From NCBI GenBank assembly GCA_030620115.1, contig JAUXFG010000018.1, positions 1 through 37,994 on the forward strand: 37,994 nt of DNA, read 5' to 3'. Below the pieces are notes generated by a model. The model had not been told where the DNA came from. It made no database searches and was given only the letters and a program-made list of their open reading frames with translations. This document shows, in pieces, positions 1-37,994 of this stretch. Numbering within the stretch: the first letter of the stretch is position 1; every line of letters starts with the position of its first letter. A program made the position numbers and the translations under genes. This stretch comes from Candidatus Fermentibacterota bacterium (GTDB lineage Bacteria > JAFGKV01).

Positions 1-20
1 ACGGGATACTGTATTCCTAT

Positions 21-72
21 CGTGAGCCGTAGCGCGAGACCGAGATGGTAAGACGAGAGAATGAAGCATCCC
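21..72. repeat. Possible dispersed-repeat fragment at the left edge
   Basis: This stretch resembles 15859-15908, next to a family B repeat: both contain GAGACCG followed within about 15 bases by ACGAGAGA and a GAA(A/G)CAT block. It is probably the tail of a repeat whose other part lies outside the window. The rest of 1-248 shows no gene; it is the leader of the lipoprotein gene. Confidence 0.3.
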
Positions 73-248
73 CAAAATGTGACTCATTTGTTGAGTTGCC
101 AACCTATTGAAAACGGATAGATGTCTGTAGGATGGGATTGCGCGTTCCTTTTTCTCTTGGTGCGCGGTAAACCGGAAGCGATGTTCTGCGTCTTGGTGAT
201 GTGAAGCGACAAATCCCTAGTTTCTCGTCACCACAGGAGGTAGACATC

Positions 249-1049
249 ATGAGAAACATCGCGCTGTTACTGGCAGGTCTGGTGCTCATCGTGGGATGCG
301 AGAACGCCACGGCACCTGAAGAGTCAGTCGATCCGGAACTCACCCAACCGTGTGAAGATGAACCCACCCTCTTTGATCACGAACAGGACGCGAGCCTTCT
401 CTCGGCGCCGTTCAGTGTGGGCGAGGGATTCCTCTCCATCTGGAGAGAACTCGTGAGGCCCTTTGACAACAGCTGGTTCATTGATCAGATCAGTCCCGGT
501 CTCTTCGAGGTCACCCGCTTCGCCGACATAACCGGCACCCTGTTTGTGGCCTGGGATGACAGCACCGTTTCGGAGAAGGAACTTTTCTGTCATGGAACCC
601 GCCGCGCCCTGGTATCACGTCCATCTCGCGGAACGAATGGTGTGCTCATGGAGGTCTCGTGCGCGCTGGTCGAGACCGATGGGGGAGATGTTCAGCTCAC
701 TCGCGTGGAAGTGACCGCCGGCTTCGGCACGCGCATCTACGAAGATCCATTAGAGATGGCTGAGTTTCCTGAAGGCCTGCTGCATCTTCAGGCTGGTGAG
801 GAGGTCACTGTTCGTGTCTGGGGGCCACCCGCTGATGCAGTGGTGATGCTCCGGACGCCCGTCTATCTGGACTATTTCGAGCCCACGGCCCTGGCGCCCA
901 TGGAGGATTATTTCGAGGGAACATGGCATGCCCCCGACTATGCAGGCATCTATCGAGCCGCAGTTGATGTGCTGAGTCACGATACCGTGTATGAACCCAC
1001 TGCTCCATATGATGGCATCGCCTGGATCGCACCCTATGTAGTCGAATAA
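249..1049 (+). CDS. Putative secreted lipoprotein of unknown function
   Basis: Encodes a 266-residue protein. The start is ATG 249, placed 8 bases after a strong AGGAGG (235-240); an upstream in-frame GTG at 201 would put 16 polar residues before the signal sequence and lacks such a site. The N-terminus has a short basic n-region, a hydrophobic core and a lipobox-like end, IVGC, with Cys17 as the likely lipidation site, followed by an acidic, Pro-rich linker. The rest looks beta-rich with several scattered cysteines; no catalytic motif was recognised. The gene stands alone and is closed by an intrinsic terminator 22 bases after the stop. Export and lipidation are well supported; the function is unknown. 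Confidence 0.8.
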   Translation: MRNIALLLAGLVLIVGCENATAPEESVDPELTQPCEDEPTLFDHEQDASLLSAPFSVGEGFLSIWRELVRPFDNSWFIDQISPGLFEVTRFADITGTLFVAWDDSTVSEKELFCHGTRRALVSRPSRGTNGVLMEVSCALVETDGGDVQLTRVEVTAGFGTRIYEDPLEMAEFPEGLLHLQAGEEVTVRVWGPPADAVVMLRTPVYLDYFEPTALAPMEDYFEGTWHAPDYAGIYRAAVDVLSHDTVYEPTAPYDGIAWIAPYVVE

Positions 1050-1071
1050 TTCGTCTACACCGCCATCAAGA

Positions 1072-1114
1072 AGCGCAGGCCGATTTCAGAATCGACCTGC
1101 GCTCTTCTTTTTTC
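1072..1114 (+). terminator. Rho-independent terminator after the lipoprotein gene
   Basis: A 14-base-pair stem (left arm 1072-1085, right arm 1090-1103) with one G-T wobble and a TCAG loop is followed by a T-rich tail, CTTCTTTTTT. It sits just after the stop at 1049 and should end transcription before the next gene. Confidence 0.9.
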
Positions 1115-1124
1115 TCAAAAGGCA

Positions 1125-1218
1125 AACGTTTAGAGGTTCAAAGGTTGAGCGTTCAGAGGTTCAGGGTTGCCTTCTGGTGCTAGCCTTCACTAACCAAGAG
1201 CCTTGAACCTTTACCGGT
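1125..1218. repeat. Partial family A repeat (GGTTCA-type)
   Basis: Runs of GAGGTTCA, AAGGTT and CAGGGTT on the left and the inverted form CCTTGAACCTTTACC on the right flank about 40 bases. This matches the arms of the complete family A copies at 4241-4370 and 36525-36643. The rest of 1050-1365 holds the terminator and the leader of the next gene, with no coding sequence seen. Confidence 0.55.
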
Positions 1219-1365
1219 GGAGAGCCCGGGTTGGGATTGCTTAGGCGGAAGTCAATGACCATATTAGATAGATAAACAGGGAATTTGGTCTCATAACCCG
1301 CATCGGCCAGGACGCGCAGAGTCTCGAGCAGATGATTGCTGCTGGTGGGAGAGGAGCGAAACGCA

Positions 1366-3249
1366 ATGAGTGAACACCGAATTTTGGTGGTCGATGACGA
1401 TCCCTTGATGGTGAACCTGCTACAAGCCACGCTAGAGAACCGGGGATTTGATGTGTTGGTGGCCACGGATGGGCAAGAAGGGCTCGATACGATACAGGAT
1501 GAACATCCCGATCTGGTGGTTAGTGACATAATGATGCCCAAGGTTGATGGCTTCGAGCTTGTCCAAAGACTCCGGGCTGATCCCATGGTGGGGAATACTC
1601 CGGTGGTGATTCTGAGTGCAAAGGGTGAGGAAGAAGATCTGGTGAAGGGCCTCGAGCTTGGTGCAGATGACTATGTCACCAAGCCCTTCAGACCGAATGA
1701 GTTCGTCGCTAGACTGCAAACCATTCTGAGGAGGAGAGGGGCCCTCGCCCAAGGTATTAGACCATCGGCAGAAGCGCCTTTCTCGGAAGAAGGGCTCCAG
1801 CATCTTTCGCAGTATATCTTCGAAAACTTCGTGACAGGCATCGGCAATCGCTCGGCCTATGAAGCGGCTTTGGCATGCGCGGAGAATCCCGGGACAAGAT
1901 TCAATCCGCTCTTCCTCTACGGAGGACCGGGGTTAGGAAAGACCCACCTCATGTGCTCCTTGGCAACCACGGCTTATGAGAAAAACAAGAGCACAAAGGT
2001 ACAATATCTGAGCTCTGAGACATTCAGCCAGCAAGTTCTGGAGGCCTACCGGGCCAGATCCACCGCAGATCTGCGACAACGATATCTGAGTCTCGACATC
2101 CTCATCATCGACGATATACAATTCCTTGCGATCTCGCCAAGTCTTCAGCATGTAGCCGCCGATATCCTATCAGACATGTATGATCGAGGGAAACAGATCG
2201 TGATTTCCAGTGACAGAAGACCCGAAGAGATCACGACTCTGAGCGGCGGGATTGCCACAGGACTGGGAATCGGCCTGGTAGTGGAAGTGGATCATCCGGA
2301 CGCATCATTGAGGAGCCGAATCCTGAGATTCAAGGCCGAGCGGAACGCGTGGCCATTGGAGCGGGATCTCCTCGATCATCTCGCCAGTCACCTCGAATCC
2401 GATGTCAGAACTCTTGAAGGAGTGGCGAAACGACTTGTCGCCATGAATGCGTTGAGCGGCATACCATTGGACACTCAGACCGTGGATGATCTGATAAAGG
2501 AGGTTACTCTATCCGAAGAAGACGAGATTCTGCCCCCGGAGCAGACACCATCCCGATTCGAAGAGTTTTTGCCCGGCTCGCCTGGTGTGGACACCGGCGT
2601 CACGGAAGAGGAGAAGCAAGTCGATGACCGGCTGCCGGAATATGAGGATCCGTTCGCCGAGGAATTCCCTCGCTCCGCCTTCATGATCAGAACAACAGGT
2701 CTCCCTGAGGATGTCGCATTCAGGGTGCCGCATCCTGGCATCAGGTCAGTCGTCATAGTCGGCAACTCGCGCGCATTAGTGGTCGATACCATAGAGGCTC
2801 TTGCTGCTCGAACCGGGGATGGCCCCGGCATCCCGGAGGGTGATCGTTGGGCATATATGCTTCATGTCGACAAAAAGAAGCCGAAATGGCTACTGGTCGG
2901 ACTGAATCAATGGGATGACACCAAGATCTTTGCACCGGCGTTCGGAAACAACGGGACGCCCATGATCCTGGTTGTGCTTGACAGCAAGAGTCCCAAGATT
3001 CTCGACGCGCGTCGGCTCATCTCTTCATTGCCCAGCGATTGGCCGGCGGTGGTGGTAGTACTTGTCAGCGCCGATGTCGAGACACTGGAGGGCACACGAA
3101 AGACGCTGACCGAGAGTTTGCGTCGTCTATTCCGTGTTCCGACAGGCGTGCCCATGATGGTCAGCGGTACTGTGGATACCTACGAGAGCCGGCATTGGCT
3201 GGTGGTAGCGATGGCAGAAAGAGACTTGGGCTCGGGGGAGGACGACTGA
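1366..3249 (+). CDS. Response regulator fused to a DnaA-like AAA+ ATPase and a GTPase-like C-terminal domain
   Basis: Encodes a 627-residue protein from ATG 1366, 9 bases after GAGGAG (1351-1356). Residues 1-122 are a CheY-like receiver: acidic pocket D10-D12, phospho-acceptor D54, S84 and K106. Residues about 145-385 resemble DnaA domain III: a FENFVTG-like entry, Walker A GGPGLGKT (186-193), Walker B LIIDD (246-250) and a sensor SSDRRP. The DnaA DNA-binding domain IV is absent. An acidic linker (about 385-430) leads to about 195 residues with an alternating strand/helix pattern resembling Ras-like GTPases, but with VGNSRALV where a P-loop would be and no NKxD. It is probably a phosphorylation-controlled ATPase, perhaps acting like Hda or DnaA on DNA or polar complexes; the role is inferred. 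No sensor kinase is adjacent. It is not the cell's replication initiator, since it cannot bind DnaA boxes in the usual way. Confidence 0.85.
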   Translation: MSEHRILVVDDDPLMVNLLQATLENRGFDVLVATDGQEGLDTIQDEHPDLVVSDIMMPKVDGFELVQRLRADPMVGNTPVVILSAKGEEEDLVKGLELGADDYVTKPFRPNEFVARLQTILRRRGALAQGIRPSAEAPFSEEGLQHLSQYIFENFVTGIGNRSAYEAALACAENPGTRFNPLFLYGGPGLGKTHLMCSLATTAYEKNKSTKVQYLSSETFSQQVLEAYRARSTADLRQRYLSLDILIIDDIQFLAISPSLQHVAADILSDMYDRGKQIVISSDRRPEEITTLSGGIATGLGIGLVVEVDHPDASLRSRILRFKAERNAWPLERDLLDHLASHLESDVRTLEGVAKRLVAMNALSGIPLDTQTVDDLIKEVTLSEEDEILPPEQTPSRFEEFLPGSPGVDTGVTEEEKQVDDRLPEYEDPFAEEFPRSAFMIRTTGLPEDVAFRVPHPGIRSVVIVGNSRALVVDTIEALAARTGDGPGIPEGDRWAYMLHVDKKKPKWLLVGLNQWDDTKIFAPAFGNNGTPMILVVLDSKSPKILDARRLISSLPSDWPAVVVVLVSADVETLEGTRKTLTESLRRLFRVPTGVPMMVSGTVDTYESRHWLVVAMAERDLGSGEDD

Positions 3250-3291
3250 AGCATCCCCGCCCAAAGGGTTCGGGCAAGAATAAGCTACATC

Positions 3292-3324
3292 GAGCCCCGC
3301 GTACTGCGCGGGGTTCGTTTTCTT
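3292..3324 (+). terminator. Rho-independent terminator after the receiver/DnaA-like gene
   Basis: A 10-base-pair GC-rich stem (3292-3301 with 3307-3316, one G-T pair) with a five-base loop is followed by GTTTTCTT. It lies 42 bases past the stop codon. Confidence 0.85.
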
Positions 3325-3366
3325 GGCGCACGGAAAAACTCTGACCTCCCCCAAAGGACGAGACCA

Positions 3367-4227
3367 GTGATGCGCATATTTGAGGGGCTTACAAGCGAGG
3401 AAGCCAGAATATACGGCCTAGTCTTGGCCTCTGTCGGCATCTCCTATCGACTCATCAAAGGATCCATGGACTGGGCCATTCTCGTCTCGGAACAGGATTC
3501 CCTGCACGCCAAGACAATGATCCGCCGCTATCTTGAAGAACAACAAGAGACCCGGCATGTTTCAGAGGAGTCATCAGCGGGGAGATTCTGGCCATTATCG
3601 GCGGGTTTGTCTGCGCTGTTGCTCTCATGCCATGCGGCGATCTCCCTGGTGGCTGATCCGTCTGGTGTTGTAGAGAGGTTTGGTGTGTCGGTATCCGGCC
3701 TCCGAAGCGGAGAGCTGTACAGGGCGATCACGGCCCTATTCATCCATGGAGATTTTGCTCACCTCGCAGGGAATATCCTGGGCATTCTGCTTTTTGGGAC
3801 TGCGGTGTGCCATGTTATGGGTTGGGGCGTGGGTTGGTTCGCGGTTCTTGTTTCCGCGGCACTGGGCAATCTCCTCAACGGTCTCATTCGTCAGGGTGAT
3901 CACCTATCCATCGGAGCATCGACAGCGGTATTCGCCGCCATCGGTATCCTTACGGCGCAACAGTTCCTTCGGAGAGTTCGGCTGCCGGAACGACGCGTCA
4001 AGGCGTGGTTCCCCATAGCCGGTGGACTCGCTCTCCTCAGCATTCTCGGATCAGGTCAACATTCGGATCTCATGGCTCATCTGCTTGGTTTCCTCGTCGG
4101 ACTCAGCATCGGTATGGCATATGGCTTCCTGGTCAAACGCACTGCCAGCGCTTGGCTCCAAGGCGCATTCATGGGCGCCACGATCGGTATGGTTATCGCC
4201 GCGTGGCTGCGATTGCTGCATAGCTGA
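3367..4227 (+). CDS. Rhomboid-family intramembrane serine protease with GlpG-like N-domain
   Basis: Encodes 286 residues. The start is GTG 3367 or the next codon, ATG 3370; an AGGA at 3355-3358 fits 3367 slightly better. Residues 1-60 form a soluble domain whose pattern (TSEEA, LxxxGI, SMDWAILV, then an A-x3-I helix) recalls the cytoplasmic N-domain of GlpG. Membrane helices begin near residue 75. Rhomboid signatures are present: H127-x4-H132-LAGN136 in the second helix, the catalytic serine in GAST (S185), and the partner histidine in DLMAHLLG (H238) with the following glycine. The usual GxSG is GAST here, which is tolerated in the family. It should cleave transmembrane substrates within the inner membrane; its substrate cannot be told. 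It is preceded by a terminator, so it has its own promoter, and is followed by a family A repeat. Confidence 0.9.
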   Translation: MMRIFEGLTSEEARIYGLVLASVGISYRLIKGSMDWAILVSEQDSLHAKTMIRRYLEEQQETRHVSEESSAGRFWPLSAGLSALLLSCHAAISLVADPSGVVERFGVSVSGLRSGELYRAITALFIHGDFAHLAGNILGILLFGTAVCHVMGWGVGWFAVLVSAALGNLLNGLIRQGDHLSIGASTAVFAAIGILTAQQFLRRVRLPERRVKAWFPIAGGLALLSILGSGQHSDLMAHLLGFLVGLSIGMAYGFLVKRTASAWLQGAFMGATIGMVIAAWLRLLHS

Positions 4228-4240
4228 TTCAGGAATCGGT

Positions 4241-4370
4241 AACCGTTCATGGGTTCAAGTTTCAAGGTTCAGAGGTTCACCGGAAATCCGAACCGTTGAG
4301 CTGACTTCAGGTAACCCTGCCTCCGGCCCATAGGGCCTACGGCCCGGCGGGAACGGTGAACCCTGAACCC
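4241..4370. repeat. Family A palindromic repeat, copy 1
   Basis: Begins with TCGGTAACCGTTCATGGGTT and GGTTCA blocks, passes through CACCGGAAATCCGAA and CTGACTTCAGGTAACC, and ends with the inverted blocks GTGAACCCTGAACCC. The central part recurs in reverse orientation at 32097-32368, and the left end matches 36525-36545. It lies between the rhomboid gene and lepB. Confidence 0.75.
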
Positions 4371-4427
4371 ATAGACCAATGCGGTGGATCCGTGGGGCTT
4401 TGGGAAGTGTTTGTCTTCTAGTACCAC

Positions 4428-4442
4428 GGAGGTGATACCATA
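4428..4442 (+). promoter_or_regulatory. Strong Shine-Dalgarno in front of an ATA start codon
   Basis: GGAGGTGAT at 4428-4436 is an almost ideal anti-16S match. The codon in frame with signal peptidase I at proper spacing (7 bases after GGAGG) is ATA at 4440-4442. The frame is closed by TAG at 4419, and no ATG, GTG or TTG lies in frame before GTG 4497. Confidence 0.7.
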
Positions 4443-5135
4443 AAACCCAACTGGAAAAAGCATATCCCCGGCTCCCGGCGTGAATGGGGCCGGCTTGTGC
4501 TGCTTATTATCTCGATAACTGCATTTCGATCGGCTATTGCCGACTGGAACGATGTCCCCACCGGCTCCATGGAGCCTACCATCCTGCCGGGGGATCGAAT
4601 ATTCGTGAATAAGCTCGCCTATGATCTGAAGATGCCCTATACCTCAAAGCACTTGGCGTGCCGGAACAATCCCAAGCGCGGTGACATCGTGGTATTCTTC
4701 TCCCCCGCGGATGGCAAGCGTCTCGTCAAGCGGGTGGTTGGTGCTCCCGGTGATACGGTAGGACTTCGCGGTAATCGGCTTTTCGTCAATGGTAGGTGGG
4801 GGCATTATGAGCCTGCTGACCAGGAGCCCACTTTCGTCGATATCGCCGGCCACAAAGCAACGCAACAATGTCTATTCGAGGAGATGGGAGACATTACTCA
4901 TCGTATCCAGCTCCTGCCGTCTGTATCCTCCGAGAAATCGTTTGGACCAGTGATAGTGCCGAATGGACAGTACTTCATGATGGGTGACAACCGGGATCTC
5001 AGCGCGGATTCACGTTTCTTTGGATGTGTTAATCGCGGAAGGATAGTCGGCAAGGGCACGATCGTCGTGCTCTCATTTGATCGGGACAATTGGTATCTTC
5101 CCCACGGACACCGTTTTTTCCGGTCTCTTGCCTGA
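4440..5135 (+). CDS. lepB: Signal peptidase I
   Basis: Cleaves signal peptides from exported proteins at the outer face of the inner membrane. Counted from ATA 4440 the protein has 231 residues: a basic start (KPNWKKH), a hydrophobic anchor at about 19-34, then box B TGSMEPT with nucleophile S43, box D KRVVGAPGD with general base K97, and box E MGDNRDLSADSRFFG near residue 180. This is the full Ser/Lys-dyad set. The ATA start is chosen because it follows a near-perfect ribosome site and restores the normal basic n-region; GTG 4497 would begin inside the membrane anchor and has no such site. The ATA could be a rare start, a sequencing error for ATG, or a mutation lowering expression. Its substrates probably include the secreted proteins encoded downstream. 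Confidence 0.93.
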   Translation: MKPNWKKHIPGSRREWGRLVLLIISITAFRSAIADWNDVPTGSMEPTILPGDRIFVNKLAYDLKMPYTSKHLACRNNPKRGDIVVFFSPADGKRLVKRVVGAPGDTVGLRGNRLFVNGRWGHYEPADQEPTFVDIAGHKATQQCLFEEMGDITHRIQLLPSVSSEKSFGPVIVPNGQYFMMGDNRDLSADSRFFGCVNRGRIVGKGTIVVLSFDRDNWYLPHGHRFFRSLA

Positions 5136-5137
5136 TT

Positions 5138-5172
5138 AGCGTTCACCGGATTCAGGTGTCGGATTTCAGGGC
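5138..5172. repeat. Short dispersed repeat (GCGTTCA...GTCGGATTTCAGG)
   Basis: This stretch resembles 18377-18410: both read GCGTTCAC, a few variable bases, TTCAGG(T/C)G and TCGGATTTCAGG. A run of eight or more G follows. It lies between lepB and the phosphatidyltransferase start. Confidence 0.5.
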
Positions 5173-5248
5173 GGGGGGGGAATGCCTATGCATGCTTACC
5201 TGCCCACCCTATGGGTATCCAATCGAACATCCCAGGAAGGGGGAGATT

Positions 5249-5905
5249 GTGGCCGCGAATATCATTACGCTGGGGAGGATTTTTCTTGTCTACATCGTTG
5301 TTCTGCTCTTTCAAGCAGGATTCTATGCACGGCTCGCTGCAGTTGCTTTGACCATATTGGTAATCTACCTGGATGCGCTGGATGGGGTGGTTGCGCGGAA
5401 GTTGGGTGTGGCCAGCGATTTTGGCGCTCTTTTTGACATTACGGGTGATCGGATCGTGGAGCATGTCTATCTCGTATTCTATGCAGCCATGGGTGTAGTC
5501 AGCTTCTGGGTCCCTGTAATCTTCGTCACGAGGAGTTTCCTGGTCGATACCCTCCGTAGTGTGGCGTATAGCAGGGAGGGGAAGACGCCATTCGGCGACA
5601 AGACCATGATGAGATCCCCCCTTGCACGTTTCCTGACAGCATCTCGATTCAGCCGGGCGGCATACGGCGTTTCAAAGACGATCGTATTTGTCCTTCTTGG
5701 GTTGATACTGGCTTTGCAGCGGGGGCTGGAACAAGGTTATGATTGGATCTCTCTTGAATGGCTTGCCAATGTACAGGTTCTTGCCGCCGTGCTTGTCTGG
5801 ATCACCGTCGTATTCAACATCATACGAGGTGTGCCGGTACTCTGGGAGGGGCGGTACTATCTCTTCGATCGATACCTTCCTCGTGAACTAAAGGACGAGG
5901 CCTAA
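5249..5905 (+). CDS. pgsA: CDP-alcohol phosphatidyltransferase, probably phosphatidylglycerophosphate synthase
   Basis: An integral membrane enzyme that swaps the CMP of a CDP-lipid for an alcohol, most likely glycerol 3-phosphate in phosphatidylglycerol synthesis. The family signature is complete in the 218-residue form: D42-x2-D45-G46-x2-A49-R50-x8-G59-x3-D63-x3-D67, the two-metal site. Several hydrophobic helices surround it. GTG 5249 is chosen because GGAAGGGGGA lies just before it and the protein then starts with MAANIITLGRI, the usual N-terminal amphipathic stretch; longer in-frame starts as far up as 5090 would overlap lepB and add an unlikely Cys/Pro-rich leader. The alcohol substrate is not certain, since related enzymes use serine or inositol. 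A family C repeat follows the stop. Confidence 0.85.
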   Translation: MAANIITLGRIFLVYIVVLLFQAGFYARLAAVALTILVIYLDALDGVVARKLGVASDFGALFDITGDRIVEHVYLVFYAAMGVVSFWVPVIFVTRSFLVDTLRSVAYSREGKTPFGDKTMMRSPLARFLTASRFSRAAYGVSKTIVFVLLGLILALQRGLEQGYDWISLEWLANVQVLAAVLVWITVVFNIIRGVPVLWEGRYYLFDRYLPRELKDEA

Positions 5906-5914
5906 CCCGTATTA

Positions 5915-6135
5915 CTCACCGGCTTCTATTGCAGGCAGGACGCAGGCGCGGCATTTTGCAGGGTTAACCCGCATTTCTCGCCAGCTTTCTGCTGGAGCGA
6001 TGCATTTGACCGCGTCTGCTGCGTTAGGCTCCTTCGGACTCCTCGACGTATCGCAGAGGATACACCTGCGGAGTCCTCGGTCGCAAGCCTTGCAGCCACA
6101 GCCAACTACACCGCTTCGCGACGAAAGCCGGTGAG
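5915..6135. repeat. Family C dispersed repeat, copy 1, with 11-base terminal inverted repeats
   Basis: CTCACCGGCTT at 5915-5925 is repeated in inverse as AAGCCGGTGAG at 6125-6135. The right 120 bases (from about 6014) match 31659-31783 closely. Inside is a hairpin: GGACTCC (6036-6042) pairs with GGAGTCC (6070-6076), and GTATC (6048-6052) with GATAC (6059-6063). The other copy keeps both pairings. This occupies the gap between pgsA and the protease gene. Confidence 0.8.
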
Positions 6136-6187
6136 AGGTGCAGGCTCAGTGATGGTTGAACATACACCCACCTGGAGGATTGTGATA

Positions 6188-7813
6188 GTGGCTCTTCTTG
6201 CACGCAGGTTGATTCTCGCACTGTTCTTGGTTCTCATGGTATCTACACCAAGTTCTTCCCAGGAGGAATTGCGCGAGCATCTGGCCAAATTCTCGAAGGC
6301 CCTCCGGTATGTGCGTGACGATTACGTAGATAGCGTTGATACGCACGATCTTATCGTGGCAGGAATACAGGGAATGCTGCTGCGATTGGATCCGCACAGT
6401 GATTTCCTCGATGAGAAAACGGCAAAGAAGATGACCGAGGAGCATCGCGGAAGCTTCTTCGGGGTGGGGATGACGATCTCGGTCCAGACGGGCTGGCTAA
6501 CGGTTGTTTCCCCTATCGAGGGCACACCGGCATGGCGAGCGGGCATCATGACTGGTGATCGAATCGTCGCCATCGAGGGAAAGACAACAAAAGGGATTAG
6601 TTCGGACAGGGCTGCGGAGCTTATTCGAGGTCCCAAGGGCACCACGGTGATCCTTACCATCCTTCGGGAAGGTCATGCCCAGGAAATGGATTTCAAGCTG
6701 ACTCGGGACCGCATCCCCATAGCGAGTCTCCCTTATGCTTTCTTCCTCCGTCCGAAGATCGCGTATCTGCGGCTGACGCGTTTTGCAAAAACCAGCGCTC
6801 AAGAAATGGATGAGGCGAGGGACAAGCTTCTGGAGACCAGCCCTATCGAAGCGCTCATACTTGATCTTCGGGGCAATTCGGGCGGCCTGCTCTCTGCGGC
6901 AGTGGATGTTTCGGACCGGTTCATTGGTGACGACGACCTGATTGTATACACCGCCGGGCGAATACGCATGAGCAACCAAAAGGAGCTTGGCTCAGGCCAG
7001 GAAACATGGCCACGATGCTCGCTGATTATTTTGGTGGACAGAGGAAGCGCCAGCGCTTCGGAGATTGTCGCTGGGGCTGTGCAGGATTGGGATCGGGGGA
7101 TAATCCTGGGAAGAACCACATTCGGCAAGGGGCTGGTTCAGAATCTGTATGAGCTCTCAGGCGGAAACGCGCTCAAGATCACCACGGCTCGCTACTATAC
7201 GCCGAGCGGCAGAAGCATCCAACGTGAGTACAATGGGACTCGCGCGGAGTACTATCGCAACGCCGGCAAGTTGGAGGAGCATGATGATCGCCCGCTGGCC
7301 TATAGTTTTGGTGGGAGACCACTACGCGGCGGAGGAGGGATCGTGCCGGATGCCATCTTGGAAAGGCCTCGCCGGATGCACCGCATCGAGACGGAAGCCC
7401 TGCGGAAAGGGCGCCTTTTTGAGCAGGCCTCGCATCTGCTTGCCCTGAGGGCTGATTTGCGAACAGCGTACGGATCGTTCGATGATTTTGCCGCAGGATT
7501 CTCGGTGACACCTGAGATGGAAGATTCATTGAGGGCTTCCTTGGAGAATGCCCAGATCGAAGTCACCGATGAAGGCTGGGCCGAGGCACGTGAATCGCTT
7601 CTCCTGGAATTCAAAGCCGAGATCGCAGGGCATATCTGGGGACCTCAAGAACGCTACATGATATTGATCGAGCAGGACGATGATATCAGGGAGGCTCTCG
7701 AGAGATTGGACGATGCAAAAAGATTGCTTGACCCCCATCTACTTCCGGGAAGACCGGATTCAGTCGGGCCATGGCCTAGAGAGCATCTTGACAGATCTGC
7801 CACTACCTCATAA
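6188..7813 (+). CDS. ctpA: Carboxyl-terminal processing protease (S41 family, PDZ)
   Basis: A periplasmic or membrane-tethered serine protease that recognises C-termini of its substrates. From GTG 6188 it has 541 residues: a signal sequence (ARR then a hydrophobic core ending STPSSSQ), a helical region, a PDZ domain with the FFGVGMTI carboxylate-binding loop, and a catalytic core with LDLRGNSGG, the GSASASE serine motif (near residue 289) and FGKGLVQ with the base lysine (near 314). The tail is longer than in minimal family members. GTG 6188 follows GGAGG (6174-6178) by 9 bases; ATG 6152 is the alternative, and anything earlier falls inside the family C repeat. Such enzymes mature or degrade envelope proteins; the target here is unknown. 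Confidence 0.92.
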   Translation: MALLARRLILALFLVLMVSTPSSSQEELREHLAKFSKALRYVRDDYVDSVDTHDLIVAGIQGMLLRLDPHSDFLDEKTAKKMTEEHRGSFFGVGMTISVQTGWLTVVSPIEGTPAWRAGIMTGDRIVAIEGKTTKGISSDRAAELIRGPKGTTVILTILREGHAQEMDFKLTRDRIPIASLPYAFFLRPKIAYLRLTRFAKTSAQEMDEARDKLLETSPIEALILDLRGNSGGLLSAAVDVSDRFIGDDDLIVYTAGRIRMSNQKELGSGQETWPRCSLIILVDRGSASASEIVAGAVQDWDRGIILGRTTFGKGLVQNLYELSGGNALKITTARYYTPSGRSIQREYNGTRAEYYRNAGKLEEHDDRPLAYSFGGRPLRGGGGIVPDAILERPRRMHRIETEALRKGRLFEQASHLLALRADLRTAYGSFDDFAAGFSVTPEMEDSLRASLENAQIEVTDEGWAEARESLLLEFKAEIAGHIWGPQERYMILIEQDDDIREALERLDDAKRLLDPHLLPGRPDSVGPWPREHLDRSATTS

Positions 7814-7981
7814 TGTGTTTCTTGGAAATCTGTACGCTCTGAGATCGACCGTCAGCGAAATATAGGCCGCCGAGACCGGCTGTCGTGCGTTGAGTGGCTG
7901 AGCCTGCAGAGGATCCAAGGCTTCATGCGCTGTGTGATGTGACGAGGAAAAGCAGATGGTTCCACAACCCGGAGGTGACCC

Positions 7982-8974
7982 ATGACCCGTCTCTGCTTGG
8001 CTTTGCTTCTCGTTCCTGTGCTGGCTATTGCCACCACCATTCAAGATGTTCAGACCGATCCCGGCCTGGTGGGCCAGGTGGTGACAGTGGAAGGTGTCGT
8101 CACCGTCGCCAACAACACCTATTCTTCAAGCCCCGACAGGATAGCGGTGATCCAGGACGGTACCGGCCCCTGGAGCGGCGTGATGATCTATTGCTATGGG
8201 GGACTCCCGACCTTGGCCTTGGGAGATCGGATCGAGGTCACAGGCACGGTGGACGAATACTACGATCGGACTGAGATCGATGTTGAAGAACCATCCGACG
8301 TCACCATTCTCGGCTCGGAAGCCGTACCCCCGGTGACATGGATTGCCGCAGGTGATATTGCTACCAGCAATCCCGGCGTTGCGGAGGGCTATGAGGGCGT
8401 GTTGGTCGGCATCGAGAACGTGGTAGTTACCGAGATCGATAGCTACGAGTACACCGTCGACGATGGTTCGGGCCAGTGTCTTGTTGGGTGGTGGTCGGTT
8501 GCGTGGGATGACTGCCCTGTGAATGTAGACGACACATTCACCTCAATCGCCGGAACGGCAGACTACTCCTACGGCAACTACAAGCTCCAGCCACGTGACC
8601 CCGGTGACTACAACTATCCCGTGCCTGTCGAGTTTGCCACATTGTCCGCCGACTCTCGCAGGAATGCGGTTGTGGTGAGGTGGACCACCATCACCGAGAA
8701 GGACAACTTTGGTTTCAACGTGCTCAGGTCGACTGCAAATGACGGCCCCTTTGCAAGAATCAATAGTGCCATGATCCCCGGGGCGGGAACCACGCAGATC
8801 GCCCAGATCTACCTGTACTCCGACAGAAACGTGACGCCGGGCGCCACGTATTTTTACATGGTCACGGATGTGGCCACTAATGGCGCTACCACGGATCATG
8901 GGCCTGTATCGTGTACTTTTACACCACAGGCTACTTCATCGTGGGGCGAGATAAAAGCGGAGTTCTCGGAGTAA
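7982..8974 (+). CDS. Secreted OB-fold and FN3-like protein
   Basis: Encodes 330 residues. ATG 7982 follows a strong GGAGGTGACCC. A signal peptide (TRLCLALLLVPVLAIA) leads to a first OB-fold-like segment (about 20-105) with the pattern GQVVTVEGVVTV ... VIQDGTG ... LGDRIEVTGTV, as in secreted nuclease accessory domains, then a second similar segment (about 110-205) and a fibronectin-III-like domain (about 210-315). No catalytic motif is visible. The N-terminal arrangement is the same as in the next gene, which adds a phospholipase D domain, so the two look like tandem paralogues. It probably binds polymers or partners outside the cell; the role is inferred. It is closed by its own terminator. 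Confidence 0.82.
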   Translation: MTRLCLALLLVPVLAIATTIQDVQTDPGLVGQVVTVEGVVTVANNTYSSSPDRIAVIQDGTGPWSGVMIYCYGGLPTLALGDRIEVTGTVDEYYDRTEIDVEEPSDVTILGSEAVPPVTWIAAGDIATSNPGVAEGYEGVLVGIENVVVTEIDSYEYTVDDGSGQCLVGWWSVAWDDCPVNVDDTFTSIAGTADYSYGNYKLQPRDPGDYNYPVPVEFATLSADSRRNAVVVRWTTITEKDNFGFNVLRSTANDGPFARINSAMIPGAGTTQIAQIYLYSDRNVTPGATYFYMVTDVATNGATTDHGPVSCTFTPQATSSWGEIKAEFSE

Positions 8975-8986
8975 GACACTTCGATG

Positions 8987-9021
8987 GGCAGGCGGTAGCT
9001 TCTGCTCCGCCTGCCTTTTTT
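8987..9021 (+). terminator. Rho-independent terminator after the OB-fold gene
   Basis: A perfect 9-base-pair stem, GGCAGGCGG (8987-8995) with CCGCCTGCC (9007-9015), is followed at once by six T. It separates the two paralogous secreted genes, so the second needs its own promoter. Confidence 0.93.
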
Positions 9022-9117
9022 CCTTAGTGTACGTTTTTTGATTGCGGTGACATATATGACCGGGATTTGATTGATGGCAACCGGAGTCATGGCCATTACC
9101 CTTGCTTGGAGGAAGAG

Positions 9118-11550
9118 ATGCGGATTTGGTTAGGAGCCTTCTCGTGCGTACTGATGCTGATATCATTCAACGCCTGGGCGACTGATATCGGTGATCTCCA
9201 CGGGAATAATTCTCAAGGCGTGAGCGATTCGCTTGGGGAAATCGTCACCGTGGTCGGGGTGATCACCGTGGGGACCGGTACATTCTGCACCACATATACT
9301 GATTGCTACCTACAGGACGCCACCGCCGGCATCATGCTCTATCACCCGAGGATCCCTGCGACTTTTGTCGTGGGAGACAGCGTTCAGATCACTGGTGAGG
9401 TGGAGCAGTACAGGGGCATGACGGAGATTGTGCCCGATAGCGCTTTGATCCATATTCTCTCATCAGGAGCGACCATGCCCGAAACGCTCCTTGTGACATG
9501 CCAGGATGTGGATGAGATCTTTCAACCGGACTATTCTGAACCAAATGAAGGACGTCTCGTAAGGATCAATGATGTCACGTACAGTGGTACATGGCCGAGC
9601 CCCGGAAACTCAGGCGGGGTGGATCTCTCCGACGGACGCGGGACCTGTGAGATGTATATTGATCGCGATACTGACCTTGACGATATGACTCCTCCATCGG
9701 GTACCTTCTCTGTCGTGGGTGTGGTCAAGCAGTATGATGGCTACTCACCGCCCTTCACATCCGGCTATGAGCTTCTCCCGCGGTCGAGCCTCGACATCAT
9801 CCTTCCCAATGCGCCAAGGATCGTGGCCGGTCCTGAGGAAACCGCAATCCAGCCCACATCGGTGAGCATAGAGTGGGAAACGGATGTCCTCTCCAGCAGC
9901 GTGGTTGAATATGGTCTCACCACGGCATATGGCAGCGAAGTCAGCGATGCGACCCTGGTCATCGATCACTCGTTGGAGCTCAGCGGCCTCACACCGGGAA
10001 CCATATATCATTACCGCGTCAAATCCACCGACGCCAATGGCACCACAATCAGTGGCGACCGGGTATTCTGTTCAGGTTCCGCGACGGGAAGCACGGGAGA
10101 GATACAGATCTATTTCAATAAGTCCGTGGAGACCTCGTACTCCACAGGAACCGATGCTGAAACCGTTCCTGATCTTTCAAGCAAGGTGATCGAGAAGATC
10201 AATGCCGCACAGCATACACTCGATGTCTGTTTTTACAGCTTCAGCCTCTCCGGGGTACGAGATGCGCTGATCGCCGCGCACAATAGAGGCGTTGATGTGA
10301 GATACATCTATGAGAAGGATAACTGGACCACGTACATCGGCAATCTGACTTCAGCAGGTATCACATGCATAGCAGACGACTATGGATCGAATGACGGGGA
10401 CGGCATCATGCACAACAAGTTTGTGGTGTTTGATGCAGATGCCCGGGGCGATACTGATCCATCTGACGACTGGATCATGTCAGGAAGCTGGAATGCTACC
10501 ATATCGGGGAACAACTCCGGTCAGAACCATCAGAATATCGTCTTCATCCAGGACCAATCCCTTGCGACGGCCTATACCGAAGAGTTTGAGGAGATGTGGG
10601 GCTCATCCACCATGACGCCGTCGGCGGCGAACTCGCGATTTGGCGCCAACAAGAGAGATAACACGCCTCATAAATTTGTGGTGAACGGGAGAGACGTTGA
10701 GCTCTACATGAGCCCGTCCGATGCGGTATCACAGCACATGGCCGACAAGATCCTGAGCGCCAGCGAATCCTGCTATTTCGCGTTGATGTCATTCACGCGA
10801 TTCACACAAGCGAACGCCCTGGAAGATATGTGGTACTATCATGATCCCTGCTTCCAACTAAAAGGGGTGTTTGACAGCGCACAGGGCTCGCCGGGTGCCT
10901 ATAGCAGATATCACGACATGGTTGCGGATGAATGGGCCGAATACCCATGGGATCCGCCTGCAGACGATGTTCATTTGGACGGGGAAGGTGGCACGCTGCA
11001 CCACAAGTATGCCATCATTGACGTGAACGACGCTAATGGCGATCCAATCGTGATTACGGGGTCCCACAACTGGTCAAGCGCGGCGGAGAATTCCAATGAT
11101 GAAAACACGCTGATGATTCATAGCGCGGAAACTGCCAATATATACCTGCAGGAGTTCGCGGCCCGTTACCACAATGCGGCGAGCGGCGGAGGCACCCAGG
11201 AACTGGTTCCATCCCACGAGCTGCTGGTCACCATGACGCCCCAGAGTCAGGACCTGCTCATTGAGTGGGATCCCATTGCCTGTGGCTACAGTTATGCGCT
11301 GTACAGATTCACCGAGGCCTTTGGCGACACCACAGGAGTTGCCCCTTTGACCACGGTGACGACCCCCACATCGTATACGGATATGGGAGTACTTGGCAGC
11401 GATACGGTGAACTACTTCTACCTGCTTTTGCCGAGGAACATGTATGATGAGCCCTTTGGGGACGGGGTGCGCTTCGGTGAGTTTGACTTCTCTTCCGGCG
11501 TCCTGCCGGGATGCAAGACGTCTTCCCCAGCACCCAAGGAAGAGCGCTGA
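9118..11550 (+). CDS. Secreted phospholipase D-like protein with OB-fold and FN3 domains
   Basis: Encodes 810 residues from ATG 9118, 5 bases after GGAGG (9108-9112). A signal peptide ends near ...FNAWA. Two OB-fold-like segments (about 20-225) resemble those of the preceding gene, followed by an FN3 domain (about 233-320, with EYGLTT and YHYRVKS). A bilobed phospholipase D superfamily core follows: the first motif H432-N-K434 ends in GSWN and the second H628-H-K630 ends in GSHNWS. Each has an acidic insert between the lysine and the GSxN element (DADARGDTD; DVNDANGD). A last FN3-like segment ends the protein with no obvious anchor. The domain mix suggests an extracellular phosphodiesterase or nuclease rather than a lipid enzyme; the substrate is inferred. 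Both catalytic halves look intact. Confidence 0.88.
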   Translation: MRIWLGAFSCVLMLISFNAWATDIGDLHGNNSQGVSDSLGEIVTVVGVITVGTGTFCTTYTDCYLQDATAGIMLYHPRIPATFVVGDSVQITGEVEQYRGMTEIVPDSALIHILSSGATMPETLLVTCQDVDEIFQPDYSEPNEGRLVRINDVTYSGTWPSPGNSGGVDLSDGRGTCEMYIDRDTDLDDMTPPSGTFSVVGVVKQYDGYSPPFTSGYELLPRSSLDIILPNAPRIVAGPEETAIQPTSVSIEWETDVLSSSVVEYGLTTAYGSEVSDATLVIDHSLELSGLTPGTIYHYRVKSTDANGTTISGDRVFCSGSATGSTGEIQIYFNKSVETSYSTGTDAETVPDLSSKVIEKINAAQHTLDVCFYSFSLSGVRDALIAAHNRGVDVRYIYEKDNWTTYIGNLTSAGITCIADDYGSNDGDGIMHNKFVVFDADARGDTDPSDDWIMSGSWNATISGNNSGQNHQNIVFIQDQSLATAYTEEFEEMWGSSTMTPSAANSRFGANKRDNTPHKFVVNGRDVELYMSPSDAVSQHMADKILSASESCYFALMSFTRFTQANALEDMWYYHDPCFQLKGVFDSAQGSPGAYSRYHDMVADEWAEYPWDPPADDVHLDGEGGTLHHKYAIIDVNDANGDPIVITGSHNWSSAAENSNDENTLMIHSAETANIYLQEFAARYHNAASGGGTQELVPSHELLVTMTPQSQDLLIEWDPIACGYSYALYRFTEAFGDTTGVAPLTTVTTPTSYTDMGVLGSDTVNYFYLLLPRNMYDEPFGDGVRFGEFDFSSGVLPGCKTSSPAPKEER

Positions 11551-11551
11551 G

Positions 11552-12106
11552 TTGAGCGAATTCTCAAGGATCCACGTGGAGCGAGGTGACATTACCACGC
11601 TCCACGTGGACGGGATTGTCAATGCGGCCAATTCGTCACTGCGTGGGGGTGGGGGAGTGGACGGCGCCATTCACCGGGCGGCCGGCCCGAAACTGAAGAC
11701 CGAATGCGCCACCTTGGGGGGATGCTCCACGGGAGATGCGAGAATAACCAAGGGGTATCGGCTGCCCGCGCCCTGGGTCATCCACACCGTGGGCCCTGTG
11801 TGGCGCGACGGGAAGCACGGGGAGGAAGAACTCCTTGCGGACTGCCATAGGAGAAGTTTGGAGATCGCAATGGAAAAGGGCCTGGAGACACTAGCATTTC
11901 CGGCCATCAGCACAGGGGCCTATGGTTTCCCATTGCGACAGGCAGCGAACATCGCACTGCGCACCACAGCCACATTCCTTGCGGAGCACGCGCTGCCGCA
12001 TGAGATATACTTCATACTCTTCACAGAACGTGACCTCTCCATTTGGGGGGAGATTCTTGACACTATGATCAAGAAGCAAAGCAAGGACCAAGCCAATGAC
12101 ACGTAG
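11552..12106 (+). CDS. Macrodomain protein (O-acetyl-ADP-ribose deacetylase-like)
   Basis: Binds or hydrolyses ADP-ribose derivatives such as O-acetyl-ADP-ribose or ADP-ribosylated proteins. The 184-residue form starts at TTG 11552, two bases after the preceding stop and 11 bases after AAGGA, giving MSEFSRIHVERGDITTL, the usual macrodomain start; an in-frame extension to 11444 would lie inside the upstream gene. Diagnostic motifs are VNAANSSLRGGGGVDGAIH (catalytic Asn, Gly loop and Asp) and FPAISTGAYGFP. The last 11 bases overlap panD, so the two are probably co-translated. The pairing with pantothenate synthesis is suggestive of NAD/CoA metabolism but no link is shown. Confidence 0.9.
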   Translation: MSEFSRIHVERGDITTLHVDGIVNAANSSLRGGGGVDGAIHRAAGPKLKTECATLGGCSTGDARITKGYRLPAPWVIHTVGPVWRDGKHGEEELLADCHRRSLEIAMEKGLETLAFPAISTGAYGFPLRQAANIALRTTATFLAEHALPHEIYFILFTERDLSIWGEILDTMIKKQSKDQANDT

Positions 12107-12449
12107 TATGCTCAGGGCGAAGATCCATAGAGTGAAGATCACCAAGGCATGCCTTGACTATGAGGGGAGTTTGGGCATTGCGCAGGAGCTCATGGATGCC
12201 GCTGACATCCTCCCTGGAGAGGAGGTCTTGGTTGCCAATCTTGAATCCGGCGAGCGGTTCACGACGTATGCTATTCCGGAAGGGGAGGGTAGGGGAGTAG
12301 TGTTGAATGGCGCGGCCGCCCATCTTGGGCGAGTCGGTGACCTCGTGATCGTCATGTGTTTTTGCCAAGTGGATGAGGATCGCGCCAAGAGTACCGAGCC
12401 ACACGTCGTCCTCATGCAGGAGGACGGCCTTCACATCAAGGAGACGTAG
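12096..12449 (+). CDS. panD: Aspartate 1-decarboxylase
   Basis: Makes beta-alanine from aspartate for pantothenate and CoA synthesis in the cytoplasm. The 117-residue proenzyme is self-cleaved between G24 and S25 (DYEGS) to make the pyruvoyl cofactor; counting from ATG 12096 puts the serine exactly at 25, as in the family. K9 (RAKIHR), R54 and Y58 (RFTTY) and the NGAAAHL loop are present. AAGGA (12083-12087) lies 8 bases before the start, inside the end of the macrodomain gene. The 3' end overlaps the convergent ABC exporter gene by 14 bases. No other pantothenate gene is in the window. Confidence 0.96.
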   Translation: MTRSMLRAKIHRVKITKACLDYEGSLGIAQELMDAADILPGEEVLVANLESGERFTTYAIPEGEGRGVVLNGAAAHLGRVGDLVIVMCFCQVDEDRAKSTEPHVVLMQEDGLHIKET

Positions 12450-14280
12450 GGGAGTTACTCTGGGAAATCGCGTCGGCGGTTCCGAACTGTTGCGCATGGA
12501 AGCGTTTGAAGGGCTCGCACCCCTCAAGGAGTTTTTCGTACGAGCCTGATGCAACGATCTTTCCCTCGTCCATAACGACTATTCGCTGCACTGCGCGGAT
12601 CGTTCCCAGCCGATGTGCGATAGTGATGGATGTGCGTCCCTTGAGAAGATGGCCCAACGCCTCCTGCACTAATGCTTCCGACCTCGAATCCAAGGAACTC
12701 GTGGCCTCATCAAAGATGATGATCGGCGCATCTCTCAGAATCGCCCGCGCGATGGAGAGGCGTTGTTTCTCTCCACCGGAGAGCCTTGCCCCACGCTCCC
12801 CCAATACGGTATCGTAGCCCTGTGGGAGCGCCTCAATGACCTCATGGATAAATGCGGCCTGACATGCCTCAACGATCTCTGAATATGAGGCATCGGGCTT
12901 GGCGAATTCGAGGTTTTCCGTCACCGATGCGTTGAATAGGAAGGTATCCTGATCCACATAGGCAATCTTCGATCGCAGATCATCCAGTGCAATATCCCTC
13001 AAATCGAGCCCGTCAATGGTCACGCTGCCCTGTTGAGGGTCATAGAATCTGCAGATCAAGTTTATGGTCGTGCTCTTCCCGGCTCCGGACGGGCCAAAGA
13101 GGGCAACCGATTCTCCAGGATGAACCTTCAGATTGAAATCCGTCAGCACTGGTTGCCCTGCGTCATACGAGAACCGTACCCTGTCAAAAACGAGAGTCCC
13201 GCTGATCTCGCCGAGTCGCTTTGCATCTGGTTTGTCCTTCACCTGGGGCTCTGCATCCATCAGTTCCAGAATACGTTCCAGACATGCCAAGGACGACTGG
13301 ATCTGCACATTCATCGATGCAAACGTCGTTACCGGACCGTAGAAGGCCCTTCCAATCACAAAGAAAAAGCCCAAGAGTGTTCCAGGGGTCATGGTTCCTG
13401 CGCGGATTTCGTGTACGCCTACGACCAGGACAAGCACCCCGCCCAGAGCCACCAATAGAGATGTTGACTGTGAATGGAAAGCCTCCACCATGCCCCTTCT
13501 GACACTGTATCTATAGAGATCTTCCAATTGGTGAGTGAATTTGGAAACACGAAGTGATTCACGACTCAATGTCTTGATAAGACGCATCCCGGTCATTGAT
13601 TCCTGCAAAGATCTCGTAATGACGGAAAGCTGCTCTTGCAACAACCTTGACAGAACGCGAGCCCTTTTATTAAAATATTTAGTGACAAGCACTATGAACG
13701 GTACAATAATGACGCTAAGTAATGTAAGTCTCCACGATCGAGACAGGACCAGATATGCCGCACTGGCTGCGAGGATCAGCTGACTCAGAATCGTAAGGAA
13801 GGTAGAGGTGAGAAGACCCTGGACCCCGCCTACATCATTGAGTACCCGCGATATGAGATCACCCGAGGGATGGATTTGGAGATATCCAAGGTCGAGGCTA
13901 TGAATGTGGCGGTAGAGATCACGACGGAGATCCCTCACCACGCCTGCGCCCACCGTGAATATCAGATATCGATTCACCAGGAAGGCGACGGCAGACACGA
14001 TAAAAAGGATGCCGTACAGGAGGCCAAGCTGGATCATCTTCGACCATTCCTGCTGGATCAGCACCTCGTCCACCGCATAGATCGTCAAAAGAAAGGGAAT
14101 CCAGAGCGATGCCAGAGTCTGGAAAAGGAGCAGGATGGACAGAACAATCATGCGCCACGAGTAAGGGCGCAGATAGGGGAGAATTCTTCGGACGACAGCC
14201 CACGTTGATCGGAGGTCCGTGATCTGTACTCTGAGAGATGTCTGTTCCAATGGAACCTCCGGGACAACCGCGATCGCCAT
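12436..14280 (-). CDS. ABC exporter, fused permease and ATPase (MsbA-like)
   Basis: A half-transporter of 614 residues that should work as a homodimer in the inner membrane. A cytoplasmic lead of about 40 residues is followed by about six helices (45-330). The nucleotide-binding domain has Walker A GPSGAGKS (396-403), Q-loop Q444, signature LSGGE (500-504), Walker B IIIFDE (520-525) and H-loop H556, so it looks active. Fused exporters of this type move lipids, lipid A, drugs or peptides; the cargo cannot be told. The start ATG at 14280 lacks a clear ribosome site. It is divergent from the glycerate kinase gene (56-base gap) and its 3' end runs into panD. Confidence 0.93.
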   Translation of the reverse strand: MAIAVVPEVPLEQTSLRVQITDLRSTWAVVRRILPYLRPYSWRMIVLSILLLFQTLASLWIPFLLTIYAVDEVLIQQEWSKMIQLGLLYGILFIVSAVAFLVNRYLIFTVGAGVVRDLRRDLYRHIHSLDLGYLQIHPSGDLISRVLNDVGGVQGLLTSTFLTILSQLILAASAAYLVLSRSWRLTLLSVIIVPFIVLVTKYFNKRARVLSRLLQEQLSVITRSLQESMTGMRLIKTLSRESLRVSKFTHQLEDLYRYSVRRGMVEAFHSQSTSLLVALGGVLVLVVGVHEIRAGTMTPGTLLGFFFVIGRAFYGPVTTFASMNVQIQSSLACLERILELMDAEPQVKDKPDAKRLGEISGTLVFDRVRFSYDAGQPVLTDFNLKVHPGESVALFGPSGAGKSTTINLICRFYDPQQGSVTIDGLDLRDIALDDLRSKIAYVDQDTFLFNASVTENLEFAKPDASYSEIVEACQAAFIHEVIEALPQGYDTVLGERGARLSGGEKQRLSIARAILRDAPIIIFDEATSSLDSRSEALVQEALGHLLKGRTSITIAHRLGTIRAVQRIVVMDEGKIVASGSYEKLLEGCEPFKRFHAQQFGTADAISQSNSPTSP

Positions 14281-14336
14281 GGTGAAGGAATGGGTTGAGA
14301 GATGACGATGAAGCGCCCAGGTTAGGAGGGAATCTA

Positions 14337-15671
14337 GTGAGGGTCAAGCTGCGATTGGGCGGATGGGCATCCCCAAGAACAAGGCCTGCGTCCCATCTTT
14401 TCCGGATAGGGGAGAGTGGGGTGTGGGCAGTGCACCCCCACACTCTTCTCGGAAGGGTACTCATTGCGTGTGCCCCGGGAAAGCTGGGGCTGAAGATCCC
14501 TGAGCTACGTAATCCTCTGAAACAGGAATATCGGCATCTCAGGATTATCGCAGTGGGCAAAGCCGCACCATGGATGGCGTCAGGATGTATTCAGGCAATG
14601 GCCGACGTATGTCGCGGGGTGGGAATCGCCCCCAGGGGAATGGCCATGGACGCACCGGGCTGGACATGGTTCCAAGCCGACCATCCGATGCCTGGGCCTG
14701 GAAGCATCACCGCTGGCCGGGCAGCGAGCCAATTGGCGCGAGAGACGAAGCGGGATGATCTCCTTCTCGTCCTGCTCTCCGGAGGCGCCTCTGCCCTTAT
14801 GGTCTCACCACTGCCTGGAGTATCCCTCCAGCGGATCGCGGATCTGACACGGGCTCTCTTGCGCCGGGGCGCCACAATCCATGAGCTGAACGCGGTGCGT
14901 CGCAGCATAGACAAACTCAAGGGCGGCGGGCTGGCGAGGCTGGCAGCACCTGGCAGGCTATTGGCTCTAATCATCTCCGATGTGCCGGGAAATCATTTGC
15001 CCGATATAGGTTCCGGTCCCACTGTGGGATGTCCTGATCATGGTCCGTCACCTCGAGGCGTGTTGGAGAAGTATGGACTGTTGGACACAGGGTGGCGAGA
15101 AACCCTCAATCCGTTGAACCAAGTGTGGCCCACATGGACCTATCCAAGGTCTCAAACCATAGTGATTGGATCGAATGATACGGCATTGCGCGCCTGCGGG
15201 GAAACGGCTTCGACACTTGGGTACAGAACCAAGATCTACCCTGGGTGGCTCTCCGGCGAGGCGCAAACCTGTGGCGCTCGGCTCGCCGAGAAGGCATTAG
15301 AGCAGCCTCGCCAAGGACCCCCATATTGCCTTGTATTCGGAGGCGAAACCAGCGTCACGGTGACTGGACACGGGACCGGCGGCCGAAATCTCGAACTGGC
15401 CATGGGCTTTGCTCTGCGAGCTCAAGGCAAGGCTCATCTCTGGCTCATGACGCTTGCCACGGATGGCAAAGATGGTTCTGCACCGGCAGCCGGCGCCATC
15501 GTGTCGGGGAGTACGATTCTTGACGCGCGCGCATGCGGTCTCGATCCACATGCTACATTGGATCACAATGATAGTTTCAGCTTTCTCTCTCGAATCAAGG
15601 CGACTTTATGTACGGGGCCCACGGGGACCAACGTTGCCGATCTCGCGGTTGCCCTGGTATTGCCGCAATAG
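14337..15671 (+). CDS. Glycerate 2-kinase (MOFRL family)
   Basis: Transfers phosphate from ATP to glycerate to give 2-phosphoglycerate, feeding lower glycolysis. The 444-residue form starts at GTG 14337, 7 bases after AGGAGG (14324-14329). The N-terminal domain has AVGKAAPWMA, the LSGGASAL loop, LNAVRRSIDKLKGGGLA with the expected lysine, and ISDVPGNHLPDIGSGPT; the C-terminal MOFRL domain has FGGETSVTVTG, GGRNLELAM and TDGKDGSAPAAGA. Relatives annotated as hydroxypyruvate reductase share this fold, but the kinase function is better established. The start region looks somewhat diverged, and an upstream in-frame alternative at 14295 exists. No other glycerate or serine-cycle gene is adjacent. 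Confidence 0.92.
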   Translation: MRVKLRLGGWASPRTRPASHLFRIGESGVWAVHPHTLLGRVLIACAPGKLGLKIPELRNPLKQEYRHLRIIAVGKAAPWMASGCIQAMADVCRGVGIAPRGMAMDAPGWTWFQADHPMPGPGSITAGRAASQLARETKRDDLLLVLLSGGASALMVSPLPGVSLQRIADLTRALLRRGATIHELNAVRRSIDKLKGGGLARLAAPGRLLALIISDVPGNHLPDIGSGPTVGCPDHGPSPRGVLEKYGLLDTGWRETLNPLNQVWPTWTYPRSQTIVIGSNDTALRACGETASTLGYRTKIYPGWLSGEAQTCGARLAEKALEQPRQGPPYCLVFGGETSVTVTGHGTGGRNLELAMGFALRAQGKAHLWLMTLATDGKDGSAPAAGAIVSGSTILDARACGLDPHATLDHNDSFSFLSRIKATLCTGPTGTNVADLAVALVLPQ

Positions 15672-15672
15672 A

Positions 15673-15960
15673 TAGGCGTTCAGAGGTTCAAGGTTCTGGG
15701 TTGTCCTACGGGATATTTGAGGACAGCCCGGGAAGTGGTTTATACTTCCGGAACCCTCCATGCAATGACTGAGGCCCCGGGGTCATCGCGACCAAGAGCG
15801 CGGCGATCTCAATGGACGAATGAGATTTCTTCGTCGCTACACTCCTCGCAATGACTGAGCGTGGTGCCAGCGATAGCCCGAGACCGTGAAACGAGAGATG
15901 AAACATTCCTGTCTCTCTTCTTCATCCTCATTGACCAAGAACCTTGACTGAGCAACTGAC
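15673..15960. repeat. Family A fragment split by a family B repeat
   Basis: GCGTTCAGAGGTTCAAGGTT at the left (15676-15695) and the inverted ACCAAGAACCTTGAC at the right (15938-15952) look like the two arms of a family A element. Between them, 15735-15866 is a family B unit that aligns with 24862-24991: TGCAATGACTGA, GTCATCGCG, GAGCGCGGCGATCTCA, then TCTTCGTCGCTACACTCCTC. It appears to be a nested insertion. Confidence 0.6.
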
Positions 15961-16184
15961 AGGATCTTCATGTTCGACATGAAGCATGGCCCAGATATTC
16001 CTTATTCTATAAGCCTTTCAGTCAAATCACTTCGAGTCAGCATGAGCGAGCAGATTCTGACAGAATATCGATGATTCTTGTGCATGATTCGATGTCTGAT
16101 AAGATATATTATGTTTAATCCAGGCAAAAAAGCGCTCCGAGATTCTATGCGAACGCTCAGAAAGACATATTAGGTCAATGAGTA
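15961..16184. other. Intergenic DNA downstream of rimO, no feature seen
   Basis: This AT-richer stretch lies between the glycerate kinase repeats and the 3' end of rimO. I see no credible coding sequence, no strong hairpin with a T tract, and no match to the repeat families of the window. Confidence 0.5.
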
Positions 16185-17573
16185 CTAGAGCCCGACAAGG
16201 ACAGATCCGGCTCGCCCCCCTATTGCCTTCCCATGCACAAAGCTTCCTGTCACGGGCACTGTTCCGTGAGGGGCGAAGAGGTACTGCCAATCGATCTCTG
16301 GTGCCTCAGTCCAGGGGCGGCATGCGATGAGATGATCTTCATTTGATGGCCCATCCACGAGGAAATCCTGTAGCTCATGAAGATGCCTCTGGAAGAAGTC
16401 ATCGGCCTGATCCGCCAGCAGCGCATCGAGCTCCATCTGGCGACATGAAACCTCCTGGTATGATGGGGCATCAAGAGATGCGGAAAAAGTGCCGGCTTGA
16501 GCGCTATACAGAAAAACGCCGACTCGATCGAGTCTTGCCCACTCGATGAAGCTCAGCAGATGGTCGAATTCCTTTGATGTTTCTCCAGGGTGGCCTAAGA
16601 GAATGGTGGATCTGAGAATGGCATGCGGAAGGCTTTGTCGTATTCGCTCGATCAACAATCTGTGGCCTCCCGGCGGGAGAGCACGGCGCATGGCCTTGAG
16701 AACCGTGGGACTGCTGTGCTGCAGTGAAATATCGAAGTACGGAAGTATGGGGAGCTGCGCCATGGCAGCAATGAGTGGATCCGAGACGCGATGTGGATGA
16801 AGATAGAGCACCCGAATCCATCTCTTTCCGTATTCCGTGGCGATTTCCGACAATCTGAGGAGGAGATCCGGAAGCGAATCGGGCTCTCCGAAATCCGCAC
16901 CATATGCAGTGCTGTCCTGGGCTACCACAAGAAGCTCGATTGCCCCGTCCTGGAGAAGACGGGTGGCGTGCTTGAGCACTGTGGCAGAAGGCACGCTCTG
17001 TTGCGCTCCCCTAATTTTGGGGATTATGCAGAATCCGCATGCAGTACTGCATCCTTCTGCGATCTTCAAGTATCTGTAGTGTCTTGGTCCGAGGGATTGT
17101 CTGAAAGAGCAGTCAATAGCCTGTCCTTGGGGCTTCGAGGAACGAAAAAGCCTCCTGCGGCAGCCCTGCTTGGTTACCCGATCGAGAAGGATCGGCACGC
17201 GAGGGAAGTCATGTACGCCAACAAGCAGATCGATCTCCGGCATGGCACGGGAAAGCTGATCACCAGCATGCTGGACAAGGCATCCGGCGGCAACCACATA
17301 TTGGCAGGAGCCGGATCTTCGCGATGCGCAAGCCGAAAGCAGCGCATCCACCGACTCCCGCTGCGCATCTTCGATGAACGCACAGGTGTTCACCACGATG
17401 AGATCGGCATCCCCCGGCTCCTCAGTCATGGCCCAGCCCTGTTGGCCGAGAATCCCCGCGAATACCTCGCTATCCACCAGGTTTTTTGGGCATCCCAAGC
17501 TGCTGATGAAAAAGGTCTGCCTCCCCTCCCCTATCTTCGTGGAGTCGATCTGAGTCACCTCAATCTGGCTCAA
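16185..17573 (-). CDS. rimO: Ribosomal protein S12 methylthiotransferase
   Basis: A radical SAM enzyme that adds a methylthio group to the conserved aspartate of ribosomal protein S12. It has 462 residues. The N-terminal domain holds the auxiliary [4Fe-4S] cysteines C28 (LGCPKNLVDSE), C64 (NTCAF) and C98; the radical SAM motif is C175-x3-C179-x2-C182 within IAEGCSTACGFC, followed by PKIRG, the RimO-type continuation. A TRAM domain occupies the last 65 or so residues. The start is TTG 17573, only 7 bases after the lolA stop, without a clear ribosome site, so translation is probably coupled to lolA. The ftsK-lolA-rimO order is on one strand. Confidence 0.95.
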   Translation of the reverse strand: MSQIEVTQIDSTKIGEGRQTFFISSLGCPKNLVDSEVFAGILGQQGWAMTEEPGDADLIVVNTCAFIEDAQRESVDALLSACASRRSGSCQYVVAAGCLVQHAGDQLSRAMPEIDLLVGVHDFPRVPILLDRVTKQGCRRRLFRSSKPQGQAIDCSFRQSLGPRHYRYLKIAEGCSTACGFCIIPKIRGAQQSVPSATVLKHATRLLQDGAIELLVVAQDSTAYGADFGEPDSLPDLLLRLSEIATEYGKRWIRVLYLHPHRVSDPLIAAMAQLPILPYFDISLQHSSPTVLKAMRRALPPGGHRLLIERIRQSLPHAILRSTILLGHPGETSKEFDHLLSFIEWARLDRVGVFLYSAQAGTFSASLDAPSYQEVSCRQMELDALLADQADDFFQRHLHELQDFLVDGPSNEDHLIACRPWTEAPEIDWQYLFAPHGTVPVTGSFVHGKAIGGRAGSVLVGL

Positions 17574-17580
17574 GGCTCGT

Positions 17581-18204
17581 TCAATCTAATCGGATTACCT
17601 CGATTCCTGACGGAATCACCACGTCAAACAGTGTATCCGCCTCCGCAGTCAGAGGTTTCTCTTCCCACTTGAGCACGGAATAAGTGGTCTTGTTCCCACT
17701 GATGTCTTCGAGCAAGACCCGCGAAGGCCAAAAACCACCTGCATCGATGACTATGCTGATCTTCTCCCAAGGCCCCTGTTCGTCGAACCCGGAGCACTCC
17801 ATCCATAGTTCGCCAGGGTCCTCCCCTATTTTGGCGCTATCCACGACGCAGTTCTTGCCGCCGGCAGAGAGGATCTCTCCCAGGGGCGTGTCCTTCCACG
17901 TGAGATGGGGATCCTGCGCTTGCACCAGAGCCTGCTCATTGTCAGGAACAATGGTCCACACCGTAGCGCCGTCCGCGATAATCTGTTGGCTATCAGGTGG
18001 TGAGTAACAGGCTTTGAAGCGGTTTGGTGGTGCGAACCATACTTCGACCTGTCGCTCGATCCTCTCTCCGGTAAGCGGCCAGAAACATTCCTGGATAGTG
18101 GTGACATGGTGGAGATTCGTTGATTCGAGCCGATCGTTCCACTGCTCGTAGAACCCAGGATTCGAAGCCAGAATCACGGTGAGAAACATTGCCACGCCAA
18201 CCAT
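17581..18204 (-). CDS. lolA: Outer-membrane lipoprotein carrier protein LolA
   Basis: A periplasmic chaperone that ferries lipoproteins from the inner to the outer membrane. From ATG 18204 it has 207 residues with a short hydrophobic export signal (MVGVAMFLTVILA). The LolA pattern is visible: WFAPPNRFKACYSPP, then IIADGATVWTIVPDNEQALVQ, and the C-terminal LFDVVIPSGIEVIRLD. Purine-rich AGGAGAGGGG precedes the start by about 11 bases; an in-frame start at 18258 would add 18 polar residues before the signal. Sequence identity to classic LolA is low, so related LolA-fold proteins cannot be excluded, but its position beside ftsK, as in many diderms, supports the call. Confidence 0.87.
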   Translation of the reverse strand: MVGVAMFLTVILASNPGFYEQWNDRLESTNLHHVTTIQECFWPLTGERIERQVEVWFAPPNRFKACYSPPDSQQIIADGATVWTIVPDNEQALVQAQDPHLTWKDTPLGEILSAGGKNCVVDSAKIGEDPGELWMECSGFDEQGPWEKISIVIDAGGFWPSRVLLEDISGNKTTYSVLKWEEKPLTAEADTLFDVVIPSGIEVIRLD

Positions 18205-18376
18205 ATTCTCTTGAGCCCCTCTCCTATCGGTATCATGCTGCCGGGCAGACGCTCTCACGAGCCCGGAATACGTTCATCTGCACATACGCGCCGTCCATTT
18301 TCTGGTTCCAATGAATCATATGAATCATAGTAAGAATGTACTTGAGGGATTCGGCTGTATATCGTTACCATATAAT

Positions 18377-18562
18377 GCGTTCACGTTCTTCAGGCGTCGG
18401 ATTTCAGGCGAAGATCCCCCTGCCATTCTGAGCGACCCACAGGAGCGAAGAATCTCTCCCTGTTCTCAAGATTCAAGATTTTAGATTCAAGATTGACAGA
18501 TTCCACATTCCTTCCCTCCCCTCCCAGATTCTTCGGTCGCTCCGCTCCCTCAGAATGACACA
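18377..18562. repeat. Intergenic repeats between ftsK and lolA (family D and a short repeat)
   Basis: 18377-18410 matches 5138-5172. Next, 18422-18562 is an inverted repeat: the left arm CATTCTGAGCG...GAAGAATCT (18424-18456) and the right arm AGATTCTTCGGTCGCTCCG...CAGAATG (about 18526-18558) flank AT-rich DNA with ATTCAAGATT twice. The arms resemble a kind of dispersed repeat seen in many uncultured bacterial genomes. The remaining DNA of 18205-18618 shows nothing else. Confidence 0.7.
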
Positions 18563-18618
18563 CGTCTCCTCATACTGGACTGATCTCTGATTACCTATCG
18601 AAGACAGAAGCTCACACA

Positions 18619-20757
18619 TCAGCTTCCAGAGCCATCCTCCTGGAGCCACGATGCATCAACCAACACCTCTCGTGGCTTGCTGCCTTGGGCTGGGCCAACG
18701 AGTCCCTTCTGCTCCAAGATGTCCATCAATCGGCCGGCACGTGCGTAACCAACCTTAAGACGCCGCTGGATCAGTGATGTACTCCCTTGCTTGTTCAGGA
18801 TGACCAGTCTGGCTGCATCTTCCCACATAGGATCATCAAGCTCGTCGCGTGTGGTGAGCTGCTCCGTAAGACTTGTCTGGACGGAACCAGCTTCCTCTCT
18901 CTCCGGCATGGCCTGATTCCTCCAGAAATCAACAATCTGTTCGATCTCCTTGGGTGCGATGAAGGCGCCATGGAATCTTTGGGGGGCGGGATAGCCGGGG
19001 GCCAGAAAGAGCATGTCTCCGTTGCCGAGGAGCTTCTCGGCGCCGACATGATCGAGAATGATGTTCGAGTTCACCTTTTGCATCACGTGGAAGGCGATTC
19101 TCCCGGGGAAATTTGATTTGAGCACCCCGGTGACGATCTCCTTGGAGGGACGCTGCGTCGCTACGATGAGATGGATGCCGACAGCCCTGGCCTTCTGGGC
19201 CAAACGTATGATGGCGCCCTCAATCTCGCCTGGGGCTGTCATCATCAAGTCCGCAAGCTCGTCTATGATGACCACAATGTAGGACATTCGCGCCGAATCC
19301 GATTCCAAGCTCGAGTTGAACGCCGCGATGTCGCGCAAGCCATTGCCGGCCAGTATTTCGTATCGCCGTTCCATCTCCCCTACTGCCCAGCCCAAGATGC
19401 GAAGTGCAATCTTGGGATCCGTAACAACCGGGTGAAGGAGGTGGGGTATTCCTTCGTATCCGATGAGTTCAACCCGTTTGGGATCGATGAGGATCAAACG
19501 AACCTGCTGAGGCGTCACTCGTGTCAGCAGACCGCAAATAAATGCATTGATACAACTGCTCTTCCCTGAACCCGTGGTGCCGCCAATGAGAAGATGGGGC
19601 AGCCGTGTTAGGTCAAAGACCACAGGATCACCAACCGTGTCCTTGCCGACCGGCAGAGAAAGCAGCGATGATGACCGCTGAAACGCTGACGCTCGAACGA
19701 TGTCACCGAGACGAACGATGCTCGTATTCCTGTTGGGCACCTCGATGCCCACCACACCGGTCCCGGGAATCGGCGCAACAACCCTGATACGAAGAGCCTT
19801 CAAAGCCAGTGCGAGATCGTGCGCCAGAGCAGCGATCCGGGCGATCTTGACTCCCGGTGCGGGCTCCACCTCATAACGAGTGATAATGGGGCCAGGGATA
19901 GCTCTTTCTACATGTGCTTGGACACCGAAACTCGCCAGCGCCTCTTCGAGCCGCTTCCTCCCCTGTTCGACTTCCTTGTGCGATGCGATTGACCACGACG
20001 CGCCGTCCGAGCGCAGCAGACTCAATGGGGGCAGTTTGTAGGGCCATGGGTTGGGCAGTTCATACAGAGGGCCAATGCCCGGTGGACCCCCTTCATCATT
20101 ACCCAATGACTTGTGGTCCTCTGGAAACGCACCGCCGTCCAGATTTTTCCCCGTATCCACTGCCGATCGGCGGGGCCGTGCACGCCGGTTGAGCCGTGGA
20201 CGTGAGAGTCTCCGTGCTTCGATCTTCTTGAGATGGTCCCCCACCGCGTACAGTGGAATGAGGACGGCGCACACCAGCAAGAAAATCCCCGTGCCGCTCC
20301 TCCCGAGGAGCTGGATTCCCATGTCGGCGAGCCATGTCCCCACAATTCCCCCGCGTGTGAAGGCATCAAAACCGTCAGGCGTTGTGAACGCCATGGCCAT
20401 GGTCAGTACGAGACAAGTGGCAACAAGGATAAAGGTCCATTTCAGCAGCCGATTGGCCAGTGTCGCCCAAACCCCGGCAACGCTACACACCAAAACAAGA
20501 ACTGGCAGAAGCCACGCCGCAACCCGCCCAAAGGTCCAGATCAGGAGGTGGCTCGCACCGGCGCCCGCCACCCCACACATATTCTCCACGCGACCATGCA
20601 ATATGCCGGACCAGATCCCACCTTCGTTATTGGTCACCTTGCCCCAATCCTCGAAGGAATAGGATTTCAGGCTCAGACCGAGCAACGCCGCAAGCGCCAA
20701 CGTCAAGACGAACCGGGCGACCAGCGAGTATTTAAGGGATGATGACTGGTGTCTCAT
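18619..20757 (-). CDS. ftsK: DNA translocase FtsK/SpoIIIE
   Basis: Anchored at the division septum, it pumps chromosome ends and dimers apart before cell division. It has 712 residues: about four N-terminal helices (12-175), a short basic and Pro-rich linker (180-245), the alpha/beta motor with Walker A GGTTGSGKS (392-400) and Walker B YIVVIIDE (493-500), the QKARAVGIHLIVATQRPS stretch, and a C-terminal winged-helix gamma domain (about 640-702) that would read polar DNA signals. The linker is short, as in SpoIIIE-type proteins. GGAG precedes ATG 20757 by about 10 bases. lolA follows on the same strand after a 414-base repeat-filled gap. Confidence 0.96.
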   Translation of the reverse strand: MRHQSSSLKYSLVARFVLTLALAALLGLSLKSYSFEDWGKVTNNEGGIWSGILHGRVENMCGVAGAGASHLLIWTFGRVAAWLLPVLVLVCSVAGVWATLANRLLKWTFILVATCLVLTMAMAFTTPDGFDAFTRGGIVGTWLADMGIQLLGRSGTGIFLLVCAVLIPLYAVGDHLKKIEARRLSRPRLNRRARPRRSAVDTGKNLDGGAFPEDHKSLGNDEGGPPGIGPLYELPNPWPYKLPPLSLLRSDGASWSIASHKEVEQGRKRLEEALASFGVQAHVERAIPGPIITRYEVEPAPGVKIARIAALAHDLALALKALRIRVVAPIPGTGVVGIEVPNRNTSIVRLGDIVRASAFQRSSSLLSLPVGKDTVGDPVVFDLTRLPHLLIGGTTGSGKSSCINAFICGLLTRVTPQQVRLILIDPKRVELIGYEGIPHLLHPVVTDPKIALRILGWAVGEMERRYEILAGNGLRDIAAFNSSLESDSARMSYIVVIIDELADLMMTAPGEIEGAIIRLAQKARAVGIHLIVATQRPSKEIVTGVLKSNFPGRIAFHVMQKVNSNIILDHVGAEKLLGNGDMLFLAPGYPAPQRFHGAFIAPKEIEQIVDFWRNQAMPEREEAGSVQTSLTEQLTTRDELDDPMWEDAARLVILNKQGSTSLIQRRLKVGYARAGRLMDILEQKGLVGPAQGSKPREVLVDASWLQEDGSGS

Positions 20758-20836
20758 TATTAAGTTACTCCACGATACTCATGATTTGTGCACACGAAAA
20801 ACAACCATGTCGGCAGTCATTATGTCAACTTGGCTC

Positions 20837-21505
20837 TCACAGCAGACCCGCGTCGCGGAAGCTGAAGTGTCTGTCGGAACCAATGACCACATGATCGAGC
20901 AGGACGACTCCTACGGCAACCAGTGCTGACTTGACTTCTGTCGTGATCTTATGGTCATCGCGTGAAGGCGTGCAATCGCCACTGGGATGGTTGTGGACGA
21001 TTACCACGCTCTTCGCTCGCCGCTCCAAGGCGGCTTCGGCTACACGTCGCGGGTACACGACTGCTTGGTCAACCGTTCCTTTCTGTAGTTCGCGGATTTC
21101 GATGATCCGGTTCTTGGGATCCAGGAGAGCTGCGATGAAAGACTCCTCTCTGAGCCCGCGCATCCGCTTTCTGAAGTAGTCGGCCACGGTCTCAGGACTC
21201 TTGAAGTAATCAGTGCCCTGCTGAATGGGGTCCATTGCTCTCATTCCAAGGACATGAATGAGCTTGAGCAGTACCGTCACTGTTTCTCCGATACCTTCTT
21301 CCTCGGCCAGTTCGCAGGTCTCCGCCTCGAAAACGCCATTGAGACTGCCGAATCTCGTGATGAGCGATTTTGCCAACGCCTTTGTATCTCTCCGCGGAAT
21401 AGCATACGTCAAGAGGAGCTCCAGAAGCTCATGTTCGTCCATTCCGGCTTCACCAGCTCTCATGAAGCGGTTTCGAAGCCGTTTCCTGTGGCCGGCGGTA
21501 TCCAT
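20837..21505 (-). CDS. radC: RadC family JAB-domain protein
   Basis: Encodes 222 residues from ATG 21505, preceded by GGGGAGGG. An N-terminal helix-hairpin-helix part (LLELLLTYAIPRRDTKALAK, then LAEEEGIGE) joins a C-terminal JAB/MPN domain with the metal motif H171-N-H173-PSGD and a downstream S/D pair (TPSRDD). The family was once tied to DNA repair, but its biochemical role is not settled; metalloprotease or nuclease activity has been proposed. The metal ligands are intact. It lies 79 bases upstream of ftsK on the same strand and may be co-transcribed with it. Confidence 0.94.
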   Translation of the reverse strand: MDTAGHRKRLRNRFMRAGEAGMDEHELLELLLTYAIPRRDTKALAKSLITRFGSLNGVFEAETCELAEEEGIGETVTVLLKLIHVLGMRAMDPIQQGTDYFKSPETVADYFRKRMRGLREESFIAALLDPKNRIIEIRELQKGTVDQAVVYPRRVAEAALERRAKSVVIVHNHPSGDCTPSRDDHKITTEVKSALVAVGVVLLDHVVIGSDRHFSFRDAGLL

Positions 21506-21648
21506 ATCCCTCCCCTAAGGCGGCCTCCGGCCGCAATCCGCCGGCTGGCGGATCAGAAGTCAGAGGTCAAAGGCCAGTCGGACAACTTCGTCGGGAGCTT
21601 CGTCGGGAGCTCTCTCACGAATTTCTCCGCGTGATGTGCTCACACCAC

Positions 21649-21671
21649 CATCTACGAAAAAAACGTAGATG
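21649..21671. other. Perfect hairpin with A7/T7 loop between rlmD and radC
   Basis: CATCTACG (21649-21656) pairs with CGTAGATG (21664-21671) around seven A (seven T on the other strand). It lies 17 bases past the rlmD stop and could end or stabilise the rlmD transcript, though the T run is in the loop rather than after the stem. Just upstream, CTTCGTCGGGAG occurs twice in tandem (about 21586-21609). Confidence 0.5.
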
Positions 21672-21687
21672 TGTCGGACAAAGACTC

Positions 21688-22992
21688 CTACCCCTTTCTT
21701 GTCAGTACCGTCAGGCATTCCACATGGAACGTCTGAGGAAAAAGATCAACTGGTTTTACCCGATCAATGCCATATCCGCCAGCCACCAGATGAGCCACGT
21801 CTCGGGCCAAGGTGACAGGGTCGCATGACATATAGACAACCCGCGAAGGCTTCAGGGCAAGGACCGCTTTCAAATCCGGTCGTGCCAGCCCAATCCTTGG
21901 AGGGTCTAGAATGAGGACATCTGGTCGGGTCGGAAGCTTCCGCTTTCTGACGATGCCCCCGATCGTCCCTCGCATGAACCTGGCATTGGTGGCGCCTGCG
22001 TTCTTCGCATTCATGTTGGCAAGATCGACTGATCGCCTAGAAATCTCAACCCCCACTACCTCTCGAAACTGAGAAGAAAGACAGATGGACGGCCATCCCA
22101 CACCGGCGTGCGCATCGACCAGTACCTGCCCGTGGCCTACAAACTGCCCTACAAGCCGGGCCATCTCCTCGTGCATGCTTGAGTTGATTTGGAAGAATGA
22201 CTCCGCTGCAACAAGAAACTGTGTTGATAAGCAGGAGTGGCCCATGGTGGCATGGTCACCGGGGCGCACCACAAGAAATCCCGGCAAAGCCTCCCTCAGG
22301 CGTCTCAGCTCCTGTTCACCTGCTCGAGGATCATGCACCACTACCAGGCCCTCTCCCGATGTGGCATTCCTCAGCAGTATCCGATAGCTGTCAGGGCGGT
22401 CTCCCCGCCAACGCACCCATTCCCTCACCATGTGATAGCAATCCTTCAGTTCAGGTTCGAGGAGCAAACATTGCTCCACGTTGACTACGTTTCGAGTTTC
22501 CATACGTACAAAACCTACTAATCCACCCGCCACATGGACAGACGTCTTGTTGCGATAGTCGAACTCCCGCGGGCTGGGCATTGGATCCTCGATGCAGAGA
22601 TCGACAATCCGGCCGATTCTCTGGAAACTCTCTCTGATCCATTCCTTCTTCCAGAAGAGCTGTCGCTCGTAGCGGATATGCTGGATCTGACAGCCGCCGC
22701 AAGCACCGTAGACGGGACATGGCGGCTTGATTCTTTCGCGGGACGGCCGGATTACCTCCAGCATGTCTGCAATCGCGTATCGCCCATGGTCTTTCCTGAT
22801 CGAGCAGATCACCTCATCCCCCGGAGCGGCGAGCGGCACGAAGAACACCTTGCCTTCGTGACGACCTACCCCAAAGCCGCGATACGCGAGCCCGTCGATC
22901 CTGAGTCTCACGCCTTGTGTGCCACTTGACCGCAGGCGTGGTGTCGATCCAGATTCTCCCGCATCTTTTTCATGATCTGGAGGATTAATCAT
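21688..22992 (-). CDS. rlmD: 23S rRNA (uracil-5-)-methyltransferase, RlmD/RumA type
   Basis: Uses SAM to methylate a conserved uridine of 23S rRNA. Taken from ATG 22992 the protein has 434 residues. It has a TRAM domain (about 28-85; LAYRGFGVGRHEGKVFFVP), iron-sulfur cysteines C92, C98 and C101 (CPVYGACGGCQIQ) with a fourth in VEQCLLL, a Rossmann methyltransferase domain, LDPPRIGL, and the catalytic YMSCDPVTLARD. Whether it is RlmD, RlmC or TrmA-like cannot be settled, but the iron-sulfur cluster argues against TrmA. The start is uncertain: 22992 overlaps the start of the divergent gene, and in-frame alternatives lie at 23061 and at an internal GTG near 22911. Confidence 0.92.
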   Translation of the reverse strand: MINPPDHEKDAGESGSTPRLRSSGTQGVRLRIDGLAYRGFGVGRHEGKVFFVPLAAPGDEVICSIRKDHGRYAIADMLEVIRPSRERIKPPCPVYGACGGCQIQHIRYERQLFWKKEWIRESFQRIGRIVDLCIEDPMPSPREFDYRNKTSVHVAGGLVGFVRMETRNVVNVEQCLLLEPELKDCYHMVREWVRWRGDRPDSYRILLRNATSGEGLVVVHDPRAGEQELRRLREALPGFLVVRPGDHATMGHSCLSTQFLVAAESFFQINSSMHEEMARLVGQFVGHGQVLVDAHAGVGWPSICLSSQFREVVGVEISRRSVDLANMNAKNAGATNARFMRGTIGGIVRKRKLPTRPDVLILDPPRIGLARPDLKAVLALKPSRVVYMSCDPVTLARDVAHLVAGGYGIDRVKPVDLFPQTFHVECLTVLTRKG

Positions 22993-24832
22993 GGCCTCGC
23001 TATTGTTGGACCTGCTGCGTGATGACCAGGTCGTGGTGTTTGATGGCGCCATGGGCACCATGCTCTATAACAAAGGCGTCTATTTGAATCACTGCTACGA
23101 TGCCATCAACCTTTCGAACCCTGTGATGATTCGGGAGATTCATGCGGCGTATGTGCGCGCAGGCGCCCAAGTCATCGAAACGAATACTTTTGGAGCGAAC
23201 CGTTACAAACTGTCGAAATATGAGCTGCAGGACAAGATCGAAGCCATAAACCTCCAGGGTGCATTACTCGCCCGCAGGGAGGCGTCCGCCGACGTGCTGG
23301 TTGCCGGCGCCATGGGGCCGCTTGGCCTCAAGATCGAACCATGGGGACCCACCAGTATTGACGAGGCGAAGGAGGCTTTTACCGAGCAGGCCCAGGCCTT
23401 ACTGCGCGGCGACGTTGATCTCTTCATACTCGAGACCTTCAGCGATCTGAACGAGATCCATCAAGCCCTGATGGCGGTTCGGGAGGTCTGTGATCTCCCC
23501 ATCGTAGCCCAGATGACCGTACAAGACGATGGATCGAGTCTTTATGGAACCACGCCTGAGATATTCACATCCAGACTCGACGAATGGGGAGCTGATGTGG
23601 TGGGCATCAATTGCTCGGTGGGACCACATGTCATGCTCCAAACCCTTGAACGGATGATTCCCCACACGAGCAAGAAGCTTTCCGTCCAGCCAAATGCAGG
23701 GATCCCGAGGAATGTAGAGGGGCGGAATATCTACTTGGCCTCTCCTGAGTACATGGCCGAATATGCCGGGCGTTTTTTGCGGGCCGGCGCTCGGATCGTG
23801 GGAGGATGCTGTGGGACCACGCCTGCGCATATCCGTGCCATCGCCCAGGCAGTGAAAGCCCTCCGCCCCGCGAAGAGGGTCGTGCCAAGAGCGAGGCGCG
23901 TCACGGAGGCACCAGAGACTCCTGCCGAGGAACTGCCACAGGAAAAGAAAAGCCGCATGGGGGCGAAACTCGCGCACGACGAATTCGTCACCTCGGTGGA
24001 ACTCATCCCTCCCCGAGGACCTTGCAAGGAGAAAGCCCTTCAGCGTGCGCGGACACTCAAGGAGTCGGGAGTCGACATGGTGAATATTCCCGACGGACCA
24101 AGGGCATCTGCGCGAATGTCGGCCATGGCCCTGTCGGTACTCATTGAGAAGGAAGTGGGCATGGAGACGGTGCTCCACTACACGTGTCGAGATAGGAATC
24201 TCTTGGGCATGCAATCTGATCTGATAGGCGCCGCTGCCATGGGGCTACGGAATATCCTCATCATTACAGGAGATCCGCCAAAGCTGGGGGACTATCCGGA
24301 TGCAACCGCGGTGTTTGATGTTGATTCCATAGGTTTGACCAACATGGTGAAGCGGTTAAATCAAGGTCTCGATTTGGGTGGCAATTCCCTGGGGCACCCC
24401 ACCGGATTCCTCCTTGGCGTGGGTGTCAATCCAGGGGCGGTTGATCTTGACCACGAGCTTCGGCGTTTCGAGTACAAGATTGAAGCAGGCGCCGAGTTTG
24501 CCATTACCCAGCCCATCTATGACCCCGAGCAATTGGAGAGCTTTCTTGGACGCCTACAAGGCGCTCATATCGCCATCATTGTGGGGATCTGGCCTCTTGT
24601 TGCGTTGCGCAATGCGGAATTCATGAACAATGAAGTACCGGGCGCCAGCGTGCCTTCCTGGGCAATGAGACGAATCGCCGCAGCCGAGGAGAAGGGGAAT
24701 GCCGCGGCAGAAGGCGTTCAGATCGCCCATGAATTGCTGGAGAGGATACGCCCAATGGTCAGCGGGGCACAGGTTGCCGCCCCCTTTGGGAGGATCCAGC
24801 TTGCCCTGGATGTCCTTGACTTGTCTTCTTGA
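22991..24832 (+). CDS. Bifunctional homocysteine S-methyltransferase / methylenetetrahydrofolate reductase
   Basis: A 613-residue fusion of the kind seen in Bacillus YitJ. Residues 1-295 are a homocysteine methyltransferase domain: DGAMGTML start, ETNTFGAN, and zinc ligands C208 (GINCSVGP) and C273-C274 (GGCCGTTP). A charged, Pro-rich linker (about 296-325) leads to a MetF-type flavin domain (about 329-610) with TSVELIPPRG, LHYTCRDRN, ILIITGDPPKLGDYP and ITQPIYDPE. It would make methyltetrahydrofolate and could pass the methyl group to homocysteine, but it lacks the cobalamin domain of MetH. ATG 22991 follows GGAGG by 7 bases. Its start overlaps that of divergent rlmD. Confidence 0.95.
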   Translation: MASLLLDLLRDDQVVVFDGAMGTMLYNKGVYLNHCYDAINLSNPVMIREIHAAYVRAGAQVIETNTFGANRYKLSKYELQDKIEAINLQGALLARREASADVLVAGAMGPLGLKIEPWGPTSIDEAKEAFTEQAQALLRGDVDLFILETFSDLNEIHQALMAVREVCDLPIVAQMTVQDDGSSLYGTTPEIFTSRLDEWGADVVGINCSVGPHVMLQTLERMIPHTSKKLSVQPNAGIPRNVEGRNIYLASPEYMAEYAGRFLRAGARIVGGCCGTTPAHIRAIAQAVKALRPAKRVVPRARRVTEAPETPAEELPQEKKSRMGAKLAHDEFVTSVELIPPRGPCKEKALQRARTLKESGVDMVNIPDGPRASARMSAMALSVLIEKEVGMETVLHYTCRDRNLLGMQSDLIGAAAMGLRNILIITGDPPKLGDYPDATAVFDVDSIGLTNMVKRLNQGLDLGGNSLGHPTGFLLGVGVNPGAVDLDHELRRFEYKIEAGAEFAITQPIYDPEQLESFLGRLQGAHIAIIVGIWPLVALRNAEFMNNEVPGASVPSWAMRRIAAAEEKGNAAAEGVQIAHELLERIRPMVSGAQVAAPFGRIQLALDVLDLSS

Positions 24833-24861
24833 TGTGAAGGCTCTCGCACAAGACACCATTG

Positions 24862-24991
24862 TGGTTTGTACTTTCGGATGCCTCTTCGCAATGACTGACG
24901 CTCAGGAGTCATCGCGAGCGACAGCGCGGCGATCTCAGTTGAGGGAATGAGATTGCTTCGTCGCTACACTCCTCGCAATGACTGTGGGTGG
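24862..24991. repeat. Family B dispersed repeat
   Basis: Aligns along its length with 15735-15866: GCAATGACTGA, AGTCATCGCGA, GAGCGCGGCGATCTCA-like DNA, GAATGAGATTGCTTCGTCGC, and TACACTCCTCGCAATGACTG. The ends GCAATGACTG and inner inverted motifs resemble a dispersed repeat found between genes in several bacterial phyla. It fills most of 24833-25171; the rest of that gap shows no gene. Confidence 0.75.
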
Positions 24992-25171
24992 AGCTCCGGT
25001 TCCATATTCACCGCCTGCCGTCTGAAGTGACAGAAACCTCCCCATCCATGTGCTTGACGTTGGTTTTGCACCACGATTAGTTGCCATCACGAATGACGTT
25101 TCTTCGTCAAATTGGTTCACGCAATCTCCAAAGGCTACGCTCAGGAAGTCTCGAATCCCCGGAGGTGTTTT

Positions 25172-27295
25172 GTGAAATACGGATTACTATCTAGTCTCAC
25201 GCTAACCGCTCTTGTGATCTGCTTCTGCAGTCCAGCGATCGCTGGGGTGACCCCTGGTGGGCTTTGCGGGCTCATTGAGACACAAGACGCCGCCAACAAC
25301 GGCATCGGAACGCTGACCCTCGGCCTTCACGGTTTCTATAGAACAGAAGAGTATCCCGGGCTTCTCGATGCCGCAACTCTTCATGTGGGCCAATCCAGGA
25401 TCAGCATGACCTATGCCTTGGCTGACTTCATGGAGGTGGCGGCATTTGTTCCCTACCATTTCGACTACATCAGCAATAATGAGAAAGATATTTCTGGGCG
25501 GGATGATTTTGAATGCGGTGTAGGTGATGTAAACCTGCGCGCGAAGTTGACCTTGCCATTGGGCGACTTCAATGCACTGCAGTTTGGCCTTTCCGGCTAC
25601 TATGGTTTGACCACGGGAGATGAGGACAAGGGGTACGGCACTAGTTCTCCCTGGTTTGGCGGCATGGGGTTGCTCACCGTCGATCTGGCGCAAGCGGTCC
25701 GATCAGCACCGCTGAAAGTTCATTTCAATGCAGGGATCGAGAAGAACGATGACGATAAAGAGACCGAGATCATGAGGCTTGCCGGTGCGGTGGAGTTCCC
25801 CACGCCTTCCATGGCTTTCTTCTTGGAGTTGTCCACTGATCAGTACCGGACGTTCGCCGGTCAAGAGCTCGATTGGGATTTCACGGATAGTCCTATGAGG
25901 CTCACACCCGGCGTCAGGTTTGGAGGCAAGGGAGAGTCAACTCTGGATTTCGCAGTTCGAATAGGGCTCAACAATGATGATGCGCAATACAAGGCGCCGG
26001 ACTGGGAACTGGTGTTGACCCTTGGCATGCCCTCGCTCATGGCGAAACGCGACAAGGATTCAGACGGCGTATCCGATGAGGGCGATCTCTGTCCTGATAC
26101 GCCGTTGGGAGCCATTGTTGACCTGCGAGGATGCCCTCTGGACACGGATCTTGATGGCATCTACGATGGTCTCGACCGCTGTCCCGACACGCCCCGGGGC
26201 GCCGTGGTGGATCCCACTGGCTGCCCTCTTGATGGTGACAGGGATGGGGTGCCGGATGGCCTCGATAAATGTCCGGATACCCCTGCAGGCGCTAGCGTGA
26301 ACACCTGGGGTTGTACCGAGGATAGTGACGGCGACGGCATACCCGATGGAAGAGATAAATGCCCAAGAACCCCCACCGGCGCCATTGTTGATGACCGCGG
26401 CTGCCCCCTTGATGGGGATGGCGACGGGGTGCCGGACGGGGTTGATGACTGCCCGGATACACCCGCCAATATGCCGGTAGACAGAGCTGGTTGCCCCGTG
26501 GATAGCGATGGCGATGGTGTGGCCGATGGTGCTGACAAATGCCCTGATACCAGACCAGGAACTGCAGTCGACAGCCTCGGCTGCCCGGTGGATGCTGATT
26601 CGGATGGCGTTCCCGATGGAATCGACATCTGTCCTGAAACACCATACGGAGCAAAAGTCGACCACAAGGGTTGCCCGCTGGACACCGATGGTGACGGGGT
26701 ATTTGACGGTCTTGATAAGTGCCCGGGGACGCCGATCCGCGCCAAGGTTGACTCTCTGGGATGCCCCATTGATGGCGACATGGATGGCGTTTCCGACGGG
26801 CTCGACATCTGTCCCGACACGCCGTACGGAGCCCAAGTCGATCGGAATGGTTGTCCATTGGACAGCGATGGTGATGGGGTATATGACGGATTGGACAAGT
26901 GCCCGGGCACACGCCCGGGGGCAAAGGTGAACAGCTACGGCTGTCCTGAGAGGATCCGCCTCGAGGGCGTCAATTTTGCGGTAGCCAGTGCTGAACTGCT
27001 TCCTGAATCGTTGCCCGTTCTCGATCAAACGGGAACGCTTCTGGTGGATGTTCCGGAGATGCGGGTGCGAATCGAAGGCCATACCGACTCGGACGGCACG
27101 GACGCGTACAATCTCGACCTCAGTCAACGGCGAGCCGAATCAGTCAGAGCATATCTGATCAAGCGATTCAATGTCTCGCCCAGCAGCCGAATCGAGGCAC
27201 GGGGATTTGGTGAAAGCATGCCCATAGCCAGCAATGCTACCCCCGAAGGAAAACGCCTGAACCGGCGTGTCGAATTCGTGATCCTGGAGCAGTAA
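25172..27295 (+). CDS. OmpA-family outer-membrane protein with thrombospondin type 3 repeats
   Basis: Links the outer membrane to peptidoglycan. The 707-residue form starts at GTG 25172, 6 bases after GGAGG (25161-25165), giving a clear signal peptide that ends ...SPAIA. Residues about 26-290 look like a beta-barrel with alternating strands; residues 294-593 are ten 30-residue calcium-binding repeats of the form DxDxDGVxDGxDxCPxTPxGAxVDxxGCPx, each with two cysteines; residues 594-707 are the OmpA C-terminal domain with the peptidoglycan-binding signature IEGHTDSDGTDAYNLDLSQR. In-frame starts upstream, as far as 25112, have no ribosome site. The repeats should form a stiff calcium-loaded spacer. 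It is followed by a hairpin and then EF-G. Confidence 0.94.
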   Translation: MKYGLLSSLTLTALVICFCSPAIAGVTPGGLCGLIETQDAANNGIGTLTLGLHGFYRTEEYPGLLDAATLHVGQSRISMTYALADFMEVAAFVPYHFDYISNNEKDISGRDDFECGVGDVNLRAKLTLPLGDFNALQFGLSGYYGLTTGDEDKGYGTSSPWFGGMGLLTVDLAQAVRSAPLKVHFNAGIEKNDDDKETEIMRLAGAVEFPTPSMAFFLELSTDQYRTFAGQELDWDFTDSPMRLTPGVRFGGKGESTLDFAVRIGLNNDDAQYKAPDWELVLTLGMPSLMAKRDKDSDGVSDEGDLCPDTPLGAIVDLRGCPLDTDLDGIYDGLDRCPDTPRGAVVDPTGCPLDGDRDGVPDGLDKCPDTPAGASVNTWGCTEDSDGDGIPDGRDKCPRTPTGAIVDDRGCPLDGDGDGVPDGVDDCPDTPANMPVDRAGCPVDSDGDGVADGADKCPDTRPGTAVDSLGCPVDADSDGVPDGIDICPETPYGAKVDHKGCPLDTDGDGVFDGLDKCPGTPIRAKVDSLGCPIDGDMDGVSDGLDICPDTPYGAQVDRNGCPLDSDGDGVYDGLDKCPGTRPGAKVNSYGCPERIRLEGVNFAVASAELLPESLPVLDQTGTLLVDVPEMRVRIEGHTDSDGTDAYNLDLSQRRAESVRAYLIKRFNVSPSSRIEARGFGESMPIASNATPEGKRLNRRVEFVILEQ
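26051..26950 (+). repeat. Ten tandem 90-bp calcium-binding repeats inside the OmpA-type gene
   Basis: Ten units of exactly 30 codons, with no indels between them. Unit 3 ends GCT and its valine-aspartate position is Asn. Units 6-8 and 8-10 share extra identity (DSLGCP, then ICP(E/D)TPYGA(K/Q)VD, then GCPLD(T/S)DGDGV(F/Y)DGLDKCPGT), pointing to a two-unit (180 bp) duplication. Confidence 0.93.
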
Positions 27296-27305
27296 CCTCA
27301 ACGCT

Positions 27306-27331
27306 GGGGCAGCCTGTCCCCAGGCTGCCCC
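27306..27331 (+). terminator. Strong GC hairpin between the OmpA-type gene and EF-G
   Basis: GGGGCAGCCTG (27306-27316) pairs perfectly with CAGGCTGCCCC (27321-27331) around TCCC. No T tract follows, so it is a poor classical terminator. It may protect the OmpA mRNA 3' end, act with Rho, or reduce read-through into the EF-G gene, whose ribosome site lies about 24 bases on. Confidence 0.55.
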
Positions 27332-27365
27332 CTTATCCCCAGATAGCCCGTTCAGGAGGAGCATA

Positions 27366-29405
27366 GTGAGCAAGCGTATCGGGTTGATACGCAACATAGG
27401 CATTATCGCGCACATCGACGCAGGAAAAACCACCACCAGTGAGCGATTCCTCTATTACTCTGGGGCAACGCATAGGATTGGCAGGGTGGATGATGGGTCC
27501 ACGGTGCTTGACTACATGGAGCAAGAGCGTCGGCGCGGCATTACCATCACGTCCGCTGCGGCCACCATTCCATGGCGGGATCACCAGATCAATCTCGTGG
27601 ACACACCTGGCCACGTAGATTTCACCGTGGAAGTGGAGCGTTCTCTCAGAGCCATCGACGGAGCTGTCACGGTTCTCTGTGGCGTGGGAGGGGTAGAGCC
27701 CCAGACGGAGAATGTCTGGGCAAGAGCGGCCCGGTACAAGCTTCCCAGCATAGTGTTCGTAAACAAGATGGACAGGTTGGGCGCGGATTTCGACAGGGCC
27801 GTGGCCATGGTTTCCGAACGTTTGGGGCAATCCACCCTCACGCTCCAACTCCCCGTTGGCGCTGAGAACGACTTTCGAGGCATCATAGACCTTCTCTCAA
27901 TGGAATATCTCGTTTGGGACGCCACCTCGCGAGGCGAGCAGTTCGAGCGTTTGCCCATCCCCGATGATCATCGCCAGAAGGCAATGGCGGCCCGGAGGGA
28001 GCTCTTGGAGAAGATGGCGGATCTCGACGACTGTTTTCTCGAGCTTCTCCTGGAGACCGAGACCCCCCCCATGGCTGAAATCAAGGATGCGCTGAGGAGG
28101 ATCACCTGCGGAGCACAAGCAATGCCCATACTCTGTGGGGCGGCTCTGCGGGACATTGGCATCCAGCCTCTTCTCGACAGCATTATTGACTATCTGCCTT
28201 CCCCACAAGATACGCGGCCAGTGGTGGCTTTTGATGGTGAGACGAAGGAAGAGATCCTCTTCCATCCCGAGGAGAAGGCGGAGTTCCTTGCATTGGCATT
28301 CAAGGTCATGTATCAGGAGAGCCAATCCCGACTCACCTATGTAAGGGTCTATTCAGGAACCCTCATGCCCGGCCAGGACGTACTCAATCCCACCAGAGGC
28401 GTTATCGAGAGGCCAAAACGGTTCTATCGCCTCTACGCAGACAAACGGATGAAGGTGGATAGGCTGACTGCCGGGGATGTCGCGGCAGTGGCAGGACTTG
28501 GCAAGGCCTTTACGGGCGACACTTTATGCTCGCCCGCCAATCCCGTGGTACTTGCGGAGAGCATGGAATTCCCGATCCCCGTTGTCTCAGCTGCAGTGGA
28601 GCCCATGACCCGAAAGGACGAGGACAAGCTCACCAAGGCCCTGGAGAAACTGCATGTGGAGGATCCCACATTCTCAGTCCGGGAAGACAAGGAAACCGGG
28701 CAGACAGTGATATCCGGCATGGGTGAGCTCCATCTACAGGTTCTTGTGCAAAGGCTCAAGGAGCACTTCCAAATAGACACGCGGGTTGGTAAGCCCCAAG
28801 TGGCCTACAAGGAAACGGTGGAAAAGATGGCTGAGGCCGAAGCAAGGTTCGAGAAACTGCTTGCTGGCCGGATGCACGAGGCCACTGTGCGGCTCTCAGT
28901 GGCCCCTGCCGCGCAGCGAGCAGGCATTGTATACCTTGAATCAGATGAGATGGCTTTCCTTCCCACTGATCTCCGAGCAGCAGCAAAGCAGACGGTCATG
29001 GCTTCCATCAGTGCGGGGGTACTCATGGGTTATCCCATGGTTGATCTCGAGGTGTGCCTGGAGGGCGTTGATTTCACTGAGGAAACGGTGAGCCCCATGG
29101 CCGTATCCGCCGCAGTATCCAAAGCATTCCACGAGGCCTGTCACAAGGCCGGCCCCATTCTGCTCGAGCCTCAGGTTTTTGTGGAGATCGCCGTGTCCGC
29201 CGACGGCCTGGGCAATGTGGTCGAATCATTGAATAGCCGGGGGGGACGCGTATCCGATATTGAGACGAGGCCCGTGGGGCATGGCGTTCGCGCCATAGCC
29301 CCCATGTCCAAGATGTTTGGGTACGCCACGGAACTGCGGTCGCTGACCCAGGGAAGGGCGACTCTCTTCATGAAGTTCAGCCATTTCGCCCGCTGTTCAC
29401 CTTAA
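27366..29405 (+). CDS. fusA: Elongation factor G paralogue (EF-G2 type)
   Basis: A translational GTPase of 679 residues that drives ribosome translocation or recycling in the cytosol. GTG 27366 follows AGGAGGAG. The G motifs are AHIDAGKT (15-22), RGITI (57-61), DTPGH (79-83) and NKMD (133-136); the G5 region reads CGAAL rather than the common GSAF. Domains II, III (HVEDPTF), IV and V (SRGGRVSDIETR, FGYATELRSLTQGRA) follow, so all five domains are present. It is not next to rpsL, rpsG or tuf, and its wording resembles the second-EF-G group, so a canonical fusA probably lies elsewhere. Whether it translocates, recycles or does both cannot be read from sequence. Confidence 0.94.
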   Translation: MSKRIGLIRNIGIIAHIDAGKTTTSERFLYYSGATHRIGRVDDGSTVLDYMEQERRRGITITSAAATIPWRDHQINLVDTPGHVDFTVEVERSLRAIDGAVTVLCGVGGVEPQTENVWARAARYKLPSIVFVNKMDRLGADFDRAVAMVSERLGQSTLTLQLPVGAENDFRGIIDLLSMEYLVWDATSRGEQFERLPIPDDHRQKAMAARRELLEKMADLDDCFLELLLETETPPMAEIKDALRRITCGAQAMPILCGAALRDIGIQPLLDSIIDYLPSPQDTRPVVAFDGETKEEILFHPEEKAEFLALAFKVMYQESQSRLTYVRVYSGTLMPGQDVLNPTRGVIERPKRFYRLYADKRMKVDRLTAGDVAAVAGLGKAFTGDTLCSPANPVVLAESMEFPIPVVSAAVEPMTRKDEDKLTKALEKLHVEDPTFSVREDKETGQTVISGMGELHLQVLVQRLKEHFQIDTRVGKPQVAYKETVEKMAEAEARFEKLLAGRMHEATVRLSVAPAAQRAGIVYLESDEMAFLPTDLRAAAKQTVMASISAGVLMGYPMVDLEVCLEGVDFTEETVSPMAVSAAVSKAFHEACHKAGPILLEPQVFVEIAVSADGLGNVVESLNSRGGRVSDIETRPVGHGVRAIAPMSKMFGYATELRSLTQGRATLFMKFSHFARCSP

Positions 29406-29464
29406 TTCGCGCAAGAATAAGATCGCATTTTTGGCGCACAGATTTGGCGCTAAATTGATCTCTC

Positions 29465-29555
29465 CCATGTAGGGGCATGGCATGCCGTGCCCACCGGCTT
29501 GCCACGGCCAAGCTTTGGCGTAGACGGGAAGCGTAGTCCCGTTCAGTACGCGGGA
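29465..29555. repeat. Cluster of short palindromes between EF-G and the convergent gene
   Basis: GGGCATGGCATGCCGTGCCC (about 29473-29492) is an almost perfect palindrome. It is followed by GCTTG-CCACGGC-CAAGC and by ACGGGA with TCCCGT seven bases apart. The DNA looks like a dispersed repeat of a type widespread in bacterial intergenic DNA, but no second copy is in this window. It may help end transcription from both sides of the convergent pair. Confidence 0.45.
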
Positions 29556-29634
29556 TGAAGATGGGATACAAGAATGTGAAGTTATTCCTGCGTGAACCCT
29601 CACTTCAATACCGGCACGTCGATATGTCTGAAGT

Positions 29635-31425
29635 TCATATTGGTAAGTGGTAACTCTTCATATCGCGCCACAGATTCCGCCGTCGTTTATGTTGCTGACA
29701 CCATTGCGCCAGCATACCGTCATATGCATCGCGGCTCAGCTCATAGAGCGCTTTCATCCATTGAGCATGACTGGCATAATTTGAGCCGTAGGCGTGCGCC
29801 GGATCCGGAACAATATGGCGTAGGTGGTCTGTCCAAATATCCATGACAGTCGAAAGGCAGGAACCCGCATTCATTTTCTGTAGCCCGCTGCAACGTGTCT
29901 TGTTCAGCAAAGATGCGTGGGAATCGTCGGGAAGGACGATCTTGAAAAAGGTAGGATACTGCTTCTTGAGCCCGCCACTCTCAGGCAGATCCTTTGTTAA
30001 TCGTGCAAGCGATCTCCATTGTTCTGCAAAAGCATTGCCGTCTCTTCTCAGATCTGCCAACCAAGTGTTGAGCTTCATCATGAACCATGCCCCTTTCCCC
30101 GTTATGTCCACTTCGGCTTCAATCAACCAGTGTATCCATGTGTCAGAGGAAAGAGGGGCATCCATAACATGGCCAATACTTCGCCGAGCCATTTCGTTCT
30201 GCCATTGAACAAACAGCGGATCGATTGCTTCTCTTGCCTCACGATTTCGCTGCTTCTTGTAATGACTAATAATGGCATCCCAGTCTTCGGGGGCACGAAA
30301 CACCATGCTTTGCAATTCTGATGCGGCACTTCGTTTTATATTGCCGAGCTTCTGCGCTACACTCGCCCATGATTGCAGCAATCCTGAGATATCTTCCTCA
30401 TTATCTCCATAAGAGTATCTTCGTTCATCAAGCAGGAGGGAAGTTTCAGGATACCATGTTGTCTTATCTTTCCTGCTCAAGCAACTGGAAAAGGTCTCCT
30501 CAAGCAATGATTCAGCGACTTGATAATCACCCCGGCCAAGAGCATCATCAATCAGGGGCTGGCCGTACCGCCAGTTCTCGGCAAGGTGCTTCCGGCATGT
30601 TTCAAGGTGTTCGGCAGAGTCGAATCGTTTCTGATAGAGATGATTCATCCTGTGCCATCTTGAATAGACATTCTCCAGATGATTTCTGTTGTCATCATTC
30701 TGGAAGCACTCATAGATTTCACAGCAGACTTCCCCGGGGAGTTCTGTAAAGAAATCAACACACTCATTATCATCCAGATCCACCATATCGCAGTGGTCCT
30801 GAATTCCATAAACCTTGTCCAGAAAAGCCTTGCCGGGGCGCGCATCCTTGAGCGAAGAAAGCCACAGCCATCTCAATACGCAGCGGGTGACATTTGCCTC
30901 CAGTGTGCACCCCTCACCATCCTCAGCACCCATCCATTCGGGGTATGAAGAGATGTTTGAACCGATCTCCTCCAGCGCGTTGGAAAACAGATCAGGATCA
31001 TCGACCAGATCATAGACGTCATCAATAAGACCGAGCATGTTCCCCGCTATCGGATCAAGGTCATCCGCAAGGACAGATCCGTCAAAATAAGGCGGTTCCC
31101 AGTGTGCGTCCTGAACGGCATATTTGCCCTCTTCATCACCTACTTCGGAAACCAGGCCGTCCCAGTGACTCCACAATGAATTCCAGTGCTCGATTGTCCG
31201 TTCATCGGAAGCAACCCGGACAACCGGAGATGTGCGGGTTTTTTCATGGTCCATTTTCAGGATTTTGCCTACGGTTTCGCCCATATCCGGGTCGGCCTTT
31301 TTGAACGCCTCCGTATACCGATTCGCATCTCCGGTGGAAAACACAACATCCAGAAGGCAGGTAATCTGATCTATCGTCAAAGATTCCATCAGGAATTTGC
31401 CGATATGGCGTTTTGCTTTTTTCAT
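29635..31425 (-). CDS. Protein of unknown function, 596 residues
   Basis: I do not recognise this protein. It runs without interruption from ATG 31425, with GGAG about 13 bases before; ATG at residue 13 is an alternative. It has no signal peptide or membrane segment, is acidic in the first 250 residues, rich in Trp, His and Asp, and looks almost wholly helical, with repeated W-x(5-7)-W and LxxW patterns that could be TPR-like or HEAT-like. Cysteines are scattered and do not form a zinc-finger or SWIM motif. By eye the gene is more AT-rich than its neighbours, and it sits between repeat-filled gaps, which suggests acquisition by transfer. It is convergent with EF-G and divergent from the helicase gene 1.5 kb away. 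Function unknown. Confidence 0.78.
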   Translation of the reverse strand: MKKAKRHIGKFLMESLTIDQITCLLDVVFSTGDANRYTEAFKKADPDMGETVGKILKMDHEKTRTSPVVRVASDERTIEHWNSLWSHWDGLVSEVGDEEGKYAVQDAHWEPPYFDGSVLADDLDPIAGNMLGLIDDVYDLVDDPDLFSNALEEIGSNISSYPEWMGAEDGEGCTLEANVTRCVLRWLWLSSLKDARPGKAFLDKVYGIQDHCDMVDLDDNECVDFFTELPGEVCCEIYECFQNDDNRNHLENVYSRWHRMNHLYQKRFDSAEHLETCRKHLAENWRYGQPLIDDALGRGDYQVAESLLEETFSSCLSRKDKTTWYPETSLLLDERRYSYGDNEEDISGLLQSWASVAQKLGNIKRSAASELQSMVFRAPEDWDAIISHYKKQRNREAREAIDPLFVQWQNEMARRSIGHVMDAPLSSDTWIHWLIEAEVDITGKGAWFMMKLNTWLADLRRDGNAFAEQWRSLARLTKDLPESGGLKKQYPTFFKIVLPDDSHASLLNKTRCSGLQKMNAGSCLSTVMDIWTDHLRHIVPDPAHAYGSNYASHAQWMKALYELSRDAYDGMLAQWCQQHKRRRNLWRDMKSYHLPI

Positions 31426-31654
31426 TGTTCTGACTCCGCAACTCCCAAGTAGATTGAGGGTCCGCCACAGGCGGATCGATGTAATGGGGTAAGGCGAATC
31501 TTTTCGGCAACATCACGTTCGGCCCTTATCTCTGCAATCGGCCTCTGCATGAATACTCAGCGAACATGCGAAACGTTGGCGAGAAAGCAAGTAATTCTAA
31601 GCTGCATCCTTGGTCAGCTTCGAATGCCGTTTCTCCACGATCTTCTCTCAATGC

Positions 31655-31783
31655 CTATGTCTGCTTCGTTACGCTCCTTCGGACTCCTCGGCGTATCGCA
31701 GGGGATACGACTGCGGGGTCCTCGGTCTCAAGCCTCGCGGCCACAACCATCTCGACCCTTTCGCGACGAAAGCCGGTGAGAAA
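31655..31783. repeat. Family C dispersed repeat, copy 2
   Basis: Aligns with 6014-6136, including CTCCTTCGGACTCCTCG, GTATCGCAG, GATAC, GTCCTCGGTC and TTCGCGACGAAAGCCGGTGAGA. The hairpin is kept: GGACTCC (31681-31687) pairs with GGGGTCC (31715-31721) using one G-T pair, and GTATC (31693-31697) pairs with GATAC (31704-31708). The left part of copy 1 is not clearly present. Confidence 0.8.
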
Positions 31784-31792
31784 TCCGGGCTA

Positions 31793-31890
31793 GTCATTGC
31801 GAGGAGTGTAGCGACGAAGCAATCCCGCGCGGTACGCGGGATCGCCGCGCGGAGTTTATGCTGGGCGACGTCGTAGTGCTCGCGATGCCC
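31793..31890. repeat. Family B dispersed repeat, reverse orientation
   Basis: GTCATTGCGAGGAGTGTAGC and GACGAAGCAATC are the reverse complement of the family B end at 24950-24982. They are followed by CCCGCG-CGGTA-CGCGGG, a small hairpin, then GATCGCCGCGC, again matching family B in reverse. It abuts the family C unit on its left. Confidence 0.7.
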
Positions 31891-32096
31891 CCGGCCTCAG
31901 GCATTGCAAGAAGGGTTCCGATAGTGCAAAGCACTTCCCGGCCTGTCCTGAAAGCTCACGAAATCACCATCAACCGAACCTCTGATTCTTGCAGATCCAG
32001 CAGGTTCTTCCTCCTGCCCCACTGACAAATGGAACGCCTCTCCCCCACCCCAGCTCTCTCGATGCTTTAGTTTCCTGGCCGATTCCGCCTTGGACA

Positions 32097-32368
32097 CCGT
32101 TCACAGGTTCAGGGTTCACCGTTCAAGGTTGCCTGAAGTCAGCTCTCACTGCGTTATTGCCGATCCAGCGCTACGCAAACCCCACTCCGGACTTCGCTGT
32201 GAAACCGCTTCTATTTGCCGAAGAAGACCAACAGACCCCTCCGTTTGCCCTCAAAACGAATCCTTCTATTCTCCTGCCTTCTCCATTCATAGCCTACGAA
32301 TTCTCGCGGCCGCGGGATTCGGATTTCCGGTGAACCCTGAACCTCTGAACCTTTGAACGCGTGAACGG
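32097..32368. repeat. Family A palindromic repeat, copy 2, with internal insertion
   Basis: The left arm CCGTTCACAGGTTCAGGGTT leads into GGTTGCCTGAAGTCAGCTC, the reverse of the copy 1 centre. About 150 bases follow without a match elsewhere in the window, then GGATTTCCGGTGAACCCTGA and the right arm ending TTTGAACGCGTGAACGG. Compared with copy 1 it is inverted and split. Confidence 0.7.
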
Positions 32369-32421
32369 ATACCCGCTTGGATGGGTGCCGCGTATCAGCT
32401 GAATGCTAGAATCCTTCTCAG

Positions 32422-32461
32422 ATAAATCTCTAGTAAATCCATAGATTTACTAGAGATTTAT
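32422..32461. other. Perfect 18-bp inverted repeat, AT-rich
   Basis: ATAAATCTCTAGTAAATC (32422-32439) is perfectly repeated in inverse at 32444-32461 around CATA. There is no T tract beyond the stem and no adjacent gene end, so it is unlikely to be an ordinary terminator. It could be a protein-binding site or the hairpin of a mobile element remnant. Confidence 0.8.
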
Positions 32462-32583
32462 TCCACGCAGAATTGAAGGCGCTTTTAAGGCATTGTCGAC
32501 CAAATCAGCGAGCACGATTTCGGATGGCATGACGGCCGGTAACGAGACTTCACCTCCGATCCCAACAGCGAAATCTCTGGCAT

Positions 32584-32622
32584 GATGAGACTGCCGCGTC
32601 GCTCCGCTCCTCGCAGTGACCA
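32584..32622. repeat. Short family B-like fragment
   Basis: GATGAGACTGCCGCGTCGCTCCGCTCCTCGCAGTGAC-like DNA repeats the motif order of family B (GAGATTGCTTCGTCGCTACACTCCTCGCAATGAC) with several changes. Only the core is present. Confidence 0.5.
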
Positions 32623-32902
32623 CTGATGGAGGCGCGTAACAGATCCGGCGATGGTTGCGGGTTGGTATCCCGAAGCGTATTTTTGCGGGATGGTGGTTGA
32701 CTTCAGCGAAGCCAGAACTGAAATATCCCGTGTTCTCTGGTGATACGGGGAGAGTTGAAGGGGCTTTGAAGGCCTGAGGTCACCGAAGCGAAGGATGAGA
32801 GATCTCGGCTTTTTCCTCGATTGCCTGCGGAGAAGCGCTGATCGTATCCGCTGGACATGAGTGGATGCCGGATGACCGTCGATCTGGCGCGAGTGAGGGG
32901 CA

Positions 32903-35290
32903 ATGAGATTCTTGAGATTCAAGAAAAGCATTTCTGAACAAAGCGCCGGAACGAAAAAGGGCGCCGAAACCAAGATGCTCCCGCAAGAAGAAGATGAGGG
33001 GCAAGATAATGATACTGGCTATGGAGTTCTTCCTTTGACCACAAAGGAACAGTGGTACCGGGAGATTTATCTTCGACTTGTTGACAAGAAGCGCAAACCC
33101 ATTGAGACAGCGGCGCAGGCGGTGAATCTGTATCCGACCGACGCCCACATGTTAATGCTCGCGGGTTTTGCGGCCATTGTTGAGGAGAAACCGCAACTCT
33201 GCCTGCGCTACATCAAACGGTATGACAAATGGTACTGGCCGAACGAAATGACTTTGACCTGCCAAGCTATTGCTCTTGCCCAGGCCGGGCGATGGCCCAT
33301 GGCGCAGAACCTCCTCGGGAAACACGATCTCCTCCATGTTCCGCCGTCGTCTCGATATCCCCTGGGGCTCGACGGCGCCTGGGCCTGGTCTTGGCTGAAA
33401 CGAATCCGTCAGTGGGCGCCGAAAGAGCCCGACAAGAGGAAGCCAAGGAGTAAGACCCGAGCCAAGTCTACCCCGCGAACACAGAAACAAGGCGCAAGGC
33501 CAAAAGAGCCGAGTCTCCAGGAAAGACGGAAGGTCGCTTTTTCGAACCTCAAGCCCTTGCCCCGTATCGAGCCCCGCGCTACCATCACTCTCGATATGCC
33601 GAGCTTCGATCAGTATGCCGCTCTTGATCGGCAAATAGCGGGCTCTGTGGGAGATTTTCTTCTGCGGCACGATTTTGCCCGGTTGTCGCTGCTCAAGGGC
33701 TTCGATGAGCTGGTCTGTATCCCTCACATTGAAGGCGTCGAACACTATCTGTATCAGATTGAGACCGTGCGGAAGGTCCTCAAGCAGTTTCGTGGCAGGG
33801 TCTTATTGGCAGACGAAGTGGGGCTGGGAAAGACCATTGAGGCGGGCATGATTCTCAAAGAGTATCTTCTGCGGGGGATGGCGGAACGGATTCTGATTCT
33901 GACCCCTCCGTCACTGGTTGGGCAGTGGCAAGAAGAAATGACGACAAAGTTCCATCTCAACTTCATCACCACTCATGATCCCCTGTTTCGCAAAGATCCC
34001 GCGACCTTCTGGTCGGACAAGAAAATCATCGCCTCCATCGCTACTGCCCGTATGGGCCGACATATGAAACTGGTGACGCGAGAGCCGTTTGACCTGGTGA
34101 TCGTGGACGAGGCGCATCACCTGAAGAATCGGACATCGAAGAACTGGAAGCTGGTTGACGCATTGAAGAAACGATTCCTGCTGATGCTCTCAGCCACGCC
34201 GGTTCAGAATAACCTGGTAGAGTTGTATAATCTGTTGACGCTCCTCAAACCGGGGCTTTTCAAAACCGAGAGGGAATTCCGGGCTTCCTACATGAAGCCG
34301 CGGCAGCCTCGAACTCCCTTGAATAGGGAACACCTTCAGGATCTGATGCGTGATGTGATGATCCGCAACACCCGAGCATTGGTGGATGTGAAGCTTCCCC
34401 CGCGCCAAGCCTTGACCCTGCGCATCGACCCCTCCCCAGAGGAAGCCCGCTGTTATCGGGAACTCAGCCGGCTCATACATGAAGTGCACTCGGAAGGTGT
34501 AAGCCGGCATCGGTTGGCTTTGCATCGTCTGCTTGAAGCGGGAGGCTCATCGCCGTCTGCGGTTGCCGTTGCGCTCGAGAGGTTCCTCCAAGGTGATGGT
34601 CGGGCTTCGTGGCGGGATCTACGGGATCGCTATCTGGCTGTAGGAAATGGCGCGAAGGTAGAGGCGTTGCTCGAACTCCTTGCTCGTAATCCAGGTGAAA
34701 AGAAGATTGTCTTCGTGCGATTCAGAGAGACGCTTCGTCTCCTGGATCAAACATTCTCCGAGAATGGACTGTCTTTTGCGCGGTTTGACGGGCAGATGAG
34801 TGGACAGAAGAAAGATGAAGCCATTGAACGATTCCGCAATGAGGCGGCCATCCTGCTCTGCACCGAATCAGGCGGAGAGGGCCGGAATATGCAATTCTGT
34901 CATACCCTGATCAATTTCGACCTACCCTGGAATCCACAGGTGATTGAGCAACGCATCGGACGTATCCACCGAATCGGTCAACAGCACGAGGTCTTTGTCT
35001 TCAACCTGGCAACAAAAGAGACGATCGAAGAAAAAATCCTGACCATCTTGGATGAAAAGATCAATATGTTTGAACTAGTAGTAGGAGAGATCCAGTGTAT
35101 CCTCGGTAAGATGGATGATGACCGGGATTTCGCAGAGATGGTTTTTGAAGCCTGGGTCCAGGAAACGGGAAGCCGCAATGATGAGGCATTTGGCGCGCTC
35201 AGCGACAAGCTGGACAAGGCTCGCCGGCAGTATGACGAGACCAAGGCCTATGATGATGAGCTATTCGGCGACGAATTCGAAGCGGTATAG
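32903..35290 (+). CDS. SNF2/RapA-like helicase-type ATPase with helical-repeat N-domain
   Basis: Encodes 795 residues from ATG 32903, with a close GAGGGG. Residues about 45-175 look like paired helices of the TPR kind, followed by a very basic linker (about 178-205). The superfamily 2 motor has motif I DEVGLGKT (304-311), DEAH (402-405), LSATP (429-433), and motif VI QRIGRIHRIGQ (683-693), with a GGEGRN segment just before. The tail (about 710-795) is acidic and ends DDELFGDEFEAV. Such ATPases translocate on duplex DNA and remodel bound proteins; RapA acts on RNA polymerase, and others belong to defence loci such as DISARM. No nuclease or methylase motif is fused. A coiled-coil/zinc protein starts 17 bases after the stop, so the two form a likely operon. 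The specific role is unknown. Confidence 0.92.
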   Translation: MRFLRFKKSISEQSAGTKKGAETKMLPQEEDEGQDNDTGYGVLPLTTKEQWYREIYLRLVDKKRKPIETAAQAVNLYPTDAHMLMLAGFAAIVEEKPQLCLRYIKRYDKWYWPNEMTLTCQAIALAQAGRWPMAQNLLGKHDLLHVPPSSRYPLGLDGAWAWSWLKRIRQWAPKEPDKRKPRSKTRAKSTPRTQKQGARPKEPSLQERRKVAFSNLKPLPRIEPRATITLDMPSFDQYAALDRQIAGSVGDFLLRHDFARLSLLKGFDELVCIPHIEGVEHYLYQIETVRKVLKQFRGRVLLADEVGLGKTIEAGMILKEYLLRGMAERILILTPPSLVGQWQEEMTTKFHLNFITTHDPLFRKDPATFWSDKKIIASIATARMGRHMKLVTREPFDLVIVDEAHHLKNRTSKNWKLVDALKKRFLLMLSATPVQNNLVELYNLLTLLKPGLFKTEREFRASYMKPRQPRTPLNREHLQDLMRDVMIRNTRALVDVKLPPRQALTLRIDPSPEEARCYRELSRLIHEVHSEGVSRHRLALHRLLEAGGSSPSAVAVALERFLQGDGRASWRDLRDRYLAVGNGAKVEALLELLARNPGEKKIVFVRFRETLRLLDQTFSENGLSFARFDGQMSGQKKDEAIERFRNEAAILLCTESGGEGRNMQFCHTLINFDLPWNPQVIEQRIGRIHRIGQQHEVFVFNLATKETIEEKILTILDEKINMFELVVGEIQCILGKMDDDRDFAEMVFEAWVQETGSRNDEAFGALSDKLDKARRQYDETKAYDDELFGDEFEAV

Positions 35291-35306
35291 AAGCGTATAG
35301 ACCCCA

Positions 35307-36467
35307 ATGAGTGAAATTCGCAACCTGATATCCCGTCTTTTGGTATCCGAAGGAGCATTGATCGAGCCCATTGATCCCGATGGATTGGAGGTATTGACGA
35401 CCCCTTCCTTGCAAGAGATGCTTGAAGTTGACGAATTCATCCGCCTGGGGTTCGGTGCGGAGCTTCCCAAGGACGCCATAAGGGTGAGCTTGGAGTCGGA
35501 GTGGCTTGATAAGCTGGGCTTGCTCGTCAAGAACCGCGGTCATGTCCTGAACGTCGTGCTGGATGAAAAAAACACACGGTGGCCATCTTCCCCTGATCGT
35601 CTTGTCGACCGCAAGATGGTGCTTGAAAACGCGACGTACCGTTTTATCGACGCTGGCGAAGCTCGAACACACTATCTCCTGCTCGTTTTTCATGCCACCG
35701 CCATATCTGACGAGAAACGTGAGGATATGTTCTCTGTGTGCCTGAATGAGTCCAATTCCGCCTATGCGGATCATCTGATCCCGGGGCTCTTTGACTACTT
35801 GCAGCAAACACGGCCTGAAGAGACCCTTCCATCGTCTGCCGCGGAAGAGGCGGGAACGCCATGGTCTGCGTCACAGGCTCGTGAATGCTGCTCGCATTTG
35901 CTGCGCGCGAGGATTCGCGGGCGGTTGGCCCCGTTCCTTACCGGCATGGAACGCAGAATGTCGCGAGATTTGGAACGGCTCCTTTCCTATCACACCGACC
36001 TCCGCAATGAAGCAGCTCTGCAGTGGGAAAAAAAGAAGGAAAAGGATGCTGCATCTTTGAAGTGCGAGAAGATGAGGATTGAAGCCATCGAGCAGGAATA
36101 CCGGGCCAAGATCGAAGATCTGAAGCGTCGCTATGCAATGAGAGTGGATGTACGGCTCATACAGGCGGTGCGCGTGACATTGCCTGTGTACCGCCTGCAG
36201 TTGCGTATTCTACGCCGGAAAGGGCACAGAGCCTTTCATCTTGATTGGAATCCGCTCTCGAAACAACTAGATGATCTTCCATGCGAAAGCTGTGGGATGC
36301 CCGCGAAGACACACTACGTGTGCGATGAGCGACTCCACCTACTCTGCCCGGTCTGCATGACTGTGTGCCCAGGGTGCCAAAAAACATACTGTCGTGCATG
36401 CCACAGGCAAAAATGCCCGAAATGCGGTCGCAAGGATGTTCGTCTTGCTGGAAGTGAACCTGGGTAA
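35307..36467 (+). CDS. Unknown protein with coiled coil and C-terminal zinc-finger cluster
   Basis: I do not recognise this family as a whole. The 386-residue protein starts at ATG 35307, 17 bases after the helicase stop and without a clear ribosome site, so translation may be coupled. Residues 1-165 look like a mixed alpha/beta domain. Residues about 213-285 are highly charged and helical, probably a coiled coil. The last 60 residues hold eleven cysteines: C326/C329, C339, C347/C350, C354/C357, C362/C365 and C370/C373, enough for two or more zinc sites of ribbon or RING-like type. No membrane segment or catalytic motif is seen. It is likely a DNA-binding or scaffold partner of the helicase; this is inference from position and domains. 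Confidence 0.85.
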   Translation: MSEIRNLISRLLVSEGALIEPIDPDGLEVLTTPSLQEMLEVDEFIRLGFGAELPKDAIRVSLESEWLDKLGLLVKNRGHVLNVVLDEKNTRWPSSPDRLVDRKMVLENATYRFIDAGEARTHYLLLVFHATAISDEKREDMFSVCLNESNSAYADHLIPGLFDYLQQTRPEETLPSSAAEEAGTPWSASQARECCSHLLRARIRGRLAPFLTGMERRMSRDLERLLSYHTDLRNEAALQWEKKKEKDAASLKCEKMRIEAIEQEYRAKIEDLKRRYAMRVDVRLIQAVRVTLPVYRLQLRILRRKGHRAFHLDWNPLSKQLDDLPCESCGMPAKTHYVCDERLHLLCPVCMTVCPGCQKTYCRACHRQKCPKCGRKDVRLAGSEPG

Positions 36468-36524
36468 AATCCTTCAGATCTTTTGCCACTGATTCCTGTC
36501 GCATTGTTTCCTGCTTGATCTCTC

Positions 36525-36643
36525 GGTAACCGTTCACGGGTTGAAAGGTTCATAGGTTCAGGGTTCACCGGAAATCGAATCGTTGATTCGTGGGATCTAA
36601 AAGGTAACCTTGAACAGTGAACTCTGAACCTGTGAACGGCTAC
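36525..36643. repeat. Family A palindromic repeat, copy 3 (most complete)
   Basis: The left arm GTAACCGTTCACGGGTT and its following GGTTCA blocks are inverted at the right end, ...CTGAACCTGTGAACGGCTAC; the arms match over about 40 bases. The centre has CACCGGAAATCGAATCG, as in copy 1. The element is about 120 bases and non-coding, like a miniature inverted-repeat element. Confidence 0.82.
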
Positions 36644-36645
36644 AG

Positions 36646-37281
36646 AATTCCTTACCTGTGGGAGAACAATATGAACCCTGTTGTGGGAATCAGAGAGCAT
36701 CGACCATAGAGTAGAAGAGCTTCATGTCAGTTCTTGGATATATGAATTCGGCCTTGTTGAGATGGCCCATGAGCCAGGCTATCGCGCGATTATTCACCTT
36801 GGCTTGGTCGCTGACTTGCGAAATCAAAATGATGCCGGTCAACCTTATGGGAGATAAAGAAGTGCTGACTATCTGGAGATCAGAGCGCCAATGAGTTGGC
36901 TTGACTCTAGGGAGGCCCGATGCCATCTAGTCGACATCGAAACACCTATCGCTGACTTGATTGCATACTGAAGGACTGAACACGTATCTTCCGGCAAGCC
37001 AATCAACGAGTCAGGCATCTTGTCGGCAGACACCTGAACAGCTAACGGCGCAGGATTGGCGACCAGATGACTGGCGTTCCTGATTCAGACAGGAAAGGAA
37101 TTCCTGAACCAACATGAAGATTTCCTCACACCTAGTACGTCGCGCAGCCCACGAGCAGTTTGCGACGCCCTCGAAGACATTCTGCCTGTACCATGCCAAC
37201 AGATCGTGAAGGTTTGCCAACTCAAGGCGGTAAGCCCCAGATTCGCTTGACTGACTGTTCTTGAACTTGAAGGAGGTTGTG
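36646..37281. other. Intergenic DNA before the toxin-antitoxin pair
   Basis: I see no gene I can support. A minus-strand reading at 36690-36926 (78 codons) could be a decayed gene fragment but has no recognisable motif or ribosome site. TTCCTG and CAGGAA seven bases apart (37077-37095), followed by GGAATTCC, could be an operator or only chance. AAGGAGG (37270-37276) is the ribosome site of the antitoxin. Confidence 0.45.
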
Positions 37282-37503
37282 ATGCCTGCTCCTCGAGGGC
37301 CCGAGACAAAGAGAAAGCCCCCCGACATCGTACTGCGGCATGGCAAGCCTGCCGCAGTTATCCTGGATATTGATGAGTATCAAGAGATGTTGGAACGGCT
37401 GGAGGATGTGGAAGACTCAAGAATACTGGAAGAGATGAGAAAAGGACCACTTGAGTTCAGAAAGGTCGAGGAGTTCCTTGCGGAGTATCGCTCGGGTGTA
37501 TGA
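37282..37503 (+). CDS. Type II antitoxin, Phd/YefM-like
   Basis: Encodes 73 residues. ATG 37282 follows AAGGAGG by 5 bases. The core IVLRHGKPAAVILDIDEYQEMLERLED matches the Phd/YefM dimer-forming strand and helix, and the acidic tail would wrap the toxin. The N-terminus is odd: the usual SVSEARxxL segment that makes part of the DNA-binding fold is replaced by a Pro/Lys-rich stretch (PAPRGPETKRKPP), so the gene may be N-terminally shortened or have a diverged DNA-contact region. Its last 8 bases overlap the toxin start, the usual coupling. It should bind and neutralise the toxin; autoregulation is uncertain because of the altered N-terminus. Confidence 0.85.
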   Translation: MPAPRGPETKRKPPDIVLRHGKPAAVILDIDEYQEMLERLEDVEDSRILEEMRKGPLEFRKVEEFLAEYRSGV

Positions 37504-37750
37504 AATCTATCTCGAGCGAACAGCGGAACGTGACCTAAGGAAGCTTCCCACGGAAGTCTTCAGGCGCATCATCCCCCGCATCATGGCTCTGACCGAGAAT
37601 CCAAGACCACCGGGGTGTCGCAAGATCACCGGCTCAGAGAGTGACTGGCGAATTCGGATCGGAGAGTACAGAGTCATCTATGACATCGATGATACGGCAA
37701 AAGCGGTGAGGGTCTTTCGGGTCAGACACCGAAAGGGGGCATACCGATAG
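37496..37750 (+). CDS. Type II toxin, RelE/ParE superfamily
   Basis: Encodes 84 residues from GTG 37496, giving MYEIYLERTAERDLRKLP, the standard RelE/ParE opening, with GGAG about 10 bases before. The family continues with ITGSESDWRIRIGEYRVIYDIDD and ends VFRVRHRKGAYR, including the basic residues that in RelE-type toxins contact mRNA and ribosome. It starts within the antitoxin gene (8-base overlap). A longer in-frame start at 37451 would add a Ser/Arg-rich leader and is unlikely. It is expected to cleave ribosome-bound mRNA (RelE) rather than poison gyrase (ParE), but the two are hard to tell apart by eye. No stop or frameshift breaks it. Confidence 0.92.
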   Translation: MYEIYLERTAERDLRKLPTEVFRRIIPRIMALTENPRPPGCRKITGSESDWRIRIGEYRVIYDIDDTAKAVRVFRVRHRKGAYR

Positions 37751-37883
37751 CAGAAAGCGAACAGTGATTCACGGCTGGAGGCCAGGTCCTACAATGCCAC
37801 ATCGACACTTCATGCTCTGAGATACTGGACTGGCTTCCCGAGGCGAAATCTGACACCCCAAGGCGAAGCTGGCAAGTGAAGAC

Positions 37884-37958
37884 TGGTGGGCCCACCCGGA
37901 TTCGAACCAGGAACCAGCCGGTTATGAGCCGGATGCTCTACCGTTGAGCTATGGGCCC
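37884..37958 (-). tRNA. tRNA with CAU anticodon, probably tRNA-Ile2 (or elongator Met)
   Basis: Read on the minus strand it folds fully: acceptor GGGCCCA with TGGGCCC, D arm GCTC/GAGC with a short loop, anticodon stem CCGG/CCGG with loop CTCATAA (anticodon CAT), T arm CCTGG/CCGGG with loop TTCGAAT, discriminator A and an encoded CCA. The G1-C72 pair excludes a classical initiator. The loop context GGCTCATAACC is like tRNA-Ile2, whose C34 is changed to lysidine, but an elongator Met tRNA is possible. Confidence 0.95.
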
Positions 37959-37994
37959 CATTGTGACGTCATGCGTGGCATATCGTGCAACGAA

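Follow-up and report, generated by a model that had tools for sequence, protein, structure and literature searches.

A receiver and DnaA-type ATPase protein with a predicted Ras-like C-terminal domain in Candidatus Fermentibacterota and its non-initiator relatives

Domain III of DnaA, an AAA+ ATPase, is commonly treated as a marker of replication initiation. AAA+ ATPases also follow receivers in NtrC-type response regulators, and the MshEN domain is the N-terminal domain of PilB and GspE. Myxococcus xanthus has a polarity module, MglA/RomR, whose switch pairs a Ras-like fold with a receiver protein (PMC3441718, PMC7519303). Here we describe a protein of a Candidatus Fermentibacterota bacterium that carries a receiver, a DnaA domain III and a further conserved domain in one chain. 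Each of its parts is of a familiar kind. What is new, to the extent that we could check, is their combination and its kinship, and we found no earlier report of receiver-DnaA or MshEN-DnaA proteins in the literature searched, which lay mostly outside subscription journals.

The window, meaning the whole stretch of DNA analysed, is the 37,994-nt contig JAUXFG010000018.1. The open reading frame of interest starts at a TTG at 1336 on the forward strand, upstream of an ATG at 1366 that is preceded by the purine-rich, Shine-Dalgarno-like GGGAGAGGAG and that opens a frame of 627 codons (Table 1). The three-domain architecture is firm: a receiver, a DnaA domain III and a C-terminal domain that occupies the place of domain IV in DnaA. 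Pfam gives no match past Bac_DnaA in the window protein, the C-terminal domain included.

Table 1. Features of the gene and its product, in window coordinates
Feature	Position	Strand	Basis
Gene, receiver / DnaA-like ATPase / predicted pseudo-GTPase protein, 627 aa	1366..3249 (stop 3247-3249)	+	11 full-length homologues
Receiver domain, PhoB/OmpR-like, residues 6-117	1381..1716	+	PF00072, E 4.9e-33
Codon of phospho-acceptor D54	1525-1527	+	
DnaA domain III-type AAA+ ATPase with lid, residues 149-388	1810..2529	+	PF00308, TIGR00362, PDB 8btg
Walker A GGPGLGKTH, residues 186-194, intact	1921..1947	+	
Walker B ILIIDD, residues 245-250, intact	2098..2115	+	
DnaA box VII region GGIATGLGIGL, residues 294-304	2245..2277	+	Alignment to other DnaA ATPase domains
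Variable acidic linker, residues 389-427	2530..2646	+	Identity between orthologues
C-terminal conserved domain, residues 428-627, predicted Ras-like fold (core about 460-622)	2647..3246	+	AlphaFold2 and Foldseek

A homologue search of 60 genomes returned 11 further full-length homologues, all from the window's genome (G000) or two other genomes of the same phylum (G001, G002; below, C denotes a contig and L a locus). The family thus numbers 12, with four copies in each of three genomes, and this phylum sample spans one family and two genera. Because the same domain order recurs in 12 proteins of three genomes, with orthologues in G001 and G002 71-78% identical overall and the domains conserved, the architecture is far beyond chance. 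Between these orthologue pairs the linker is 12-60% identical, against 62-89% in the domains and 62-86% in the C-terminal domain itself; with three conserved domains around a mostly variable linker, the C-terminal domain is under constraint. In 383 other genomes, a profile of the C-terminal domain had no match and no receiver-DnaA fusion emerged among the five best candidates scored per genome, a depth at which a weak fusion could escape. The 15 best matches of a combined receiver and DnaA profile, at least 538 bits, are confined to the three same-phylum genomes, and every match listed elsewhere covers the ATPase alone, at 264 bits at most.

DnaA-type ATPase domains are abundant in this phylum, with 9-13 Bac_DnaA domains per genome, most of them under MshEN or receiver inputs. 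The window genome has 12 in all, including receiver-DnaA proteins of three types and several MshEN-DnaA proteins. Its canonical dnaA, complete with domain IV, lies on another contig (G000:C78, a 477-aa frame). Further receiver-DnaA proteins, of two types that lack the pseudo-GTPase, are encoded at L119 8085-9257 (orthologues at L128 and L135) and L120 8932-10452 (L129 and L159); the L120 type combines a degenerate receiver with a basic, proline-rich tail.

The receiver (Response_reg in Pfam) is spanned by the PhoB model TIGR02154 over residues 4-125 (E 3e-38), and a PDB sequence search gives PhoP/PhoB-type regulators as its closest solved structures. All 12 family members hold the response-regulator residue set of an acidic pair, a phospho-acceptor Asp and a Thr/Ser plus Lys switch: D10, D11, D54 and K106 are invariant, position 12 is D or E and position 84 is S or T. 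Histidine kinase genes adjoin half of the copies (6/12). The kinases beside L118 and L124 begin with a segment that has no Pfam match, those beside L125 and L132 are of the cyclic-nucleotide-binding type, and those beside L127 and L134 are hybrid kinases with Hpt. Within 38 kb no kinase gene accompanies the window copy, whose contig offers only 1365 bases upstream of the gene; a lipoprotein-like gene precedes it, and rhomboid, signal peptidase and CDP-alcohol phosphatidyltransferase genes follow. Farther along the window are a ParE-type toxin gene near the contig end (37451-37750; PF05016, E 6e-11) and two long reading frames without a Pfam match, 29635-31425 (-) and 35307-36467 (+), which flank an SNF2 helicase gene (32903-35290).

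Pfam places Bac_DnaA (PF00308) at residues 149-307 with E 9.1e-49, and the closest solved structure is Bacillus subtilis DnaA (PDB 8btg, E 4e-50). Residues 143-388 align to positions 101-346 of the 437-position full-length DnaA model TIGR00362, with the lid present; since the match ends there, domain IV is absent from the window protein. The [DN]HT[TS] signature occurs in none of the 12 C-terminal domains, and Bac_DnaA_C has no match on the window's contig. That domain IV has merely diverged or been replaced was considered and rejected, because DnaA models go no further than the lid and the C-terminal domain is predicted to fold differently. The earlier note had read the sequence as a receiver with its full phosphorylation set, joined to a domain III-like ATPase with intact Walker motifs and without domain IV; all three points hold, as do its coordinates.

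Alignment with other DnaA ATPase domains indicates which parts of the machinery survive. Walker A, Walker B, sensor I and the sensor II Arg are kept in 12/12, and K192/T193, D249/D250, D283/R284 and R348 are invariant; because these elements are kept, the ATPase of the family likely binds ATP. Nine of the 12 have lost the arginine finger of box VII: an Arg at position 299 remains only in the C65, C20 and C199 copies, and the window protein has Gly299. Given this loss and what is established for DnaA, most copies are unlikely to be activated in trans in the way DnaA is. In every member a sequence resembling SPSLQxVAADIL takes the place of the initiator segment KERxQEEFFHTF. A receiver followed by an AAA+ domain is also the order of NtrC-type proteins, and the protein could be imagined as a transcription regulator of that kind in which a DnaA-type AAA+ has replaced the sigma-54 activator domain. 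However, the AAA+ is Bac_DnaA, there is no match to Sigma54_activat or HTH_8, and the protein offers neither an HTH nor domain IV nor a recognised DNA-binding fold in the C-terminal models, all of which leaves such a regulator very improbable.

The family is set apart from the initiators in a maximum-likelihood tree built from 69 DnaA ATPase domains. The receiver-DnaA proteins form one group (support 99/94), which joins four MshEN-DnaA proteins of the same phylum in a group of 22 rows (100/98). Initiators with domain IV, including the window genome's own dnaA, form a separate group (99/96), and the window ATPase falls outside it. Judged by its sequence, then, the ATPase of the window protein is on a non-initiator branch common with same-phylum MshEN-DnaA proteins. 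The tree also rules out a recent duplicate of the genome's own dnaA. Because it was midpoint-rooted for drawing only, an order of events in which the MshEN fusion came first and the receiver later is something we infer.

These placements bear on whether the protein acts in replication, a link that the earlier note had proposed and that gains no positive support here, since the ATPase groups with MshEN-DnaA proteins and not with initiators. As a replication regulator, the phosphorylation-gated ATPase would pack on the AAA+ domain of real DnaA, in the manner of Hda or a filament cap, and inhibit or license initiation. Such a partner is available, as a canonical DnaA is present in the genome; the AAA+ is closely related to DnaA domain III, as its match to the B. 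subtilis protein attests; and a capping subunit could well dispense with domain IV and, as in 9/12, with the arginine finger. Nonetheless, we consider this role improbable in view of the distance from initiators in the tree and the replaced KERxQEEFFHTF segment in 12/12. Four copies per genome beside different kinases would also be odd for an initiation regulator, and no replication gene was recognised beside the copies examined.

The C-terminal domain can be approached through structure prediction. An AlphaFold2 model of residues 427-627, built on the 12-sequence alignment, reached pLDDT 87 and pTM 0.85 and shows, after a short N-terminal strand and helix, the order b1-a1-b2-b3-a2-b4-a3-b5-a4-b6-a5. 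The core of paralogue G001:C126, modelled separately (pLDDT 81.5), agrees with the first model in the order b1-a1-b2-b3-b4-a3-b5-a4-b6-a5, and in both models two consecutive strands lie between long helices 1 and 2, like b2-b3 of Ras. Foldseek searches of the PDB put GTPases on top for both models (best E 1.8e-6 with probability 1.0 for the first, 4.4e-5 for the second), and the named matches in both top-50 lists are GTPases. TM-scores to GTPases are about 0.35-0.6 overall. For the first model, where the top 50 have TM about 0.35-0.56 and rmsd 6-9 A, all named small proteins are GTPases (EngB/YsxC, Rab, Rho, Ras, FeoB); the other rows are pre-ribosome chains, which we take to be Nog1-type and EngA-type GTPases.

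The motifs of a working GTPase are missing from this predicted fold. The P-loop GxxxxGK[ST] is absent from 12/12 C-terminal domains, an NKxD-like string occurs in a single paralogue and is not conserved, and there is no conserved DxxG across the 12. The best PDB sequence match is weak, to the Der/EngA G domain at E 0.017. Profile comparison with 31 MglA sequences detected no similarity, which led us to reject descent of the domain from MglA; kinship at the level of the fold is possible. No Roc match above the cut-off marks a small GTPase partner in the phylum, and MglA was not found in G000, while G001 and G002 have one each. The pseudo-GTPase proposed in the earlier note thus stands as to its predicted Ras-type topology, seen in two models, and its lack of a P-loop, and gains nothing from MglA profiles; it is a call made on predicted fold. 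We regard a Ras-like fold without nucleotide motifs as the likely description and claim no homology to GTPases.

Another alpha/beta module, such as a degenerate AAA+ or Rossmann-like domain that came to resemble a G domain by convergence, is an unlikely substitute. It would account for the missing P-loop, NKxD and conserved DxxG, for the absence of MglA profile and Pfam matches and for a TM of only about 0.5, and an MshEN protein at L121 7245-8552, inspected by eye, suggests that the lineage does contain DnaA ATPase domains that have degenerated. It fits poorly with the Ras-like order of strands and helices in both models and with named Foldseek matches that are GTPases, to which the Der/EngA hit adds a weak but independent sequence match.

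Clues to the process served by the family come from its MshEN-DnaA relatives. One of the four close relatives, a 412-aa frame on C14 with an orthologue in G001:C299, lies in an island that encodes PilD, PilB, two PilT-type ATPases, PilC, a PilS-type kinase and a PilR-type regulator; the close relatives on C283 and C7 have no pilus neighbours in view. This type IV pilus island contains consecutive MshEN/DnaA-type ATPase proteins (L121 on G000:C14, 4309-15923; L130 on G001:C299, 3940-13339). Beside the C14 relative stands a protein of 1993 aa in which MshEN is combined with long helical repeats and a pair of DnaA ATPase domains. The MshEN protein at L121 7245-8552 and L130 6876-8144, inspected by eye, has a C-terminal half resembling a DnaA ATPase that has lost its Walker A lysine, a pseudo-AAA+.

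MshEN-DnaA proteins also occur in two other phyla (G026, G173 and G311; G118, G255 and G382), and G131 has one more such fusion. The G311 gene is a neighbour of pilB and part of an operon-like run with nearby pilT and pilC, a kinase and a regulator (L221 891-9974). In G118 and G255 it is one gene, encoding DUF4388, away from an MglA-like GTPase gene and a roadblock gene (L223 6364-10677; L224 7206-11502), and in G118 and G382 a single small gene separates another DnaA-like gene from a pilT-type gene. Since the ATPase domains of these other phyla fall outside the window protein's branch, the link between non-initiator DnaA ATPases and pilus or polarity genes looks recurrent in the few genomes where it was noticed.

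Other non-initiator DnaA designs turned up along the way. At L210 134-2821, a 620-aa DnaA-like protein is followed directly by two single-domain receiver genes, and its relatives at L211, L212 and L216 have a common uncharacterised C-terminal domain. Tandem DnaA domains, TPR-like repeats with DnaA in a 1752-aa frame, and DnaA with a C-terminal hydrophobic segment make up a further set (L213 1390-3495, L214 1480-6732, L204 406-2295).

None of the 12 family loci was found to lie directly beside pilus genes. Their neighbours are mixed, differ between paralogue groups and include a cyclic-nucleotide-binding kinase, a hybrid kinase with Hpt, and glycosidase and other metabolic genes. Both observations would suit a general cytosolic signalling scaffold, unlinked to pili or replication, whose paralogues serve different kinases while the ATPase and pseudo-GTPase recruit clients. 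However, its ATPase branch contains a pilus-island protein, and we consider a general scaffold rather unlikely. Polar or pilus assembly, the former raised in the earlier note, has circumstantial support; descent shared with a pilus-island protein does not establish what the family does today.

Our tentative reading, held at somewhat less than even confidence, is of a phosphorylation-gated, non-initiator AAA+ switch that is related to pilus-associated DnaA relatives and bears a pseudo-GTPase docking domain. A histidine kinase would phosphorylate D54, upon which the PhoB-like receiver would change its pairing and thereby alter the ATP/ADP state or the assembly of the DnaA-like ATPase, while the C-terminal domain would offer a docking surface to a partner. 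The target may be the control or positioning of envelope machinery, for example pili or a polarity module. We infer the kinase input and this target from gene neighbours and kinship; an envelope or pilus process appears the most likely one because the ATPase branch is common with MshEN-DnaA proteins, one of which sits in a type IV pilus island. A motility or polarity role for the family is possible, if short of probable. More doubtful is the broader proposal that replication-independent, DnaA-type switch ATPases serve pilus and polarity machinery at large, with the receiver/DnaA/pseudo-Ras protein as a single-chain version that was multiplied into parallel pathways in one phylum.

Should this reading hold, it would add a new output class to response regulators and offer a testable way for two-component signals to reach a DnaA-like AAA+ and set its state, with the chromosome left out of the pathway. 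Gene calls that name 'DnaA' from domain III alone are wrong for such proteins.

Among the known systems close to the window protein are the MshEN-DnaA fusions, non-initiators for which we found no name in the literature searched. They too have DnaA domain III without domain IV, and four of the same phylum fall in one clade with the receiver fusions, but their input is MshEN instead of a receiver, they have no pseudo-GTPase and several keep the arginine finger. With the DnaA initiator it has in common the domain III AAA+ with Walker A and B, sensor I and the sensor II Arg; it differs in the receiver that replaces domains I-II, the lack of domain IV, the mostly lost arginine finger and its separate branch. 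NtrC-type regulators begin in the same way, whereas here the AAA+ is DnaA-type, sigma-54 contact domain and HTH are lacking, and a Ras-like C-terminal domain follows. The predicted topology of that domain is like that of Ras-like/TRAFAC GTPases (EngB, Der, Nog1, Rab/Rho, MglA; Foldseek E 1.8e-6 to about 1e-4), yet it has none of their conserved nucleotide motifs and no MglA profile similarity. Finally, MglA/RomR likewise brings a receiver protein and a Ras-like fold into one switch, but the window protein has its receiver, its AAA+ and a Ras-like domain dead as a GTPase in a single chain, in a genome where MglA was not found; a likeness to that module reappears in another phylum, where MshEN-DnaA genes stand near mglA-like and roadblock genes.
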